From: [Clostridium] clostridioforme AGR2157
GTDB lineage: Bacteria > Bacillota > Clostridia > Lachnospirales > Lachnospiraceae
DNA length: 64,000 nucleotides
Direction of reading: 5' to 3'
Assembly: GCF_000424325.1 (NCBI RefSeq)
Contig: NZ_AUJR01000006.1
Location: 1 to 64,000, forward strand
Below are positions 1 to 64,000 of this stretch, piece by piece. The position numbers and the translations under genes are program-made. Within the stretch, counting starts at the first letter, position 1, and every line of letters begins with the position of its first letter. The notes beneath the pieces were generated by a model that saw only the letters and a list, made by a program, of their open reading frames with translations, ran no database searches and was not told the DNA's origin.

Positions 1-261
1 ATGGAACAGACGGATGAGTGGCTGCGCCACAGAATCCGAGCGGTGTACTGGAAACAATGGAAGAAGGTACGCACAAGATATAAAATGTTGCGGGCGTTAC
101 ATTTACCAGAGTGGAAGGTGCATGAGATGGCGAACTGCCGAAAGGGAGTGTGGAGAGCGGCGGGAATGCTCAACTCGGCACTCACCAAAAGAATCATAGT
201 GGACAGACTTGGTTATCCCGATATGACTGCCCACTATCTGAAAGTCCGAGTAAACTATTGA
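1..261 (+). CDS. ltrA: group II intron reverse transcriptase/maturase, C-terminal part
   Basis: The 86 codons cut by the window edge match the end of the maturase (GIIM, domain X) region of bacterial group II intron proteins. The pattern WKQWKKVRTRY, then a short helix, then RKGVWRAAG and a terminal GYPDMTAHYLK resembles the usual WKQWKR...NSRKGYWR...GY signature. The protein would splice and mobilise its own intron RNA. The reverse transcriptase part lies upstream, outside the window, so the ATG at base 1 is probably internal. It is followed within a few bases by intron domains V and VI. Family assignment is from remembered motif patterns. Confidence 0.8.
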   Translation: MEQTDEWLRHRIRAVYWKQWKKVRTRYKMLRALHLPEWKVHEMANCRKGVWRAAGMLNSALTKRIIVDRLGYPDMTAHYLKVRVNY

Positions 262-328
262 ACCGCGTAGTACCGAACGGTACGCTACGTGGTGTGGAAG
301 GGGAGGTTAAAATCTCCCCTATCCGATT
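260..328 (+). mobile_element. group II intron domains V and VI, 3' end
   Basis: Directly after the maturase stop the sequence folds as domain V: a lower stem (ACC with GGT, CGTAG with CTACG), a two-base CG bulge on the 3' side, an upper TACC/GGTA stem and a GAAC tetraloop. Domain VI follows as a GGGGAG/CTCCCC stem with unpaired TA before TCC, giving a candidate bulged branch-point A near 321. The intron probably ends at about 327-328 (CCGAT/T). Exact class and 3' boundary are inferred from shape only. Confidence 0.7.
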
Positions 329-409
329 GCACGCATTCCGAAGGACATGTATTGCACGTGAGCGGCCAAAATACGGCTGCTAAGTGTTCATAACTAGGAG
401 GATAGGAAA
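329..409 (+). promoter_or_regulatory. ribU leader interrupted by the intron
   Basis: This is the 81-base stretch between the intron 3' end and ribU. It holds a 7-bp hairpin (AGCGGCC with GGCTGCT, one G-T pair, about 359-380) and the ribosome site AGGAGG at about 396-401, with no T-tract. I do not see the conserved boxes of an FMN riboswitch in this remaining part; if one existed it lies upstream of the intron, outside the window. Confidence 0.4.
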
Positions 410-1036
410 ATGAAACAGAATCATTTACTCAGTGTAAGGAATGTAACCGTCATGGCCATGTTTGGCGCTCTGGCGGCAGTGCTCATGATTTTTGAGGTGC
501 CTCTTCCGTTTATCGCGCCGTCGTTTTATGGCATGGACATCAGCGAGGTGCCGGTGCTGGTGGGAACCTTTGCCCTGGGTCCTGTGGCAGGCGTTGTCAT
601 GGAGCTGGTGAAAATCCTGGTGAAGCTGATACTGAAGCCCACCAGTACGGGATTTGTGGGTGAGTTTGCCAATTTCTGCTTTGGGTGCTCCCTTTTGCTT
701 CCGGCCGGTATCATCTACAGGCTTAAGAAGACAAAAAAAGGGGCTGTCATGGGAATGGCGGCAGGAACCGTAATTATGACAATCGTGGCAGTGATACTCA
801 ATGCAGTTGTCATGCTTCCTTTCTATTCCCATTTCATGCCCCTTGACACCATCATTGCAGCAGGCGCAGCCATCAATCCTGCCATCAGCAACGTATGGAC
901 ATTCGTAATCCTGGCTGTGGGGCCCTTCAATATACTGAAAGGAGTTATCGTAAGCCTGCTCACCGCCCTGGTCTATAAGAGGGGCAGCGTCATCATCCAT
1001 TCGGATTCAGGAAGACGGGCGGTTAAGGCTTCTTAA
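410..1036 (+). CDS. ribU: riboflavin ECF transporter S-component (RibU-like)
   Basis: The 208-residue membrane protein has the RibU pattern: an N-terminal MAMFGALAAVLM helix, a PLPFIAPSFYGMDISEVPVL segment (riboflavin/FMN pocket region), FALGPVAGVVMELVK and the C-terminal GPFNILKGV motif. Six hydrophobic segments are visible. It would bind riboflavin and import it together with the shared energy-coupling module (EcfA, EcfA', EcfT), which is not in the window. AGGAGG sits 9 bases upstream of the ATG. The group II intron upstream lies in its 5' leader and could affect its expression. Substrate is inferred from family resemblance, and other vitamin S-components are the alternative. Confidence 0.8.
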   Translation: MKQNHLLSVRNVTVMAMFGALAAVLMIFEVPLPFIAPSFYGMDISEVPVLVGTFALGPVAGVVMELVKILVKLILKPTSTGFVGEFANFCFGCSLLLPAGIIYRLKKTKKGAVMGMAAGTVIMTIVAVILNAVVMLPFYSHFMPLDTIIAAGAAINPAISNVWTFVILAVGPFNILKGVIVSLLTALVYKRGSVIIHSDSGRRAVKAS

Positions 1037-1143
1037 GGATAGGCGGCAGGATGGGCCTGCCGGTAAAGACCAGCGCCCTGTATTTTGCTCAGATGGTATT
1101 TTGAATAATTTGCCTGCCTTGCAATCCCGTGTACGTTCCTTGG

Positions 1144-1953
1144 TTACAGTGGGATGATTTCCCCGTCATCCGGCACCAGCAGGTTGCCGTGATAGTATTC
1201 CCTGCCCTCGGCCGTATAAAGGGATTTGCGCTCCGCCAGGTGTTTGTCCTCCGTATGCCATAGTACAAGGTTGGGGATGGAGAGTTCCTCCGCCAGCTCG
1301 CAGGCCTCCTTTACCGTGCTGTGGTGCTTTTCGTAGGGTTCGAAAATCTCACGGTCGCGGTACAGGCAGAAGGCCTCGTGAAGCAGCCAGTCACTGCCTT
1401 CCACGTAGGGGCGGCACTCCGCGTTATACGGCTCGTCGCCTGCGCAGGTGAACCGGCGGCCATTTTTCAGGGTGGTGGTAAATCCGAACTGCTTGGCCTT
1501 GGTGGACATGATGTCAAAGAAGGTGACGTCATAATCCAGGATATGGACTGTCTCGCCGTCCTCCACCGGCACCAGGAAAATGCGGCTTCCAATCATCTTA
1601 TAGAACTTGCCCTGAATGGTCAGACGGCAGATGGTGGAGATGGTATCCACCAGCCCCTGGTGGCAGTAAATCTGCAGCTTGCCTTCATACTTTCCCTTTT
1701 TCATGGCGGCAGCCACCATGCGCACCATCCACACAATGCCCATGATGTGGTCCGTGTGCTCATGGGTGACGAAAATGTTGTGGATATGGCACAGGTCCAC
1801 ATTCATATCCTCCAGGATGCGCAGGATGCCGTTTCCTCCTCCTGCATCCACCATGAAATATTCATCCCCGCCCTTTATGGCAAAGCAGGTGTTATAGCAG
1901 CGTGTGGCCTGGGCGTTTCCTGTTCCAAATACGTATAATTCCTCCATTGGCAT
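1144..1953 (-). CDS. metallo-beta-lactamase fold hydrolase (RNase Z-like)
   Basis: The 269-residue protein opens with a strand-turn region (FGTGNAQATRCYNTCF) as in RNase Z-type enzymes. It carries the zinc motif THEHTDHIMG at about 63-72, then a CAGDEPYN segment and a late HHSTVKEA with WHTEDKH that could supply remaining metal ligands. The family cleaves phosphoesters, often RNA or cyclic nucleotides; the substrate here cannot be told. It is a single gene convergent with ribU and divergent from fbp. RBS GGAGAAG lies shortly before the start. It is shorter than canonical tRNase Z and lacks an obvious exosite arm, so I do not call it rnz. Confidence 0.75.
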   Translation of the reverse strand: MPMEELYVFGTGNAQATRCYNTCFAIKGGDEYFMVDAGGGNGILRILEDMNVDLCHIHNIFVTHEHTDHIMGIVWMVRMVAAAMKKGKYEGKLQIYCHQGLVDTISTICRLTIQGKFYKMIGSRIFLVPVEDGETVHILDYDVTFFDIMSTKAKQFGFTTTLKNGRRFTCAGDEPYNAECRPYVEGSDWLLHEAFCLYRDREIFEPYEKHHSTVKEACELAEELSIPNLVLWHTEDKHLAERKSLYTAEGREYYHGNLLVPDDGEIIPL

Positions 1954-2073
1954 CTCTTCTCCTTAGAAAAAATTTAGATAATCTTAAACCTTTGTTCAGT
2001 TGGAAAAACTTTTCATTTCATTAAGAATATGTTACTATAACTTTAAATAAAATGCAATTGGGATTGGGGGAAC

Positions 2074-4017
2074 ATGATGGTGAGGGATTTGGCATATCTT
2101 AAGCTCCTGGCAAAAGAATACCCCACAGTTAAGGAAGCTACCAGCGAAATTGTCAATCTGACAGCAATTTGCAGCCTTCCGAAGGGAACAGAATATTTTT
2201 TCAGCGATTTGCACGGGGAATATGAGGCATTCATACACCTGCTGCGGTCTTCATCCGGTATCACCAGGGAGAAAATCAAGGAGACCTTCGGCCACCTGAT
2301 TCCGGAGGAGGAGCAGGTACAGCTGGCTAACCTGATTTATTATCCGGAGCGGAACCTGGCCCGTATGATGAAGCAGGGGCACTACACCGAGGATTGGCAG
2401 AAAATCACCATCTACCGCCTGGTACAGAGCTGCAAGGAGGTGTCCTCCAAGTACACCCGCTCCAAGGTCCGCAAGAAGATGCCGCGGGAATTTGCCTACA
2501 TCATTGACGAGCTGCTTCACGTGGACTACAACGACGATAACAAGAAACTGTACTATAACGAAATCATACATTCCATTATTGAGAATGATACGGCGGACAA
2601 GTTCATCATTTCCCTGTGCCATCTGATTCAGAACCTGACCATTGACAACCTGCATATCATAGGGGACATCTATGACAGAGGCCCCAGGGCGGACATCATT
2701 ATGAATGAGCTCATGTGCTTCCACGATGTGGACATACAGTGGGGGAATCATGACATCTCTTGGATGGGAGCGGCCACAGGGAATCTGGCCTGTATCTGCA
2801 ATGTGCTGCGCATTGCCATCAGCTACAACAGCTTCGATGTGCTGGAGGACGGTTATGGCATCAACTTAAGGCCCCTCTCCATGTTTGCGGCCAAGGTGTA
2901 CCAGGACGACCCCTGCACACGGTTCATGCCCAGGATTCTGGACGAGAACATTTACGATGCGGTGGACCCTGGCCTGGCGGCCAAGATGCACAAGGCCATT
3001 GCCGTGATTCAGTTCAAGGTGGAGGGCGCCATGATTAAGCGCCATCCGGAGTATGAGATGGACAACAGGGTCCTGCTGTCCAATGTTGATTTTGATAAGG
3101 GAACCGTGGTTATAGATGGGAAGACATTTCCCATGATGGATATGAATTTTCCCACCGTGAACCCCAAGAATCCTCTGGAGCTGAGCCGCGGGGAGAAGGA
3201 GCTGCTGCGCACCCTGCAGGCGTCCTTTAAACATGGGGAACTGCTGCATAAGCATATAAGGTTCCTGTACTCCCATGGGGCTATTTATAAATGTTATAAT
3301 TCCAACCTCCTTTACCATGGCTGTATTCCCATGAAAAAGGACGGTACTTTCGATACTATCACCATGAACGGGGTATCCTATGGAGGGAAGGAGCTGATGG
3401 ACTTCTTTAACCAGCAGGTGCAGAATGCCTATTTCATGCCCGAGGGGACGCCCGGAAAGGAGACGGCCATGGATATGATGTGGTATCTGTGGTGCGGGGC
3501 AAAATCCCCTGTGTTCGGCAAGGATAAGATGACTACCTTTGAACATTATTTCGTGGAGGACAAATCCACCTATAAGGAAGTGATGAACCCCTACTACCAG
3601 CTGAGCCTGAAGGAAGAATTCTGCAACCGCCTGCTGGAGGAATTCGGGCTTCCCGTTGAGGGCTCCCACATCATCAACGGCCATGTGCCGGTTAAGCTTA
3701 AGGATGGGGAGAAGCCCATGAAGGCGGGCGGTAAGCTGTTCATCATTGACGGTGGTCTGTCCAAGGCCTACCAGAGCACCACGGGCATTGCGGGGTATAC
3801 CCTGATTTATAATTCCCATCACCTGGCCCTGGCGGAGCACAGGCCCTTTGACCCAAAGAAGGAGAGCACGCCCAGGGTATCCGTGGTGGAAAAGGTAAAG
3901 AGCAGGGTGATGGTGGCTGATACGGATAAAGGAAAAGAATTAAAAGGACAGATAGCAGATTTGAAGGAGCTGGTAGCTGCTTACAGAGAGGGAACGATTA
4001 AGGAAAGGGTTGAGTAA
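2074..4017 (+). CDS. fbp: fructose-1,6-bisphosphatase class III
   Basis: At 647 residues it has the usual length of the Firmicute class III enzyme, which hydrolyses fructose 1,6-bisphosphate to fructose 6-phosphate in gluconeogenesis. Calcineurin-type metal motifs are visible: FFSDLHGEYEAF (DxH), IIGDIYDRGPRAD (GDxxDRG) and WGNHDISWMGA (GNHD), followed later by INGHVPVK. A GGGGG ribosome site precedes ATGATGG. It overlaps the next gene by one base (TAATG), so the two are co-transcribed. Fold and identity are clear from the motifs. Confidence 0.95.
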   Translation: MMVRDLAYLKLLAKEYPTVKEATSEIVNLTAICSLPKGTEYFFSDLHGEYEAFIHLLRSSSGITREKIKETFGHLIPEEEQVQLANLIYYPERNLARMMKQGHYTEDWQKITIYRLVQSCKEVSSKYTRSKVRKKMPREFAYIIDELLHVDYNDDNKKLYYNEIIHSIIENDTADKFIISLCHLIQNLTIDNLHIIGDIYDRGPRADIIMNELMCFHDVDIQWGNHDISWMGAATGNLACICNVLRIAISYNSFDVLEDGYGINLRPLSMFAAKVYQDDPCTRFMPRILDENIYDAVDPGLAAKMHKAIAVIQFKVEGAMIKRHPEYEMDNRVLLSNVDFDKGTVVIDGKTFPMMDMNFPTVNPKNPLELSRGEKELLRTLQASFKHGELLHKHIRFLYSHGAIYKCYNSNLLYHGCIPMKKDGTFDTITMNGVSYGGKELMDFFNQQVQNAYFMPEGTPGKETAMDMMWYLWCGAKSPVFGKDKMTTFEHYFVEDKSTYKEVMNPYYQLSLKEEFCNRLLEEFGLPVEGSHIINGHVPVKLKDGEKPMKAGGKLFIIDGGLSKAYQSTTGIAGYTLIYNSHHLALAEHRPFDPKKESTPRVSVVEKVKSRVMVADTDKGKELKGQIADLKELVAAYREGTIKERVE

Positions 4018-4520
4018 TGAGCAGGACAGAATTTTTGCAGGGACTAAAAAGTGAGCTGGAAGGACGGGTACCCTATTCCGTCATACAGGAGAATTTGCGG
4101 TATTATGACTCCTATATTATGGAGGAGGCTGCCAAGGGCCAGACAGAGGATGAGGTCATAGAGAGTCTGGGCGGCCCAAGAATCATTGCCAGGACCATAG
4201 TGGATGCTGCCCTTGACACCGAGGACAGGCCGGATGGGTTTGATTCCTTTGAATCAGAGTCCGCCTACCGGACAGGGGCAGCAGGAAGCAGCCAGGAAGA
4301 ACGGGAACCGTTCAGGGGAAGAAAACCGGAGGTCCATTATGTGGACTTCAGCAAGTGGTATGTCAGACTCATTGCCGGGCTGGTAGTATTCCTGGTCATA
4401 TTCCTGGTGATGACCGTGTTCTTTGGCATCATGGGACTAGCTGGCTGGATTCTGTCCTATATATGGCCGGTGCTGCTGGTTATGCTGGCCGTGTGGATGT
4501 TCAGGGGACCCAGAAGATAA
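4017..4520 (+). CDS. HAAS/DUF1700-like membrane protein
   Basis: This is a 167-residue protein. The N-terminal 60 residues (TEFLQGLKSELEGRVP...ENLRYYDSYIMEEAAKGQTEDEVIESLGGP) resemble the HAAS/DUF1700 helical domain common in Firmicutes next to PadR-type regulators. A charged linker follows, then two tightly spaced membrane helices (about 120-163). The function of this family is poorly known; it may be a membrane-tethered signalling or envelope protein. Translation is coupled to fbp by a one-base overlap, and a strong terminator follows. No PadR partner is present here. Confidence 0.65.
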   Translation: MSRTEFLQGLKSELEGRVPYSVIQENLRYYDSYIMEEAAKGQTEDEVIESLGGPRIIARTIVDAALDTEDRPDGFDSFESESAYRTGAAGSSQEEREPFRGRKPEVHYVDFSKWYVRLIAGLVVFLVIFLVMTVFFGIMGLAGWILSYIWPVLLVMLAVWMFRGPRR

Positions 4521-4537
4521 TCAGGAGCTGACATTAC

Positions 4538-4579
4538 GCTGATATGGCAGAAGCATATGGCAGGGTGCATATGGCAGGA
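4538..4579 (+). repeat. triplicated ATATGGCAG motif
   Basis: ATATGGCAG occurs three times in about 40 bases downstream of the HAAS/DUF1700-like gene, the last copy running into the terminator stem. Probably slippage; no function evident. Confidence 0.5.
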
Positions 4580-4603
4580 GCTGTTAAAAAACAGCTCCTT
4601 TTT
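4576..4603 (+). terminator. rho-independent terminator after the fbp operon
   Basis: AGGAGCTGTT pairs perfectly with AACAGCTCCT around a short A loop, followed by TTTTT. It ends the fbp transcript. Confidence 0.9.
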
Positions 4604-4604
4604 C

Positions 4605-4633
4605 TTGACAAAAATGTGAATAAATAATATACT
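4605..4633 (+). promoter_or_regulatory. sigma-A type promoter for the first NlpC/P60 gene
   Basis: TTGACA (4605-4610), a 17-base spacer and TATACT (4628-4633). It begins immediately after the preceding terminator and leaves a leader of about 65 bases. Confidence 0.8.
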
Positions 4634-4705
4634 GATTTCAATAAACGTAATATTTGCGTAATATTTACATTATCAGGAAAATAGATAAAAGTTAGGAGAA
4701 TCAGC

Positions 4706-5425
4706 GTGAACATAAGGGGATTAAGGAAAGGAATCATAAAGGCATCAGGGCTTATGTGCCTGTGTGTAGGACTGTGGGGGATGAGACCCATGGACAGCCA
4801 GGCAGCTGTAAAGCAGGCAGAGGTCCAGACTCGGTCCTCCTATGTAGTGAAGATAGAGGCGCCCTCCGTGGACGTACACAGAAGTGCCAGCCAAGATTCG
4901 GCCAGACAGGGCCAGGTCATGAGGGGCCAGACCTATGAAGTGCTGGGAAGAACGGAACAGGGCTGGGTCAAGATACGCACCGGCGGAAGAGAAGGATACA
5001 TTAAGACCTCCGGTAATGCCACAGTGGTGGAAAAAGCCCATGAAACCGTGGATGAAGACGCCAAGATGCGCCGTCAGGTAGTGGAGTATGCCCTTCAGTT
5101 CGTGGGAGGACGCTACCAGTACGGCGGAGTGGATCCAAATAAGGGAGTGGATTGCTCCGGCTTCACCAGATACGTGCTGGGCAAGGCTGCTTCCATCAAT
5201 CTGCCCCATTCATCCACCGGACAGTCCTCTTACGGAAAGGCCGTGACAGAGGACCAGATGCAGCCGGGTGACCTGCTGTTTTATGCCGGGGGCGGCGGTA
5301 TCAACCATGTAGCCCTGTACATAGGCAATGGGGAAGTGGTACATGCATCCACAGAGAAAACGGGAATCAAGACCTCCCCGTATGATTACAGAAAACCAGT
5401 TAAGATTGTAAGCCTGCTGTCCTGA
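4706..5425 (+). CDS. secreted SH3-NlpC/P60 endopeptidase 1
   Basis: This is a 239-residue exported cell-wall hydrolase. Residues 1-34 form a signal peptide (hydrophobic core SGLMCLCVGLWGM, cleavage near SQAAV). Residues 45-108 form an SH3b domain that binds peptidoglycan. Residues 122-239 are the NlpC/P60 domain with catalytic Cys150 (GVDCSGFTR), His201 (GINHVALY) and His213 (VVHAST). The family cuts gamma-D-Glu to diamino-acid bonds in stem peptides. It has its own TTGACA/TATACT promoter and a terminator overlapping its stop. A paralogue of the same architecture lies directly downstream. Confidence 0.92.
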   Translation: MNIRGLRKGIIKASGLMCLCVGLWGMRPMDSQAAVKQAEVQTRSSYVVKIEAPSVDVHRSASQDSARQGQVMRGQTYEVLGRTEQGWVKIRTGGREGYIKTSGNATVVEKAHETVDEDAKMRRQVVEYALQFVGGRYQYGGVDPNKGVDCSGFTRYVLGKAASINLPHSSTGQSSYGKAVTEDQMQPGDLLFYAGGGGINHVALYIGNGEVVHASTEKTGIKTSPYDYRKPVKIVSLLS

Positions 5426-5441
5426 GACAGCGGGCTTTTTT
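5412..5441 (+). terminator. terminator overlapping the stop of NlpC/P60 gene 1
   Basis: GCCTGCTGTC pairs with GACAGCGGGC around CTGA and is followed by TTTTTT. The stem includes the last codons and stop of the gene. Confidence 0.88.
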
Positions 5442-5551
5442 GCGGTATGGGCCGGCAGAGGAGCCATTTGAGGGCGGGATTTCATTTTTAATTCAAATTA
5501 CTACATAAAATGTTAAAATACTTAAGGAAATATTAAATATGTCTAAAATTG

Positions 5552-5579
5552 TTGACGTAGGACAAAATTGTGATATAAT
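5552..5579 (+). promoter_or_regulatory. promoter for the second NlpC/P60 gene
   Basis: TTGACG (5552-5557), a 16-base spacer and TATAAT (5574-5579), with about 80 bases of AT-rich leader before the ATG at 5664. Confidence 0.78.
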
Positions 5580-5663
5580 GCATTTGTAATGAATGTAACA
5601 ATTATGTAATAAATAAATCTCCGGCTACATTTAGTATAAAACCATGATGGGAGAGTTTCTTCA

Positions 5664-6386
5664 ATGAGAAAAATGTTAGGCAGCCTTTTAAAGGCAGGAG
5701 CTGTATGCGGGATGCTGATGGTCATGAATCCATTTACTTCCCTGGCTGCAATCGGTCCTGGATTCACAGCAGGTACATACGTTGCCACTATTACAGCGGA
5801 GAGCGTCAACATTAACAAAAGCCAGGACAGTGAAGAAGTACTGATGACAGCCAAGACAGGGAATGTATATGAAGTTCTGGAGGATATGGGAAACGGATGG
5901 ATGAAGGTTCGGGTCAATGACTCCGAAGGATTTTTGCCTGTATCCGGTAATGCTACCGTGGAGCAGGTAGGAGAAAATGAGATGGCAGAGGTACAGCAGG
6001 ATGCCGTTGAGTCTTCAGATACATATAAGCGCCAGCAGGTGGTGAATTACGCCATGCAGTTTGTAGGCGGAAGATACAAGTACGGCGGCAGCGACCCGCG
6101 TACAGGGACGGACTGTTCCGGATTTACCAGATACGTGCTGCAGAATTCAGCAGGCATATCCATGAACCGCTCTTCCGGCGGACAAGCCCAGCAGGGAATT
6201 GCCATCAGCGCTGACCAGATGCGGCCCGGAGATTTGATTTTTTACGGAAGCGGAAGAAGTATCAACCACGTAGCCATGTATATTGGCAACGGACAGATTG
6301 TTCATGCTTCAACAGAGAGGACAGGCATTACAGTGTCCAACTGGGATTACAGGAATCCGGTGAAGATAGTGAATGTGCTAGGATAG
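5664..6386 (+). CDS. secreted SH3-NlpC/P60 endopeptidase 2
   Basis: This 240-residue paralogue of the preceding gene has the same order of parts: signal peptide (1-29, ending SLAAI), SH3b domain (about 38-100), and NlpC/P60 domain with Cys151 (GTDCSGFTR), His202 (INHVAMY) and His214 (IVHAST). It likely trims peptidoglycan stem peptides during growth or division. The two genes share long blocks such as QFVGGRY and CSGFTRYVL, which points to tandem duplication, yet each has its own promoter. A GC-rich hairpin with a weak T-tract follows the stop. Confidence 0.92.
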   Translation: MRKMLGSLLKAGAVCGMLMVMNPFTSLAAIGPGFTAGTYVATITAESVNINKSQDSEEVLMTAKTGNVYEVLEDMGNGWMKVRVNDSEGFLPVSGNATVEQVGENEMAEVQQDAVESSDTYKRQQVVNYAMQFVGGRYKYGGSDPRTGTDCSGFTRYVLQNSAGISMNRSSGGQAQQGIAISADQMRPGDLIFYGSGRSINHVAMYIGNGQIVHASTERTGITVSNWDYRNPVKIVNVLG

Positions 6387-6407
6387 GATTTTCAATATAA
6401 ATAAGCA

Positions 6408-6435
6408 GGGCCTGCCGGAGTAATCCGGCGGGCCC
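6408..6435 (+). terminator. probable terminator after NlpC/P60 gene 2
   Basis: GGGCCTGCCGGA pairs with TCCGGCGGGCCC around GTAA. The T-tract is poor (TTGTG), so termination may be partial. Confidence 0.6.
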
Positions 6436-6537
6436 TTGTGCTGTCCGGCGGGTCTGGATTAAAGGACATAAAAAGGGACCGTTTACCCGCGTTTTGCGGC
6501 TGAGGTCAAGGAGAATTAAAAGGAAGTAACAGCAAAG

Positions 6538-6574
6538 AGAAGTCTCCGGATAGGGGAGCTATCCGGGGACTTCT
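6538..6574. other. 16-bp perfect-stem intergenic hairpin
   Basis: AGAAGTCTCCGGATAG pairs over its full length (one G-T pair) with CTATCCGGGGACTTCT around GGGAG. Neither strand has a T-tract after it, so it is not a standard terminator. It lies in the 415-base gap between the NlpC gene and the AraC gene. Confidence 0.6.
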
Positions 6575-6601
6575 CAAGGGGAGTATAAATAATTAATAAG
6601 G

Positions 6602-6638
6602 ATGAGGTCATGGTTTAAGGGAAACCATTTTACCTCAT
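6602..6638. other. second intergenic hairpin
   Basis: ATGAGGT pairs with ACCTCAT outside and ATGGTTT pairs with AAACCAT inside, separated by an internal loop; the loop is AAGGG. It stands 28 bases from the 16-bp hairpin. The rest of 6639-6801 is AT-rich and shows no gene I can support. Confidence 0.5.
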
Positions 6639-6801
6639 ATTATTTATAATATATTTTATGGAAAAAAGCAACCTTTTTCATCAGCAACGGTAAATTAATT
6701 TGATATGACGAATGTCCACTCCATCCAGACAGACCGCTCCTGCAGACACTTCATAAAATCTCGGTATCAGACTGCACAGAGTTGTATCCACTAACATACC
6801 G

Positions 6802-7707
6802 CTAAAAATTCTTGTGCTCCTCTTTTTTTGTTTTAACTACCAAACAGTTTTTTTCATCCTTGTACGTGCTCGGACTCATTCCAAAATGCTGCTTGAATAC
6901 TTTGGAAAACGCAAGCTGATCCGTATAGCCTACCGCATTTGCTACTGCGCTGATGGATATATCTTGTTTTTTTAAAAGCACCTTTGCTTTTTCCATTCGC
7001 AGATTCACCAGGAATTCCTGTGGGGAACATCCAAACGTCTTCTTGAAGCTACTTGCAAGGTAACTTCTGTTTACACCAATATAATCTGCCAGTTCATTGA
7101 TTTTTAGGCGTTCATTATAGTGATAGGTGATATACTCCATCGCATGTTGTGCATACAGCGCACCAGAATAATGATGAACCGTATTGGCTCCCCTTGCCGT
7201 TTGCTGATAATCACCGATCAATTCTGCGAGAACAAGTCGAAGGAAAGCATTTCGCCTTAATTCATTGGCATAGGTCAATTGGTGGGCTTCCAGCATCTGA
7301 CTGATGTACGTCCACACCTTCTCTACACAGTTAATCTTACGAACCGGATTTTTCAGGCTAAAACCTGCACTACTGACATATTCCTCCGCATTAATTCCGA
7401 TAAATCCGACCCACATATAACACCATGGTTCTTCCCAATCCGCTTCATACCACGCTTCCACTCCGGGAGGCAAGAAGAATGCATCGCCAGCTTTCAATTG
7501 GTATACCTTTTTATTGATTTCCAGGGTACCCTTTCCTTTCTGAATCACGTGCAATACACTGGACGCTCTTTGATTCGGACCGAACCTGTGGGCTGGGTTA
7601 CAAGATTCCCACCCGCAGTACGTCAGGCACAGTTCAAGTGAACCTTCCTGCATATCCCCGAGACATTTATATGTTGCTGAATTCGTAAATTCTATTGTAT
7701 GATTCAA
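6802..7707 (-). CDS. AraC-family transcriptional regulator of the alpha-galactoside genes
   Basis: The 301-residue protein has an N-terminal cupin-like sensing domain (about 20-110, with [20 protein letters not shown]) and a C-terminal pair of helix-turn-helix motifs (about 200-290: [21 protein letters not shown] and the AraC signature [26 protein letters not shown]). I chose the TTG at 7707 because AAAGGAG lies 8 bases before it; the ATG further upstream has no such site and would overlap the alpha-galactosidase gene. It follows that gene by 28 bases, so it is the last gene of the sugar operon and likely activates it when an alpha-galactoside is bound. The gene is AT-rich compared with the core. 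Confidence 0.88.
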
Positions 7708-7735
7708 TGCATCTTCTCCTTTACACAAACAGAAG

Positions 7736-9958
7736 TTATTTTTCAGCCTCCTTGAGTACATAAATCAACGACGCGAAATCTCCTCCTTTTTTATTTAAAC
7801 GCTCTCTGTCCAAAGGTATTCCGACATACATGAGTTCATCACCATACGCCTGATATATGGTTTCTTCACATTGTACATCATAGAGTCTTTCTTTGTCCAA
7901 CCCTTGAAGCTTTAAACGCAGCCAAGACGCATTTACTTTATTCAACTTTTGATAAAATCCGGCAATCGCTTGTTTTTTGTCCTGTGAAACTACCATCCAT
8001 GCTGTATCATTTCCCTCAAACGGGCTGCGTAATCTGTAGAAATCGCCATCCATTTGAATCAATTCTCTGTTCTCCTTCATGAATTCAATCTGTTCTTTGA
8101 CCATCTCCATCTCTCTATCACTTAACAAATTGAGATCCAATTCATACCCGAATGTGCCAAAATATGCAACATTTGCTCTTGTTGAAAGCGGAGTAACTCT
8201 GTAAAGCTGATGATTCGGCACTGCGGATACATGGGTCCCCATACTTACAATTGGATATACATAGGAAGTTCCATACTGAATTTTTGTTCTTTCATTGCCA
8301 TCTGTGTCATCACTTGTCCATGTCTGTGGAGCAAAGTACAACATCGCCGGGTCAAATCTTGCACCTCCACTTGCGCAGGATTCAAAGAGAATTTCCGGAA
8401 ATTCTGTTGTAAGCCTTGTATATAAATCATACACTCCAAGGATATATTTATGCATGACTTCCCCTTGCGAAGAAGCATCCAATCCTCTGCTATACGGTTC
8501 TGTCATATACCGATTCATATCCCATTTGATGTAAGAGATTGAAGACTCCCGGATGATTTTGGAAACCATCGCGTAAATGTAATCCACTACTTCCTTTCTG
8601 GAGAAATCTAATACATGCTGATGTCTGGAATGCGATTCAAACCGCTCCGGAACCCCTATGATCCAATCAGGATGTGCCCGATACAAGTCACTGTCTTTAT
8701 TTACCATCTCAAGCTCTACCCAAAGACCAAATTTTAACCCCATTTCTTCCACTTTGTGAGAGAGTCCTGAGATACCATCCGGCAGTTTTTCCAGATTCAC
8801 ATACCAGTCACCTAACCCTCTGTAATCATCATTTCGGGTACCAAACCATCCATCATCCAAAACAAAAAGCTCTACCCCTGCTTCTTTTGCCTTTGCCGCA
8901 ATATTTAGTATTTTCTCTTCATTGAAATCAAAATAGGTAGCTTCCCAGTTATTTAGAAGAATCGGTCGCGCCTGATCTCTCCACATCCCTCGCATCAACC
9001 GTTTCCGGTACAATTTGTGATACGTCTGGCTCATCTTGTTTAATCCCTGACTGCTGTAGACCATAACAACTTCCGGTGTCTGAAACTCTTCCCCTGCGCT
9101 CAATTCCCAGTGGAATCCTTCTGGATGAATTCCCATCATAACTCTGGTTATATCAAAAGTTGAAACCTCTATTTGCGCCAGAAAATTTCCACTGTAAACA
9201 AGACTGAATCCATATACATCTCCCTGATCTTCTGTTGTGTGAGGCCGCTTCAGCGCAAGGAACGGATTGTGCTCTGCACTACTACATGTCCCGGTCAGAC
9301 TCTGTACCGCCTGAATTCCCATTTCCAACTTCCTGTTTTTCACATAACGCTCTCTGGCCCAAGCGCCGGAAAGATGCACCATTTCATAGTCCATATCCGG
9401 AAATTCTACACTTGCACTCATCGCACGTTCCAGTACGATTTTCTGATTTCCTTTCTGAACAATCCTGCTATTTCTTGTAAGAACGGGCATCTCTGCAAAT
9501 ACTGTATAAGAAAGCACCAGATCGGTATCCATAAGAGAATCATGAAGCAGAATCTCTAATGTCTGTGCTTCCTCGTCGTTTTCAGTATAAACAGCCGGTA
9601 ACGGTGTAAGGTTTTTTTTGCCACCATAGATTTCATGTGACCGATAGGTGAAATTTACAATTCTGCTTCCATTTTCTTGTCTTACCGACAATGCGGGACT
9701 TCTGTAATCCCCTGTCCCATATACCGGATATTCCTGCTTTGTGTAATGCATAGACAGCGTTCCCGGTTCCGGTATGCAAATCGACATATGCGAACGTATA
9801 CATTCTTCGTGAAGATAAGTAAAATCTTCTTTATCCCGAACCGCCTTTCCATAGTACAGGTTCTCCAGTTGACCATTCTCCATAATATGGATAATATAAC
9901 TCACTTCTTTGTTGAAAATGTGAAATGTTTTTGTTTTTTCATGATACTTTATCGCCAT
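7736..9958 (-). CDS. alpha-galactosidase, GH36
   Basis: The 740 residues match the bacterial GH36 length. The enzyme removes terminal alpha-1,6-galactose from melibiose, raffinose and stachyose. The N-terminal beta-supersandwich is followed by the (beta/alpha)8 barrel with LFVLDDGWFGTRNDD, then the nucleophile Asp in YIKWDMNRYM, CASGGARFDPAMLYF, and the acid/base Asp in TWTSDDTDGNERT. No signal peptide is visible, so it acts in the cytoplasm on sugars brought in by the upstream ABC transporter. A terminator-like hairpin separates it from the permease gene, so its transcription may be reduced relative to the transporter or driven separately. Confidence 0.93.
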   Translation of the reverse strand: MAIKYHEKTKTFHIFNKEVSYIIHIMENGQLENLYYGKAVRDKEDFTYLHEECIRSHMSICIPEPGTLSMHYTKQEYPVYGTGDYRSPALSVRQENGSRIVNFTYRSHEIYGGKKNLTPLPAVYTENDEEAQTLEILLHDSLMDTDLVLSYTVFAEMPVLTRNSRIVQKGNQKIVLERAMSASVEFPDMDYEMVHLSGAWARERYVKNRKLEMGIQAVQSLTGTCSSAEHNPFLALKRPHTTEDQGDVYGFSLVYSGNFLAQIEVSTFDITRVMMGIHPEGFHWELSAGEEFQTPEVVMVYSSQGLNKMSQTYHKLYRKRLMRGMWRDQARPILLNNWEATYFDFNEEKILNIAAKAKEAGVELFVLDDGWFGTRNDDYRGLGDWYVNLEKLPDGISGLSHKVEEMGLKFGLWVELEMVNKDSDLYRAHPDWIIGVPERFESHSRHQHVLDFSRKEVVDYIYAMVSKIIRESSISYIKWDMNRYMTEPYSRGLDASSQGEVMHKYILGVYDLYTRLTTEFPEILFESCASGGARFDPAMLYFAPQTWTSDDTDGNERTKIQYGTSYVYPIVSMGTHVSAVPNHQLYRVTPLSTRANVAYFGTFGYELDLNLLSDREMEMVKEQIEFMKENRELIQMDGDFYRLRSPFEGNDTAWMVVSQDKKQAIAGFYQKLNKVNASWLRLKLQGLDKERLYDVQCEETIYQAYGDELMYVGIPLDRERLNKKGGDFASLIYVLKEAEK

Positions 9959-9973
9959 AATTCTCTCCTTGTT

Positions 9974-10009
9974 TAAAAAAAGGCTGACGTAATCACTGTT
10001 ACGCCAGCC
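9974..10009 (-). terminator. terminator within the alpha-galactoside operon
   Basis: Read on the minus strand, GGCTGGCGTAA pairs with TTACGTCAGCC (one mismatch) and is followed by TTTTTTT. It lies between the second permease gene and the alpha-galactosidase gene and could set a transporter-to-enzyme expression ratio. Confidence 0.8.
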
Positions 10010-10023
10010 AAAAATGTCTACGG

Positions 10024-10863
10024 TTATAATTTACCACCGCTGGTAGCAATTCCTTCAATAAATTGTTTCTGGAAAATCACATAAATGATAATCATCGGTA
10101 CACATGCAATCAAAGACGCTGCCATCAGTTCCGGGAACTTCGCTACATACTGTCCCTGCATCTTTGCCAGTGCAGAGGAAAGAACTAACATGTCTTTGTC
10201 TGTGTTAACAATCATCGGCCACATCAGGTCTTTGAATGCAAAAACTGCTGTAAAAATTCCAAGTGCCACCATGCCAGATCTCGTCAGCGGTGCCATGATA
10301 TAAAGAAAGGTTTGACCGATGTTACATCCATCCAGTCTTGACGCTTCTTCCAGATCATTTGGCAACCCCATATATCCCTGACGCAAAAGGAACGTTCCAA
10401 ATGCTGTTACCATACCTGGGAATACCAATGCAAAAATGGTATTCAGCATCCCCATTTTACTAATCATCAGATACTGCGGAATAATGAAAATTTGCACTGG
10501 AACCATCATCTGAAACAATACCAATGAGAAACAAAAGTTCCTTCCTTTAAAGTGAAGCCTTGCAAATGCATACCCTGCCATCGTTGCCGTCAAAACCGCA
10601 CATAAAACACGGAAGAGGATTAACAGAAATGTGTTTTTATACAGCATCAGGAAGTTCATATTATTCAAAACTGCTGTGAACGCCTCTGTTCTCCATAACT
10701 TTGGAAAAATTACAAAAGGATTAATTGCGGTGGCTTCTGTGACCGATTTAAAAGATGTCAGTATCATCCATAAAAAGGGGACCATCATCGTAATCGATAT
10801 AAGAACCAATACAATGTGTATTACAATTGTAGATATTTTTCTTTTTGTTTCCATACTAGCCAT
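10024..10863 (-). CDS. sugar ABC transporter permease (MsmG/RafG-like)
   Basis: The 279-residue inner-membrane permease has six predicted helices and the binding-protein-dependent EAA loop, here DLEEASRLDGCNIGQTFLYI (about 180-200), which docks the ATPase. It would form a heterodimer with the permease encoded just upstream to import alpha-galactosides. The start at 10863 is chosen because AGGGGGG stands just before it; a longer reading would overlap the upstream gene. No ATPase gene is nearby, so a shared MsmK-type ATPase elsewhere is expected. Confidence 0.9.
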   Translation of the reverse strand: MASMETKRKISTIVIHIVLVLISITMMVPFLWMILTSFKSVTEATAINPFVIFPKLWRTEAFTAVLNNMNFLMLYKNTFLLILFRVLCAVLTATMAGYAFARLHFKGRNFCFSLVLFQMMVPVQIFIIPQYLMISKMGMLNTIFALVFPGMVTAFGTFLLRQGYMGLPNDLEEASRLDGCNIGQTFLYIMAPLTRSGMVALGIFTAVFAFKDLMWPMIVNTDKDMLVLSSALAKMQGQYVAKFPELMAASLIACVPMIIIYVIFQKQFIEGIATSGGKL

Positions 10864-10873
10864 TCTGCCCCCC

Positions 10874-11773
10874 CTAATTATAGAATACCCATTTTTTCTG
10901 TCCAATCATCTGGAATACGGTAAGAATCATCGTAAGAACAAGAAGGAGAACAACAATCGTTGCGCCATATCCCATATTCTTATTAATGAATGCGTATTTA
11001 TAGAATAAATATACCAGTGACTGTGTCTTTTCAAGTGCCGGATTCGTCTTATCTATTACCATGTAAATCAAGTCGAATACCTGAAGGGAACTAATTACGC
11101 GGGTTACCAGCACAAAGAAAATTGTCGGGGACAATAAAGGAATTGTGATGTAAAAAAAGCTTTTCACTCCTGTTGCCCCGTCAATTTCTGCCGCCTCATA
11201 ATAATCATGGGGAATCTCCTGCAGCCCGGAAAGAAATAGTACCATGTTGTATCCAAGTATTGACCAGACACCAATCACTGCAATCGAAAATACCGCGATC
11301 CTCGGATCAGAAATCCATTTTACATGAATATGGAACAGATTATTAATCAATCCAAAATCTGAGTTGAATAACCATCGCCATACCATAGCCACTGCTGCCG
11401 GAGCCGCAACCATCGGAAGGAATATGATGGTTCTATATACAGAACGTCCTCTCATCTTTCTGTTCAGAAGAACTGCCAGAACCAGTGCGATAGCAATGGA
11501 AAACGGAACTTCCACAATCGCATATTTTAATGTATTAATCAGAGCCTGCCATACTTCTTTATCTCCGAATACCTTCACATAATTATCCAATCCAACAAAA
11601 ATATTTCCTCTTCCAAAGTCCCCTGTTTTGAAGAAACTTTGGTAAATTGTCTGAAAAATAGGAATGAGATTCAAAATAATCAACCCTACCATCGTTGGCA
11701 AAATAAACAGCCAGCCCCATAGAAATTCACTGCGCTCTCTGCTTGTTCCCATAAGTTTTCTCTTTTTATCCAT
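10874..11773 (-). CDS. sugar ABC transporter permease (MsmF/RafF-like)
   Basis: The 299-residue permease has the long periplasmic-facing N-terminus and first helix (FLWGWLFILPTMVGLIILNLIP) typical of the F-type subunit. It carries the EAA motif YYEAAEIDGATGVKSFFYIT at about 200-220. It pairs with the G-type permease encoded 10 bases downstream. The ATG at 11773 begins MDKKRKLMG; AAAGGAAG is rather far upstream, and an in-frame GTG at 11782 or ATG at 11809 are alternatives. It follows the binding-protein gene by about 60 bases. Confidence 0.88.
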   Translation of the reverse strand: MDKKRKLMGTSRERSEFLWGWLFILPTMVGLIILNLIPIFQTIYQSFFKTGDFGRGNIFVGLDNYVKVFGDKEVWQALINTLKYAIVEVPFSIAIALVLAVLLNRKMRGRSVYRTIIFLPMVAAPAAVAMVWRWLFNSDFGLINNLFHIHVKWISDPRIAVFSIAVIGVWSILGYNMVLFLSGLQEIPHDYYEAAEIDGATGVKSFFYITIPLLSPTIFFVLVTRVISSLQVFDLIYMVIDKTNPALEKTQSLVYLFYKYAFINKNMGYGATIVVLLLVLTMILTVFQMIGQKKWVFYN

Positions 11774-11837
11774 GCAAACCACTACTTCCTTTAATACAGG
11801 CAGATTCAAAAGAATCTGCCTGACAAATTGAAACGTT

Positions 11838-13133
11838 TTAATGTGCTTCTTCCTCTAGCTTATTGTTCATCTGATCTGCCATCTCTTTGCACACATCTGC
11901 CATACTCTTTTGGCCTGTGTAAACACTCTTTAACAACTCACTGTCCTCATTCTCCCAAGTTACGGTAGATCTTGAATATGGCCTGATTTCCATATCATCC
12001 ATCATGTTCAAATAAGCCTGTAAATTGAAGTCTGCTGAATTTTTCCATGCGTCAGATGTTCCCTTGTATGCGGACATCGTAACACCAAGTTCTGCCTGTT
12101 TTTCCTGTGCCTCTTTGGAACCCAAATATTCAATTAACTTCCATGCATTTTCCGTATTTTTGCCGTTGGCTGATGCAGCCCATCCAAGCCCATTGTATAC
12201 GGAAGCTCTTCTTCCTGTTGTTGCATTTTTCGGAAGTTCTACAACATCACAGTTCTCAGCCGTGTACTCATTAGACTTATAGGCTGGAAGCATCCAGGAA
12301 CCCTGGCATACCATCGCAACTTTACCCGACTGGAACAAAACATCCTCACTGTTTTCAGACATCGTCTCCAGAGAAGGCATCACACCATCCTGAATCCAAC
12401 CTTCTAATGTTTCCATTGCTTCAATTGTCTTCGGATCATCCCAGCCTGATTTTGTCCTGTCATCATTAATGATATACCCGCCGTTATCGAAAACCATATT
12501 GTAATAACCAGCCTGATTGGTGTCATTTCTCATTGCAAGCCCATACTGACTTCCATCTTCTTTTGTCAGCTTCTTTGCCGCTTCTGTCACATCGTCCCAT
12601 GTCCAGTCTGCAGTAGGATATGCAAGCCCTGCTTCATCAAACATCGTCTTATTGTACCACAGAGCGATTGTATCCACGTCCTTTGGCACTGCGTAATATT
12701 TATCTTTATATGTGTACAATCCCCAAATATCCTCTGGATAATTTTCAGGATCAATGGTATCACTTTCCGCAATTTTATCTGTTAAGTCTAGAAGCATACC
12801 GTTAGACATGTATCTTTCACTTTCGTTCGAGTGCATCCAAAATACATCTGGAAGAGAGCCGCCCTGTGCACCTGCTTCCAGCATGGTCCAATACTCGTCC
12901 CATTTTACCACAGTAAGCTTTGTTTTAATTCCTGTCTCTTCTGTGAAATCTGCGAGAATCTCTTTGATTCCAGGCTCCTGATAAGAATCCCAGATAGAAA
13001 CAGAGAGTTCTCCACTGTTTGATTTTTCCTTGTTGTCATCTGTACTTTCACTGTTTCGGTTTCCTCCGCATGCTGCCAGTGAAAGTGCCATAGCCCCTGC
13101 CAACACCATAGCCAACGCCTTCTTGAATTTCAT
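11838..13133 (-). CDS. extracellular sugar-binding lipoprotein (MsmE/RafE-like)
   Basis: The 431-residue family 1 solute-binding protein starts with a lipoprotein signal (MKFKKALAMVLAGAMALSL, lipobox LAAC at about 19-22). The mature part shows the usual pattern SIWDSYQEPGIKEILADF, a W-rich middle (TADWTWDDVTEAAKKL) and AMVCQGSWMLPAYK. It would capture alpha-galactosides outside the membrane and pass them to the two permeases. It is the first gene of the operon, with AGGGAGG before the ATG and a promoter about 65 bases upstream. The sugar is inferred from the GH36 gene in the operon. Confidence 0.92.
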   Translation of the reverse strand: MKFKKALAMVLAGAMALSLAACGGNRNSESTDDNKEKSNSGELSVSIWDSYQEPGIKEILADFTEETGIKTKLTVVKWDEYWTMLEAGAQGGSLPDVFWMHSNESERYMSNGMLLDLTDKIAESDTIDPENYPEDIWGLYTYKDKYYAVPKDVDTIALWYNKTMFDEAGLAYPTADWTWDDVTEAAKKLTKEDGSQYGLAMRNDTNQAGYYNMVFDNGGYIINDDRTKSGWDDPKTIEAMETLEGWIQDGVMPSLETMSENSEDVLFQSGKVAMVCQGSWMLPAYKSNEYTAENCDVVELPKNATTGRRASVYNGLGWAASANGKNTENAWKLIEYLGSKEAQEKQAELGVTMSAYKGTSDAWKNSADFNLQAYLNMMDDMEIRPYSRSTVTWENEDSELLKSVYTGQKSMADVCKEMADQMNNKLEEEAH

Positions 13134-13198
13134 ATTTTTCCTCCCTTATTTTTTTGTCATATTACTTGATTTAGCATCTGTTTCATATGTTGTTTTTT

Positions 13199-13226
13199 AT
13201 TATAATTTCACATGGAATAATGTTAA
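13199..13226 (-). promoter_or_regulatory. promoter of the alpha-galactoside operon
   Basis: On the minus strand, TTAACA, a 16-base spacer and TATAAT lie upstream of the binding-protein gene. The remaining 13227-13498 is very AT-rich and should contain the divergent promoter of the YesL-like gene and any AraC sites, which I could not pick out with confidence. Confidence 0.65.
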
Positions 13227-13498
13227 ATGGAGATTTGTCTGCATTATATGGAAAAATGTTATTTTTATGTATTTTTTCTTGTTTCCATAACATTCTTCTT
13301 AATTTTTCAGCATTTTACCAATTACAATACCCTTTTTTTTGAATTACAAGATAATTTTTCAAAATCACCCCAACATTTTTCTATATTTCTTTTGCTTTTC
13401 TTCGTTCAGAACAAAACCTTTTGCAATCTGTACAAATCGATGTTAGAATACCTAATAGAATTGATGCTCATAAAAACGAGAAAGTCGAGGAAACCTAT

Positions 13499-14116
13499 AT
13501 GAATCTATTGAATGAAAACAACGTAGTCCATATCTTTTTAAATAAAATCGGCGATATTGTAATTGCGAATCTGCTCTTCCTTCTGTGCTGTATTCCCATC
13601 ATCACTATCGGTCCCTCCCTTACTGCACTGTATCATTGTATGCTCCGTTCAATCAAGGGAAATGACTATGGAACAATCCGCACCTTCTTCCACGCCTTGA
13701 AGGAAAACTTTGTGCAGTCTTTGATTGTCTGGCTTAGCATGATTGCCGCAGCCTTTATCTTAATCACGAACATTGGATTTTTGTGGTCCTCCCCATCCAT
13801 CACAGGACAACTCCTACTCTGCGCATCATTTGGAGTGGCTGTACTACTGCTCATTCTGGCGCTTTACATATTCCCAGTGATTGCAGTATTTTCTAACACT
13901 ACCAGACAGCTTGTCAAAAATGCGTTTGCTTTCGCCTTTATGCACATTCCATCTACTTTAGCGATTGTGACAATTTCAACGCTCCCTATGATTATGACTT
14001 ATTTAGACTTAAAACTTTTGCCACTTTATGCCTATTGCTGGTTCTTTTTTGGATTTGGTTTAACCGCCTACATCAATTCCCTTTTGTTTTACAGAATGTT
14101 CAGGCCTTACTTGTAA
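13499..14116 (+). CDS. YesL/DUF624 family membrane protein
   Basis: The 205-residue protein has five hydrophobic segments and the DUF624 pattern: NKIGDIVIANLLFLLCCIPIITIGPSLTALY near the N-terminus and a terminal FFGFGLTAYINSLLFYRMFRPYL. Members sit next to carbohydrate ABC transporters and are thought to assist them, but their job is not established. The start at 13499 follows GAGGAAA by 5 bases; an upstream reading lacks a ribosome site. It is divergent from the alpha-galactoside operon and equally AT-rich, so it belongs to the same insert. Confidence 0.8.
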   Translation: MNLLNENNVVHIFLNKIGDIVIANLLFLLCCIPIITIGPSLTALYHCMLRSIKGNDYGTIRTFFHALKENFVQSLIVWLSMIAAAFILITNIGFLWSSPSITGQLLLCASFGVAVLLLILALYIFPVIAVFSNTTRQLVKNAFAFAFMHIPSTLAIVTISTLPMIMTYLDLKLLPLYAYCWFFFGFGLTAYINSLLFYRMFRPYL

Positions 14117-14192
14117 AAGAGTAGCGCAGCCTTGCAAAGCTTGGGCGGGATTGTCTAACTAAACGACATTATACAGAAAGCCGCCCCTTTCT

Positions 14193-14276
14193 TATTGGAA
14201 GCCTCTGTATAACATCCTTGAATCCTCAGACCTGAATGCTATGGTGGTCAATGCCCGCCATATGAAGGCTGTCCCC
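14193..14276 (+). pseudogene. IS110-family transposase fragment
   Basis: An uninterrupted reading of 28 codons gives YWKPLYNILESSDLN and then VVNARHMKAVP, which matches the conserved central part of IS110 transposases (YWKP...LVNARHxKNVPGRK). Nothing else of the element is recognisable, and the similarity stops at the LysR stop codon. It marks a decayed insertion at the right edge of the AT-rich sugar insert. Confidence 0.65.
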
Positions 14277-15128
14277 TCACGCCTGGCATCCATCCCGGAA
14301 CCCATAACGCTGGATCCAATCACAGATATCCCGGATAATGGGCAGAGGAGTTCCCCGCCGGATCACAATAGTATTCTGGTAATGGAAGGGCGGATTTAAG
14401 CTGGAGCAGGCCAGGCCTGTTCCGCGCACCAGGCTTTTTGGGATCAGGGCGGCGCATTCCCCCATTTTGGCTAAAGCGATGGCGGAACGCAGGTCCTCCG
14501 GTTCGGCGTAGATGGGCATCAGCTGTTGGGCGTTCCCGCAGGCTTCGTCGGCCAGCTGACGCAGATGGGTGTCCGGTGCCGGGAGAGCCAGAGGGAGGGG
14601 AGCGCCTTCCAGGGCGGGGAGGAAGGCAGTGACCAGCTCATCCTCCTGCAAGGGGATGTATTTTAAAAATTTGTTTCGTTGCCGGGAGGCGAACAGGGCC
14701 AAGTCGATTTCGTTGTTTTCCAGCAGGTTGCGGACTTGCCCTAGCTTCGGGGTGACTGCGGTGACTTCCACATCCGGGTAAGAACGTTTCAGCCAAGGCA
14801 GGATCCGCTCATAGTATAAAGGCTGAAACAGCCTGCAGACACCGATGTGGATGTGGTGGATTTTTGCTTGGCTCAGATCCTTTAAGGCTTCTTGCGCATC
14901 CCCCTTGATTTTCAAAATGGAGCGGGCTCCGTTGATATAGATTTTCCCGGCATCAGTGAGCTGCATTTCTCCCTTGTGCCGGGTAAAGAGCGGCGGCAGT
15001 CCCTCGGCCTCCAGCTTGGAGAGCTGCTGACTGAGGGCGGACTGGGTGAGGAACAGTCGGTCCGCCGCCCGGGATAAGTTTTTTTCTTCTGCAATGGTAA
15101 GTATGTATTCTAATTGTCTGGTGTCCAT
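14277..15128 (-). CDS. LysR-family regulator 1
   Basis: The 283-residue protein has an N-terminal winged helix (MDTRQLEYILTIAEEKNLSRAADRLFLTQSALSQQLSKLE) and a two-lobed effector-binding domain from about 90. It is translated just after a second LysR gene, with a 19-base overlap, so the pair is co-transcribed. Both are divergent from the Tct transporter genes and probably control them in response to its carboxylate substrate. The gene ends at an IS110 scrap, which may have trimmed the original downstream region. Confidence 0.88.
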   Translation of the reverse strand: MDTRQLEYILTIAEEKNLSRAADRLFLTQSALSQQLSKLEAEGLPPLFTRHKGEMQLTDAGKIYINGARSILKIKGDAQEALKDLSQAKIHHIHIGVCRLFQPLYYERILPWLKRSYPDVEVTAVTPKLGQVRNLLENNEIDLALFASRQRNKFLKYIPLQEDELVTAFLPALEGAPLPLALPAPDTHLRQLADEACGNAQQLMPIYAEPEDLRSAIALAKMGECAALIPKSLVRGTGLACSSLNPPFHYQNTIVIRRGTPLPIIRDICDWIQRYGFRDGCQA

Positions 15129-16102
15129 CCATCTTCCTCTTCGAATTCTTTTACCAGCTCCATAGTAAGCTCATTAAAGTCCACTCCCCATGGGTTGACG
15201 GAAAACATCTGCGCTTTTGCGATCAGGTAAGCGAAATAGCGCTGGGGCCGGGTGAGCGGCTCATTTTTTCGGTAAATCGTTCCGATGGCGCAGGTCAGGG
15301 GCGGATTTAATGAAAAATACACTCGGTGCTGGTTCGGCCTGCAGTAAGCATCCGGCAAAAACCCCACCCCCACTCCACCCTGGATCATCTGGTCGATCAG
15401 AAGAACGTTATTGCTTTCGTATACAATGGTAGGTTCCATGCCGACTTCCGACAGTCGGCCCAGGACAACCTTCCGGTTGGTGGTGTCCGGCCCCCACATG
15501 ACAAAAGGCGTATCCTGAAAACGTTCTACATTGATCTGGGCCTTGGGTGCCGTGGGCGGGCTTGCTAAGGAAGCCAGAGGGTGGAAATCGGGGACACAGA
15601 GATAAAGCTCGTCAATGCTGTTCTGCATGACATTGTAAGTAATCATATCCTCTTTCGTGACGGATCCTAGGACAAGGTCTGTCTCGTGGTTGTCCAGGGC
15701 CTGCAGGAGAGAAACCAGGTAGCCTTCTTTTATATCAATATAAATATTCGGATAGCGGCGATAGAATTGGGCGAAGGCCTTGCTGAATACAGTGCTCCCC
15801 CGGTGCGGGGTAACGCCGACCGTAAAACGGTCTGTGTACTGACTGCTTAAAGAAATCATGGACTGGTAGGTCCGGTTCTTTACCTGGATTATTTCCCGAC
15901 AGGCTTCCAGATAGATCTGTCCAGCCGGGGTCGGGACAAATTCTTTTTTCTGCCGGGTGAAAAGTGTCTGTTTTAAATTCCGTTCCGTATTGCTTAAAAA
16001 GGAAGATAATGTGGGCTGGGAGATCCCTAGGCTGGCCGCTGCCGCAGACAGGTTCTTTTTTTCTGCAATCGCCACAATGTATTCGCAGGCTTTTGTATTC
16101 AT
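15110..16102 (-). CDS. LysR-family regulator 2
   Basis: The 330-residue protein has a winged helix (ACEYIVAIAEKKNLSAAAASLGISQPTLSSFLSNTE) and an effector domain with ERFQDTPFVMWGPDT and a GGVGVGFLPDAYC turn. The start at 16102 follows GAGGTG by about 5 bases; the longer reading has no ribosome site. It is the first gene of a two-gene regulator operon, transcribed away from tctC across a 279-base region that carries three CTAATAG/AACAGT palindromes. Two co-transcribed LysR proteins for one transporter is unusual; they may respond to different effectors or form heteromers (inference). Confidence 0.88.
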   Translation of the reverse strand: MNTKACEYIVAIAEKKNLSAAAASLGISQPTLSSFLSNTERNLKQTLFTRQKKEFVPTPAGQIYLEACREIIQVKNRTYQSMISLSSQYTDRFTVGVTPHRGSTVFSKAFAQFYRRYPNIYIDIKEGYLVSLLQALDNHETDLVLGSVTKEDMITYNVMQNSIDELYLCVPDFHPLASLASPPTAPKAQINVERFQDTPFVMWGPDTTNRKVVLGRLSEVGMEPTIVYESNNVLLIDQMIQGGVGVGFLPDAYCRPNQHRVYFSLNPPLTCAIGTIYRKNEPLTRPQRYFAYLIAKAQMFSVNPWGVDFNELTMELVKEFEEEDGWTPDN

Positions 16103-16160
16103 CACACACCTCATCATAAGTTTGTAATGGATCAGTTCTTTTGTAGTTACATAAATTTTA

Positions 16161-16318
16161 CTAATAGTATACATAGTTTTTTAATCCTTGTAAAATGTTT
16201 TTTTGCCTAATATAATAAAAATATCTTAGAAAGTAATTGTGCAATTCGCGGATTGCTTTCGAAAATTCTGCGCAGGGTTAGGAACAGTAACTGTTAAAAA
16301 TACTAATAGTTCTATTAG
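16161..16318. promoter_or_regulatory. putative LysR operators between the lysR pair and tctC
   Basis: Three dyads are visible: CTAATAG-TATA-CATAG at 16161-16176 (imperfect), AACAGT-A-ACTGTT at 16283-16295 (perfect), and CTAATAG-TT-CTATTAG at 16303-16318 (perfect). The last two lie 65-100 bases upstream of tctC, as expected for LysR recognition and activation sites. The CTAATAG half-site is shared between the two ends of the region. Confidence 0.55.
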
Positions 16319-16381
16319 AAAAATGTTGAGAACTATAAGAGAAATTAATGAAACTCAATACCAAAGAGAGGGAGAATTACT

Positions 16382-17428
16382 ATGAAAAAAAGACATGTAT
16401 TAGCGGCAATAATGACAGCGGCAATGGCAGTCAGCGCTTTATCCGGCTGTGCGGCGGCAAACAGCGCCCCCACAACTGCAGCGGCGAAGGAAGCAGCAGC
16501 TCCGGCAGAATCCAAAGCAGATGCGGCTCCGGCGGCAGAGGCTGGTTCCGGCACATGGCCCAACGGCGCTGTCCAGCTTTTGGTTCCGTCCAAGGCTGGC
16601 GGTGTAACGGATATTTATACCAGAAATATCCAAAATTATCTTCAGTCCGCCACCAATGGCAATTTCGCTACTGTAAACTATGATAATGAGACCGTAGGCT
16701 ACGAGAATCTGCGTTCTGCAAAGGCGGACGGTAGCACCCTGCTGTTCCAGCACAGTACCATGATCTGCAAATACCTGACGGGAGCCATTGATTACAATCC
16801 CCAGGATAGCTTCCGGGTGGTAGGCGTTGCGGCTAACATGGGAAGTCAGGCAATAATCTGCGGGCCGGATGCTCCCTACAATACCTGGGCGGAATTTATT
16901 GAGTACGCGAAAGCAAATCCGGGACAGGTTACCACCGCAATTTCCACAAACGGTACCACCCATTTTATTTTCGGTCAGGTTCAGCAGAACTGCGCAGTTG
17001 AGTTAAATATGGTAGAATGTTCTTCCGAAGCAGATAAGCTGACGAACGTGGCGGGCGGCATTATTGATGTGGCAAACTGCTCTCTGGGCAATGCGAAGGA
17101 GTACGAGACGGCGGGCAAACTGAAAGTTCTGGGTGTCCTTGGCTCCGGCCAGCCGGAAGCGAATTATCCGGAATGGGAGCCGATTACGGATGTAATCTGG
17201 GAGTCCTATATTTACACCTTTGCACCGGCTGAGATGGATGATGCCACAGCGGAGGCTGTCAATGCAGCGCTGAAGGGGATCCCGGAAGATGCTGCCTACT
17301 GTGAGGCTGTGGAGAAGATTGGCGGAACAGCCATGTACCTGACCGTGGAAGAGGCCCAAAAGCATTTCGATGATACCATGGCATCCTTAAGTGAGGTGGC
17401 TGCGGGTCTTGGCATCAATATCCGATGA
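16382..17428 (+). CDS. tctC: tripartite tricarboxylate transporter binding lipoprotein (TctC/Bug)
   Basis: The 348-residue lipoprotein has signal MKKRHVLAAIMTAAMAVSAL and lipobox SGCA (Cys23 region), then an Ala-rich linker to about 56. The Bug fold begins at WPNGAVQLLVPSKAGGVTDIYTR, the conserved first strand and ligand loop, with TTAISTNGTTHFIFGQVQ in the middle. It would bind a carboxylate outside the cell for the TctAB permease. GAGGGAG is the ribosome site. A hairpin after the gene probably keeps it more abundant than the membrane subunits. Confidence 0.88.
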   Translation: MKKRHVLAAIMTAAMAVSALSGCAAANSAPTTAAAKEAAAPAESKADAAPAAEAGSGTWPNGAVQLLVPSKAGGVTDIYTRNIQNYLQSATNGNFATVNYDNETVGYENLRSAKADGSTLLFQHSTMICKYLTGAIDYNPQDSFRVVGVAANMGSQAIICGPDAPYNTWAEFIEYAKANPGQVTTAISTNGTTHFIFGQVQQNCAVELNMVECSSEADKLTNVAGGIIDVANCSLGNAKEYETAGKLKVLGVLGSGQPEANYPEWEPITDVIWESYIYTFAPAEMDDATAEAVNAALKGIPEDAAYCEAVEKIGGTAMYLTVEEAQKHFDDTMASLSEVAAGLGINIR

Positions 17429-17464
17429 GCAACCAAACAAGGGATTTCCCCTTGCGCATAATAG

Positions 17465-17499
17465 AAGGCGGCGGCCTGGGCTTGCCCCTGCCGCCCTTT
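17465..17499 (+). terminator. attenuating hairpin between tctC and tctB
   Basis: AAGGCGGCGG pairs with CTGCCGCCCTT (one bulge) and a short T-tract follows. It is placed where binding-protein genes often have partial terminators. Confidence 0.55.
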
Positions 17500-17573
17500 G
17501 TTCGTCTTTTCGGGCAATTAAGATGTCTCTTGCGGAAGTATTACAAGCATAAAATATCATGGAGGATGAGCTT

Positions 17574-18041
17574 ATGAAGAACAAGGACCGGATCGGCGGT
17601 ATTATCTTTGCTATTTTTGGGGCGCTGGTAACCAGCATGGCTTCAGGCATTCGTATGCCTGCAAATTTGAGCGAGCCGGGGCCAAGATTGTTTCCCTGCA
17701 TCGCGGGCGTGGGCATGCTGATTTGCGGACTGGGGATGGCGGTTACCGCAAAGAGCAGCGGCGATGAGGCGCCTTTTTTGGAAAAGGCAGGCTGGAAGCG
17801 GCTTGGGATTGTGGCGCTTACCTTGGTTTTGTATTATTTTGGTCTGGAATATATCGGTTTTTTGATTATGACTCCCATTTTCGCCTTTGCCGTAATTATG
17901 ATTCTTTCCAGCGGGAAGAAAATTAACAGGATTCTGGCGGTGATTGTGGCAGTCCTGACCACCGTTATCCTGTATCTGCTGTTCCAGAAGGTATTCGTGA
18001 TCCTGCTTCCGGCGGGAAAGCTGATTTCATTCACATTGTAA
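17574..18041 (+). CDS. tctB: tripartite tricarboxylate transporter small subunit (TctB)
   Basis: The 155-residue protein has four membrane helices (about 8-28, 43-60, 75-110, 125-150) and the family glycine/proline pattern MASGIRMPANLSEPGPRLFPCIAGVGMLICGLGMAV. It partners TctA in the membrane. The start at 17574 is set by GGAGG 8 bases upstream; the earlier in-frame ATG would place the ribosome site inside the gene. tctA follows after 12 bases. Confidence 0.85.
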   Translation: MKNKDRIGGIIFAIFGALVTSMASGIRMPANLSEPGPRLFPCIAGVGMLICGLGMAVTAKSSGDEAPFLEKAGWKRLGIVALTLVLYYFGLEYIGFLIMTPIFAFAVIMILSSGKKINRILAVIVAVLTTVILYLLFQKVFVILLPAGKLISFTL

Positions 18042-18053
18042 AGGAGGATTTCC

Positions 18054-19535
18054 ATGTTTTTTACACAGATGATAGCATTGTTTAATCCCCTGATGATTTT
18101 GATTATGCTGGTCTGCACCATTGTGGGCATTGTATTCGGGGCAATTCCGGGGCTGTCGGGCGGGCTGGCGGTATCCCTGCTTCTGCCGCTGACCTTCGGC
18201 ATGGACGATCTGCTGTCCTTTGCCATGATGATTGCGGTGTGGGTAGGAGGGATTTCCGGCGGCTTTATTTCCGCAACACTGGTGGGCATCCCAGGCGCTC
18301 CGGCTTCCATCGCTACTTGTTTTGACGCATATCCCATGAGCCAGCGGGGCGAAACGGTGCGTGCCTTGGGTATCGGTATCCTGGCATCCTTTGCAGGTAC
18401 GTTTTTGTCCTGTATCGTGGCCACATTCTTAAGCCCGTTTATTGCGGATTTCGCCATGAAGCTGGGGCCGTGGGAATATTTCTCCCTGTGCTTCTGCGCA
18501 ATCACGCTGGTTGCCGCCTTGTCAAAGGGTTCTATTTTCAAAGGGCTGTTCGCAGCTTTTCTGGGTCTGTTTTTGTGCTGCGTGGGTGTAGCGCCTCTGG
18601 ACGGCGCGTATCGCTTTACCTTTGGAAATATTTATCTGGGCGGCGGTTTGGATATGGTGGCTTTGATGCTGGGCGTTTACGCTATCAAGCAGGTTGCCTG
18701 CGATTATGCGAAGGGTCAGCAGGAGCTGCCGGATGTGAATGTGGGCAAAATTTCCGGCTTTGGCGTCAAAATCACGGATATTACACAAAATATCGGTATT
18801 ATCCTGAAATCCTTTTTTATCGGCCTGTGGATCGGTTTCCTGCCAGGGATGGGCAGCGGGCTTTCGAATATGGTGGCCTATGCGCAGGCCCAGTCTGGCA
18901 GCAAGCATCCGGAAACCTTCGGGAAGGGCGAGCCGGGCGGCATCTGGGCATCGGAGTGTTCAAATAACGCCTCTGTGGGGGGCGCATTGATTCCGATGAT
19001 TGCTCTGGGCATTCCAGGAGACGCGGTTACGGCGCTGCTGCTGTCGGGCCTGATGATTCATGGCCTGCAGCCTGGCCCTCTGCTGATTTCTTCCAATCCG
19101 CAGATCGTGTATCTGATTTTTGCGGCTGTTATGGTGTCTGCGGTTTTTGTTTTGGTGGAGCAGTTTTTCGGCATGAGGTGGTTCCCCATGCTGCTGAAGC
19201 TTCCGTATCATTATCTTTATGGCGTGATTCTGGTGATGTGCTTTATCGGCGCGTTTACCAGCACCAATACTACCTTTAACGTGCTCTGTGTGCTGGCCTT
19301 TGCGGCTCTGGGGGTGATGCTGGATGTGTTCAAGATTCCTGCCAGCCCGCTGATTCTGTCCTTTATTCTGGGCGGCAAGCTGGAAGAATATTTCCGCAAG
19401 GGAGTCAGCTATTCCAAGGGTGATTACAGCAGCTTTATCACCCGTCCGGTATCCCTGCTCTTTTTGCTGGTGGCCGTGTTCTGCGTGGTCAGCCCGTACA
19501 TAAAGCCGCTGCTGCAGAAAAAGAAAACAGCATAA
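18054..19535 (+). CDS. tctA: tripartite tricarboxylate transporter large subunit (TctA)
   Basis: The 493-residue protein has about twelve membrane helices with the TctA hallmarks GAIPGLSGGLAVSLLLPLTF, VGIPGAPASIATCFDAYPM, GFLPGMGSGLSN and ALGIPGDAVTALLLSGLMIHGLQPGP. These paired GIPG/PGLG segments form the two symmetrical transport motifs. It imports a di- or tricarboxylate using an ion gradient, fed by TctC. AAAGGAGG precedes the start closely. The substrate is unknown; the esterase and DUF3237 protein that follow suggest an aromatic or esterified acid rather than citrate (inference). Confidence 0.93.
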   Translation: MFFTQMIALFNPLMILIMLVCTIVGIVFGAIPGLSGGLAVSLLLPLTFGMDDLLSFAMMIAVWVGGISGGFISATLVGIPGAPASIATCFDAYPMSQRGETVRALGIGILASFAGTFLSCIVATFLSPFIADFAMKLGPWEYFSLCFCAITLVAALSKGSIFKGLFAAFLGLFLCCVGVAPLDGAYRFTFGNIYLGGGLDMVALMLGVYAIKQVACDYAKGQQELPDVNVGKISGFGVKITDITQNIGIILKSFFIGLWIGFLPGMGSGLSNMVAYAQAQSGSKHPETFGKGEPGGIWASECSNNASVGGALIPMIALGIPGDAVTALLLSGLMIHGLQPGPLLISSNPQIVYLIFAAVMVSAVFVLVEQFFGMRWFPMLLKLPYHYLYGVILVMCFIGAFTSTNTTFNVLCVLAFAALGVMLDVFKIPASPLILSFILGGKLEEYFRKGVSYSKGDYSSFITRPVSLLFLLVAVFCVVSPYIKPLLQKKKTA

Positions 19536-19575
19536 GTTCTGTATATACAGGATAAGGGAAGGGAGGATTTCTGGT

Positions 19576-20049
19576 ATGGAAGAAAAAATGGAATTGACCG
19601 AGCTGAAAGCGGAGAAGGTGATGACCATCCGCGCCAATTGTCCGGACGATATGAGGATTCCGGTGGGGAAAAATGATTTCGGCCTTCTGCGGGCGATCTA
19701 TATTACCGGTGGCGAGTTCCACGGCGCACGCATTAACGGGACAGTATTTCCTATGGGCGGCGCAGACTGGAATACGGGATTCGGCGGTGATGACCCAGAG
19801 CATTTTACCAGCGTGGACGTTTACGCGAGGTATCTGCTCCAGACAGATGATGGTGTGTTTATCGAGATACAGAATTCCGGGAAGCGTGATAAACGGGGCG
19901 GGCAGCCTTATATTGTAACAACGCCCAGGTTTTTTACCCCGGCGGGCAGGTATGAGTGGCTGAATTACGGTGCGTACGTGGGCGCTCTGTCTGGGAGCGT
20001 GAAGGATGGAGTTGGCGGCGTGGATATCGTCATTTACCGAATGCTGTGA
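19576..20049 (+). CDS. DUF3237 family protein
   Basis: The 157-residue soluble protein matches DUF3237: a small beta-barrel-type domain with DFGLLRAIYITGGEFHGARINGTVFPMGGADW and a late EWLNYGAYVGAL segment. No catalytic function has been established for this family to my knowledge; members often neighbour aromatic or hydroxy-acid catabolic genes. It follows tctA by 40 bases with GGGAGG as ribosome site and so is in the Tct operon. It could handle the imported acid or its ester. Confidence 0.75.
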   Translation: MEEKMELTELKAEKVMTIRANCPDDMRIPVGKNDFGLLRAIYITGGEFHGARINGTVFPMGGADWNTGFGGDDPEHFTSVDVYARYLLQTDDGVFIEIQNSGKRDKRGGQPYIVTTPRFFTPAGRYEWLNYGAYVGALSGSVKDGVGGVDIVIYRML

Positions 20050-20180
20050 TTTGCCTGGATTAGGTGCTTGCCAACAGAATCTTACGCAAAATGCACAAGT
20101 GATTGATGGACAGTTCATTAGGAACAAGAGAAAGTGGAAAGCCGGTTTGCAAAAGCAGGCAGGCGAAGGAGGAGAAGCGA

Positions 20181-21083
20181 ATGGCATTAAGTAAAGAAAG
20201 AAAAGAGCAGCTGGCAGAGCATTTGCGAGGAACCAGCGTTGCAAAGGAAAATATCACCCCGGAGTACCGAAAGAATCTGGAACTAGCGGACAAAGAGACT
20301 GTGATAATTCCGGTGGGGGAAAATGATGAGGTCACCTGCTATATTTTTACGGCGAAGAACCGGACGGCCAACTGCCCGGTACATATCAATGTCCATGGCG
20401 GGGGCTTCGTCCGTCCCCATGTGGAGCGTGATGAGATATATTCTGCCAAGGTGGCGGACGCGATCCGGGGGATTGTGGTGGATGTGGATTACAAACTGGC
20501 ACCGGAATATCCGTTTCCCACGGCTTTTGACGAGACGTATGAGGTATGCCGCTGGACATTTTCCAAGCTGGGCGAATGGGATGCGGATGAAAAACGGGTT
20601 TCCATGGGAGGACACAGCGCGGGCGCGAACCTGACTGCGGCAGCGGTTCTGAAAGCGAAGCAGACTGGGGATTTCGCTCTGTGCCTGCAGGTGCTGGATT
20701 ACGGCGCTTTTGATATGGCTACGGATCCCGCAGACAAAAAGGAAGCGAAAACGAACATGATCCCGGTGGAGCGCGGACGAATGTTCACCGAGGCATACAC
20801 CGATGGGGAGCTTGAGAAAGCGAAGAATCCGTACTGCAGTCCCCTCCTGGCAGATGATGAGATGCTGAAAGGCCTCCCGGAGACTTTAGTGGTGGCGGCG
20901 GGTTATGATAATTTCCGCTTTGAGGATTTCGATTATGCAGTGCGCGTGGCGGCCATGGGAAATAAAGTAACACTTAAATGCTTCACCCAATCCAATCACG
21001 GTTTTATCATACACTGCACGGAAGAGTGGGAGGCGGGCCAGGAATTGGTGATTTCGGTGATTCAGCAGGCAAGGCTGAATTAA
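20181..21083 (+). CDS. alpha/beta-hydrolase esterase (HSL/acetyl esterase type)
   Basis: The 300-residue protein has the hormone-sensitive-lipase signature: oxyanion motif HGGGFVRP at about 71-78, DVDYKLAPEYPFPTAFDE, nucleophile Ser in GGHSAGANL, a late Asp (GYDNFRFEDFD) and His (SNHGFIIH). It would cleave short acyl or carboxyl esters in the cytoplasm. The start at 20181 follows GGAGGAG by 6 bases; upstream in-frame codons lack a site. Being last in the tct-DUF3237 unit, it probably processes the imported compound. Confidence 0.88.
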   Translation: MALSKERKEQLAEHLRGTSVAKENITPEYRKNLELADKETVIIPVGENDEVTCYIFTAKNRTANCPVHINVHGGGFVRPHVERDEIYSAKVADAIRGIVVDVDYKLAPEYPFPTAFDETYEVCRWTFSKLGEWDADEKRVSMGGHSAGANLTAAAVLKAKQTGDFALCLQVLDYGAFDMATDPADKKEAKTNMIPVERGRMFTEAYTDGELEKAKNPYCSPLLADDEMLKGLPETLVVAAGYDNFRFEDFDYAVRVAAMGNKVTLKCFTQSNHGFIIHCTEEWEAGQELVISVIQQARLN

Positions 21084-21101
21084 AGAAGGCGAAATAAGAG
21101 C

Positions 21102-21143
21102 AAGCCCTGAACCCAGCATAAACACTGGTACTATGGGGCTTTT
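21102..21143 (+). terminator. terminator of the tct operon
   Basis: AAGCCC pairs with GGGCTT, enclosing an inner CCAG/CTGG pairing, followed by TTTA. The T-tract is short. Confidence 0.6.
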
Positions 21144-21272
21144 ATCATCATTTTGCGGAAAACGGGATTTTATGGAAAAAAGAAACCTTTTTTATTTTAT
21201 CGTATAAAAGTGGTGCAATTCTGCCATACTAAGGCTGTAACTAAATAAGAATGTTTTTAGGAGGTATTGAAG

Positions 21273-21506
21273 ATGTCTAATAGGAATAACTTCAACAACG
21301 ACATGGAAAACAACTCAAGAAACTACAGCCAGCAGAATAACAGCCAGAACAACTCTCAGAACAGCTCCAGGAACAGTTCTCAGAACAATTCCCAGAACAA
21401 TTCCCAGAACAATTCTCAGAACAGCTCCAGAAACAGTTCTCAGAACAGCTCTCAGAACAGCTCTCAGAACAGCAGCCGCAACAGCAGCCAGAACAACAAC
21501 TTCTAA
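21273..21506 (+). CDS. Asn/Ser/Gln-rich low-complexity repeat protein
   Basis: The 77-residue protein is made almost only of Asn, Ser, Gln and Arg. It starts SNRNNFNNDMENNSRNYSQQ, and from residue 22 on it repeats units of NSQN, NSSR and NSSQ to the end. There is no signal peptide, hydrophobic segment or Cys. The start at 21273 is preceded by GGAGG at 8 bases and a good terminator follows, so it is a real single-gene transcript rather than a chance reading. I do not recognise a function. Asn/Gln-rich repeats of this kind occur in aggregating, matrix or spore-associated proteins, but nothing here decides between these. Confidence 0.7.
   Translation: MSNRNNFNNDMENNSRNYSQQNNSQNNSQNSSRNSSQNNSQNNSQNNSQNSSRNSSQNSSQNSSQNSSRNSSQNNNF
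21340..21495 (+). repeat. short tandem repeats inside the Asn/Ser-rich gene
   Basis: CAGAACAATTCC, CAGAACAGCTCC and AGGAACAGTTCT variants repeat in multiples of 12-15 bases. Such arrays change copy number easily while keeping frame, since units are multiples of three. Confidence 0.75.
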
Positions 21507-21551
21507 TATTATCGAAAAGGCTGTAGCGCACTGAGTACAGTTGATGGAAGG

Positions 21552-21584
21552 AGCCTGCTTCGCATGACGCGGAGTGGGCTTTTT
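21552..21584 (+). terminator. terminator after the Asn/Ser-rich gene
   Basis: AGCCTGCTTCGC pairs over 12 bp (some G-T) with GCGGAGTGGGCT around ATGAC, followed by TTTT. Confidence 0.85.
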
Positions 21585-21687
21585 CTTGTCCTCACCCTGT
21601 TGAAATGCCTGCATATATTGGTAGTAGGACACATATGACAGACTTTGGCCAGGACAGAACGTGACAGAAAGGGAAGGTGAGTGGGAA

Positions 21688-22020
21688 ATGACGACATTTC
21701 CAATGATATCATACAGACAGTTTGACCAATGGATGGAACAGGGAAAGATTGCGCAGCTGGTGGACCTGAGGGAACCCTGGATGTTTGAACAGGACAGGAT
21801 ATGGGGGAGCGTGAACATTCCCTATGATGAGCTTGAGGACCTGATGGGGGAAATCCGCAAGGACGGGACCATTGTATTTTACTGTGACAGAGGGGCCAAA
21901 AGCATGGTGGTCTGCCGGGACCTGTGGAGGATGGGTTATCATGCCGTGGACCTGGCGGGCGGAATGTTGAATTACAGGGGGAAATACATTGACAGGAGGC
22001 CGCTTTCGGCTTTAGAATAG
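21688..22020 (+). CDS. single-domain rhodanese-like protein
   Basis: The 110-residue protein has a rhodanese fold: ISYRQFDQWM, LVDLREPWMFEQDRIWGSVNIPYDEL (the CH2A region), the active-site loop FYCDRGAKSM with the catalytic Cys, and DLAGGMLNYRG. It likely carries sulfane sulfur as a persulfide. I chose the ATG at 21688, preceded by AAGGTGA; an in-frame GTG at 21661 with AGGA before it is possible. It is followed by a phosphodiesterase gene after 35 bases. Confidence 0.85.
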   Translation: MTTFPMISYRQFDQWMEQGKIAQLVDLREPWMFEQDRIWGSVNIPYDELEDLMGEIRKDGTIVFYCDRGAKSMVVCRDLWRMGYHAVDLAGGMLNYRGKYIDRRPLSALE

Positions 22021-22055
22021 AAACGTGATTATTCTATTTTAGAGGAGACAGACCC

Positions 22056-22613
22056 ATGAAGATAATGTTTGCATCTGATATACACGGTTCTGCATATTAT
22101 TGCAGGAGGATGCTGGATATATACAGTGAATCGGGAGCCGGACGGCTTGTGATTCTGGGAGACATTCTGTATCACGGTCCCCGCAATGACCTTCCAAGGG
22201 AATATGCCCCCAAGGAAGTGATTGCCATGCTGAATCCCCTTAAGAACCAGATATATGCAATCAGGGGAAACTGCGACACCGAAGTGGACCAGATGGTCCT
22301 GGAGTTTCCCATACTGGCTGACTATAGTCTGTTGGTATTGGAGGAGAAGGCTTTTTATGCCACTCACGGGCATGTATACAACCAGGACCACCTTCCGCCA
22401 ATGCAGGACGGAGACATCCTGGTCCACGGTCATACCCATATACTGAAGGCCGAGACCATTGAGGCGGAAGGGGGCAGGCACATTACCGTGTTAAACCCAG
22501 GTTCTGTGTCCATCCCAAAGGGAGGCAATCCCAATACCTATGCCATGCTGGAGGATGGGGTGTTCTCCATACGGACCCTGGAGGGTGAAGTGGTCAAGGA
22601 ACTGAAGCTGTAA
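22056..22613 (+). CDS. YfcE-type metallophosphoesterase
   Basis: The 185-residue phosphodiesterase has calcineurin-fold motifs in order: MFASDIHGS (DxH), LGDILYHGPRND (GDxxxxG), AIRGNCDTEVD (GNCD), TYATHGH-like YATHGHVYN and HGHTHILKAE (GHTH). YfcE-type enzymes hydrolyse simple phosphodiesters with manganese; the cell's own substrate is unclear. GAGGAGAC is the ribosome site. It is followed closely by the THUMP methyltransferase gene, suggesting co-transcription. Confidence 0.9.
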   Translation: MKIMFASDIHGSAYYCRRMLDIYSESGAGRLVILGDILYHGPRNDLPREYAPKEVIAMLNPLKNQIYAIRGNCDTEVDQMVLEFPILADYSLLVLEEKAFYATHGHVYNQDHLPPMQDGDILVHGHTHILKAETIEAEGGRHITVLNPGSVSIPKGGNPNTYAMLEDGVFSIRTLEGEVVKELKL

Positions 22614-22643
22614 AAAAGAGAGGCTGATTGAGAGGAAAATTGA

Positions 22644-23807
22644 TTGAAAACATTCGAATTAATTGCCCCCTGCCATTTTGGGCTGGAGGCAGTACTTAAA
22701 AAAGAAATATTGGACCTGGGATATGAGATATCCCTGGTGGAGGACGGCCGAGTCACGTTTATAGGAGATGGCGAGGCCATTTGCCGCTCCAATGTGTTCC
22801 TCCGCACGGCAGAGAGGGTTCTTCTCAAGGCGGGAAGCTTTAAGGCGGAGACCTTTGAGGAGCTGTTCCAGGGCACCAGGAATATACCGTGGGAGGATTT
22901 CATACCGGAAGACGGGAAGTTCTGGGTGGCAAAGGCTTCTTCCATCAAGAGCAAGCTGTTCAGCCCGTCGGATATCCAGTCTATTATGAAGAAGGCCATG
23001 GTGGAGCGGCTGAAAAACCGTTATGGAGTCACCTGGTTCCCTGAAAATGGAGCCAGCTATCCGCTGAGGGTATTCCTCTATAAAGATATGGTGACGGTTG
23101 GCATTGACACCAGCGGGGAGTCCCTGCATAAACGCGGGTACAGGACACTGACCAGCAAAGCGCCTATCACAGAGACTCTGGCGGCCGCCCTGATTCTCCT
23201 GACGCCCTGGAACCGGGACAGAATTCTGGTGGACCCCTTCTGCGGAAGCGGTACATTTCCCATTGAGGCAGCCATGATGGCCGCCAAGATGGCGCCGGGT
23301 ATGAACCGTTCCTTCCTGGCAGAGGGGTGGAGGAACGTGATCAAGCGCAAATGCTGGTATGAAGCCATGGATGAGGCGGGTGACCTGGTGGAAGAGGATG
23401 TAGAGGTTGATATCCAGGGGTATGACGTGGACGGTGATATTGTGAAAGCAGCCAGGTCCAATGCCCAGTCAGCCGGAGTGGACCATATGATTCACTTTCA
23501 GCAGCGCCCGGTCAGTGCCCTGAGCCATCCCAAGAAATACGGCTTTATCATATCCAATCCCCCTTACGGTGAGAGAATCGAGGGAAAGGAGAACCTTCCC
23601 GCGTTATACCGGGAGATAGGGGAGCGCTTTGAGGCGCTGGATTCCTGGTCCATGTACCTCATTACTTCCTATGAAGATGCACAGAAGTACATTGGGCGGA
23701 AGGCGGACAAAAACAGGAAGATATACAACGGCATGCTGAAAACCTATTTCTATCAGTTCATGGGGCCAAAGCCGCCCAGGCGCAGCCGGGAGAACGGTTC
23801 AAATTGA
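22644..23807 (+). CDS. THUMP-domain 23S rRNA guanine-N2 methyltransferase (RlmL N-half type)
   Basis: The 387-residue class I RNA methyltransferase has an N-terminal ferredoxin-like/THUMP part (KTFELIAPCHFGLEAVLKKE to about 155) and a Rossmann domain with VDPFCGSGTFPIEAA (SAM loop) and the catalytic SNPPYGERI. It resembles Bacillus YpsC/RlmL-type enzymes that make N2-methylguanine in 23S rRNA. The start is a TTG at 22644 preceded by GAGGAAAA; this gives the family's usual N-terminus MKTFELIAPCHFG. Confidence 0.9.
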   Translation: MKTFELIAPCHFGLEAVLKKEILDLGYEISLVEDGRVTFIGDGEAICRSNVFLRTAERVLLKAGSFKAETFEELFQGTRNIPWEDFIPEDGKFWVAKASSIKSKLFSPSDIQSIMKKAMVERLKNRYGVTWFPENGASYPLRVFLYKDMVTVGIDTSGESLHKRGYRTLTSKAPITETLAAALILLTPWNRDRILVDPFCGSGTFPIEAAMMAAKMAPGMNRSFLAEGWRNVIKRKCWYEAMDEAGDLVEEDVEVDIQGYDVDGDIVKAARSNAQSAGVDHMIHFQQRPVSALSHPKKYGFIISNPPYGERIEGKENLPALYREIGERFEALDSWSMYLITSYEDAQKYIGRKADKNRKIYNGMLKTYFYQFMGPKPPRRSRENGSN

Positions 23808-23817
23808 GAGGACGGCC

Positions 23818-25332
23818 ATGGTTGTTGTATCAGATATAATTAGATATGCAATAAGGAAAAAAGCAGCGGTCCTGTTTCTGGTTGTCACGTTGTCTTTGGG
23901 GACGGCCGGATGCGGCCCGACGCAGAATCCTTCTGAGACACAAAACCCAGGGGGGACACAGAATACAAACGGAAGCCAGAATCCTGCCGGCAGCCAGAAC
24001 CTTGGAGGAACCCAGAACCCTTCCGAAACAGAAAATCCCGCGGCAGCAGGAGGCCTGGGTACATCAGGGCACGTAAAGAATGCCGCGGAAAACGGCGTAG
24101 CCGGCGTGTACCAGTGGAACAGGCGGGATATGGCCAATGTAAAGCTTCCTTCTGCCTTTGACTACCGAAAGACGGGCAGGGCGCCCCAGATTGGAAACCA
24201 GGGATCCCTGGGAACCTGCTGGGCCTTTGCGTCCCTGACGGCCCTGGAATCCTCTCTGCTTCCGGGAAAGCCCATGACCTTTGCGGTGGACCATATGTCC
24301 ATGCACAACAGTTTTCTCCTGGGACAGGACGAGGGCGGAGAGTATACCATGTCCATGGCCTATCTTCTGGCATGGCAGGGACCGGTGCTGGAAGCCCAGG
24401 ACCCATACGGGGACGGAGTTTCGCCGGACGGCCTTACGCCCAGCGTACATGTACAGGAGATTCAGGTCCTTCCCTCCAAGGATTACGGGGCCATTAAACG
24501 GGCCGTGTACCTGAAAGGGGGGGTACAGAGCTCCCTGTATACATCCATGAGGGATTACCAGAGCCAGTCCGTGTACTATAACAGAGAAACCAACTCCTAT
24601 TGTTACATCGGAAACGAAAAGCCTAACCATGATTCTGTCATCGTGGGATGGGATGATAATTACTCCAGGGAGAATTTTAATCTGGACCTGCCAGGGGACG
24701 GCGCATTTATCTGTACCAACAGCTGGGGAGAGGATTTCGGTGACCAGGGATATTTTTATGTATCCTATTATGACAGTAATATCGGTGTCCATAATATTGT
24801 ATACACAGGTGTGGAGCCGGTGGACAATTACGACTACATTCACCAGAGCGATCTGTGCGGATGGGTGGGGCAGATTGGCTACGGGCAGGAGGAGGCCTGG
24901 TTTGCCAATGCCTACAGGGCAGATAAGGGAGAGAATCTGGCAGCCGCGGGTTTCTATGCAACGGACAAGAATACGGAGTACGAGCTGTATTTGGCCCGGA
25001 ACCTGCCGGACGCAGGAGCCGGGGAAATGGAGCGTGCCCTGGATAAGCGGATTTTCCTGGCAAAGGGCAGACTGGACAATGCCGGTTATTACACGATTGT
25101 GCTGGATAAAAAAATCCCCTTGGAGGACAACGAAAAATTTGCTATAATAGTTAAAATAATAACGCCCGGCACCGTACATCCGGTGGCCATTGAATACGAC
25201 GCAGGGGACGGCATTGCCCAGGTGGACTTAACAGACGGCGAAGGGTATCTGAGCCATGACGGAAAGGTGTGGGAACATGTGGAGGAAACACAATCCTGCA
25301 ATCTGTGCCTGAAGGCATATACAAAGAAATAA
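23818..25332 (+). CDS. C1A papain-like peptidase lipoprotein with lectin-like domain
   Basis: This is a 504-residue surface lipoprotein. It has a lipobox at GTAGC (Cys32), a linker of TQNP/SQNP heptad-like repeats (35-74), and a papain-fold domain (about 110-335) with GNQGSLGTCWAFAS (Cys134), NHDSVIVGWDD (His271) and TNSWG (Asn301). The C-terminal 345-500 resembles the lectin-like domain found after C1 peptidases in Clostridia. It would cut proteins outside the cell while anchored to the membrane. It stands alone between housekeeping genes, with GAGGA before the ATG. Its target is unknown. Confidence 0.88.
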   Translation: MVVVSDIIRYAIRKKAAVLFLVVTLSLGTAGCGPTQNPSETQNPGGTQNTNGSQNPAGSQNLGGTQNPSETENPAAAGGLGTSGHVKNAAENGVAGVYQWNRRDMANVKLPSAFDYRKTGRAPQIGNQGSLGTCWAFASLTALESSLLPGKPMTFAVDHMSMHNSFLLGQDEGGEYTMSMAYLLAWQGPVLEAQDPYGDGVSPDGLTPSVHVQEIQVLPSKDYGAIKRAVYLKGGVQSSLYTSMRDYQSQSVYYNRETNSYCYIGNEKPNHDSVIVGWDDNYSRENFNLDLPGDGAFICTNSWGEDFGDQGYFYVSYYDSNIGVHNIVYTGVEPVDNYDYIHQSDLCGWVGQIGYGQEEAWFANAYRADKGENLAAAGFYATDKNTEYELYLARNLPDAGAGEMERALDKRIFLAKGRLDNAGYYTIVLDKKIPLEDNEKFAIIVKIITPGTVHPVAIEYDAGDGIAQVDLTDGEGYLSHDGKVWEHVEETQSCNLCLKAYTKK

Positions 25333-25373
25333 CAGAAGATTATAAAAGGAACAGAAGGCAGAGGGCTTTAGAT

Positions 25374-25973
25374 ATGGGACACAGAATTATATTTGCAACG
25401 GGCAATGAGGGAAAGATGCGGGAGATACGCCTTATACTGGCTGATTTGGGGCTTCCCATACTTTCCATGAAGGAAGCGGGCGCTGAACCGGAAATCGTGG
25501 AGGACGGTTCCGCCTTTGGGGAGAATGCCGAGATTAAGGCAAGGGCTGTGTGGAATCTGACCGGGGATATTGTACTGGCGGATGACTCCGGCCTGGAGGT
25601 GGATTATATCGGCGGGGAGCCCGGTATCTACTCTGCCCGGTATCTGGGCGAGGATACGCCCTATGAGGTTAAGAACCGGAGTATTATAGAGCGTCTTAAG
25701 GAGGCCAGGGGCCGGGAGCGCAGCGCCCGGTTTGTGTGCAACATCGCGGCCATTCTGCCGGACGGCCGGGTACTCCACACAGAGGCTGTGATGGAGGGGC
25801 TTATCGCCGGGGAGCCGGCTGGAAAGGGTGGTTTTGGGTATGACCCCATTCTCTATCTGCCTCAGTTCGGCAAGACATCCGCTGAAATCACCATGGAGCA
25901 GAAGAATGAAATCAGCCACAGGGGGAAGGCATTAAGGGCCATGAAGGAAGCCCTGGAAGGTGTGCTTAAGTAA
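25374..25973 (+). CDS. rdgB: XTP/dITP diphosphatase (RdgB/HAM1)
   Basis: The 199-residue house-cleaning pyrophosphatase removes ITP, dITP and XTP from nucleotide pools. Motifs: IIFATGNEGKMREIR (substrate loop), VLADDSGLEVDYIGGEPGIYSARYLG (catalytic Asp), EGLIAGEPAGKGGFGYDPILYLP and ISHRGKAL at the end. The start at 25374 gives the canonical N-terminus; GAGGG lies 8 bases upstream. The next gene, a phosphodiesterase, begins 19 bases later, an arrangement common in Clostridia. Confidence 0.95.
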   Translation: MGHRIIFATGNEGKMREIRLILADLGLPILSMKEAGAEPEIVEDGSAFGENAEIKARAVWNLTGDIVLADDSGLEVDYIGGEPGIYSARYLGEDTPYEVKNRSIIERLKEARGRERSARFVCNIAAILPDGRVLHTEAVMEGLIAGEPAGKGGFGYDPILYLPQFGKTSAEITMEQKNEISHRGKALRAMKEALEGVLK

Positions 25974-25992
25974 GAGACGGAGAGGACGAAGG

Positions 25993-26493
25993 ATGAGGAT
26001 ATTAATTGTCAGTGACACCCATAGAAGGGATGAAAATCTAAAAGAGGTGATCCGGCGCACCGGACCGCTTGATATGATGATTCATTTGGGAGACGCAGAG
26101 GGGAGTGAGCATGCCATTGCCACCTGGGTCAATGAAGACTGCGATTTAGAGATGATTTTGGGGAACAATGACTTTTTCTCATGTTTAGACAAAGAGAAGG
26201 AACTGATGATTGGAAGGTATAAGACCCTTCTGACCCATGGACACTACTATAATGTCTCTGTGGGGGCAGAGTACCTGAAACAGGAGGCCAGAGCCAGAGG
26301 CTTTGACATCGTCATGTTCGGGCATACCCACAGGCCCTTCTACGAGGTGGAGAAAAAGGAAGGGGATAAGGATTTGATTATGCTGAATCCGGGAAGTCTG
26401 TCCTATCCCCGCCAGGACGGACATAAGCCCTCTTTCATGCTCATGGAAATTGACAAAGAGGGAGAGGCTCATTTTTCGCTGAATTTTCTGTAG
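25993..26493 (+). CDS. MJ0936/YfcE-family phosphodiesterase
   Basis: The 166-residue metallophosphoesterase has IVSDTHRRDEN, IHLGDAEGSE, ILGNNDFFS, LLTHGHYYN and MFGHTHRPFY motifs. It is usually found directly after rdgB. The start at 25993 (MRILIVSDTH) fits the family; an upstream ATG overlapping rdgB lacks a site. The physiological phosphodiester is unknown. Confidence 0.92.
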   Translation: MRILIVSDTHRRDENLKEVIRRTGPLDMMIHLGDAEGSEHAIATWVNEDCDLEMILGNNDFFSCLDKEKELMIGRYKTLLTHGHYYNVSVGAEYLKQEARARGFDIVMFGHTHRPFYEVEKKEGDKDLIMLNPGSLSYPRQDGHKPSFMLMEIDKEGEAHFSLNFL

Positions 26494-26501
26494 GATTTTT
26501 G

Positions 26502-26530
26502 TTGACATTTGTGTAGGCATAGTATATAAT
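26502..26530 (+). promoter_or_regulatory. promoter of the tRNA-Pro/tRNA-Gly unit
   Basis: TTGACA (26502-26507), a 17-base spacer and TATAAT (26525-26530), about 45 bases before tRNA-Pro. Confidence 0.85.
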
Positions 26531-26582
26531 AATCCTTGCGTCGAGAGACGGGATTGGATGACAGGTTATACTATGCCGATGC

Positions 26583-26657
26583 CGGGGTGTGGCTCAGCTT
26601 GGCTAGAGCGCCTGGTTTGGGACCAGGAGGTCGCAGGTTCGAATCCTGTCACCCCGA
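26583..26657 (+). tRNA. tRNA-Pro (TGG)
   Basis: A 75-base cloverleaf: acceptor CGGGGTG/CACCCCG, D arm GCTC/GAGC, anticodon stem CCTGG/CCAGG with loop TTTGGGA (anticodon TGG), T arm GCAGG/CCTGT with TTCGAAT, discriminator A. CCA is not encoded. Confidence 0.95.
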
Positions 26658-26677
26658 TTAAATAGATTGATTCATAT

Positions 26678-26748
26678 GCAGGTGTAGTTCAATGGTAGAA
26701 CACTAGCCTTCCAAGCTAGATACGTGGGTTCGATTCCCATCACCTGCT
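26678..26748 (+). tRNA. tRNA-Gly (TCC)
   Basis: A 71-base cloverleaf: acceptor GCAGGTG/CACCTGC, anticodon stem CTAGC/GCTAG with loop CTTCCAA (anticodon TCC), T arm GTGGG/CCCAT with TTCGATT, discriminator T. It is transcribed with tRNA-Pro and immediately precedes the foreign-looking choline island. Confidence 0.95.
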
Positions 26749-26763
26749 CTCTTTTTTTGTCAG

Positions 26764-26795
26764 GGAAGCCTTTTTGCATTGGGGCTTCCTTTTTT
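26764..26795 (+). terminator. terminator of the tRNA unit
   Basis: GGAAGCC pairs with GGCTTCC around an 12-base T-rich loop, followed by TTTTTT. Confidence 0.85.
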
Positions 26796-26845
26796 GCGCT
26801 TTTCTTTTTGTGCTTTCCTTTTTGCGCTGCCCTTTTTACGCTTTC
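26788..26845 (+). repeat. four 14-16 bp tandem copies of CTTTTTGCGCTTTC
   Basis: Four consecutive imperfect units (26788-26803, 26804-26817, 26818-26831, 26832-26845) start inside the terminator T-tract. The rest of 26846-27025 holds two small hairpins (CGGACAA/TTGTCCG at 26876-26896 and GGAGCAT/ATGCTCC at 26944-26963) and no gene I can support. Confidence 0.65.
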
Positions 26846-27025
26846 CATTCATCTATGTTCTGCAACTGTAGCATGCGGACAAGCTCTGTTTGTCCGTATC
26901 CTTTTTGCAATCTGATTCGTCGAATATTACAGAGTGGAGCATGGGAGCATTTCCTGATGCTCCGCCCTGTCTCCTCTTTTTGCATGGAGCCGAGAACAGG
27001 AAGCAAATTTTGTTTTAAAAAATGG

Positions 27026-27054
27026 TTGAAATGCCAAAAAATATCTGATAGAAT
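27026..27054 (+). promoter_or_regulatory. promoter of the MerR-type regulator gene
   Basis: TTGAAA, a 17-base spacer and TAGAAT, with a 70-base leader before the ATG at 27124. Confidence 0.65.
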
Positions 27055-27123
27055 AGACGAATTCTTAGAAAAAACAGACAAAAGTTGTGGAGCGATGCGG
27101 AAAGGAGAAGGAAATAAGGGGAA

Positions 27124-27963
27124 ATGGAACAGAAGTTTTTTTCAATCGGAGAAGTGAGTAAAATCTGCAATGTCTCGAGAAAGGCATTGCGCTATTATGA
27201 TCAGATCGGGCTGATTTCACCAGACTATATCAACGAGGAGAACGGCTATCGGTATTACAGTGAGGACACTTTACTGTACGTACCGGTGTTGAAGTATTAT
27301 AAACAGATGGGGTTTAAGCTCGAGGAGATGCAGGGGCTTCTCGATGATGTGGATTTTGCAGGAATCAGAAAGTGGTTCCCGGAAAAGATCAGGGAATTGA
27401 TGGAGGAAGGACGCAGGATTCAGGAGAGTCTGATCTCGATTCAGGACTGGTATCAGCTGATTCGGGAGGCACAGATGGTTTTGCGCTACCAGACCTGTGA
27501 GATCTCCGTGAAATATTTTCCGGAGATGGATTTTTGTTACATGGATCAGGAATTTGCATACGATTATCCTCCGGCAGTTATCAACATTTCGTGGACGAAT
27601 TATCTTGAGGCGCATGGGGAGGAGATCACCGGTGCGGTGATCTTGCACTATGATTCGTTCAAGGACAAGATGGAGGGCAGATGCAAAAGCATGCGGATTA
27701 TGCAACAGGCAGTGAGACCGGATGCGCGGAGTCCGATCCAGTTAAAGCGGCGGCGCGGAATGGCGGCATGTGTGTATCACATCGGTCCCCATGAGACGAT
27801 TGACGCGGAGTACGAGAGAATCCGGGAGTGGGCGAGAAAGCGGGGATGTCGTCTCGCAGAGGATTCGTATGAGCGTTTTGTGACGGATTACTGGTCGACG
27901 AAGAAGGCGGAAGAGTTCGTGACGGAGATCATGGTTCCGTTTGAGGAAGAAAACGAAGAATAA
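27124..27963 (+). CDS. MerR-family activator of the choline BMC operon
   Basis: The 279-residue protein has an N-terminal MerR winged helix (FFSIGEVSKICNVSRKALRYYDQIGLISPDYINEENGYRYY), a dimerising coiled coil (about 75-115) and a C-terminal GyrI/BmrR-like effector-binding domain (about 125-275; ACVYHIGPHETIDAEYERIREWA). Such proteins bind a small ligand and activate promoters with an over-long spacer. The next promoter (28190-28221) has just such a spacer, so this is very likely the choline or TMA sensor of the operon. Pro codons are mostly CCG as in the rest of the island. It has its own promoter and terminator. Confidence 0.87.
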   Translation: MEQKFFSIGEVSKICNVSRKALRYYDQIGLISPDYINEENGYRYYSEDTLLYVPVLKYYKQMGFKLEEMQGLLDDVDFAGIRKWFPEKIRELMEEGRRIQESLISIQDWYQLIREAQMVLRYQTCEISVKYFPEMDFCYMDQEFAYDYPPAVINISWTNYLEAHGEEITGAVILHYDSFKDKMEGRCKSMRIMQQAVRPDARSPIQLKRRRGMAACVYHIGPHETIDAEYERIREWARKRGCRLAEDSYERFVTDYWSTKKAEEFVTEIMVPFEEENEE

Positions 27964-28007
27964 CGAAAAATTTTTCAGGCAAAAACCTTCCCCCTAAGGG
28001 AAAGGGC

Positions 28008-28044
28008 AAAGCGGGCAGATCAGGGATGATTTTGTCCGCTTTTT
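28008..28044 (+). terminator. terminator of the MerR-type gene
   Basis: AAAGCGG pairs with CCGCTTT, with an inner ATCA/TGAT pairing, and the T-run continues (TTTTTG). It separates the regulator gene from the structural operon. Confidence 0.75.
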
Positions 28045-28189
28045 GTATTTCTCCGGAAGAGAGGATAAAAATTTTGTTCAAAAGATTGGTGATTCTGCTG
28101 TAAAATTGTTCTTATATTTGTACAAAGTGCAAGAAAATCCGGGGGTGGAGGTAAAAATAAAAGTGTGAAAAAAATATCGAAAAAAGGGG

Positions 28190-28221
28190 TTGACATTCCG
28201 CTTTTGGGAAAGGGATATACT
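28190..28221 (+). promoter_or_regulatory. MerR-type promoter of the choline BMC operon, 20-bp spacer
   Basis: TTGACA (28190-28195) and TATACT (28216-28221) are near consensus but 20 bases apart, which is too long for unaided polymerase and typical of promoters that MerR activators untwist. The spacer contains the dyad TTCC-GCTTTTG-GGAA, a likely operator. The first product begins at 28409, leaving a leader of about 180 bases. Confidence 0.75.
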
Positions 28222-28234
28222 AAGTGTACAGAAA

Positions 28235-28267
28235 AGCATGAGCAAGAAAAATTTTTTTGCGCATGCT
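28235..28267 (+). other. leader hairpin of the BMC operon
   Basis: AGCATG-A-GCAA pairs with TTGC-G-CATGCT around an A/T-rich loop. It sits close to the expected transcript start and may stabilise the 5' end; no T-tract follows. The rest of the leader to 28408 shows no other element I can name. Confidence 0.55.
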
Positions 28268-28408
28268 GCGCGCGCTTTAAATTCAAAATGAGCTCAGAAA
28301 TTAAAGTTCCCAACCGCCCATGATAAATAGTTGGTGAGAAAGATCAGAGAGACACCTGAAAAACAGACAGGAAAAGTTGGGAGAGAAACGGAGAAGGAGA
28401 GAGACAAC

Positions 28409-28693
28409 ATGAAGTATGATGCACTTGGAATGATTGAGACAAAGGGTCTTGTGGCTTCCATCGAGGCAGCCGATGCAATGGTAAAGGCAGCAAACGTAAC
28501 GCTGATCGGAAAAGAGAAGGTCGGTGGCGGACTGATCACTGTTCTGGTGAGAGGTGATGTCGGTGCGGTCAAGGCGGCGACCGATGCAGGTGCCGCTGCT
28601 GCCCAGAGAATCGGTGAGCTGGTATCCGTTCACGTTATCCCGCGTCCGCATGGAGAGGTAGAAACCATCCTTCCTGGTGGAAAAACAGAATAA
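28409..28693 (+). CDS. BMC-H shell hexamer protein (PduA/EutM type), copy 1
   Basis: The 94-residue single-BMC-domain protein forms flat hexagonal tiles of the microcompartment shell. The canonical pattern is [58 protein letters not shown] and HVIPRPH at the end. The pore loop is around residues 36-42 (GKEKVGGG). GAGAAGGAGAG precedes the ATG at 28409. It is about 88 percent identical to the last gene of the operon, so the locus is bracketed by twin shell genes. Confidence 0.95.
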
Positions 28694-28732
28694 AAAACAT
28701 CAAAGGAATAACGTCAAAGGAGAAATGAATCG

Positions 28733-29728
28733 ATGAACGGAGGAAACGCATCCGTAGCGGATGCCAAGATGAGACAGGTCAGCAAGAGTTTCCGCAAGAC
28801 GGGACTGATGACCGGAGCACTTTCCGGCCTGACCTATGGAATTTACACCACGCTGGTTATGGTGGCTGGCTATTACGAACCACTTGCCGGAGCGGCTGGC
28901 TTCCTTGCAGCTCCCTATGTGTGTGCAGGTTTGAATGATCTGTTCGCCGGACTCTGGCTGTTGATCTACAACGCCAAGATGGGACGTCTGGCAGAGATCG
29001 GAAGAACCTTAAACACCTTCCCGGGAAAGATGATGCTTCTCGGTGCCTTTCTCGGTGGCCCGATTGCAAACGGAGCTTACCTCGTGGGACTTGCACTTGC
29101 AGGTGCCTACGCAATCCCGATTTCCGCAACCTGTGGTCTGTTTGGAGCCATCTTTGCATGGATCTTCCTGAAGCAGAGACCGACAAAGCGAGTAGTCGCC
29201 GGAATGGTGATCTGTGTGGCTGGCGCAATTGTCATCAACTGGGCGAAACCGGAAGGCGCTCCGAACTTTACACTCGGAATTCTCTGTTCCCTTCTTGCAG
29301 CGATCTGCTGGGGACTTGAGGGAACACTCTCAAGCTACGGCGGAGCCATGGTAGATACCGATGTGGCAACAAACATCCGTGAGCTCTTCTCCGGACTTGT
29401 CAACCTTGTTGTCATCGTTCCGCTTGTCGGCGGTCTGGGACTGCTCGGCGGTACCATGGCAGCCGGAATGCCGATCGTATGGCTTGTAATTTCCGGACTG
29501 AGCGCAGGTGCTTCCTACCTGCTGTGGTATCAGTCAAATGCGACCGTCGGATGTGCAATCGGAATGTCCTTAAATGTCACCTATGCATTCTGGGGAGTTC
29601 TCTTCTGCGTCCTGTTCTTAGGTCAGGCAGTTACCCCGACGATTGTGATCGGATCGATTGTAATCATCGCAGGTGCGATTCTGGTTACGATGAATCCGCT
29701 GGATTTCTTTAAGAAGGAGGAACACTAA
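28733..29728 (+). CDS. EamA/DMT-family transporter of the choline locus
   Basis: The 331-residue protein has ten hydrophobic segments in two EamA repeats (about 20-160 and 175-320), with the motif LGAFLGGPIANGAYLVGLALAGAYAIPISATCG and a repeat-two copy ending SYLLWYQSNATVGCAIGMSLNVTYAFWGVLF. DMT carriers move metabolites or drugs across the cytoplasmic membrane. In this position it could import choline or export trimethylamine or ethanol; the sequence does not say which. It follows the first shell gene by 39 bases and has the island's codon use. Confidence 0.82.
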   Translation: MNGGNASVADAKMRQVSKSFRKTGLMTGALSGLTYGIYTTLVMVAGYYEPLAGAAGFLAAPYVCAGLNDLFAGLWLLIYNAKMGRLAEIGRTLNTFPGKMMLLGAFLGGPIANGAYLVGLALAGAYAIPISATCGLFGAIFAWIFLKQRPTKRVVAGMVICVAGAIVINWAKPEGAPNFTLGILCSLLAAICWGLEGTLSSYGGAMVDTDVATNIRELFSGLVNLVVIVPLVGGLGLLGGTMAAGMPIVWLVISGLSAGASYLLWYQSNATVGCAIGMSLNVTYAFWGVLFCVLFLGQAVTPTIVIGSIVIIAGAILVTMNPLDFFKKEEH

Positions 29729-29729
29729 G

Positions 29730-30008
29730 ATGCTGCTTCCTGCAAGAATGGCTGTGCTGAATTATTTAAACAAAGTGAAAGATGCAAGCGTAGAAGAGAT
29801 TATGACTGCCATGAAGCCTCAGTACGGCAGAGAGGGCCAGTTTACAAAAAAAATGTATCTGAATCACGCAATGGCATTGGAGGCAAACGGAATGTGCGAT
29901 CTGGCTGGATATGAGCTGGATAAAAACGGACAACTCTTGATGCGCTTTGCGATTAACGAGGCAGGACGGGATGCCGTAAATAAGTATGTGCCTGCAAAGT
30001 TTCGGTAA
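29730..30008 (+). CDS. small winged-helix-like protein of unknown role in the BMC operon
   Basis: The 92-residue protein is cytoplasmic and has no BMC domain. Residues 1-75 (RMAVLNYLNKVKDASVEEIMTAMKPQYGREGQFTKKMYLNHAMALEANGMCDLAGYELD) look like a helical/winged-helix fold, with an EAGRDAVNKYV end as in small DNA-binding or adaptor domains. It begins one base after the stop of the transporter gene, with AAGGAGG inside that gene, so it is tightly coupled to it. I do not recognise the family; it could regulate or assist the transporter. Confidence 0.7.
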   Translation: MLLPARMAVLNYLNKVKDASVEEIMTAMKPQYGREGQFTKKMYLNHAMALEANGMCDLAGYELDKNGQLLMRFAINEAGRDAVNKYVPAKFR

Positions 30009-30061
30009 GAAAGAGAGAACATGAGAGGATGCGGAATCGTTACGAGAAGGAGAATCGGAGA

Positions 30062-30358
30062 ATGAGATATTACGGTGAAGAAGCCCTCGGTCTTGTGGAA
30101 ACCCTCGGTCTGGTTCCGGCGATGGAAGCTGCGGATAAGATGCTCAAGGCAGCAGACGTCGAGCTGATTTCCTACGAGAATGTGGGTTCCACCCTTGTCA
30201 CCATCATGGTGAAGGGAGATGTGGCTGCTGTGCGCTCAGCGGTTGAGGCGGGAGCCGAGGCAGCGGCGGCAATCGGAAAGCTGACAGCGAAAAATGTGAT
30301 GCCGAGACCGATCCGTGCAGTTGGTGAGATCGTATCGGTCCACGATATTGATGCGTAA
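30062..30358 (+). CDS. BMC-H shell protein
   Basis: The 98-residue shell hexamer protein has the BMC pattern EALGLVETLGLVPAMEAADKMLKAADVELISYENVGSTLVTIMVKGDVAAVRSAVEAG. It differs from copy 1 in the pore region (SYENVGST instead of GKEKVGGG), which may give a pore of other size or charge. The ATG at 30062 follows AAGGAGAATCGGAGA. It overlaps nothing and is followed after 19 bases by a second variant. Confidence 0.92.
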   Translation: MRYYGEEALGLVETLGLVPAMEAADKMLKAADVELISYENVGSTLVTIMVKGDVAAVRSAVEAGAEAAAAIGKLTAKNVMPRPIRAVGEIVSVHDIDA

Positions 30359-30377
30359 GATGCAGGAGAGAGAATGT

Positions 30378-30686
30378 ATGGAGAGATATGAAGCCATTGG
30401 AATGATTGAAACCTTTGGTCTGGTATTTGTTCTGGAAGCGGCGGATGCGATGTGCAAGGCAGCAGATGTCGAGCTGATCGGTTATGAGAATGTTGCTTCC
30501 GGATACATTTCCGTCATCGTTCAGGGCGATGTCGGAGCGTGCCGTACCGCAGTGGATGCCGGAGCGAAGGCGGTTGAGAATATGGGAGCGGAAGTTTACA
30601 GCTCTGTCGTAATCCCGAGACCGCATCAGGATCTGGGAAAGATTGTGGCACGTTACAGCCTGACGAATCTGCTGCCGGAGGAGTAA
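30378..30686 (+). CDS. BMC-H shell protein
   Basis: This 102-residue BMC-H protein has MERYEAIGMIETFGLVFVLEAADAMCKAADVELIGYENVASGYISVIVQGDVGACRTAVDAGAKAVE. The pore segment is YENVASGY, related to its neighbour upstream, and a short C-terminal tail (ARYSLTNLLPEE) extends past the domain. The start at 30378 follows GCAGGAGAGAG. It is probably a minor shell tile with its own pore chemistry. Confidence 0.92.
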   Translation: MERYEAIGMIETFGLVFVLEAADAMCKAADVELIGYENVASGYISVIVQGDVGACRTAVDAGAKAVENMGAEVYSSVVIPRPHQDLGKIVARYSLTNLLPEE

Positions 30687-30707
30687 AACACGCAGGAGGA
30701 TCGTAAG

Positions 30708-32093
30708 ATGAAATTTGTTGACAGAGACCTAATGGCGGTTCAGGAGGCTCGTGTTCTTATGGAAGAAGCGGGCGAGGCGAGAATTGCACTCGGAACATGG
30801 AAGCAGGAAAAGCTGGATCGGGTTGTCCGTGCGATGATGCAGGCATGTTCCGAGAGAGTGGAAATGCTGGTGCAGATGGCGGTCGGAGAGACCGGTTACG
30901 GAGATGTCTCCGATCAGGTGAAGATATGCCGGTTTCTGATCTCATCGCTTGAAAAGGCGTATGACGGAATGCAGTGCGTGGGGATTCTCGAGAGCTGTGA
31001 GAGTGTGGGCGTTTTGGAAATCGGAGTTCCGCTCGGCGTGATCGCGGTGGCGGTTCCGGCACTCAGCCCGGTATCGGCAGTGATCTTTACCGCACTCACT
31101 GCGGTGAAATCGGGAAATGCGGTTGTGTTTGCCCCGCATCCGAGAGCCGTCGAGACGACGAAGAAGACGGTTCAGATTTTAAGAGAATCGGCGCTTGCCG
31201 AAGGCTTCCCGGACGGAGCGATCTCCTGTATGGAGACATCGGCGAAGGAGGGAGCTCTTGAGCTCTTCACTCATCCGCAGACTTCGCTGATCTTAAACAT
31301 CGGCGAGGAAGCGCTCTATAAGGAGACACCGGCGGGAAAGCCAGTGATCTATGGTGGAATCGTTCCTTCTCCGGTTTTTATCGAGAGAAGCGCAGATGTA
31401 AAGACGGCAGTGACAGACATTGTCGCAGGACGCAGTTTCAACTGCGGAATCGTCTCCGGTTCCGAACAGTATGTCGTTGCAGACAGCCGGATCGCAGAGA
31501 CGGCAAAGAGGGAGATGGTCGCCTGCCAAGCTTACTTTATGAGTGAGGAAGAGGAACGCAAGCTGATCCGACTCCTTGGAATCGGGGAAAAGCAGGGATG
31601 TGCCGAGAAAGAGTACATCGGAAAGAGTGCAGAGTGGCTTGCGGGAAAAGCGGGATTTTCAGTTCCAAAGGGAACGAGAGTGCTTGTGTCCGAGCAGACC
31701 TACATCACGGATTTCAACCCATATGCGAGCGCCCTGCTTTGTCCGGTGATGGTCTTTTATATTGAGAACGACTGGATGCATGCATGTGAAAAGTGTATGG
31801 AACTGCTGATGGGTGAAAATCATGGAAATACGCTGGCGATTCACTCGACCGATGCCGAGGTCATTCGCCAGTTTGCACTGAAAAAACCGGTGGGACGGGT
31901 GCTTGTGAATACCTCATCATCCGCGGGAGCGATGGGAGTGACGACGAATCTCTTCCCGTCAGCGGTACTCGGAAGCCTGAGTGCCGGAATGGGAATCACC
32001 GCAGAGAATGTTTCACCGATGAATCTGATTTACCGGAGAAAGGCGGCCTTCGGGGTGCGCAGTTTCCAGAAGATGATGGAACAGCACAGATAA
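30708..32093 (+). CDS. degenerate aldehyde dehydrogenase paralogue (probable pseudoenzyme)
   Basis: The 461-residue protein aligns end to end with the operon's second aldehyde dehydrogenase (41290-42942), but the position of that enzyme's catalytic Cys251 (NGTICASEQ) is Ser250 here (CGIVSGSEQ). The oxyanion Asn120 (PSTNPTS) is Ser120 here (PALSPVS), and the GVGAGN cofactor segment reads YGGIVP. It should therefore not oxidise aldehydes by the normal thioester route. The N-terminal helix ([21 protein letters not shown]) matches the cargo-targeting helix of the active enzyme, so it may serve as a scaffold or regulatory partner in the compartment. The reading frame is intact and island-typical, which argues for selection. 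Confidence 0.85.
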
Positions 32094-32124
32094 TGCTGTT
32101 CTGGAAAGAAAGAGAGGAACCATT

Positions 32125-34686
32125 TTGGATATTCGTGAATTTTCAGATAAAATTGCAGAAGCCACCAAAAATATGACTCCTGAGGAGAAGGCTTCTCTGA
32201 TGAAGATGTTTGAGTCGGTTTCTGAGGAGATCGCAAAAGACGATGCAGGAAAGAAAGCGGAGGAGGCAAAGAGCCTGGCTGATTTCCCGGCAGAGGGTAC
32301 CGACATTCCGGACGGAATGACAAGAAGACTGAAACTGTTGAAGGAGAACTACTTAAAGCAGAAACCGTCGATCACGACTTACCGTGCGAGAGCAATCACC
32401 AAGATTGCAAAAGAGAATCCGGGAATGCCGAAGATCGAGCTGAGAGCAAAGTGCTTCCGCTACTGCTGTGAGACTGCTCCACTTGTGATTCAGGACAATG
32501 AGCTGATCGTCGGCGCACCGTGTGGCGCACCGAGAGCAGGCGCTTTTTCTCCGGATATTGCATGGCGCTGGATGGTGGACGAGATCGATACGATCGGAAC
32601 AAGACCGCAGGATCCGTTCTACATTTCAGAGGAAGACAAGAAGATCATGCGCGAGGAACTCTTCCCGTTCTGGCAGGGCAAATCTGTTGACGAGTACTGC
32701 GAGGATCAGTATCGCGAGGCTGGTGTCTGGGAGCTGTCCGGCGAGTCCTTCGTATCAGATTGTTCCTACCATGCAATCAACGGCGGTGGAGATTCCAACC
32801 CGGGTTACGACGTGATCCTGATGAAGAAGGGCATGCTTGACATCCAGAACGAGGCGAAGGAGCATCTGGTAGCACTTCACTATGACAATCCGGAGGATAT
32901 CGACAAGATCTATTTCTATAAGTCGATCATCGAGACGACCGAGGGCGTTATGATCTATGCGAAAAGAATGTCTGAGTACGCAAGAGAGCTTGCTGAGAAA
33001 GAGACTGATCCGAAGAGAAAGGCAGAGCTGTACAAGATCTCTGAGGTCAACGCAAAGGTTCCGGCACACAAACCGGAGACGTTCTGGGAGGCGATTCAGG
33101 CAGTGTGGACAATCGAGTCTCTGCTTGTTGTTGAGGAGAACCAGACCGGTATGTCCATCGGACGTGTCGATCAGTACATGTATCCGTTCTACAAGGCAGA
33201 TATCGAGTCCGGACGCATGAACAACTTTGAGGCATTTGAGCTTGCTGGATGTATGCTGATCAAGATGTCTGAGATGATGTGGATCACAAGTGAGGGCGGT
33301 TCCAAGTTCTTCGCAGGTTATCAGCCGTTCGTCAATATGTGCGTCGGCGGTGTGACGAGAGCCGGTCACGATGCGACAAACGACCTGACCTACCTGCTGA
33401 TGGATGCGGTTCGTCACGTAAAGATTTACCAGCCGTCTCTGGCTTGCCGTATTCACAACAAGTCCCCGCGCCGTTATCTGAAGAAGATTGTTGATGTCGT
33501 ACGCGCAGGAATGGGATTCCCGGCATGTCACTTCGATGACACTCACATCAAGATGATGCTCGCAAAGGGCGTTTCGCTCGAGGATGCAAGAGATTACTGC
33601 CTGATGGGATGCGTAGAACCGCAGAAGTCCGGTCGTCTGTATCAGTGGACTTCCACCGCTTACACCCAGTGGCCGATCTGTATCGAGCTTGTGCTCAACC
33701 ACGGTGTTCCGCTGTGGTACGGCAAGCAGGTTTGCCCGGATATGGGAGATTTAAGCCAGTTCAAGACTTTCGAGCAGTTTGATGCAGCAGTCAAGGAAGA
33801 GATCAAGTACATCACAAAGTGGACGGATGTTGCAACCGTGATCTCCCAGAGAGTTCACCGCGATTTAGCTCCGAAGCCTTTAATGTCCGTTATGTACGAG
33901 GGATGTATGGAGCACGGAAAAGACGTATCTGCAGGCGGAGCCATGTATAACTTCGGACCGGGTGTTGTGTGGTCCGGTCTTGCAACCTACGCGGATTCGA
34001 TGGCAGCAATCAAGAAGCTCGTATTTGATGCGAAGAAATACACGCTTGAACAGCTCAATGAGGCACTGAAGGCAGACTTCGCTGGTTACGAGCAGATTCG
34101 CACCGATTGCCTGAATGCACCGAAGTATGGAAATGACGATGATTATGCAGATAACATCGCAGCAGATTTGATCAACTTCACTGAGCATGAGCACAGAAAG
34201 TACAAAACTCTGTACTCCGTTCTCAGCCACGGTACCTTGTCTATTTCAAATAACACCCCGTTCGGTCAGATGACAGGTGCTTCCGCAAACGGACGTCACG
34301 CATGGATGCCGTTGTCCGATGGAATCAGCCCGACCCAGGGTGCTGACTTCAAGGGCCCGACCGCAATCATCAAGTCGGTTTCCAAGATGTCAAACGACAG
34401 CATGAACATCGGTATGGTACATAACTTCAAGATCATGGCAGGTCTTTTAGACACTCCGGAGGGCGAGGAGAGTCTGATCACTCTGCTGAGAACTGCGTGC
34501 ATGTTCGGAAACGGTGAGATGCAGTTCAACTACCTCGACAACAAGACGCTGATCGAGGCACAGAAACATCCGGAGCAGTATCGCGACCTGATCGTTCGTG
34601 TAGCTGGATACAGCGCATTCTTCGTTGAGCTGTGCAAGGATGTACAGGATGAGATCATCAGCCGTACCATGCTGACTCATTTCTAA
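32125..34686 (+). CDS. cutC: choline trimethylamine-lyase (glycyl radical enzyme)
   Basis: The 853-residue lyase splits choline into trimethylamine and acetaldehyde by radical chemistry. Using CutC residues as I recall them from Desulfovibrio alaskensis (Tyr208, Asp216, Phe395, Cys489, Glu491, Thr502, Tyr506, Gly821), every one is found at +7: Tyr215, Asp223, Phe402, Cys496, Glu498, Thr509, Tyr513 and Gly828 ([10 protein letters not shown]). This separates it from diol dehydratase-type and PFL-type relatives. Residues 1-50 form an acidic amphipathic helix and linker before the PFL domain, a likely shell-targeting tag; the long N-terminal extension of Klebsiella-type CutC is absent. Start is TTG at 32125 with GAGAGGAA upstream. 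Confidence 0.96.
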
Positions 34687-34714
34687 GAGTCTCTCTGAAG
34701 ATACAGATTTTCCT

Positions 34715-34758
34715 CTGTCTGGCAGGTCGGAATCCGATGAGAATGACCTGCCGGGCAG
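34715..34758 (+). other. 14-bp hairpin between cutC and cutD
   Basis: CTGTCTGGCAGGTC pairs without mismatch (two G-T) with GACCTGCCGGGCAG around a 16-base loop. There is no T-tract, so it is more likely an mRNA stabiliser or processing site that sets the ratio of lyase to activase than a terminator. Confidence 0.65.
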
Positions 34759-34791
34759 ATGGAGATCAAACGGAGAAGAAGGAGAGAAAAC

Positions 34792-35721
34792 ATGGAGAGA
34801 AAAGCTCTGATCTTTAATGTACAGAAATATAACATGTACGACGGCCCGGGAATCCGGACGATCGTGTTCTTCAAGGGATGTCCGCTCCGCTGTAAGTGGT
34901 GTGCGAACCCGGAAGGTCTGGTGCGAAAGCATCAGGTCATGTTGAAAAAAAACTCCTGCGCAAACTGCGGTGCCTGCGTGGAGGTCTGTCCGCAGAACAT
35001 TCATGTGATCGATCCGGAGACAGGACTCCATCGGGTTCGCCGGGATATAGACTGCATCGGCTGTCGGAAATGTAAGTGTGTCTGTCCGCAGACAGCACTT
35101 GAGATTACCGGAGAGACAAAGACGATCTCAGAACTTCTGAAGCTCGTCGAGGAGGATGCAGCATTTTACAGTATGTCGGGAGGCGGTGTGACGCTCAGTG
35201 GCGGGGAATGTACTTCCCAGCCGGAGGCGGCGAGAGATCTTCTGATGGCATGCAAGGGAGAGGGCATAAACACCGCAATCGAGACCTGCGGTCACATCAA
35301 GACCGAGAAACTGCTTGAGATTGCACAATATGTCGATCTGTTCTTGTTTGACATGAAACATATGGATCCGAAACGCCACAATGAGCTGACGGGAATCGGA
35401 AATGAACAGATTTTAAAGAACCTCAGCGAACTTTTGAAGCGTCGATACCGCGTAAAAGTGCGGATGCCGATGTTAAAGGGAATCAATGACAGCAAGGAAG
35501 AGATCGATCAGGTCATCCAGTTCCTTCTGCCTTATCGGGATGATCCGAATTTTCAGGGAGTTGACCTTCTGCCCTATCACAAGATGGGAGTAGGAAAATA
35601 CAGTCAGCTTGATCTTCCCTACCAGATTGACGGGGATCCGAGCCTGAGCAAGGAGGATCTTGACCGAATTGAGGGCTGGATGAAAGAGTATCAGTTTCCG
35701 GTAACCGTAGTCCGGCATTGA
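34792..35721 (+). CDS. cutD: choline TMA-lyase activating enzyme (radical SAM)
   Basis: The 309-residue activase uses SAM and a [4Fe-4S] cluster to place the glycyl radical on CutC Gly828. The radical SAM cysteines are C30xxxC34xxC37 (GCPLRCKWC). A ferredoxin-like insert carries two further cluster motifs, Cys56/59/62/66 (CANCGACVEVCP) and Cys88/91/94/98. GGECTSQPE is the SAM-binding GGE motif. The start at 34792 follows AAGGAG by 7 bases; the reading upstream of it overlaps the hairpin and is not needed. Confidence 0.95.
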   Translation: MERKALIFNVQKYNMYDGPGIRTIVFFKGCPLRCKWCANPEGLVRKHQVMLKKNSCANCGACVEVCPQNIHVIDPETGLHRVRRDIDCIGCRKCKCVCPQTALEITGETKTISELLKLVEEDAAFYSMSGGGVTLSGGECTSQPEAARDLLMACKGEGINTAIETCGHIKTEKLLEIAQYVDLFLFDMKHMDPKRHNELTGIGNEQILKNLSELLKRRYRVKVRMPMLKGINDSKEEIDQVIQFLLPYRDDPNFQGVDLLPYHKMGVGKYSQLDLPYQIDGDPSLSKEDLDRIEGWMKEYQFPVTVVRH

Positions 35722-35751
35722 CGGACGTCTGCCAGAATGGAGGAGAACAAA

Positions 35752-36102
35752 GTGGAGAAAACGCTTATGCCGACAAGTCGGGTCGTGGAGGAATCTGTTC
35801 CCGGCAAGCAGGTCACGATTGCTCATGTGATCGCTTCTCCGGTTCCGGAGATCTATGAATCTCTGGGAATTGAGGGCAGGGGAGCGATCGGAATCTTGAC
35901 GCTCTCTCCTTATGAGACGGCGATGGTTGCGGCAGATCTTGCGGCAAAGGCGTCGGATGTGGAAATCGGATTTCTGGACCGCTTTACCGGTTCGGTGGTG
36001 CTCTCCGGAGATGTGGAAAGCGTGGATGTGGCGCTTCATGCGGTGACGGATACGCTTGAGAGAGTTCTGGGATTCACCGTTGCCGAGATTACGAAGACAT
36101 GA
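35752..36102 (+). CDS. EutS/PduU-type circularly permuted BMC-H shell protein
   Basis: The 116-residue protein has an N-terminal region (SRVVEESVPGKQVTIAHVIASPVPEIYESLG) that supplies the permuted strands and the beta-barrel plug typical of EutS/PduU, then GAIGILTLSPYETAMVAADLAAKASDVEIGFLDRFTGSVVLSGDVESVDVAL. I chose the GTG at 35752 because GGAGGAG stands 6 bases before it; an ATG at 35737 has no such site. It overlaps the EutP-like gene by four bases (ATGA). Confidence 0.88.
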   Translation: MEKTLMPTSRVVEESVPGKQVTIAHVIASPVPEIYESLGIEGRGAIGILTLSPYETAMVAADLAAKASDVEIGFLDRFTGSVVLSGDVESVDVALHAVTDTLERVLGFTVAEITKT

Positions 36103-36551
36103 GAAAAAAACGAATTATGATTGTCGGAGCGGGAAGAAGCGGAAAGACGACGCTCGCCTCTTTTCTTGAGGGTGGCGGAGCCATCCGCAGATTTCCCAAC
36201 ATGGTTTACCGCCCAGTGACACTTGACACACCGGGAACGTATCTTGAGAGTCCTTGGATGCACAGTCACCTGATTGCAGCGGCACAGGATGCGTGCTGTA
36301 TCGCGATGATCGCAGATGCAACCGAGCAGAGTTATTCCTATCCCCCGGAATTTGCAAAATCATTTCGGGTGCCGGTATTCGGAGTGATTACAAAATGTGA
36401 CCTCGCGGAGGCAGACAGGACAACGGCAATGCAGGATCTTAGGCATGCGGGGGTGAAACCACCCTATTACGAGATTAACGGTCAGGATCCGCAGAGCATG
36501 AGAGAACTCAGAGAGAGATTGATTTCTCTTCTGCATAAAGCGTCGACTTAA
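36099..36551 (+). CDS. EutP/PduV-family P-loop protein
   Basis: The 150-residue protein has a GTPase-like P-loop (IMIVGAGRSGKTTLA), DTPGTYLESPWMH (switch II-like) and VITKCDL (NKxD equivalent, here TKCD). EutP/PduV proteins accompany many microcompartments; they have been linked to shell placement, and a EutP has been described as an acetate kinase. It could supply ATP from acetyl-phosphate made by the PduL enzyme of this operon. It is translationally coupled to the EutS-type gene. Confidence 0.88.
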   Translation: MRKKRIMIVGAGRSGKTTLASFLEGGGAIRRFPNMVYRPVTLDTPGTYLESPWMHSHLIAAAQDACCIAMIADATEQSYSYPPEFAKSFRVPVFGVITKCDLAEADRTTAMQDLRHAGVKPPYYEINGQDPQSMRELRERLISLLHKAST

Positions 36552-36606
36552 AAAATTGAAAAAAAACTTGTGAAAGAAGAAAATTGGAAGAAAGGAGGGC
36601 CAGAAG

Positions 36607-37749
36607 ATGGGACAGTTTCTGATGAGCACCCGTGTTTACATGGGGGAATCCTCGATGGAGGAGGTGAAGGGACTCGGCATCCGCAGAGCCTATATCATCT
36701 GTGATCCATTTATGGAAAAATGCGGAAGAGCCGGAGAGCTGGCAGGACTTCTCGCCGAGGCGGGAGCCGAGAGTGAAATCTTTTCAAAAGTAGTTCCGGA
36801 TCCGTCGATTGAGGTCGTCACAATGGCGATTCAGGGGATGAAGGCGATGAAGCCGGATGCAGTCCTTGCACTCGGCGGAGGTTCTGCAATTGACACGGCA
36901 AAGGCGGCAAGCCATCTGTATGCGTCGATGAACAGCGGAGAGAAACCGATGCTGATTGCAGTTCCGACTACGAGCGGAACGGGAAGCGAGGTGACTTCCT
37001 TTGCGGTGATCTCGGATACCCAGGCGAAAGTCAAGTTTGCCCTTGTGGATCAGGCGCTTGTTCCGGATGTCGCACTGCTCGACCCGGATCTGACTGCATC
37101 CGTTCCGCCGTCAATCACGGCAGACACGGGAACGGATGTGCTGACACACGGTCTTGAGGCATACGTCTCCACGAAGGCAGATGATTTCACAGATGCCTGC
37201 GCAGAGAAAGCGATCAAACTTGTGTGGGAGTATCTGGAGCGCGCAGTTGCAGACGGATCGGATATGGAAGCGAGAGAGCATATGCACAATGCCTCCTGCC
37301 TTGCAGGAATCGCATTCAGCAATGCTTCGCTTGGAATCTGCCACAGCCTTGCACATGCACTCGGCGCACATTTCCACATTCCGCACGGAAGAGCAAATGC
37401 GCTTTTGCTGACGCACATTATCGGCTACAATGCAGGACTCGAGCTTGTGGAGGACAGCGAGACACTTCTCCGCTATGAAAAGATTGCAAATATGCTTGGA
37501 ATCGGAGGAGGAACGCCGAAGGCAGCTGTTTACGGTCTGATCCGTCAGATCAAGAACCTGATGCAGAGAATCCATATTCCGGCATATGTGACAGATCTTT
37601 CTGTGGATCGGGAGGCATTTGAGACGGCGATTCCGGAGATGGCAGGACGTGCGATGGAAGACAACTGCACGGTGACAAATCCGAGAACCCCGAGTCAGAC
37701 AGAGCTTGAGAACCTTTACAAGAATCTCTGCAAAGGGGGACCTGTATGA
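36607..37749 (+). CDS. iron-containing alcohol dehydrogenase (ethanol-forming)
   Basis: The 380-residue group III dehydrogenase has the NAD motif ALGGGSAIDTAKA, PTTSGTGSEVTSFAV, and iron ligands in DTGTDVLTHGLEAYVS, NASLGICHSLAHALGAHFHIPHGRANALLL (H and H of the metal site). It reduces acetaldehyde from CutC to ethanol and regenerates NAD+ inside the shell (EutG/PduQ/CutO-like role). The N-terminus (MGQFLMSTRVYMG) has no long tag. GGAGG precedes the ATG. It overlaps the following gene by four bases. Confidence 0.93.
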   Translation: MGQFLMSTRVYMGESSMEEVKGLGIRRAYIICDPFMEKCGRAGELAGLLAEAGAESEIFSKVVPDPSIEVVTMAIQGMKAMKPDAVLALGGGSAIDTAKAASHLYASMNSGEKPMLIAVPTTSGTGSEVTSFAVISDTQAKVKFALVDQALVPDVALLDPDLTASVPPSITADTGTDVLTHGLEAYVSTKADDFTDACAEKAIKLVWEYLERAVADGSDMEAREHMHNASCLAGIAFSNASLGICHSLAHALGAHFHIPHGRANALLLTHIIGYNAGLELVEDSETLLRYEKIANMLGIGGGTPKAAVYGLIRQIKNLMQRIHIPAYVTDLSVDREAFETAIPEMAGRAMEDNCTVTNPRTPSQTELENLYKNLCKGGPV

Positions 37750-38495
37750 AATTCATTACCGAGGAAGATTTGAGAGCGCGTTATCAAAACGAGCACTTTA
37801 CGTCTTACCGGCTGGAACCCGGGAGCCGGCTGACGCCAGGAGCGAGACAGTATTTAAGCGACCTCGGAATCCGGATGCCGGAAGAAGAACAGGGATTTAA
37901 GAAACGATTTTTTACAAGTTTTACAGGCGAGAAGAAAAGCAGTCAGGAAGAGACAGACGGGAAAAAGATGGAACAGACCGATCAGACCGGTCAGAATAAG
38001 GTCTCAGATACGAAAGAATCTTTGACTCAGAGTACTTCAAACTCCGTGATTGAAGATCAGGAGTGGAGATATACACTCAAGAGTATTCAGGCTAGATTTC
38101 TTGAAACGGGAATCGATCTTCTCTCAGTGGATGTGCTGATGGTGCAGGAAATCTTCGAGCTTGAGCGGGTTCTTTCCGAGATTGGAAGGGAAGAATCCGA
38201 AAAAGAAAAAGCAGGACTTGCCTGGGAGGGCGAAAAGAAGATCTGCCGGATGTGCAGTGGAATTTCGCCGGAGCGGGCAGGGGAGGCGATGCCGGACTGC
38301 TTTGAGGTGACCGGGTTTCATGCTCAGTCGCCGAAAGGAAGAGAGATTGTCAAACTTCACATTTTGCGCTGTGCGCTGAGAGAGTTTGCACTTCATCTTC
38401 CGGATGAGAGAAAGCGGATAGCCAATCAGGTGATCAACCGGCTGTCTCAGATGATATGCCAGTCCTTTGGAGGAAAAATATGTCAGAAGAATTAG
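37746..38495 (+). CDS. EutT-like protein (cobalamin adenosyltransferase-related) in a B12-independent locus
   Basis: The 249-residue protein begins like EutT (MKFITEEDLRARYQNEHFTSYRLEPGSRLTPGARQYLSDLGI). A low-complexity charged linker (about 50-100) follows, then a helical domain with CRMCSG and a terminal region (GREIVKLHILRCALREFALHLP). EutT makes adenosyl-B12 for ethanolamine lyase, but no B12 enzyme is encoded here. The canonical EutT CCxxC cysteine pattern reads CRMC. It may be a repurposed adaptor, or may still serve B12 elsewhere. It overlaps both neighbours, so it is fixed in the operon. Confidence 0.7.
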   Translation: MKFITEEDLRARYQNEHFTSYRLEPGSRLTPGARQYLSDLGIRMPEEEQGFKKRFFTSFTGEKKSSQEETDGKKMEQTDQTGQNKVSDTKESLTQSTSNSVIEDQEWRYTLKSIQARFLETGIDLLSVDVLMVQEIFELERVLSEIGREESEKEKAGLAWEGEKKICRMCSGISPERAGEAMPDCFEVTGFHAQSPKGREIVKLHILRCALREFALHLPDERKRIANQVINRLSQMICQSFGGKICQKN

Positions 38496-39322
38496 CATTT
38501 GCAGAGTGTGACCGTCTGGTGCGGGAATTTGAAAAGGTGGTAAAAAAGCCGATAAAAAAGAAATCTTCTATTTATTATACCGGCGTGGATCTCGGAACAG
38601 CCTGTGTAGTCCTTGCGGTTCTGGATGAAAACCGCCGTCCTGTGGCAGGCGCATACCGGTATGCAGATGTGGTGAAAGACGGCATGGTTGTGGACTATAT
38701 CGGTGCGATCCGCCTAGTGCGCGAGATGAAGGAGGAACTTGAGGAAAAGCTCGGAACCGAACTCATCTATGCGGCAGCGGCGATTCCTCCGGGAACTGAT
38801 GCACTCGATGGAGGAGCAATCAAGAATGTCGTGCAGGGAGCGGGATTTGAGATCACCGCCCTGCTTGATGAGCCGACTGCAGCCAATCAGATTCTGAAGA
38901 TCAAAAACGGTGCCGTCGTGGACATCGGAGGCGGAACGACCGGAATTTCCATTCTCGAGAACGGAAAAGTCGTGAACGTCGATGATGAGGCAACCGGCGG
39001 AACCCATTTTTCTCTTGTTTTGGCAGGGGCATACAAACTTCCTTTTTCCGAGGCGGAGATCTACAAGAGAAATCCGAAAAATCACAAGGAGATTCTTCCG
39101 GTCTTAAAGCCGGTGATAGAGAAGGTGGCAGCGATCATCAGCCGTCAGGTGCAGGGCTATGAGGTTCATGGTCTTTATCTTGTTGGAGGAACCTGCTGTC
39201 TGTCTGGAATCGAGACGGTGATTCAGAAAAAGACCGGAATCCAGACTTACAAGCCGGAGAATCCGATGTTTGTAACCCCGCTTGGAATTGCAATGAGCTG
39301 TACCGATCAGGAAATGGAGTGA
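38480..39322 (+). CDS. EutJ-like actin/Hsp70-fold chaperone
   Basis: The 280-residue ATPase has an actin-fold with the phosphate-1 loop YYTGVDLGTACVVLAVLD, the phosphate-2 loop AVVDIGGGTTGISIL and the adenosine motif LYLVGGTCCLSGIE. There is no Hsp70 substrate domain, as in EutJ. EutJ proteins are thought to assist folding or reactivation of compartment enzymes; a role in CutC/CutD upkeep is a guess. The ATG at 38480 is preceded by GGAGG and overlaps the EutT-like gene by 16 bases. Confidence 0.88.
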   Translation: MSEELAFAECDRLVREFEKVVKKPIKKKSSIYYTGVDLGTACVVLAVLDENRRPVAGAYRYADVVKDGMVVDYIGAIRLVREMKEELEEKLGTELIYAAAAIPPGTDALDGGAIKNVVQGAGFEITALLDEPTAANQILKIKNGAVVDIGGGTTGISILENGKVVNVDDEATGGTHFSLVLAGAYKLPFSEAEIYKRNPKNHKEILPVLKPVIEKVAAIISRQVQGYEVHGLYLVGGTCCLSGIETVIQKKTGIQTYKPENPMFVTPLGIAMSCTDQEME

Positions 39323-39329
39323 GAACCGT

Positions 39330-39635
39330 ATGGAGTATCGGATCATCAAATCGCCCGGTCAGGGCACCCTGGAGCTCCTCTCGAGGAGAAAGGGAACCGG
39401 AAATGCGAAACCGCTTGAGCGTGTGGATGCAATCGGACTCGTTCAGGGAAGACTGATCGACATGGTCTGTGCGGCGGATGTGGCGGAGAAAGCCGTGGGC
39501 GTGACTGTGGAGGATATCCGCGGAAGCTGTCCCCAAAATATGATTATGTTGGCAATCTTTGGAGATACCGCTTCGGTTGAGGCGGCGATCGAGGAGATCC
39601 GTCAGCGGGAAAAGGAGGGCCGGGAAGAATGGTGA
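39330..39635 (+). CDS. GrpU-type BMC shell protein with GXCPQ motif
   Basis: The 101-residue shell protein has an N-terminal extension (YRIIKSPGQGTLELLSRRKG) before a divergent BMC core (RVDAIGLVQGRLIDMVCAADVAEKAVGVTVEDI). It contains RGSCPQN, which fits the GXCPQ motif I recall from the GrpU shell protein of a glycyl-radical compartment, where the Cys residues of the hexamer hold an iron-sulfur cluster at the pore. It may pass electrons through the shell, for example to CutD. It overlaps the next gene by seven bases. Confidence 0.82.
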   Translation: MEYRIIKSPGQGTLELLSRRKGTGNAKPLERVDAIGLVQGRLIDMVCAADVAEKAVGVTVEDIRGSCPQNMIMLAIFGDTASVEAAIEEIRQREKEGREEW

Positions 39636-39895
39636 CGGCGAGACTGATAGACAACATCTGGGCGACCAGAAAGGCAGATGCCTTGAACGGGTGCAAGCTG
39701 ATGCTGGCTGAGATTATCGGCGGGACGAGAGCCGGAGAGAGGCTTGTCGTCGTGGATATGATCGGTGCCGGAATCGGAGACCGGGTCCTCGTGACAACCG
39801 GATCCTCCGCAAGACGCATGATGGAGAACGATGAAAGTCCGGTCGATGCGGCAGTAACAGGAATTATAGATGAGGACTGCACCTTTGAGGAGTAA
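39629..39895 (+). CDS. BMC-P vertex pentamer protein (EutN/CcmL type)
   Basis: The 88-residue protein matches EutN/CcmL pentamers that close the vertices of the shell: VTARLIDNIWATRKADALNGCKLMLAEI, VVDMIGAGIGDRVLVTTGSSARRMM and a short acidic tail. It is the only pentamer gene in the locus, so all vertices should be made from it. Confidence 0.94.
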   Translation: MVTARLIDNIWATRKADALNGCKLMLAEIIGGTRAGERLVVVDMIGAGIGDRVLVTTGSSARRMMENDESPVDAAVTGIIDEDCTFEE

Positions 39896-39937
39896 AAACT
39901 TCAGGGAGCAGACAGATAGATGGAGAGGAGTGAAGTC

Positions 39938-40612
39938 ATGAAGCGTCTGGTTTGCGCCGGAGACATTGAGGCTCTGAAAAATGAGGGGAAGACGGTCTGT
40001 GTGACAGGACCACAGACGATTGTGACACCGGCAGCGCGGGATGCGGCAGATACATTTGGAATTACATTCTGTGAGGAAGAACCGAAAGCAGAGCCGGCAA
40101 AGACCGTGGTTTCGGCAGAAAAAGCACCGGCAGAGATCTGCGGGGCGGATGAAATCACAAGCGATCAGATCTACCAGATGCTGAAAGTTCTGATGGACAA
40201 GGGTCTGTTCGGAGAACTGTTAAAGTGCTGTAACACCAAGCCGTATGAGTCTGAGTCTTATGCGAACGGCCTCAAGGTTGTGCGCGGAAAAACAGTGAAG
40301 ATGGATGTGTTTGACACAGGTGATCCGAATGCAACTGCCTATTATCAGGAACTTGTGAGCAAGGATGAGTCACATATGAGCGCGGGTTTTCTTGTGATTG
40401 ACCACTCAGAGTTTGCCTGGGAGCTGACTTATGAGGAGATTGACTATGTAATAGAAGGAACGCTGACGGTCACGATTGACGGAAAGAAATATACGGCAAA
40501 TGCCGGCGATGTTCTCTTTGTTCCGTCCGGATCAAAGGTGATCTGGGGATCTCCGGATAAGGCAAGAGTCTTCTATTCCACATATCCGGCAAACTGGGCG
40601 GATCTTCTGTAA
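39938..40612 (+). CDS. EutQ-like cupin protein
   Basis: The 224-residue protein has an N-terminal segment resembling the PduO/EutT-type leader (MKRLVCAGDIEALKNEGKTVCVTGPQTIVTPAARDAADTFGI), then a linker and a C-terminal cupin (about 120-220; EIDYVIEGTLTVTIDGKKYTANAGDVLFVPSGSKVIWGSP) as in EutQ. EutQ has been reported to have acetate kinase activity and to be needed for ethanolamine compartments. The role here is likely similar. The start at 39938 follows GAGAGGAG by 7 bases. Confidence 0.85.
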   Translation: MKRLVCAGDIEALKNEGKTVCVTGPQTIVTPAARDAADTFGITFCEEEPKAEPAKTVVSAEKAPAEICGADEITSDQIYQMLKVLMDKGLFGELLKCCNTKPYESESYANGLKVVRGKTVKMDVFDTGDPNATAYYQELVSKDESHMSAGFLVIDHSEFAWELTYEEIDYVIEGTLTVTIDGKKYTANAGDVLFVPSGSKVIWGSPDKARVFYSTYPANWADLL

Positions 40613-40626
40613 GGGGGATTTGACAC

Positions 40627-41244
40627 ATGCAGGCACTTGGAATGATTGAGACGAGGGGAAGTGTTGCGGCGATTGAGGCGGTAGATGCGATGCTCAAGGC
40701 GGCGGATGTGACCCTTGTAGAAAAGACGCTGATCGGCGGTGGTCTGGTGACCGTCACGGTGACCGGGGATGTGGCTGCGGTGCGTGCGGCAGTTGATGCC
40801 GGCACGGCTTCCGCAGAACGTTTCGGAGCGGACCATCTGGTGACAAGTCATGTTATTGCACGACCGCATGAGGAAGTGGCAGGGATGTTTGATCCGAAGG
40901 ATCCTTCTGGCAGTGAAGTCCCTTCCGAAGATTTTGAAGAGACGGAAGAGAGAACAGAACTTTCTGAGAAAGAGGTGGATGAGATCACTTCGATGAGTCC
41001 GGCAGAACCGGAGAATGAGCCGGTTCCGGAGCGGAAGAACGGAGAACTGAACCGGGAGTATTGCGACTGGCTGATGAAGAGGGAGGGAAAAGAGGCACTT
41101 CTTTCTGAATTGGAGCACACTCATGTGACGAAGCTTCGCAGTCTGGCAAGAAACTATCCAGAGCTTGGAATCGCGGGCAGAGAGATCTCGAGAGCAAACA
41201 AGTCAAAGCTGATTGAGGAATTGAGACAGTGGTATCAGTTATAG
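40627..41244 (+). CDS. BMC-H shell protein fused to a SAP/Rho-N-like C-terminal domain
   Basis: The 205-residue protein has a complete BMC domain (1-88: MQALGMIETRGSVAAIEAVD to SHVIARPHEEV). A very acidic linker follows (about 92-140, rich in Glu, Ser, Pro), then a basic helical domain (about 150-205: THVTKLRSLARNYPELGIAG, REISRANKSKLIEELRQWY). That end resembles SAP or Rho-N nucleic-acid binding helices and recalls EutK, which also carries a C-terminal helix-turn-helix on a BMC domain. It may tether nucleic acid or another protein to the shell. RBS GGGGGA. Confidence 0.8.
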   Translation: MQALGMIETRGSVAAIEAVDAMLKAADVTLVEKTLIGGGLVTVTVTGDVAAVRAAVDAGTASAERFGADHLVTSHVIARPHEEVAGMFDPKDPSGSEVPSEDFEETEERTELSEKEVDEITSMSPAEPENEPVPERKNGELNREYCDWLMKREGKEALLSELEHTHVTKLRSLARNYPELGIAGREISRANKSKLIEELRQWYQL

Positions 41245-41289
41245 AAAATATGATCCGTTATAAAAAATGTGAGAAGAAAGGATAAAACA

Positions 41290-42942
41290 ATGGAAAATTT
41301 TGATCTGGATTTGCGTTCCGTTCAGGAAGCAAGAAATCTGGCGCGTCAGGGTGCTGAGGCAGCAAAGAAGATGGCATGTATGACAGCAGAGCAGATTGAC
41401 AAGATTCTGCGTAGTATGATTGAGGCAGCAGAGGAGCATGCCGCATGTCTGGCAAAGATGGCAGTGGAAGAGACCGGATTTGGAAAGGTGCTTGATAAGA
41501 CCTACAAAAACCATGCCGCATCCACCCTGCTTTATGAGGATATCCGCGATATGAAGACTGTCGGAATTCTCTCCGAGGATAAGGCGAGAGGAATCCTTGA
41601 GGTTGCAGCACCGGCTGGACTGATCATGGGAATCGTTCCGTCAACCAACCCGACTTCCACTGTTATCTACAAGTCGATGATTGCAATCAAGGCAGGAAAT
41701 GCAATTGTATTCTCCCCGCATCCGTCTGCAGCAAAATGTACCCTGCGCGCAGCAGAGGTGATGAAGGAGGCTGCTTTGAAGGCAGGTGCTCCGGAGGGCG
41801 TGATTGGCTGTATCTCCACTCCAACGATGGCAGCGACAAATGAGCTGATGCACTGCAAGGAGGTTGCTCTGATCATTGCAACCGGTGGTCCGGGCATGGT
41901 AAAGGCAGCTTACTCTGCAGGAAAACCGGCAATCGGTGTCGGCGCAGGAAACTCTCCGGCATACATCGAGCGCACGGCTGATGTGAAGGCAGCGGTATCC
42001 GCAATCATGGCAAGCAAGACTTTCGACAACGGTACGATCTGCGCTTCCGAGCAGTCCATTATCTGCGAGGAGTGCAATCACGATGAGGTTGTCGCAGAGC
42101 TTCAGCGCCAGGGCGCATACTTTATGACCCGCGAGGAAACCGAGAAGGTTTGTTGCCTGCTCTTCAAGAACGGCGGTCATGCAATGAATGCAAAGTTTGT
42201 CGGACGCACCCCACAGGTGATCGCACAGGCTGCCGGAATCAGTGTTCCGCAGACTGCAAAGGTGCTGATCGGCGGACAGGACGGCGTTGGTGACGGATAT
42301 CCGCTCTCCTATGAGAAGCTGACAACGGTTCTCGCTTTCTACACCGTAAAAGACTGGCAGGAGGCATGTCATCTGAGCATGGATCTTTTACAGAACGGCA
42401 TGGGTCACACAATGAGCATCCACACGAAGGATGATGAGATTGTCCGCAAGTTTGCTGTGAAGCCGGCATCTAGAATCCTTGTCAATACCGGCGGAAGCAT
42501 GGGCGGAACCGGAATCAGCACCGGACTGAATGTTGCATTCACACTCGGATGCGGAACTTGTGGCGGAAGTTCCGTATCGGAGAACGTCAGTCCACTGAAC
42601 CTGATCAATATCAAGAAGGTTGCATACGGACTGAAAAACTGTGCGACTTTGATCGAGGATGACTGCACTTTCCATCATCCGGAGCTGACAGGCAGACCGG
42701 CATCCGCAGTATCATCCTGCTGTGAGACCGCACCGACCGCATCGACCTGTTCCCATGAGTTCAGCCCAGCAGATATCGTGGCTTCCTTTGAAAAGAAGCA
42801 GAGCTGTGGCGGTGGATGCGCAGCATCCGTGGAGCAGTCGCTCACCAGCCAGAACGAGCTGAAGGCTGCCACAGCAGGATTCACAGATGACGCTCATCTG
42901 GCAGATCTTGTTCGCCAGCTTATCTCATCCATGAACAAATAA
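41290..42942 (+). CDS. CoA-acylating acetaldehyde dehydrogenase with C-terminal targeting tail
   Basis: The 550-residue enzyme oxidises acetaldehyde to acetyl-CoA with NAD+. Catalytic Cys251 is in FDNGTICASEQ, Asn120 in PSTNPTS and the cofactor segment is GVGAGNSPAYIE. After the catalytic domain (to about 460) comes an extra tail: a Cys/Ser/Ala-rich linker (about 468-520 with SCCE and SCGGGC) and a terminal amphipathic helix DDAHLADLVRQLISSMNK, a probable encapsulation peptide. It pairs with the inactive paralogue at 30708 and the alcohol dehydrogenase to balance NAD+/NADH. The start at 41290 follows AAAGGA. Confidence 0.93.
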   Translation: MENFDLDLRSVQEARNLARQGAEAAKKMACMTAEQIDKILRSMIEAAEEHAACLAKMAVEETGFGKVLDKTYKNHAASTLLYEDIRDMKTVGILSEDKARGILEVAAPAGLIMGIVPSTNPTSTVIYKSMIAIKAGNAIVFSPHPSAAKCTLRAAEVMKEAALKAGAPEGVIGCISTPTMAATNELMHCKEVALIIATGGPGMVKAAYSAGKPAIGVGAGNSPAYIERTADVKAAVSAIMASKTFDNGTICASEQSIICEECNHDEVVAELQRQGAYFMTREETEKVCCLLFKNGGHAMNAKFVGRTPQVIAQAAGISVPQTAKVLIGGQDGVGDGYPLSYEKLTTVLAFYTVKDWQEACHLSMDLLQNGMGHTMSIHTKDDEIVRKFAVKPASRILVNTGGSMGGTGISTGLNVAFTLGCGTCGGSSVSENVSPLNLINIKKVAYGLKNCATLIEDDCTFHHPELTGRPASAVSSCCETAPTASTCSHEFSPADIVASFEKKQSCGGGCAASVEQSLTSQNELKAATAGFTDDAHLADLVRQLISSMNK

Positions 42943-43079
42943 GAAATACAAAAAAGAATGAGACATTCTTCTAAAGTCTCCTGCAAACACCCCTTTAACT
43001 TGAAATTAGAGAGGACAGGGGCACATTTGACAGGGCGGGGGATTTTGGAGGGATAAGCACAACAGGGAGGAAATTATCC

Positions 43080-43739
43080 ATGGATCAGTGCGAGGCACTT
43101 ATGAAACTTATTATGGAAGCGGTCAAAAACGGAACAGACGCAAAGACGGATTCTGAGAAGAAGCCGGAAGCCGGAACGATTCCGGTCGGCGTCTCCAATC
43201 GCCATGTTCATCTCTCCGCAGAGGACTTGGAGACACTTTTCGGCGCGGGATATGAGCTGACAAAGCTCAGGGATCTCTCACAGCCGGGACAGTTTGCGTG
43301 CAAGGAGACTGTGACGGTATGTGGCCCGAAGGGGGCAATCGAAAAAGTCCGGATTCTCGGACCTGTCCGCAAGGCGAGTCAGATTGAGATTCTGGCAGGT
43401 GACAGCTTCAAACTGGGAGTAAAGGCACCTGTGAAACTCTCAGGAGATCTCGAGGGAACTCCGGGAATCACCCTCGTCGGACCGAAAGGTTCTGTTCAGA
43501 CGAAAAACGGTGTGATGGTGGCACAGCGCCATATTCACATGTTGCTTTCCGATGCGGAGCGCTTCGGTGTGCATGACGGCGAACGCGTCTGCCTTGAGGT
43601 GGATGGTGAGCGTGGAGGTGTTCTGAGAAATACGGTGATCCGTGTGACGGATCAGTCCGCTCTGGAATATCATCTGGATATGGATGAGGCAAATGCAATG
43701 GGACTTGGCTCTTCTTCTACCGTGAGAATTGTGCGTTAG
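43080..43739 (+). CDS. pduL: PduL-type phosphate acetyltransferase
   Basis: The 219-residue PTAC converts acetyl-CoA and phosphate to acetyl-phosphate, regenerating CoA in the shell. The zinc-binding histidines are seen in SNRHVHLS (His42, His44) and AQRHIHM (His151, His153), each starting a PduL domain. The first 25 residues (CEALMKLIMEAVKNGT) form an amphipathic helix like known PduL targeting peptides. A 137-base gap with a small AGAATG/CATTCT hairpin precedes it; GGGAGGAAA is the ribosome site. Confidence 0.93.
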   Translation: MDQCEALMKLIMEAVKNGTDAKTDSEKKPEAGTIPVGVSNRHVHLSAEDLETLFGAGYELTKLRDLSQPGQFACKETVTVCGPKGAIEKVRILGPVRKASQIEILAGDSFKLGVKAPVKLSGDLEGTPGITLVGPKGSVQTKNGVMVAQRHIHMLLSDAERFGVHDGERVCLEVDGERGGVLRNTVIRVTDQSALEYHLDMDEANAMGLGSSSTVRIVR

Positions 43740-43802
43740 GGCATTTTTCAAACTAAAATTAAATTTAAAAAATAATTGAAAGAAAATCAGGAGGAAACAA
43801 AC

Positions 43803-44087
43803 ATGAAGTACGATGCACTGGGAATGATCGAGACAAAGGGACTGGTAGGATCTATCGAGGCAGCAGATGCGATGGTAAAGGCAGCAAATGTAACCCTGAT
43901 CGGCAAAGAGTTTGTCGGCGGTGGTCTGGTAACCGTTATGGTTCGCGGTGATGTAGGTGCTGTAAAGGCAGCAACCGATGCAGGCGCAGCAGCAGCTCAG
44001 AGAGTCGGCGAACTGGTTTCCGTACATGTGATTCCGCGTCCGCATGCAGAGGTAGAGACCATTCTTCCGCATGTAAGCGAGAACTAA
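43803..44087 (+). CDS. BMC-H shell hexamer protein, copy 2
   Basis: This 94-residue shell protein is nearly the same as the first gene of the operon; differences are mainly Ala16 to Gly, Lys to Phe before VGGG at the pore, and the last residues (HVSEN). The Lys/Phe change lies beside the pore loop, so mixed hexamers could tune passage of choline and products. It is last in the operon; a strong terminator follows at 44187. Confidence 0.95.
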
Positions 44088-44186
44088 GAGATTGTAAATA
44101 CAAAAAATACCATAAATTCCTTCAACCAAAACTAATTTTTCACTGATGTGATGTCAACCCAAACTGCTATGTAAATTGATTGACGA

Positions 44187-44227
44187 GAGACAGGTCGCTT
44201 CCCCACAAATGAGCGCCTGTCTCTTTT
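44187..44227 (+). terminator. terminator of the choline BMC operon
   Basis: GAGACAGG pairs with CCTGTCTC, with an inner CGCT/AGCG stem, followed by TTTT. It ends a roughly 16-kb operon. Confidence 0.85.
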
Positions 44228-44411
44228 GGGTGTGTGCCGAGCATGGCTCTAATCTTACTGGTGAAAGTAAGCTTTGCATAGTTTTTAAGGAAAGAACCGG
44301 AGGTGGGTTGAATAAGAGGGCAATCTTTTCTGCCCCGGGAGGGGAGAGAAAATTTATTCTCCCTCTACCCTATTGGTTTTAATCCCACCTGGATTTGTTT
44401 ATCACGGAGCG

Positions 44412-44567
44412 TTATCTGTTTTCCCTCATAACCCGGCAGGGATTTCCGTATGCAATGGTATCGCTGGGAATATCTTTTGTAACCACGCTCCCTGCCCCTA
44501 TTACCACGTTGTCCCCAATGGTGACGTCCGGCATAATAATGGCTCCTCCGTCAATCCAACGAAACAT
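44412..44567 (-). pseudogene. C-terminal remnant of a maltose/galactoside O-acetyltransferase-like gene
   Basis: On the minus strand 51 codons read as the end of a left-handed beta-helix acetyltransferase: [40 protein letters not shown] and CRVMRENR, then a stop. The N-terminal 130 or so residues are missing, so no active enzyme is made. The truncation lies next to an 11-base direct repeat. 44228-44411 holds a weak GGGAGA/TCTCCC hairpin and no gene. Confidence 0.8.
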
Positions 44568-44588
44568 GAAGCCTTATAAACATGAAGC
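44562..44588. repeat. 11-bp direct repeat AAACATGAAGC at the acetyltransferase truncation
   Basis: Two perfect copies (44562-44572 and 44578-44588) are five bases apart, exactly where the acetyltransferase fragment loses its N-terminus. It may be a deletion or insertion scar. Confidence 0.5.
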
Positions 44589-44605
44589 GTTGTATTGTAA
44601 CGGTG

Positions 44606-46462
44606 TTACCGGTTCAGATAACGCCACAAGGTAGTCCTGCTGATACCCAGCTTTTTTGCCGCGGATGTCTGGTTGCCCCCGCAGGTATTCAGCACGTAGT
44701 GCACGATGTCCCGGTTCATTTCATCCAGGGACTGGCTGGTATCCAGGCAGAATGGAGAGGGATGGGGGACTGGAAGCCTGGCATTTCCCGGGGCAGTATC
44801 CGCGTCCTTTTTGGAGGGCGCAGAGGATGCCTGGGCCGGGAAGGGAAATCCGGAAAACAGGACATCTTCCCTCTGGATTACCTCCTGTATGGTTTTGGCG
44901 CAGATATAGGGCCCTTCTGTCCGTATGACGGCCTCCTTTAGAATCCGTTTGAACTGGGTCCTGTTGTAGGGGTAGTCGTATTGCTCCAAAAGCGCGGCAG
45001 CCTCGTCGTCAACCCCCACAACCTGACGGCCCAGCTCCTGGTTCAGGGTATTGATATAGAGGCCGGCGGATGAGATGATGTCCTCCTTTTGTTCCCGCAG
45101 CGGCTTGATGGGAACCAGGATGCATCCCAAGGCATTGGTGTATTCGAACACCACATGGGGAGTGGCGCTTCCCGCGGGCTGGGTGCAGGAGAATATCAAA
45201 TGATTGCGGACATGCATGTTTGTGTCCAGTATGATGGAGAGCAGCTGTTTCTGCTTTGTTTTTTGCAGTGCGTCCAGGTTGGAAATATAGATGGTATTTC
45301 CATTGTCCGTAAAAGGAGAGTTGTAATGCTTTGTGATGAAGTCCCAGCTTTTATCACTGATAAGGGAGCAGTTGATGACGTAGAGGGGATTGTCACACAG
45401 AGGGCTTTTGGCGTAATAGATATGGGCCACCCGGTCCTTTCCGGTGCCGATTTCCCCGGTTATCATTAGGCTTAAGGGGGAAGGGGCCGCATCCTCGGTG
45501 TTGGTGAGGATTTCCCGTGCCAGCTCCGTATTGCTGTAAAAGCTGTCCATGAAGCTGTTCTCCGCACCCTGCTTGTCCATGATGGTCACACCGTATTTTG
45601 AGTAGGCCAGGGGAATCTCGGAGCGCATGATATGGAAAATGATGTAGGGGCTCAGGGTCTCATCCACCAGATGGGAGTTGATGGAGTACATCTGGTTGTT
45701 TACTGTAATAAAGAAGGAGCGCTTCCGTCCGGTGCAGCATTGCTCCAATTCATTCTTAAGCTTTGCCTGTATGGGGACGGCGATTTCATCCTCCAGCGTG
45801 GTGTAAATGCATTCGCCTGTCTGGGACAGCACAAGGAAACGGTTGGCGCTGCTGTCCAGAAGCTGATGCATAAGGGACAGGGAATGATATAAATCCCTGT
45901 GGGTCTGCCATGTATAGACTGCCTGGTCAACAGCTGCCTTCAGGCTTTCCATGCTGGAGGTGAGAAGGATGGGGGTAATGCCAATGAGTTTGGCATAGTT
46001 GTAGGGCACTGTATCGCATATGACGGTCTTGTAGCCCTGTTCCTTTAATTTGTCCAGCAGGGAGCTGGCCTCGGACGTGGTGTTGATGGAAAATATGTCC
46101 GTAGGCATCTTCAGAACATTGCATATGCTTTTCGCAATGGTGGTCAGGGAGCGGAATCCCAGGACTGCAAATTTTGTCTTTGTGTTCTCCGCTGTTTTCA
46201 GGCAGAGAAGTACGTCGTAATAATCAATTCCAATATCAATGACAGGAATGGGCACGCCCTTTGCAATACGGCTTGCGGTGTTGGCTCTTGAGATGATGAT
46301 GTCATAGTTCCTGTAATGTTCCTTTGCCAGGGAAAGTCCTGTCTCCACATTTCCCAGCATGGCTGTCAGCTGGATATCATCCCTCTGGCTTCCGTATCGT
46401 TTCATTAATGTTACCAATCCCTTATAGGGAGCAATTCCAAGTATCCTGACTTTTTCGCTCAT
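44606..46462 (-). CDS. PrpR_N-domain regulator with degenerate AAA+ domain and Fis-type HTH
   Basis: The 618-residue regulator has a PrpR_N-like sensor (about 5-180; ILGIAPYKGLVTLMKRY, IISRANTASRIAKGVPIPVIDI), a middle linking domain, a AAA+ domain with Walker A GEIGTGKDR (about 340), and a C-terminal Fis helix-turn-helix (QTSAAKKLGISRTTLWRYLNR). The GAFTGA loop that contacts sigma-54 is not recognisable (SPFTDNG at the equivalent place), so it probably works without sigma-54. It is divergent from the aldonate operon and is its likely sensor, perhaps of an aldonate or its phosphate. Confidence 0.85.
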   Translation of the reverse strand: MSEKVRILGIAPYKGLVTLMKRYGSQRDDIQLTAMLGNVETGLSLAKEHYRNYDIIISRANTASRIAKGVPIPVIDIGIDYYDVLLCLKTAENTKTKFAVLGFRSLTTIAKSICNVLKMPTDIFSINTTSEASSLLDKLKEQGYKTVICDTVPYNYAKLIGITPILLTSSMESLKAAVDQAVYTWQTHRDLYHSLSLMHQLLDSSANRFLVLSQTGECIYTTLEDEIAVPIQAKLKNELEQCCTGRKRSFFITVNNQMYSINSHLVDETLSPYIIFHIMRSEIPLAYSKYGVTIMDKQGAENSFMDSFYSNTELAREILTNTEDAAPSPLSLMITGEIGTGKDRVAHIYYAKSPLCDNPLYVINCSLISDKSWDFITKHYNSPFTDNGNTIYISNLDALQKTKQKQLLSIILDTNMHVRNHLIFSCTQPAGSATPHVVFEYTNALGCILVPIKPLREQKEDIISSAGLYINTLNQELGRQVVGVDDEAAALLEQYDYPYNRTQFKRILKEAVIRTEGPYICAKTIQEVIQREDVLFSGFPFPAQASSAPSKKDADTAPGNARLPVPHPSPFCLDTSQSLDEMNRDIVHYVLNTCGGNQTSAAKKLGISRTTLWRYLNR

Positions 46463-46511
46463 TCTGCCTCCTCTGGAATATAGATTCTCTGAATGTTACA
46501 AATTTAAACAT

Positions 46512-46540
46512 ATTATACAACATTTTCCTTGAATTGAAAA
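46512..46540 (-). promoter_or_regulatory. promoter of the PrpR_N-type regulator gene
   Basis: On the minus strand TTTTCA, a 17-base spacer and TATAAT, about 50 bases before the gene start. The opposite promoter for the kinase gene is not obvious in 46541-46626. Confidence 0.6.
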
Positions 46541-46626
46541 GGCCCTCTATATTACAATAAACTACGGAGCTGATGAAAGAAACTGATATGTTTCGAAAAT
46601 GAACAATAAAGGGAAGTTGGGAGCCA

Positions 46627-47856
46627 ATGGAAGAGAGATATCTGATTATTGCGGATGATTTTACAGGGGCAAATGATACGGGAGTGCAGCTGAAGAGGAG
46701 AGGGTATCCGACGGAAGTCCTGTTTGCGGGAAAACCGGTGGATTCACAGAACTCCATTGTGATTGATACGGAGAGCAGAAATGCCTTGCCTGGTCACGCC
46801 TATGAAATCGTGCGTCATTCATTAGAACAGGTAGATTTCGGACAGTTCCGCTACATAATAAAGAAAGTGGATTCCACGATGAGGGGAAATATCTCCCAGG
46901 AAATAAAGGCAGTGGATGACGTATTTCATCCGGAGCTTTTGGTGTTTGCTCCTGCCCTTCCCGCCTTGGGAAGGACCACCATGGACGGTGTGCAGTGCTT
47001 AAGGGGCGTGGAAATCTGTAAGACAGAGTTGTCCAAGGACCCAAAGAACCCGGTGATGGAAGACAATCTGGTAAAGCTGCTGGAGCAGGTTTATGAGGAG
47101 CCGGTACAGTTAAAATATCTGCCGGATGTAAGAAGCCAGTCTTTCTCCCTTGACAGGGGACGGATTTTTGTATGTGACGCTGAGTCGGATGATGACCTGA
47201 AACGAATCATTGCTGCGGCCAGACAGGACGGGCGGCGGACCCTGTACGTGGGGACCGCGGGAATGGCGGACAATCTGATGGAACTGGAAAAGCCTGCCCT
47301 TCCGTCCCTCGGCGTGGTGGCCAGCATCAGTTCGGTGGCCAATGAACAGATGCATTACTGTGAAAGGGTCGGATACGCCATGGTCAAGGTGCCTGTGGCC
47401 CAAATCATGACGGGAACAGCCAGGCCCGATGAATACCGCGACATGGCAGTGGAATATTTAAAGAGCGGAATGGATACCATACTTCTTACGGATACGGCTT
47501 ATGACAGGGAATTAATTGAGCTTTCCCAGGAAGTGGGGGAGAAAAGCGGTATGGATTTGACTGAGGTGGGGGATTATGTGCGTTCCCTTATCGGCAGGAT
47601 GGCCAAAGAGGTACTGGACGCTGCAGAGGTATCCGGCGTGTATCTCACCGGCGGGGATACAGCCCTGGGAATGCTGATGAACATCGGGGCAGACGGCGCG
47701 GAGATATTGGCTGAAATCCTGGTGGGCGTCCCTCTGGTGCGGGTGAAGGGCGGAGCGTATGAGGGGCTCAGACTGGTAACAAAGGCAGGAGCCTTCGGCA
47801 CAGAGGATGCGGCGGCTTTTGCCATGAGAAAAATAAAAGAAAGAGGAGGAATATAA
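46627..47856 (+). CDS. four-carbon acid sugar kinase (DUF1537; DtnK/OtnK type)
   Basis: The 409-residue kinase phosphorylates the 4-OH of threonate or erythronate. The N-terminal substrate domain opens with IIADDFTGANDTGVQLKRRGYPTEV, the hallmark ADDxTGAxD, with KKVDSTMRGNI following. The C-terminal nucleotide domain has GVYLTGGDTALGML and RVKGGAYEGLRLVTKAGAFG. The partner PdxA2 dehydrogenase five genes on would oxidise the 4-phosphate, leading to DHAP by decarboxylation. It is the first gene of the operon. Confidence 0.92.
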   Translation: MEERYLIIADDFTGANDTGVQLKRRGYPTEVLFAGKPVDSQNSIVIDTESRNALPGHAYEIVRHSLEQVDFGQFRYIIKKVDSTMRGNISQEIKAVDDVFHPELLVFAPALPALGRTTMDGVQCLRGVEICKTELSKDPKNPVMEDNLVKLLEQVYEEPVQLKYLPDVRSQSFSLDRGRIFVCDAESDDDLKRIIAAARQDGRRTLYVGTAGMADNLMELEKPALPSLGVVASISSVANEQMHYCERVGYAMVKVPVAQIMTGTARPDEYRDMAVEYLKSGMDTILLTDTAYDRELIELSQEVGEKSGMDLTEVGDYVRSLIGRMAKEVLDAAEVSGVYLTGGDTALGMLMNIGADGAEILAEILVGVPLVRVKGGAYEGLRLVTKAGAFGTEDAAAFAMRKIKERGGI

Positions 47857-47859
47857 CGT

Positions 47860-49137
47860 ATGAAAGAATTTTTACTGCCTTACGGAAAGGAAACATTGAA
47901 AGCGGAGATTGAGGACGCGCACCTTGCCGGTGTGCTTGTATCAGAACTCCATGATTACAAGGCGCCCATGGGCGGAAGCGAGCTGGTGCAGGAAGCCCTG
48001 GAGCATCCCATCGGGACTCCCAGGCTGTGCGATATGGCCATTGACAAGAAGAAGGTGGTGGTCATTTCTTCCGACCATACAAGACCTGTGCCCAGCCACA
48101 TCATTATGCCTCTCATCCTGAAGGAAATCCGCAGGGGGAACCCGGATGCTGAAATTACCATCCTTATCTCCACAGGACTTCACAGGGAGACTACCAGGGA
48201 GGAACTGGAGTCAAAGTTCGGCCATGAGATTACGGAACATGAAACCATCATAGTTCATGACTGCGATGATACGGACAACATGGTCTATCTGGGCAAGCTG
48301 CCCTCAGGCGGAAACATGTATATCAACAGGCTGGCAGTGGAGGCGGACCTGCTGGTTGCAGAGGGTTTCATTGAGCCTCATTTCTTTGCCGGATTTTCAG
48401 GCGGAAGAAAGAGCGTGCTTCCGGGCGTGGCAAGCCGTGAAACAGTTATGTACAACCATAACTCAGCCTTTATTGATGATTCGCACTCCAGGACCGGCAT
48501 CATTGAGGGCAACCCCATTCACAACGACATGCTGTACGCCGCCAGGGTGGCAGGACTGGACTTCATCGTCAATGTGGTGATAGATTCCGCCCATGACCCT
48601 ATTTTTGCGGTGGCAGGCGACTGCGACCTGGCACATCGTGTGGGCAGGGAGTTCCTGGCTTCCAAGTGCCAGGTGGATGCTGTTCCTGCGGATATTGTCA
48701 TTTCCACAAACGGCGGCTATCCTCTGGACCAGAATATTTACCAGTCCGTAAAGGGCATGACGGCTGCAGAGGTAACGGTAAAGGAAGGCGGCGTCATTAT
48801 CATGCTTTCCAAGGCGGCTGACGGCCACGGCGGCAAGTATTTCCATGAGACCTTCCGGGACGAAAAGGACTTGAACCGCATGATGAAGACCTTCATGGAC
48901 AGAAAGCCGGAAGAAACCATCATAGACCAGTGGCAGTCACAGATTTTTGCCAGGGTTATGTTAAAGGCCAGGATTGTGTTCATATCTTCCTGCGACGACC
49001 AGCTGGTGGAGGAGCTTCATATGATTCCGGCCCACAGCATGGAGGAGGCCCTGGAAAAGGCAAAAGCAATGGTGAATAAGGAGGATTATAAGGTAACAGT
49101 GATTCCGGACGGGGTGTCTGTTATCGTAAGAGAATGA
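47860..49137 (+). CDS. LarA-family nickel-pincer racemase/epimerase
   Basis: The 425-residue protein has the LarA motifs SSDHTRPVPSHIIMP (cofactor/catalytic His), STGLHRETTREELESKFG, and EPHFFAGFSGGRKSVLPGVASRETV, whose GGRK Lys covalently binds the NPN nickel cofactor. The family racemises lactate and, in other members, malate or epimerises aldonates at C2. Set between an aldonate kinase and glycerate kinase, it probably interconverts C2 epimers of threonate/erythronate or D/L-glycerate. It needs LarBCE for its cofactor; these are not in the window. It starts 3 bases after the kinase stop. Confidence 0.88.
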   Translation: MKEFLLPYGKETLKAEIEDAHLAGVLVSELHDYKAPMGGSELVQEALEHPIGTPRLCDMAIDKKKVVVISSDHTRPVPSHIIMPLILKEIRRGNPDAEITILISTGLHRETTREELESKFGHEITEHETIIVHDCDDTDNMVYLGKLPSGGNMYINRLAVEADLLVAEGFIEPHFFAGFSGGRKSVLPGVASRETVMYNHNSAFIDDSHSRTGIIEGNPIHNDMLYAARVAGLDFIVNVVIDSAHDPIFAVAGDCDLAHRVGREFLASKCQVDAVPADIVISTNGGYPLDQNIYQSVKGMTAAEVTVKEGGVIIMLSKAADGHGGKYFHETFRDEKDLNRMMKTFMDRKPEETIIDQWQSQIFARVMLKARIVFISSCDDQLVEELHMIPAHSMEEALEKAKAMVNKEDYKVTVIPDGVSVIVRE

Positions 49138-49167
49138 ATTATCATTGTAAGGGAATGAATTGTCATC
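49126..49167 (+). repeat. 21-bp tandem duplication across the LarA-like stop codon
   Basis: GTAAGAGAATGAATTATCAT and its copy GTAAGGGAATGAATTGTCAT sit back to back, 18 of 21 bases equal. Each copy encodes V-R-E-stop in the same frame, so the gene has a spare stop codon after its own. Confidence 0.75.
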
Positions 49168-49187
49168 GAAAAAGAATAAAGAGGGAT

Positions 49188-50336
49188 ATGGCATTGAAGT
49201 TCATTTTAATACCTGATTCGTTTAAGGGAACCTTAAGCTCCAGCCAGATATGCGGAGTGATGGATGAGAAAATAAAGAAGCATTTTCCTGACAGCCGGAC
49301 TGTCTCCATACCGGTGGCAGACGGGGGCGAGGGCTCTGTGGACGCCTTTATCACGGCTGTGGGCGGTGATAAGGAGTATGTAACGGTTAAGAATCCCTAC
49401 TTTGAGGACATGCAGTCCTATTTCGGACTGATAGACGGAGGGCAGACAGCTGTTATCGAAATGGCGTCCTGCGCCGGACTTCCTCTGGTGGAGGACAGGA
49501 AGGACCCAAGGCTCACCACCACCTATGGGGTGGGACAGCTGATTCTTGCCGCGGCGGGCAAGGGCGTTAAGAAAATCATAGTGGGGCTGGGCGGCTCGTC
49601 CACCAATGACGGAGGCTGCGGCGCTGCTGCCGCGGTTGGCATTAAGTTTTATGACAGGGACGGCAGGGAGTTCATACCCACAGGCGGCACCACGGTTGAT
49701 ATTGACAGAATCGACCTGTCCGGAAGGAACAGCCTTCTGGAGCAAGTTGAAATCGTAACCATGTGCGATATTGATAATCCCATGTACGGACCAACGGGAG
49801 CCTCCTGTATCTTCGGCCCCCAAAAGGGCGCGGATGAGGCCATGGTCCTTCAGCTGGACGAGGGAATCAGGAATCTGAGCAGGGTCATTGCCCAGGCAAC
49901 AGGGACAGACATAAGCCAGGTACCGGGAACCGGCGCCGCCGGAGCCATGGGAGCGGGCATGATTGCGTTCTTTGGTTCCAGGCTTCAGATGGGTATCCAG
50001 ACCGTGCTGGATACGGTGCGGTTCGGTGAAATCATTGGCGATGCGGATTATATCCTTACAGGCGAGGGAAAGCTGGATTCCCAGAGCCTCCGGGGCAAGG
50101 TAGTGATTGGAATTGCGGAGCGGGCCAAACAACAGGCCAAGTCCGTGATTGCAGTAGTAGGCGGGGCAGATGACGATGAGATAGGAAAGGCCTACGATAT
50201 GGGCGTGACAGCAGTGTTCCCCATCAACAGGCTTCCCCAGGATTTTTCCGTCAGCAGGCACCTCAGCCAGGAGAACCTGGCTTATACGGTAGATAATATT
50301 ATCAGGCTTATAAAAGCCGGACAGGGGGAACATTAA
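49188..50336 (+). CDS. glycerate kinase (GlxK/GarK type I)
   Basis: The 382-residue kinase makes 2- or 3-phosphoglycerate from D-glycerate. Family motifs: ILIPDSFKGTLSSSQICGVM, IPVADGGEGSVDAF, GVKKIIVGLGGSSTNDGGCGAAAAVG, and LTGEGKLDSQSLRGKVVIG. The start at 49188 gives MALKFILIPDSFKG, the standard N-terminus, with AAGAGGG close upstream; upstream in-frame ATGs lie in a tandem duplication. Its presence implies glycerate is a second substrate or intermediate of this pathway. Confidence 0.93.
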   Translation: MALKFILIPDSFKGTLSSSQICGVMDEKIKKHFPDSRTVSIPVADGGEGSVDAFITAVGGDKEYVTVKNPYFEDMQSYFGLIDGGQTAVIEMASCAGLPLVEDRKDPRLTTTYGVGQLILAAAGKGVKKIIVGLGGSSTNDGGCGAAAAVGIKFYDRDGREFIPTGGTTVDIDRIDLSGRNSLLEQVEIVTMCDIDNPMYGPTGASCIFGPQKGADEAMVLQLDEGIRNLSRVIAQATGTDISQVPGTGAAGAMGAGMIAFFGSRLQMGIQTVLDTVRFGEIIGDADYILTGEGKLDSQSLRGKVVIGIAERAKQQAKSVIAVVGGADDDEIGKAYDMGVTAVFPINRLPQDFSVSRHLSQENLAYTVDNIIRLIKAGQGEH

Positions 50337-50338
50337 GT

Positions 50339-51292
50339 ATGAAGATTTTACAGGCAGTTAAGAAGATTCCGGGAGGATTGATGGTGGTACCGCTGCTTCT
50401 GGGAGCAATTGTCAACACCTTTTTTGGAAATGTATTGTGGAGCGCATTTGACGGCACCTTTACGACCTATTTATGGAAATCAGGAGCCATGCCCATTCTG
50501 GCTGTGTTCATTTTCTGTAATGCCACCACCATTAATTTTAAGAAGGCTGGTGTCACTGTATACAAAGGCGTGGTCATCACCGCGGTGAAGGTTGGAATCG
50601 GCATTATCATCGGACTGATTTGCGGCACCCTTTTTGGCGAGAAGGGATTCCTGGGACTGTCTACCCTGGCTATTGTAGGCGCTCTGGCTAACTCAAACGG
50701 CGGACTGTATGCGGCCCTGGCCGGAGAGTACGGAGATGCGACCGACGTAGGCGCCGTTTCCATTCTTTCCATCAATGACGGCCCCTTCTTTACCATGGTT
50801 GCCCTGGGAGCCGCCGGTGTTGCCAAGATACCCATGTCTATCCTGATAGGCTGTATTGTCCCTGTTATCGTGGGATGCATACTGGGCAACCTGGACGAAG
50901 ATATCCGCAAGTTCTGTGAACCGGGCGCCACCATGCTGATTCCCTTCTTCGCATTTCCTCTGGGGGCGGGACTGAACATCATGAACCTGTTAAAGGCAGG
51001 AGGCCCCGGAATCCTTCTGGGCGTTGCCTGTACCCTGATTACCGGTCTGGCGGGCTATCTGGTTTATAAGCTGCTGCGCATGGACCACCCGGAAGTGGGC
51101 GGAGCCATTGGAACCACAGCCGGCAACGCGGCTGCCACGCCGGCGTCGGTAGCAGCTGTGGACGCCACACTTCTGGCGGTGGCGGAAGCCGCCACTGCAC
51201 AGATTACCGCTGCTATCATTGTGACAGCTATCCTTTGTCCCGTATTAGTTTCTTATCTGCATAAAATAGAGGTGCGTAAGCGTGGAAGATAG
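50339..51292 (+). CDS. 2-keto-3-deoxygluconate permease-family transporter (KdgT-like)
   Basis: The 317-residue carrier has about ten membrane helices with the KdgT pattern KKIPGGLMVVPLLLGAIVNTF, ALANSNGGLYAALAGEYGD, SINDGPFFTMVALGAAG and GTTAGNAAATPASVAAVD. The family takes up sugar acids with protons; here the cargo is more likely threonate, erythronate or glycerate than KDG, since no KDG kinase or aldolase is nearby. It starts 2 bases after the glycerate kinase stop and overlaps pdxA2 by 11 bases. Confidence 0.88.
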   Translation: MKILQAVKKIPGGLMVVPLLLGAIVNTFFGNVLWSAFDGTFTTYLWKSGAMPILAVFIFCNATTINFKKAGVTVYKGVVITAVKVGIGIIIGLICGTLFGEKGFLGLSTLAIVGALANSNGGLYAALAGEYGDATDVGAVSILSINDGPFFTMVALGAAGVAKIPMSILIGCIVPVIVGCILGNLDEDIRKFCEPGATMLIPFFAFPLGAGLNIMNLLKAGGPGILLGVACTLITGLAGYLVYKLLRMDHPEVGGAIGTTAGNAAATPASVAAVDATLLAVAEAATAQITAAIIVTAILCPVLVSYLHKIEVRKRGR

Positions 51293-52322
51293 AAAAATAA
51301 TAGGTATTACCATGGGTGACCCGGCCAGCATAGGCCCTGAGATTACCGTGAAGGCCCTGGCCGACCAGTCCATATACGAAGCATGCAGGCCCATTGTTGT
51401 GGGAGATGCCTGTGTCCTGGAAGCCGCGCTGAAAATCGTGGGACATGAGGAAATGTCTGTCCGGGCAGTAAAGGATGTGAGGGATGCTGTTTTTACCCAC
51501 GGTACCATAGACGTACTGGACATGGGTCTGGTTTCCATGGATGAACTGGTGCGGGGGCAGGTGTCCGCCATGTGCGGGGACGCCGCGTTCCATTATGTGA
51601 AGAGGGTAATTGAACTTGCCATGGACGGACAGGTGGACGCCACTGTCACCAATGCCTTCAATAAGGAAGCTGTGAACCTGGCAGGACACCACTATTCCGG
51701 CCACACGGAGATTTATGCTGATTTGACCGGAACCAAAAACTATACCATGATGCTGGCCCATGAGAACGTGCGGGTGGTCCATGTGTCCACCCATGTGTCC
51801 CTGCGGGAGGCCTGCGACCGGGTTAAGAAGCAGCGCGTGCTGGATGTGATCCGGATTGGGGACAGGGCATGCAGGGAGATGGGATTTGAGAACCCCAGGA
51901 TTGCAGTTGCCGGGCTGAATCCCCACAGCGGGGAGCACGGCCTGTTCGGGCAGGAGGAAATCCAGGAGATCATTCCTGCCATTGAGGCTGCCAGGGAAGA
52001 GGGCATTCAGGCGGATGGCCCTGTGCCTCCTGATACCGTTTTCTCCAAGGCCAGAGGCGGCTGGTATGACATCGTGGTGGCCATGTACCATGACCAGGGG
52101 CATATCCCCCTTAAGGTGGTGGGCTTTGTCTATGACCAGGAGAAGCAGGCCTGGGATGCGGTGGCCGGTGTCAATATCACCCTGGGACTTCCCATTATCC
52201 GTGTGTCCGTGGACCACGGAACAGCCTTTGACCAGGCAGGGACCGGAACAGCCAGCGAGCTGAGCCTGAAGAATTCCCTTGAGTATGCAGTTATGTTTGC
52301 AAGGAACCGGAAACCGGCTTAG
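51282..52322 (+). CDS. pdxA2: 4-phospho-threonate/erythronate dehydrogenase (PdxA2)
   Basis: The 346-residue PdxA-family NAD dehydrogenase has GITMGDPASIGPEITVKAL, TNAFNKEAVNLAGHHYSGHTEIYADL (zinc and substrate residues), VHVSTHVSLREAC, GLNPHSGEHGLFGQEE and AMYHDQGHIPLKVVGF. PdxA2 proteins beside DUF1537 kinases oxidise the 4-phosphate at C3, and the product loses CO2 to give DHAP. The start is GTG at 51282, overlapping the permease gene. The paired kinase makes an aldonate role far more likely than pyridoxine synthesis. Confidence 0.92.
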   Translation: MEDRKIIGITMGDPASIGPEITVKALADQSIYEACRPIVVGDACVLEAALKIVGHEEMSVRAVKDVRDAVFTHGTIDVLDMGLVSMDELVRGQVSAMCGDAAFHYVKRVIELAMDGQVDATVTNAFNKEAVNLAGHHYSGHTEIYADLTGTKNYTMMLAHENVRVVHVSTHVSLREACDRVKKQRVLDVIRIGDRACREMGFENPRIAVAGLNPHSGEHGLFGQEEIQEIIPAIEAAREEGIQADGPVPPDTVFSKARGGWYDIVVAMYHDQGHIPLKVVGFVYDQEKQAWDAVAGVNITLGLPIIRVSVDHGTAFDQAGTGTASELSLKNSLEYAVMFARNRKPA

Positions 52323-52395
52323 GGATACACTTGAAGTGTTAACATTGGTGCTGGTGATTTTTACCGCATTGGCCTACATAGATAATCATCATAAC

Positions 52396-52433
52396 AAAAA
52401 ATGAGCTATCCTCTACCAGCCATAGAGGATAGC
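52396..52433 (-). terminator. terminator for the D-aminopeptidase gene
   Basis: An 11-bp perfect stem (GCTATCCTCTA with TAGAGGATAGC, 7-base loop). On the minus strand TCATTTTTTG follows. Confidence 0.75.
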
Positions 52434-52520
52434 CCGTACTATAAATTACGTCTTTATCCAAAGTGCAATCATCAGACCCAAAAATGTCTTATGATTACCT
52501 CTAAATTGATTATACATGGG

Positions 52521-52548
52521 GTACTTGGATTTTTCAAGTACTCTTTTT
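52521..52548 (+). terminator. terminator for the aldonate operon
   Basis: GTACTTG pairs with CAAGTAC around GATTTTT, followed by TCTTTTT on the plus strand. Confidence 0.75.
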
Positions 52549-52600
52549 CAGTTTCTTATTTGATTTATACCTGAATCAAACACGCTCCAGCCATCCCCGG

Positions 52601-53395
52601 TTACAGCACAAACATCCTGGCTGTCATCAATTCATTGATGGAGTGGGCCGTATAGGAAACCGTAAAATCATCGGTCATAACCATTCCGGGATAATAGGAA
52701 GCCCTAAGCGCCTGGAAATGGTCCTTGAAGTTGATTTCCATGGTAATGGTTTCAGGCACCTCCATATGGCAGATATCCTTTGACAGAAGGGCATTCTTTG
52801 CACCCTCCTCAATCAGTTCCCGGGCCATCTCAGGGGACAGGTTGACGGTGGCTGCGCCCATGCCTTCCTTTACCGCCACAGCCGTGATGCGGGGGTCGTA
52901 TTCGTGGACATGGCCGCAAAGGTTCTTGTCGCCGCTGATGAATACGGAGGGAACGCCCAGGGAAGCGCCCACATAGGCGTGCATGAGGAACTCAGAGGCC
53001 AGTCTGCCGTTGAATTTAATGTAATTGGTCTTGCGGTTCATGGTATGGGCCAGCGGGCTTCCGTTGGTACCGGCAGGAGAGTGGTATCCCACAAACATGA
53101 GGGCGTCAAAGCTTTCATCCAGGCCGCAGACCATGGAATCCGGGGAGTATTTCCAGCCCAGGATAATTTTGGCCTCCTTGGGAAGAAGGGAGATATCCAT
53201 GTTTCTGCCGGAGTCATGGGCATCCTTTATATAGATTTCCGTTGCGCCGGCTGCCAGGGCGCCTCTGCATGCCGCGGCTGCCTCCAGGGTCATTTCCCTG
53301 GCTAAGGGGCCGTGTTCCAAATCACCTAAGTTGGTTGAGTTCCAGGAAGTGGAGCCGGCCACCCCCTCAAAGTCTACACTGATATAAACCTTCAT
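52601..53395 (-). CDS. M55 family D-aminopeptidase (DppA type)
   Basis: The 264-residue zinc peptidase starts MKVYISVDFEGVAGSTSW, the SxDxEG signature of M55. It has KDAHDSGRNMD, VGYHSPAG and SGDKNLCGH as further metal and active-site segments, and KEGMGAATVNLSPEMAREL. It releases N-terminal D-Ala from D-Ala-containing peptides, as when murein peptides are reused. It lies opposite to a dipeptide ABC transporter that could import those peptides. RBS AGGAGGAAA stands directly before the start. Confidence 0.92.
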   Translation of the reverse strand: MKVYISVDFEGVAGSTSWNSTNLGDLEHGPLAREMTLEAAAACRGALAAGATEIYIKDAHDSGRNMDISLLPKEAKIILGWKYSPDSMVCGLDESFDALMFVGYHSPAGTNGSPLAHTMNRKTNYIKFNGRLASEFLMHAYVGASLGVPSVFISGDKNLCGHVHEYDPRITAVAVKEGMGAATVNLSPEMARELIEEGAKNALLSKDICHMEVPETITMEINFKDHFQALRASYYPGMVMTDDFTVSYTAHSINELMTARMFVL

Positions 53396-53442
53396 AAATG
53401 TCTTTCCTCCTGTATTGTGGTTTTTCTAAACAATATCCCGTT

Positions 53443-53708
53443 TTACGAATCTGCACCAGCTCGGGGTATAATTCTTCTGTCCGTTGTTTTATATTCACCG
53501 GTCAGGTCAATCATGCACTGGTCCATGCATACGACGCCAATCACCGGCACCTGTTTTCCTCTGAGGGTGACCACGGCCAGAGAAAATGGCATCCATCCTG
53601 CTCCAGGGCATTGACAGCGTCCATGAAGCGCCGGAACTGAACCTGGTTGGACTCGTCGTCCTTCAGGGCCAGATGGGAGTAAATGCCCTCCGGTTTCAGC
53701 CAGGGCAT
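53443..53708 (-). pseudogene. alanine racemase remnant
   Basis: Minus-strand pieces of an alr gene survive in two frames. One reads WLKPEGIYSHLALKDDESNQ and continues VQFRRFMDAVNALEQDG (53590-53708), the stretch before the active-site tail. The other reads AVVTLRGKQVPVIGVVCMDQ followed by CMIDLTGEY (53443-53577), which carries the conserved VxMDxxMxD box. A frameshift and an internal deletion of about 80 residues lie between them, and both ends are missing. It is next to a D-aminopeptidase gene, fitting former D-alanine recycling. Confidence 0.75.
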
Positions 53709-53846
53709 GGAGTGATTCATACCTTCTTTCCGTCTTGCGGCCGGTAACAGAGGTGAAAATTCCTTTCAGTTACAGAGCCCGGCTGCCTCAAATTTAATTA
53801 TAGGTATTTCTGCCAGAAAATGCAATGTGAAACTGAGCCCTTTTTA

Positions 53847-53875
53847 TTGACTTTTAACCTGCCAGTAGGTATAAT
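53847..53875 (+). promoter_or_regulatory. strong promoter of the peptide ABC transporter operon
   Basis: TTGACT, a 17-base spacer and TATAAT (53870-53875). Transcription would start near 53883, about 110 bases before the first gene. Confidence 0.85.
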
Positions 53876-53892
53876 TTTTAATTAAGTACGTC

Positions 53893-53939
53893 GGGCGAAG
53901 GCGCAGTGAGCTTACTGTTCTTTAAGTCGCCTTTTTTTT
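53893..53939 (+). terminator. terminator-like element in the leader of the peptide transporter operon
   Basis: AAGGCG pairs with CGCCTT (or GGCGA with TCGCC), with an inner CAGT/ACTG stem, followed by eight Ts. It sits between the promoter and the first gene, so most transcripts could end early unless something prevents it. Confidence 0.7.
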
Positions 53940-53990
53940 ATACACAGGGCGGTTCAGCCCGATTTCAGCTTATCTAAGATAAAGGTGGGT

Positions 53991-54923
53991 ATGGCAATGG
54001 CAAAATACATAATCAAGCGGTTGGCAGCAGGCGTGTTATCTCTATTTATTCTTATTACCATTACATTCTTTCTGATGCATGTCATTCCGGGAGGTCCTTT
54101 CAGTCCGTCTGAGCAAAGGAACGTGCCGGAAAAAATCCTGGAGCAGATTTCCGAAAAATATGGTCTCAACGACCCGCTTCCGGCCCAGTATGTCAGGTAT
54201 CTTGGCAATCTCCTTCACGGGGACATGGGGACTTCCTTTAAAAAACAGGACACCACGGTCAATGAGCTCATAGCCAACGGCTTTCCGGTATCGGCAAAGG
54301 TGGGGGCGCTGGGAATCGCGGTGGCCCTTGCGGCGGGAATTCCGCTGGGAATCGTGGCGGCCGTGAAGCGGGGAAAGCTGGCGGACGGGGCCTCCATGGT
54401 GCTGGCCACCATCGGCGTTTCGGTGCCCAGCTTTGTGCTCTGCGTGCTGATGATGTATGTATTCTGCGAGAAGTGGAAGATATTCCCCTCCTATGGACTG
54501 ACTTCGTGGAAGCATTATGTGCTGCCGGTGTTCTGCATGGCATTCTCCCAGGTGGCCTATATCACCCGTCTCATGCGATCCAGCATGCTGGAGACCATGC
54601 GCCAGGATTACATAAGGACAGAGCGCTCCAAGGGAGTGCCGGAATGGGAGGTCATCAGCAAGTATGCCCTTAAGAACTCCATACTTCCGGTGGTGACCTA
54701 TGTGGGCCCGCTGGTGGCAACGCTGCTCACCGGTACGTTCATCACTGAGAAGCTGTTCAGCATCCCGGGACTGGGACGCTATTTCATATCCGCCATCACG
54801 GACAGGGATTATTCTGTCACACTGGGACTTACCGTGTTCTTAGGCGTAATGATTATTGGCTGCAACCTGATTGTTGACATCATGTACGCGGTGATTGACC
54901 CAAGAGTAAAGATTACGGAGTAG
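53991..54923 (+). CDS. peptide ABC transporter permease (DppB/OppB type)
   Basis: The 310-residue permease has six membrane helices, the N-terminal KYIIKRLAAGVLSLFILITITFFLMHVIPGGPF block typical of OppB, and the EAA loop YIRTERSKGVPEWEVISKYALKNS at about 205-228. It forms the channel with the next gene's product. The ATG at 53991 follows AAAGGTG; ATG at 53997 and GTG at 53985 are alternatives. Confidence 0.92.
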   Translation: MAMAKYIIKRLAAGVLSLFILITITFFLMHVIPGGPFSPSEQRNVPEKILEQISEKYGLNDPLPAQYVRYLGNLLHGDMGTSFKKQDTTVNELIANGFPVSAKVGALGIAVALAAGIPLGIVAAVKRGKLADGASMVLATIGVSVPSFVLCVLMMYVFCEKWKIFPSYGLTSWKHYVLPVFCMAFSQVAYITRLMRSSMLETMRQDYIRTERSKGVPEWEVISKYALKNSILPVVTYVGPLVATLLTGTFITEKLFSIPGLGRYFISAITDRDYSVTLGLTVFLGVMIIGCNLIVDIMYAVIDPRVKITE

Positions 54924-54932
54924 GTGAATAGG

Positions 54933-55877
54933 ATGGAAGAGAGAGTTGAATTTACCATGTCGGATATGATTCCGGAAGAACTTCTGGCGGGACTTTCCGA
55001 CGCAGAGCGGGAGATGGAATCCATTAACCGGCCCAGTATCTCCTACTGGAGAAACTGTTTCATACGGCTTAAAAAGGATAAGCTGGCCATGCTGGGCATT
55101 GCCATTGTGGTCATCATGACATTGGCGGCCATATTTGTCCCCATGTTTTCACCTTATACATATGACCAGACGGATTTTGGAAATGCCCTCCAGTGGCCCA
55201 ACAGCGCCCATTTGTTCGGAACAGACAAGATGGGACGCGATATTTTCGTCAGGACCATGTACGGGGCCCGAATCAGTCTGTCCATTGGTTTTGCGGCGGC
55301 AGCCATCAACATGGTCATTGGCGTGCTTTACGGAGGCATATCAGGCTATGTGGGAGGAACCACGGATATCATCATGATGCGTGTGGTGGATATACTCACC
55401 GGCATTCCCAGCCTGATTTATATGATTTTAATTATGATGTTTCTGGGAAATACCATACAGAGCATCCTGATTGCCATGTGCCTCACCTACTGGATTACCA
55501 CGGCCAGGATGGTCCGGGCCCAGATACTGACGCTGAGGGAACAGGATTTTGCCCTGGCGGCAAAGGTCTGCGGACTGAGCAAATGGCAGATTCTGATACA
55601 TCATCTCATACCCAACAGCATGGGCTCCATTATCGTGACGGTCACGTTCCTGATTCCGTCGGCCATATTCCAGGAGGCGTTCTTAAGCTTTCTGGGCATC
55701 GGCATCCAGGTGCCGAAGGCCAGCTGGGGAACCCTGGCCAATGACGCCATAGAATATCTGTTTTCATATCCGTACCAGATGCTGTTTCCGGCGCTGGCAA
55801 TCAGTATTACCATATTTGCCCTGAACTTTATCGGCGACGGGCTGCGGGATGCTCTGGACCCAAGACTTAAGAAATAG
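54933..55877 (+). CDS. peptide ABC transporter permease (DppC/OppC type)
   Basis: The 314-residue permease has a cytoplasmic N-terminus of about 60 residues, then WRNC-like YWRNCFIRLKKDKLAMLGIAIVVIM, HLFGTDKMGRDIFVRTMYGARISL (the conserved HxxGTDxxGRD) and the EAA loop EQDFALAAKVCGLSKWQILI. It is the usual partner of the B-type permease. The start at 54933 uses TAGGTGAATAGG; it follows the previous stop by 9 bases. Confidence 0.93.
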   Translation: MEERVEFTMSDMIPEELLAGLSDAEREMESINRPSISYWRNCFIRLKKDKLAMLGIAIVVIMTLAAIFVPMFSPYTYDQTDFGNALQWPNSAHLFGTDKMGRDIFVRTMYGARISLSIGFAAAAINMVIGVLYGGISGYVGGTTDIIMMRVVDILTGIPSLIYMILIMMFLGNTIQSILIAMCLTYWITTARMVRAQILTLREQDFALAAKVCGLSKWQILIHHLIPNSMGSIIVTVTFLIPSAIFQEAFLSFLGIGIQVPKASWGTLANDAIEYLFSYPYQMLFPALAISITIFALNFIGDGLRDALDPRLKK

Positions 55878-55887
55878 GTGGATGAAC

Positions 55888-56886
55888 ATGATGGAAGATA
55901 CAATTTTAGAGGTAGAGAACCTGCGCACCAGTTTTGCCACAGACGCAGGCGGCGTGCAGTCCGTAAGGGGTATCACCTTCCATGTGGGGAAGGGAGAGAG
56001 CCTTGGAATCGTGGGGGAATCCGGCTGCGGCAAAAGCGTTACCATGCTGTCAATCATGGGGCTGCTGGAGGACAATGCCTCCCGCCAGGCGGATGCCCTG
56101 CTCTTTGACGGCGAGGACCTGCTTAAGAAGTCTCCAAAGGAAATGAGGAAGATTCAGGGAAACCGGATTGGCATGATATTCCAGGACCCCATGACCAGTC
56201 TAAATCCCCTGTTCACGGTGGGGGAGCAGATTCGGGGTCCCCTGATGCGCCATCAGAAGCTTTCCAGAAAGGAAGCAGATGTAAAAGCCCTGGCCATGCT
56301 GGAAGCAGTGGGGCTTCCCAGTCCGGAGCGCAGGCTGAAACAGTATCCCCATGAGCTTTCAGGCGGTATGCGCCAGAGGGTGATGATAGCCATTGCCATG
56401 TGCTGCAAGCCGGAGCTTCTCATAGCAGACGAGCCTACCACGGCGCTGGATGTGACCATACAGGCCCAGATTCTGGAACTGATGGCCCATATGAAGAATG
56501 AGTTTAACACCTCCGTCATATTGATTGCACATGACCTGGGTGTTATATCCAGCCTGTGTACCAGGGTTATTGTCATGTACGGGGGATTAATCATGGAGGA
56601 AGGGGATATCGAGGATATCTTTTACCGGACCGGCCATCCCTACACAGCGGGACTTCTGGCCTCCATACCCAAGAGGACAAAGGAAAAGCTGGTGCCAATT
56701 TTCGGCACGCCGCCTGACCTTTTAAACCCGCCAAAGGGATGTCCCTTTGCGGCCAGGTGTTCCCATGCCATGAAGCTCTGCGCGGCCCATCAGCCGCCCT
56801 TTTGCGACCTGGGAAACGGACATGTCAGCGCCTGCTGGCTTCACAATGAATCGGTGAAAGCCCGGATAGGGGAGGTGAAGCTGTGA
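55888..56886 (+). CDS. peptide ABC transporter ATPase (DppD/OppD type)
   Basis: The 332-residue ATPase has Walker A GESGCGKSV, Q-loop MIFQDPMTSLNPLF, signature ELSGGMRQRVMIA, Walker B LLIADEPTTALD, and the C-terminal oligopeptide-ABC extension with CPFAARCSHAM...C cysteines that can hold an iron-sulfur cluster. It energises peptide import with the F-type ATPase that follows. AGGTGG precedes the ATG at 55888. Confidence 0.94.
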   Translation: MMEDTILEVENLRTSFATDAGGVQSVRGITFHVGKGESLGIVGESGCGKSVTMLSIMGLLEDNASRQADALLFDGEDLLKKSPKEMRKIQGNRIGMIFQDPMTSLNPLFTVGEQIRGPLMRHQKLSRKEADVKALAMLEAVGLPSPERRLKQYPHELSGGMRQRVMIAIAMCCKPELLIADEPTTALDVTIQAQILELMAHMKNEFNTSVILIAHDLGVISSLCTRVIVMYGGLIMEEGDIEDIFYRTGHPYTAGLLASIPKRTKEKLVPIFGTPPDLLNPPKGCPFAARCSHAMKLCAAHQPPFCDLGNGHVSACWLHNESVKARIGEVKL

Positions 56887-57872
56887 TGGCTCAATGTGCT
56901 GATACCAATAACTGTATTGAAGTAAATGATTTGAAGATGCATTTCAGACTGAAAAGCGGTCTTTTTTCCAAGCCAAAGGTGTTAAAGGCAGTGGACGGCG
57001 TATCTTTTTCCATTGCGAAGGGCCGCACCATGGGATTGGTGGGGGAATCCGGCTGCGGCAAGACCACGGTGGGCCGCACCATCCTTAAGCTGTACCAGGC
57101 AACGGCGGGTCAGATTCTGTATCAGGGAACGGACATCACCGGACTGAGCGACAGCCAGATGGTTCCCTACAGGAAGAAGATGCAGATGATATTCCAGGAC
57201 CCTTACACCTCCCTGGACCCAAGGAAGAACATAGGTGACATTATAGCCGAGCCCATATGGGCCATGAAGCTGCACACGGGGAAGGATAAGAATGACCGCG
57301 TCAGGGAGCTGATCGAGATGGTCGGCCTGAAACCGGATCACTTAGGCCGGTATCCCCATGAGTTTTCAGGCGGACAGAGACAGAGAATCGGCATTGCCAG
57401 GGCATTGGCTGCGGAGCCGCAGTTCATTGTCTGTGATGAGCCCATATCGGCTCTGGATGTATCCATTCAGGCCCAGGTCATCAATATTCTGGAGGAACTG
57501 CAGGATAAGTTCCATTTCACCTACCTGTTCATTTCCCATGATTTATCCATGGTGCGCCATATCTCGTCGGAGGTAGGGGTCATGTACCTGGGCAGCCTGA
57601 TTGAGTACGCCCAGGTGGATGAGCTGTATGACAACATGCTTCATCCTTACACCCAGTCCCTGATTTCCGCAGTGCCTGTGGCGGATCCGAAGCTGGCTAA
57701 GGGGAACCAGAGAATCATTCTGGAAGGGGATGTGCCCTCGCCCATTAATCCGGCTCCCGGCTGTCCCTTCAGAAGCAGGTGCCGCTACGCAAAGGATATC
57801 TGCTCCCAGGTAAAGCCGGAGTTAAAAGCAGTCAATGGCAATCATAAGGTGGCCTGCCATCTTTTTGATTAG
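56886..57872 (+). CDS. peptide ABC transporter ATPase (DppF/OppF type)
   Basis: The 328-residue ATPase has [53 protein letters not shown] and the C-terminal [14 protein letters not shown] extension. It heterodimerises with the D-type ATPase. Its ATG overlaps the last base of the upstream stop (TGATG), with GGAGG 8-9 bases before. The next gene should be the binding protein, but that is a decayed remnant. Confidence 0.94.
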
Positions 57873-57876
57873 ACCA

Positions 57877-58329
57877 ATGTGGTGCATGGCTGTTTCCATG
57901 CTGGCAGGGTGCGGCGGACAAGTTTCTGAGAAACCGGCTGAGAGCGGGGCAGCGGGGCAGACCACCCAGGCTTCGGGCGGGAAGGAAGACGGCTTCGGCA
58001 GCGAGGGCGGAAAGGTCATGACCTGCGCCATGCAGAAGGAGCCCGAGACACTGGAATCCCCTCTGACGGCCGGCGACTTCGAGTATGCCTGGAAGCGCAC
58101 CCTGGCGCAGGATACAGTCTCTCCCGGCGCATGGTATCTGTTCTATCTGAAGAACGGCGAAGCATATAATGAGGGAAAAGCATCTGCCGGGGATGTGGGC
58201 GTCAAGGCACAGTCGCAGTACGGCGGAAGCGACGAGCTTAAGTCCTATGATCTGATAGGAACCTGCTATTATGACTTTAACTGCGGGAAAGACTACCTGT
58301 CGGATGCGCGGGTGAGGAAGGCGTTAGCC
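57877..58329 (+). pseudogene. peptide-binding lipoprotein (OppA/DppA-like) eroded by internal deletions
   Basis: About 150 codons read as separated pieces of an OppA-type protein: a shortened lipoprotein signal (MAVSMLAGCGG), KVMTCAMQKEPETLE, then a jump to SPLTAGDFEYAWKRTLAQDT and SPGAWYLFYLKNGEAYNEGKAS, then a jump to YLSDARVRKALA. Full-length members are about 550 residues; here some 400 are gone in at least three losses, two keeping frame. The product could not bind peptides, so the transporter must borrow another binding protein. The reading continues out of homology to 58509. Confidence 0.82.
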
Positions 58330-58420
58330 TCACGGCATTCCCACCAATCTGGACTGCTTCCTTTTCCGCATGGAGTAAAATTGCTTTCTGACACGCTCCG
58401 GATTAAAATGAAAGGACGGA

Positions 58421-59365
58421 TTGAGACAGATGGTATTTCCGGAGAGATTGAGGGAAGGGGACACGGTGGGTCTGGTGTCTCCTGCATTTCCTGTAAAGGA
58501 AGAAGATAGGGATGGCTGCGTAAAGCTGCTGGAGGACATGGGGTACCGGGTAAAGCTGGGGACATGTCTTGAGAACATGTATAATTTCCACAATTATCTG
58601 GCGGGGGATGCCTGTGCCCGGGCAGAGGACATAAACCGCATGTTTGCGGATTCACAGGTGAAGGCGGTTTTCTGCGTGCGGGGAGGCTATGGCAGTTCTC
58701 AAATCATGAAATACCTGGATTTTGAACTGGTGAAGCGAAATCCCAAGATTTTCGTTGGATACAGCGACATAACAAACCTTCACTCTGCATTCCAGATGTT
58801 TGGGAATCTGGTTACCTTCCATGGTCCAATGGTGTGCTCCAACATGCTGAAGGACTTTGACGCCTACACCAGGTCCAGCCTGTTTGCGGCCCTCAATATG
58901 GAGGGGAAGCTGGAGTTTCGGAATCCGCCCGGGGAGGAAGGCTTTAAGACCATCCGGGGAGGGATGGCAGATGGCATTCTGGCAGGCGGCAATATATCCG
59001 TACTGGCCAGGGCCTGCGGCACCTTCTATCAGCTGGACACCAGGGATAAGATTCTGTTTCTGGAGGATGTGGAGGAAGGAATCGCTTCCCTTGACATGTA
59101 TATCACGCAGATGGAATATGCGGGGATGTTTGAACGCGCGGCGGGAATTCTTCTTGGAGATTTTACGGACTGTACCAATGACCGGTATGACGGCACCTAT
59201 CAGATTGAAGAATTCCTTCATGACCGCTTTGGAACCTGTGACTTGCCTGTGATGTATCATATCAGGTCAGGCCACGACAAGCCCATGGGAACCCTGCCCT
59301 TTGGCACCATGTGCCGCATGGATGGGGACAATAAACGGATTCAATTTTACCGGCAGCCACGGTAG
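58421..59365 (+). CDS. LD-carboxypeptidase/MccF-like (S66 family)
   Basis: The 314-residue serine peptidase starts FPERLREGDTVGLVSPAFPV. It has the nucleophile elbow in FCVRGGYGSSQIMKYLD and YSDITNLHSAFQMFG, Glu in LFLEDVEEGIASLDMYITQM and a His in YHIRSGHDKPMGTLPFG. S66 enzymes remove the terminal D-Ala from murein tetrapeptides (LdcA) or disarm microcin-like compounds (MccF). With the peptide transporter and the M55 peptidase it suggests murein peptide recycling. The start is TTG at 58421 with AAAGGA upstream; an ATG nine bases on is possible. Confidence 0.88.
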   Translation: MRQMVFPERLREGDTVGLVSPAFPVKEEDRDGCVKLLEDMGYRVKLGTCLENMYNFHNYLAGDACARAEDINRMFADSQVKAVFCVRGGYGSSQIMKYLDFELVKRNPKIFVGYSDITNLHSAFQMFGNLVTFHGPMVCSNMLKDFDAYTRSSLFAALNMEGKLEFRNPPGEEGFKTIRGGMADGILAGGNISVLARACGTFYQLDTRDKILFLEDVEEGIASLDMYITQMEYAGMFERAAGILLGDFTDCTNDRYDGTYQIEEFLHDRFGTCDLPVMYHIRSGHDKPMGTLPFGTMCRMDGDNKRIQFYRQPR

Positions 59366-59391
59366 ATTTCGCGGTAAAATATGGCTTTGGC

Positions 59392-59435
59392 GCAGCCTTT
59401 TTCAGCTCCGGAATCCGGGATTTGGAAAAGGCTGC
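59392..59435. other. 12-bp stem hairpin after the LD-carboxypeptidase gene
   Basis: GCAGCCTTTTTC pairs with GGAAAAGGCTGC, with an inner CCGG-AAT-CCGG. No T-tract follows on either strand, so termination is uncertain. Confidence 0.5.
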
Positions 59436-59476
59436 AAAAATGACTGCAAAAAAGGACAAAAATTTAAAAAAAGTGC

Positions 59477-59505
59477 TTGCAATCTCCATAGACATATGAT
59501 AAACT
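59477..59505 (+). promoter_or_regulatory. possible promoter of the tRNA-Arg/tRNA-His unit
   Basis: TTGCAA, a 17-base spacer and TAAACT, about 63 bases before tRNA-Arg. The match is moderate. Confidence 0.5.
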
Positions 59506-59567
59506 ATAGCTCGTTGACAGCAGTCGGCATGAAAGTGCAGGGTCACATCAATGCTGTCAGAAGTTGT

Positions 59568-59641
<74 letters not shown>

Positions 59642-59676
59642 TTGAGCGTAAGCTCTGATGTTTCATAACTTAATAT

Positions 59677-59751
59677 GGTGGGTATGGCGAAGTTGGTTAT
59701 CGCGCCAGATTGTGGCTCTGGAGGCCGAGGGTTCGAATCCCTCTACTCACC
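59677..59751 (+). tRNA. tRNA-His (GTG)
   Basis: The cloverleaf has acceptor GTGGGTA/TACTCAC plus the extra 5' G facing C73 that marks tRNA-His. The anticodon stem is CCAGA/TCTGG with loop TTGTGGC (anticodon GTG) and the T arm is GAGGG/CCCTC with TTCGAAT. Confidence 0.94.
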
Positions 59752-59756
59752 CTTTT

Positions 59757-59788
59757 CCCCTTTCCGGGTACGGAGAGGGGATTTTTTT
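59757..59788 (+). terminator. terminator of the tRNA-Arg/tRNA-His unit
   Basis: CCCCTTTCCG pairs with CGGAGAGGGG (one mismatch) around GGTA, followed by ATTTTTTT. Confidence 0.88.
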
Positions 59789-59958
59789 ATTTGATATTCC
59801 GGTATGCTGGCGTACGGTTTACCAGCTGGAGATACATCCCTTTATTACCCTGAAGGAGACAGCTGCTTACTGCATACAACCCTTGTATCAGACGTGATTC
59901 TCTAGTATAATAATAGATAGATACTGATGTTTAGAACCACTGAAAGGGGGGCGTCTTT

Positions 59959-60597
59959 ATGGATAACAAGTATGTGAAGATACATGCAGCGGGCTGTGAG
60001 GCACCGCTTAAGGTCACACCCGGACACTTTGCCACCAACCATGCCCATATCAATTATTATATTGATATGACTACTCTGAAGACAAGGCTCAGTGAGGCGC
60101 AGGAAATTGCCAGAAGCCTGGTGGGGATGTTTCTCTATGACACGGCTGTGGACACCATTGTGTGCCTGGAAGGAACCCAGGTGATCGGAAGTTTTCTGGC
60201 CGAGGAGCTGACCAGCGCCGGAGTTCTTTCCATGAATGCCCACAAGACCATCTACATCGTGACGCCGGAGTACAACAGCAACAGCCAGATGATATTCAAG
60301 GAAAATATACTGCCCATGATACGGGGGAAGAATGTGATCCTGCTGACTGCATCGGTCACGACCGGGCTTGCCCTGAATAAGAGAATTGAGTCTGTTCTCT
60401 ATTACGGAGGTGTACTGAGAGGGATCACGGCCATATTCAGTGTTCTGGATGAGATGAACGGGTATAAGATCACTTCTATTTTTAATAAAAAGGATGTTCC
60501 GGATTATGCGTTCTATGATTACAGGGACTGCCCGTTCTGCAAACAGGGGAAGAAGCTGGAAGCCCTGGTGAACTCCTATGGGTATACCAGCCTGTAA
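59959..60597 (+). CDS. phosphoribosyltransferase-like protein (OPRT-related)
   Basis: The 212-residue protein looks like a type I phosphoribosyltransferase: hood FATNHAHINYYIDMTTLKTRL, core LVGMFLYDTAVDTIVCLEGTQVIGSFLAEEL, and GKNVILLTASVTTGLALNK where the PRPP loop normally reads EDVITTGGS. The acidic pair before the loop is missing (LLTASVTTG), so PRPP catalysis is doubtful. A C-terminal DYRDCPFCKQGKKLEALV adds a CxxC. It may be a regulatory or altered-specificity relative. AAAGGGG precedes the ATG, and a strong terminator follows. Confidence 0.7.
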   Translation: MDNKYVKIHAAGCEAPLKVTPGHFATNHAHINYYIDMTTLKTRLSEAQEIARSLVGMFLYDTAVDTIVCLEGTQVIGSFLAEELTSAGVLSMNAHKTIYIVTPEYNSNSQMIFKENILPMIRGKNVILLTASVTTGLALNKRIESVLYYGGVLRGITAIFSVLDEMNGYKITSIFNKKDVPDYAFYDYRDCPFCKQGKKLEALVNSYGYTSL

Positions 60598-60636
60598 GAA
60601 TAAAGCGCCATGATAGGGAATCATACCAATCAGCAT

Positions 60637-60661
60637 ATGCCGGACCTGTGTCCGGCATTTT
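60637..60661 (+). terminator. terminator after the phosphoribosyltransferase-like gene
   Basis: ATGCCGGAC pairs perfectly with GTCCGGCAT around CTGT, followed by TTTT. Confidence 0.85.
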
Positions 60662-60783
60662 CCTTTGATCGCGTTTCCTTTGCAAAGGGAATCCGCTGCT
60701 TGATTTTTTTGACATCTTAATGAAATTTATTTTTACATAAAAAGCGGAAATGCAGGTATGATTTATGAAATAAAAACCAAGCT

Positions 60784-60812
60784 AAAAGGAGGCCTTACAC
60801 GGGCTTCCTTTT
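60784..60812 (+). terminator. terminator-like hairpin in the recombinase leader
   Basis: AAAAGGAGGCC pairs with GGCTTCCTTTT (one G-T) around TTACACG. The T-run is within the stem's 3' arm and then CTATATTT. TTGACA at 60709-60714 lies upstream with no good -10 at standard spacing, so the promoter is uncertain; the hairpin could attenuate recombinase expression. Confidence 0.5.
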
Positions 60813-60863
60813 CTATATTTGCCCGGCAGGGGAAGGAACATAAACAATCAAGGAGGAATGGAT

Positions 60864-61736
60864 ATGCCGAAGAGAATGATTTCAGGCGGAGAAATCGATG
60901 AGTACTGTCTCTGGCTGCAGCATAATGAAATGAGTCAGGGGACCATCCATAAATACAGATATTATCTGAAACAGTTTGAGCTGTTTATGGACGGGGGAGC
61001 GGTTACCAAAGAAAGGGTTATGATCTGGAAAGAAAAACTTAAGGGAAATCTGTCGCCGGTAACTGTCAATGGTGCGCTGGCTGCTGTCAATGGATTCTTC
61101 CGGTACCTGGGATGGAATGACTGCCTGGTCAAGTTTATAAAAGTAAAGCACCATGTATTCTGTTCCAGACAAAAGGAGCTGAACAGAGAAGAATACTTTC
61201 GGCTTGTGGAAGCTGCCCGGGAAGATGGGAATGAAAGATTGTGTCTTCTGATTCAGACCGTGTGCTCTACAGGTATCCGCATATCGGAGCTTTCCTATAT
61301 CACGGTTACGGCAGTGGAAAAACAGATTGCAGAAGTGGACTGTAAAGGAAAGGTCAGGACCATCTTTCTCACGCAGCAGCTGTGCAGGCTTCTTAAGGAG
61401 TATGCAGAGAAAAGAAAGATCCGATCCGGCACCATCTTTGTGACACGGAATGGAAAACCCCTGGATCGCAGCAATATATGGCGTGAGATGAAGAAGATCG
61501 GAATAAAGGCAGGAGTTGATCCGGAAAAGATATTTCCCCATAATCTGCGCCATCTCTTTGCAAGGGTGTACTACAGCCAGGAAAAAGATCTGCTGAGGCT
61601 GTCGGACATACTGGGACACAGCAGTGTCAACACGACGCGGATCTATACAATGGAAAGCGGGGAAAATCACGTCAGACAGTTGGAGAGAATGGGCCTGCTC
61701 ATAGACCGTTACAACAGAATTCCTCTTTTGTTGTAA
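60864..61736 (+). CDS. tyrosine recombinase of the adjacent DNA inversion switch
   Basis: The 290-residue XerC/D-like recombinase has an N-terminal SAM-like core-binding domain (10-90) and a catalytic domain with Arg139 (STGIRISEL), Lys164 region (KGKVRTI), His226 and Arg229 (FPHNLRH), His252 (LGHSS) and nucleophile Tyr261 (TTRIYT). The ATG at 60864 follows AAGGAGG by 7 bases. The last nine codons and the stop lie within the left 29-bp inverted repeat of an invertible segment, so the gene regenerates unchanged after each inversion. It most probably flips that segment. Confidence 0.93.
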   Translation: MPKRMISGGEIDEYCLWLQHNEMSQGTIHKYRYYLKQFELFMDGGAVTKERVMIWKEKLKGNLSPVTVNGALAAVNGFFRYLGWNDCLVKFIKVKHHVFCSRQKELNREEYFRLVEAAREDGNERLCLLIQTVCSTGIRISELSYITVTAVEKQIAEVDCKGKVRTIFLTQQLCRLLKEYAEKRKIRSGTIFVTRNGKPLDRSNIWREMKKIGIKAGVDPEKIFPHNLRHLFARVYYSQEKDLLRLSDILGHSSVNTTRIYTMESGENHVRQLERMGLLIDRYNRIPLLL

Positions 61737-61737
61737 A
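61709..61737 (+). repeat. left inverted repeat (recombination site) of the invertible segment
   Basis: This 29-base site is the exact reverse complement of 61948-61976. It begins TTACAACA, has the centre GAATTCCTCTTT and ends TGTTGTAA; the two 8-base ends are themselves palindromic, as expected for two recombinase arms around a crossover spacer. It includes the recombinase stop codon. Confidence 0.93.
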
Positions 61738-61947
61738 CAGAGGGGTAGCATTTACGATTATTATACTACATATTTTTTATGTTTGCCATAGAAATGTGAT
61801 TGGCTTATATATTTTTTTAAATCATCGGCACAATAAATAAGCTGGTTAAATCCAAATTTTTTCCAGCCTGTTTCTTGTGCTCTTTTTTATTTTTTTCCCG
61901 GATGATCCGGAGGATTGAAAGGATGGGAGAAGGTGACAATAAGGAAT
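61738..61947. mobile_element. 210-bp invertible DNA segment (phase switch)
   Basis: Bounded by perfect 29-bp inverted repeats and next to a tyrosine recombinase gene. It encodes no protein, is AT-rich and carries a promoter that now reads leftward. After inversion that promoter would lie at about 61896-61925 and read rightward into the small peptide gene and the BTAD regulator. A GCTGG/TTCCAGC hairpin near 61842-61867 may also act in one orientation. Orientation-dependent control is inferred; the repeats are seen directly. Confidence 0.88.
61760..61789 (-). promoter_or_regulatory. promoter inside the invertible segment, pointing away from the regulator
   Basis: On the minus strand ATGGCA, an 18-base spacer and a perfect TATAAT. 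In this orientation transcription runs antisense into the recombinase gene; inverted, it would drive the downstream genes. I found no comparable promoter on the plus strand of the segment. Confidence 0.65.
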
Positions 61948-61976
61948 TTTACAACAAAAGAGGAATTCTGTTGTAA
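61948..61976 (-). repeat. right inverted repeat of the invertible segment
   Basis: The exact mate of the left site, read here as TTACAACA, centre AAAGAGGAATTC and end TGTTGTAA. It lies 39 bases before the possible small peptide gene. Confidence 0.93.
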
Positions 61977-62014
61977 TTGGTAGCCAGGGTACTTTAAGTG
62001 AAGGGGAAGAAGAG

Positions 62015-62122
62015 ATGGGCAGTGAATGGTTTAGCGGAGTGGGTGACATGGTGTTGAAGCTAGTGGTAAATTTCAGGAGTGCCCTGGAACTGATGCGCAT
62101 GATCAGCATGATACAGCTGTAG
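62015..62122 (+). CDS. possible 35-residue amphipathic peptide gene
   Basis: A short reading frame opens with ATG at 62015, 6 bases after AAGGGGAAG, and gives MGSEWFSGVGDMVLKLVVNF followed by RSALELMRMISMIQL. It has hydrophobic and charged residues on alternating helix faces, as small membrane or leader peptides do. It lies between the invertible promoter and the regulator gene, 65 bases upstream of the latter, so it would be switched with it. Length alone cannot prove coding; it might be a leader peptide, a small effector or a chance frame. Confidence 0.4.
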   Translation: MGSEWFSGVGDMVLKLVVNFRSALELMRMISMIQL

Positions 62123-62187
62123 ACCAGGAGCGCGGAGCCTTCCGGCGCAATAAGCTCCGGCATATGATGATAAAGGAGGCGGACCGT

Positions 62188-63435
62188 ATGGGCGGTAAGA
62201 TTCTGCGTGTACAGATGCTGGGTAAATTTACAATGCGTTATGGGGAGGACCGCATACTGTTTCATAAAACAGGCAATGCAAAATCCGTGCGTCTTCTTCA
62301 GATGCTGCTGCTGTCCGGTGAGCAGGGCATTGCAAAAAGTGAGATCATGGATTTCCTCTATGGGTGGAGCGAGGTGACTGACGCGGGAAACCGCAATAAA
62401 AATTTGAACAATCTATGCTACCGGCTCAAAGGACAGCTGGCGGCTTCCGGCCTTCCGGAGGAGGAATATGTGGTCATACAGGATGGGGTATGCAGTTGGA
62501 AGAGCAGTTTTAAGGTTGAACTGGATGCAGCCTATTTTGAAACGCTGGTCCATAAGGCAGAGGGGAGCCAGGGCCGGGAACGGACCGCGCTGTTCCTTCA
62601 GGCCAATCAGAGCTATTACGGAGAGCTGCTTCCCATGTACCAGTCCGATATGTGGTTCTATGAGAAGAGTGAGTCTTTTAAGCGCCTTTATGAAGAGACG
62701 ATCCGGGAGTTGGAGCAGGCATTTAAAGCCGATAATGACTACCAGAACCTGCTGAAACTTTACACCAGGGCATCTGCGGTCTATCCCTTTGAGAATTGGC
62801 AGACAGAGCAGATACGGTGCTGCCTGGAAATGTACCGGTATGAGGAAGCCATCGATATTTATAACAGGACCATGGAACTCTACGCAAGGGAGATGGGGAA
62901 TCCTCCGGCGGAGGAGATGCAGAAGTGTTTTGAAGACCTGGAACTTTTTGAACGGAAGCACAAAAGAAGCATTCAGGCATGGCACACAACGGACCGGCAT
63001 TTTATGGGCAGGGAAGGGGATATCACCAGGGCCATATTTGAGGAAGGCATCATCACGGGGGCGTATTACTGTACCTATCCAAGCTTTATTGACTACTGCC
63101 GCCTGCTGCTTCGGGCCAGGGAGCGACATGACCTGAACCCGGTGCTGATGTTCCTTACTCTGGGTCAACAGGAAAAAAGAAGAGGGCAGGACAACCGCAT
63201 ATACCAGATGGAGCTGCTGAAAGACGTGATCGGCAGTTCCCTGAGAAAAGGGGATGCGTATACACGGTACGGAAACCGCCACTATATCCTCCTTCTCACC
63301 AGGATCAGCAAGGAATCCTGCAGCATTATATTTCAGCGGATCGAATCCGCCTACAATAAGGTACCGGGCAGCCGGGGAGAGCTGTGGTACCACGTGAACA
63401 TGACCCAGGAACTGGAAAAGAACATGCTGGAATAA
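62188..63435 (+). CDS. BTAD/SARP-like transcriptional regulator under the phase switch
   Basis: The 415-residue protein begins with a winged-helix domain (6-100: ILRVQMLGKFTMRYGEDRIL, KSVRLLQMLLLSGEQGIAKSEIMDFLY, NLNNLCYRLKGQL) and continues as a BTAD helical repeat domain (about 110-255), as in SARP/AfsR activators. The C-terminal 280-410 is a further alpha/beta domain (LNPVLMFLTLGQQEKRRGQD, DAYTRYGNRHYILLLTRIS) that recalls a degenerate GGDEF fold. The start at 62188 is set by AAGGAGG 8 bases upstream. It probably activates the surface-protein genes that follow, and the inversion switch decides whether it is made. Confidence 0.85.
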   Translation: MGGKILRVQMLGKFTMRYGEDRILFHKTGNAKSVRLLQMLLLSGEQGIAKSEIMDFLYGWSEVTDAGNRNKNLNNLCYRLKGQLAASGLPEEEYVVIQDGVCSWKSSFKVELDAAYFETLVHKAEGSQGRERTALFLQANQSYYGELLPMYQSDMWFYEKSESFKRLYEETIRELEQAFKADNDYQNLLKLYTRASAVYPFENWQTEQIRCCLEMYRYEEAIDIYNRTMELYAREMGNPPAEEMQKCFEDLELFERKHKRSIQAWHTTDRHFMGREGDITRAIFEEGIITGAYYCTYPSFIDYCRLLLRARERHDLNPVLMFLTLGQQEKRRGQDNRIYQMELLKDVIGSSLRKGDAYTRYGNRHYILLLTRISKESCSIIFQRIESAYNKVPGSRGELWYHVNMTQELEKNMLE

Positions 63436-63440
63436 AACTT

Positions 63441-63470
63441 ATATCGCCATTGCAATGTGGCGATATTTTT
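63441..63470 (+). terminator. terminator after the BTAD regulator gene
   Basis: ATATCGCCA pairs perfectly with TGGCGATAT around an 8-base loop, followed by TTTTT. Confidence 0.9.
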
Positions 63471-63624
63471 GAGCCGTATATAGAAAAATGGGAAAATGCA
63501 CCAGATGTGGCAGGTTGCAGGATACCCCCTTTGATAAAATTAACATTATGGAAAGATCACTTTGTCCATTAAGGGTAATATTAAGGAAAATATAAGAGTT
63601 TGCAAAACATACAGGAGGTAAATG

Positions 63625-64000
63625 ATGAATCGGAGATTGAAAGCGGGCTGGAAGAGGATAACGTCTGTTTTTTTGGCGTTTACCATTGTAAGCATACTGA
63701 TACTGGGCAATTCCGGGATTGCATTTGCCGAAGGATATGACGACAGGTTTTACCGGGAGGAGACGGATCTGTCGGAGCTTGGCGATTTTTCCAAGGCCAC
63801 GGTCAGCAATGCCAGCTTCAGAAATACAAAAAAGGATGATGTTGTTATCAGCATATTCTCAGAAGAGGGGGATTATCGTTCCGGAGGTCTGGTTACCCTG
63901 GATGTACACCTTAAGAATGAGACGGGAACCATGATCACAGATGGCTCCCTGACATATAGCGCCAAGGGAATTCAGGAGGGTTCGGCGGAGTTTCTTCTTT
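63625..64000 (+). CDS. exported protein, N-terminal part (runs off the window)
   Basis: The first 125 codons of a secreted protein. Residues 1-35 form a signal peptide: MNRRLKAGWKRI (basic), TSVFLAFTIVSILILGN (core), SGIAFAEGYDD (cleavage after AFA). The mature start (RFYREETDLSELGDFSKATV) leads into beta-rich sequence with RSGGLVTLDVHLKNETGTMI, like an extracellular beta-sandwich. AGGAGG lies before two in-frame ATGs; 63625 has the better spacing. It follows the phase-switched regulator and its terminator, so it may be the first gene of a regulated surface locus. The family cannot be told from this part. Confidence 0.75.
   Translation, partial: MNRRLKAGWKRITSVFLAFTIVSILILGNSGIAFAEGYDDRFYREETDLSELGDFSKATVSNASFRNTKKDDVVISIFSEEGDYRSGGLVTLDVHLKNETGTMITDGSLTYSAKGIQEGSAEFLL

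Follow-up and report, generated by a model that had tools for sequence, protein, structure and literature searches.

A probable promoter-inversion switch upstream of a BTAD regulator gene in [Clostridium] clostridioforme AGR2157

Near the end of a 64,000-nucleotide stretch of [Clostridium] clostridioforme AGR2157 DNA (hereafter the window), a tyrosine recombinase gene adjoins a short segment bounded by exact inverted repeats. This arrangement is very probably a self-contained promoter-inversion switch: the recombinase would invert the segment, and in the ON orientation a promoter within it would drive a BTAD-domain regulator, the putative controller of adhesin genes. The original prediction had described an invertible promoter beside a tyrosine recombinase, caught in its OFF state. 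That view is largely supported by the recurrence of the layout among related loci, by the presence of both promoter orientations in relatives, by an inverted segment between sister loci, and by contig breaks in related assemblies.

The recombinase, its sites, and the segment between them

The left recombination site (61709–61737, plus strand) and the right site (61948–61976, minus strand) are 29 nt long and are exact reverse complements of each other at 29 of 29 positions. They enclose a segment of 210 bp (61738–61947), and the flippable unit, both repeats included, comprises 268 bases. These repeats had been predicted, as had a dyad within each of them, and the dyad TTACAACA/TGTTGTAA is indeed present in both. 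When the whole window was scanned for perfect inverted pairs of at least 14 nt separated by 30–1000 nt, a range that leaves out hairpins with shorter loops, 16 inverted k-mer pairs were found at k = 14. This is exactly the yield of one 29-nt pair, and no second pair was detected within these limits. Across the 4.9-Mb genome, the site pattern (≤3 mismatches) occurs four times, as two pairs that each lie beside a homologous recombinase; the viral contigs scanned for this pattern gave no match.

The recombinase gene (60864–61736, plus strand) encodes a XerC/D-like protein of 290 aa with a Pfam Phage_integrase match (2.4e-28) and with XerC, XerA, and XerD as PDB relatives. Residues R139, K161 or K163, H226, R229, H252, and Y261 are presumably the usual catalytic set R-K-H-R-H-Y, the position of the Lys being uncertain. 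As originally proposed, the gene ends inside the left site and is untouched by inversion: its final eight codons and stop (61734–61736) lie within the repeat, and the protein sequence stays identical after a simulated flip. This adjoining recombinase is probably the flipping enzyme. A terminator-like hairpin lies 5′ of the gene (60784–60812, plus strand), and similar sequence was recognized by eye in three related loci (L080, L081, and L085).

At the left end of the segment, a −10 element, TATAAT, lies on the minus strand (61765–61760), 17 nt (counted by hand) from a −35 element, TGGCAA (61783–61788, minus strand). It points left, away from the regulator, which bears out the predicted OFF state. 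Taken alone, this promoter is at chance level, with four promoter-like sites against 3.3 expected from shuffles; it is conserved in relatives. After inversion, the −10 element would occupy 61920–61925 and point right. A 14-nt promoter motif was rejected as a genome-wide signature: with at most one mismatch it is found in 8 places, three of them exact, compared with 9 for the reversed control.

The segment also holds a terminator-like hairpin (61827–61881) that, with its T-rich tail, spans 61827–61897 on the plus strand and was absent from the original prediction. Its z score is −6.0, and none of 200 shuffles was equally stable. Among the 14 close loci, the corresponding hairpin reaches z ≤ −2.4 in eight (20 shuffles each) and falls short in six. 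In a consensus fold of the six closest loci, two-sided changes occur at 4 of 21 pairs, and the covariation term is just −0.19.

These features suggest how the switch would work. The recombinase would act at both sites, which are dyads with an asymmetric center, and would thereby invert a segment that has one sigma-70-type promoter facing outward at one end and the hairpin behind it. In the OFF orientation, as sequenced, the promoter would fire leftward across the 3′ end of the recombinase gene in the antisense direction, and rightward read-through coming from that gene would be blocked by the hairpin. In the ON orientation, the transcript would run through the right site and a 35-aa remnant open reading frame into the regulator gene, whose product, once expressed, would act on the adjacent adhesin and BsaA/TasA-type genes. 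From the sequence, we infer that the putative promoter is active and that the segment flips in this strain. More tentatively, the switch might feed back on its own recombinase. Since the recombinase gene has its final codons within the left site, every inversion would exchange the 3′ untranslated region of the recombinase transcript. The OFF promoter would also run antisense into the gene, so that orientation could set the recombinase level and thus the switching rate.

The regulator and the surface genes downstream

A BTAD/SARP-like regulator had been predicted at 62015–63435. The assignment holds, with a Pfam BTAD match (PF03704, E = 9e-07) over residues 112–249, but the coordinates do not: the best reading is 62188–63435 (plus strand, 415 aa), beginning at an ATG at 62188 with AAAGGAGG ahead of it. 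Pfam, AlphaFold2 (pLDDT 73.8, pTM 0.53), and Foldseek together suggest a winged helix, the BTAD domain, and a degenerate GGDEF-like C-terminal domain. The winged helix is assigned from a fold match, Pfam having given no winged-helix hit, and the Pfam match to GGDEF (residues 346–393) is weak and below the cut-off. Foldseek searches with the regulator model returned EmbR (1.5e-09) and AfsR (4.8e-09), plus GGDEF matches.

The open reading frame at 62015–62122 (plus strand) is separate from the regulator. It is a 35-aa remnant, carrying two internal deletions, of a gene that is intact in relatives and encodes a 168-aa protein there. A structure search with this family was ruled out because its predicted structure was too poor (pLDDT 59). 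Both the remnant and the GGDEF-like end of the regulator had been overlooked in the original prediction.

The exported protein predicted after the regulator is present. It is a Cna_B and fibro-slime adhesin of 1780 aa whose gene starts at 63622 (plus strand), reaches the window end at 64000, and continues beyond it on the contig (C5). BsaA/TasA-type proteins are encoded 3′ of the adhesin, and the earlier suggestion of a surface trait fits this neighborhood. Between the regulator and adhesin genes lies a hairpin, at 63441–63466, and the two genes may therefore not share a transcript. This hairpin is kept in two relatives, is terminator-like on the minus strand only, and has a short plus-strand T run. 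SARP/BTAD regulators have direct-repeat operators ahead of their target promoters. Candidate repeats lie ahead of the adhesin gene in the window, where ATTAAGG occurs twice with a 12-nt period; in each of two relatives (L080 and L081) it is present just once.

The regulator is not an obligatory target of such switches, because its gene is interrupted in one genome (G004), and in two others (G011 and G012) and in the paralogous C14 cassette the first gene belongs to the 168-aa family and no BTAD gene was found. In L029 and L030 the switch does have a BTAD gene as its neighbor, and in G384 one lies 3′ of a right site at a contig start.

Orientation among related loci and alternative explanations

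Of 62 loci, the window included, 49 have inverted repeats next to the 3′ end of the recombinase gene, and none were found in the other 13; two loci had been fetched twice, and the count over distinct loci is 47 of 60. Within 11 of the 14 close loci the two arms are identical over 26 nt, while the site itself varies between loci. All 14 have an outward-facing −35/−10 promoter at one end of the segment, with a −35 element starting TAG or TGG at 17-nt spacing; the promoter motif had been picked once the segments had been inspected. The −10 element lies 21–24 nt from the arm in 12 loci and 31–33 nt in the other two. This promoter faces the downstream gene (ON) in two close loci and the recombinase (OFF) in 12, including the window. 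Thus, comparing orientations in relatives, as had been proposed at the outset, revealed both; in the wider family, orientation is ambiguous in 13 of 34 loci. Furthermore, the segments of two sister loci whose recombinases are 91% identical (L079 and L084) align at 90.0 when inverted and at 6.5 directly, against a best of 3.5 among 50 shuffles.

Over 138 rows, one duplicate having been dropped, we counted the contig ends that lie no more than 300 bp from the recombinase. There were 21 downstream and four upstream, with 1.7 expected per side. An earlier count over 52 loci (nine downstream, one upstream) had omitted rows without loci, where upstream ends also occurred. In one genome (G127), two contigs share an overlap of exactly 55 bp, and one of them breaks off where the site meets the segment, exactly the point at which the two orientations diverge. 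Such breaks imply mixed orientations in the reads of relatives. They can also stem from several similar cassettes per genome, and 11 of the 21 downstream ends belong to five genomes that each contribute two or more of them.

The assembly of the window locus has a single orientation, OFF, which its nearest orthologues (L080 and L081) share. A former switch that is now locked OFF in this species, its repeats and recombinase persisting while inversion is rare or absent, would agree with the OFF state of all three orthologous loci (L078, L080, and L081), with the decay of the first gene to a remnant, and with the interrupted regulator in G004. We consider this unlikely, since the arms are still exact, the recombinase is open and has its catalytic residues, and the promoter and hairpin are both present. 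Moreover, the related C14 cassette in the same genome lies in the opposite orientation.

The distant relationship of the recombinase to phage and plasmid integrases raises another scenario, in which the repeats would be att-like integration sites of a small mobile element, the recombinase its integrase, and the segment its cargo or remnant. This is highly improbable: the repeats are inverted rather than direct, they enclose only a promoter and a hairpin, and the inverted layout recurs across most related loci. Recombinase relatives number 31 phage and 74 plasmid records, every one <60% identical, which gives no support to a recent mobile-element origin. Inspection by eye of the 420 bases 3′ of the gene in the best phage record (L163) found no matching site. 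It is just as improbable that the repeats and hairpin function purely as RNA structures, in termination or attenuation without recombination: the hairpin is a good terminator candidate as now oriented, but this account does not explain why a tyrosine recombinase should adjoin perfect repeats separated by 210 nt, nor why the segment is inverted between sister loci.

Known switches and further cassettes

A promoter-inversion switch, the reading we prefer, belongs to a known class. Promoter invertons beside tyrosine recombinases have been described in gut Clostridia (PMC11892184), and the window locus is a well-supported new example of this type with some unusual details. In the sections of that report drawn on here, inverton group 139, paired with invertase group 35, contains 33 invertons, 32 of them from Clostridia, and an inverton of Clostridium sp. 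D5 has 26-nt repeats, 205 bp apart by coordinates, and an orientation ratio that shifts in culture. The likeness to our locus lies in a tyrosine-type recombinase beside an inverton. The window locus has one site overlapping the recombinase coding sequence and a hairpin in the segment; these sections mention neither for group 139 (PMC11892184).

The Escherichia coli fim switch (fimS, with FimB/FimE) likewise has an invertible promoter with tyrosine recombinase genes nearby. According to the passages on fim in PMC2784873, its orientation also influences termination of a recombinase transcript. Unlike fim, the window has one recombinase, a site over its last codons, and a regulator rather than a structural gene as the first intact target. 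The Clostridium difficile cwpV switch (RecV), as outlined in the same source, resembles the window in having an inverton (195 bp) close to the gene for a surface protein, a XerC/D-type recombinase, and the involvement of a terminator; there, however, the inverton does not contain the promoter, and recV is not close by (PMC2784873). In the window, the promoter and hairpin are inside the segment and the recombinase is adjacent. The window does not fit a cwpV-type invertible terminator, since a conserved promoter lies inside its segment. Finally, the regulator is like SARP, AfsR, and EmbR proteins in its BTAD domain and its Foldseek matches to EmbR and AfsR, but it differs from them in its degenerate GGDEF-like C terminus, its surface-gene context, and its occurrence in gut Clostridia rather than in an actinobacterium.

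Searches of the open-licence literature returned no Clostridium citroniae inverton, no Lachnospiraceae recombinase with PhaseFinder, no phase variation of SARP/BTAD regulators, and no Lachnospiraceae phase variation by an invertible promoter and tyrosine recombinase; a search for "invertible" with Enterocloster gave nothing related. Within the same literature, one C. difficile paper came up for invertible promoters linked with antisense transcription and a terminator, one review for SipW together with inversion, and one paper for the two domains of the regulator combined.

If the switch operates as proposed, phase variation would control a SARP-type regulator whose C terminus is GGDEF-like, and a gut lineage would vary its surface through a family of one-gene flip switches, governing fibers here and flagella and polysaccharide elsewhere in the genome. 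One inverton family would gain a candidate recombinase together with its site, promoter, and targets, and every step would be directly testable. The same genome carries three further such cassettes, absent from the original prediction, two of which precede flagellar and polysaccharide genes. Of the four cassettes in this genome, at least three lie before different surface systems (fibers, flagella, and polysaccharide).

The probable switch and its segment

The window very probably carries a real and functional promoter-inversion switch in its OFF state, with the promoter of the invertible segment aimed at the recombinase gene. The left repeat (61709-61737) is the exact reverse complement of the right repeat (61948-61976) and the two enclose 210 nt, as the original prediction had it; they form the single perfect inverted pair of at least 14 nt with a gap of 30-1000 nt in the 64 kb. 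The tyrosine recombinase gene (60864-61736; 290 aa; Phage_integrase at 2.4e-28; PDB relatives XerC, XerA, and XerD) places its final eight codons and stop within the left repeat. Thus, as had also been claimed, inversion keeps the recombinase protein unchanged. Upstream of this gene lies a terminator-like hairpin (60784-60812), possibly an attenuator or the end of an upstream transcript, with similar structures at three related loci (L080, L081, and L085). One of these, L080 from [Clostridium] citroniae, has a palindromic insertion of ∼60 nt between this leader and the recombinase.

The promoter recurs in the 14 closest loci. These combine a TACAAC-type site with a complete segment and count the window among them (13 plus L106). 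With the segments set in a common direction, each has a −10 element, TA[TAC]A[AC]T preceded by [GA][TA]AG, and by hand count all 14 have a −35-like T[AG]G... exactly 17 nt upstream of it, a motif that was selected after viewing the segments and hence describes them rather than testing them independently. The −10 element keeps a distance of 21-24 nt to the repeat arm in 12 of the loci; in the other two the distance is 31-33 nt. The promoter faces the recombinase in 12 of the 14, including the window, which upholds the earlier reading of an OFF capture, and faces the downstream gene (ON) in L079 and L030. A crude score assigned 16 of 34 more distant loci to OFF and five to ON, leaving 13 without clear orientation. 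Some of the clear ones, whether OFF (L061, L070, and L073) or ON (L034, L036, and L038), have a TTG...-17-TA...T promoter 57-71 nt from the segment end. Inversion of the window's segment would bring the −10 element to 61920-61925.

The segment also contains a hairpin. In the present orientation, the 81 nt at 61820-61900 fold at −21.6 kcal/mol (z −6.0; none of 200 shuffles as stable); the stem spans 61827-61881, and a T-rich tail comes after it. A hairpin occupies the same place in six Enterocloster-clade loci (z −2.4 to −8.0), where 4 of 21 pairs show two-sided changes and the covariation term is only −0.19. Eight of the 14 close loci have such a hairpin at z ≤ −2.4 and six are without one. 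In the OFF state, the hairpin would probably block transcripts running on from the recombinase, which would leave expression to promoter direction alone.

The mechanism itself is already known from published switches. A survey of invertons links 33 group-139 members, 32 of them from Clostridia, to a tyrosine-type invertase group and includes a Clostridium sp. D5 example with shifting orientation (PMC11892184), and Clostridioides difficile switches have been described, among them cwpV (PMC2784873; see also PMC5903667). Relative to the portions of these accounts considered here, the reach of the site into the recombinase frame, the segment hairpin, and the domain make-up of the regulator are additional.

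Related cassettes and signs of flipping

The layout recurs widely. In a family-level sample, 60 of 299 genomes, the window's own included, have a recombinase homologue at E ≤ 1e-40. The 4.9-Mb, 133-contig genome of the window belongs to a genus that we take to be Enterocloster; among named relatives, the closest is [Clostridium] citroniae WAL-17108 (88% identity in the recombinase). We examined 62 loci with a homologous recombinase (L025-L047 and L049-L087; the window is L078). In 49, the best pair of inverted repeats encloses a 155- to 330-bp segment directly downstream of the recombinase, or 47 of 60 distinct loci, since L025/L080 and L026/L085 are the same loci counted twice. The inverted-repeat arrangement is conserved in relatives, in keeping with the original prediction. 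The scan also took in 1200 bp upstream; among the best three or fewer pairs per locus, the one upstream pair was a hairpin with a 5-nt loop (L075). In 8 of the 13 loci lacking repeats, the contig ends within 300 bp after the recombinase.

The window's own genome holds four recombinase homologues, on contigs C5 (whose bases 1-64000 are the window), C14, C6, and C3, all with adjacent inverted repeats. The C6 cassette (G000:C6:20000-36000; recombinase C6:26947-27771) directly precedes flagellar genes (FlgB, FliE, FliF, and FliG-like, judged by eye), which suggests phase-variable flagella in the same genome. The C3 cassette (G000:C3:180000-196000; recombinase C3:187327-188142) is followed by polysaccharide genes, again by eye. 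Its recombinase frame reads across the site and on into the segment, and inversion would therefore alter the C-terminal tail; a comparable tail change is seen in L027 and L029.

Both orientations were found among homologous loci. The recombinases of the C14 locus (L079) and of L084 in genome G011 are 91% identical, and their segments align only with one inverted (score 90.0 versus 6.5 direct; best of 50 shuffles 3.5). Contig ends point the same way. Among 138 recombinase rows with known contig extents (116 family-level and 22 further; one duplicate dropped), a contig ends within 300 bp downstream in 21 and upstream in four, against 1.7 expected per side under uniform placement. Where the contig extends 20 kb or more beside the gene (106 rows), the counts are eight downstream and three upstream, against 0.4 expected. 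This excess is supportive but short of proof, because multiple similar cassettes in one genome can break contigs too: 11 of the 21 downstream ends come from five genomes that each contribute at least two (G045, G097, G151, G207, and G229). In G127, contigs C27 and C17 share an overlap of exactly 55 bp; C27 terminates after GA, the inner edge of the site, where the segment ends diverge (GAG versus GAT). The L047 contig likewise terminates at the site edge; other contigs stop 93 nt inside the segment (L028) or ∼30 nt beyond the site (L035). In 11 of the 14 close loci, the two arms match each other perfectly over 26 nt, though the site varies between loci. Taken from homologous loci and relatives' contigs rather than the window's own strain, these sequence comparisons support flipping within the cassette family.

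Downstream genes

Downstream of the switch, the nearest relatives first have a gene for a 168-aa protein without a Pfam or NCBIfam match, with homologues (E ≤ 1e-5) in 8 of 17 genus genomes, the window's included. It also follows the C14 switch, with further genes behind it. The window keeps a 35-aa ORF (62015-62122) with three matching pieces, and then the BTAD regulator gene (62188-63435). The original prediction had drawn the regulator from 62015 to 63435; its BTAD identity stands, but its extent does not, the remnant being separate. The regulator's structure model (pLDDT 73.8, pTM 0.53; four-sequence alignment) matches EmbR and AfsR and, at weaker E-values, many GGDEF domains, and residues 344-393 give sub-threshold GGDEF-type matches. 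We read the protein as a BTAD regulator with a putative, degenerate GGDEF-like C-terminal domain, whose motif, GNRHY by eye, makes catalysis unlikely.

Regulator homologues occur in 12 of the 17 genus genomes, counting the window's own. A BTAD gene also lies downstream of the switch in L029 and L030. In G384, contig C16 opens with a right site and a BTAD gene behind it; the recombinase and the left site are found where contig C45 ends. The regulator is nevertheless disfavored as a fixed target, because its gene is interrupted in G004 (contig C1, L081) and no BTAD gene was found at L079, L084, or L085. In G004, the 168-aa gene is open, as is the gene for the large exported protein, a pattern opposite to that of the window.

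Between the window's regulator and a 1780-aa Cna_B/fibro-slime adhesin lies a hairpin. Behind the adhesin, three proteins match the SipW-dependent BsaA family, two of them above the curated cut-off and the third below. In L027, a SipW-like signal peptidase and exported proteins with that type of N terminus directly follow the switch (by eye). Elsewhere in the window's genome, the switch promoter core recurs with one mismatch (G000:C15:8192-8205; L129), 42 nt upstream of where a BTAD paralogue starts.
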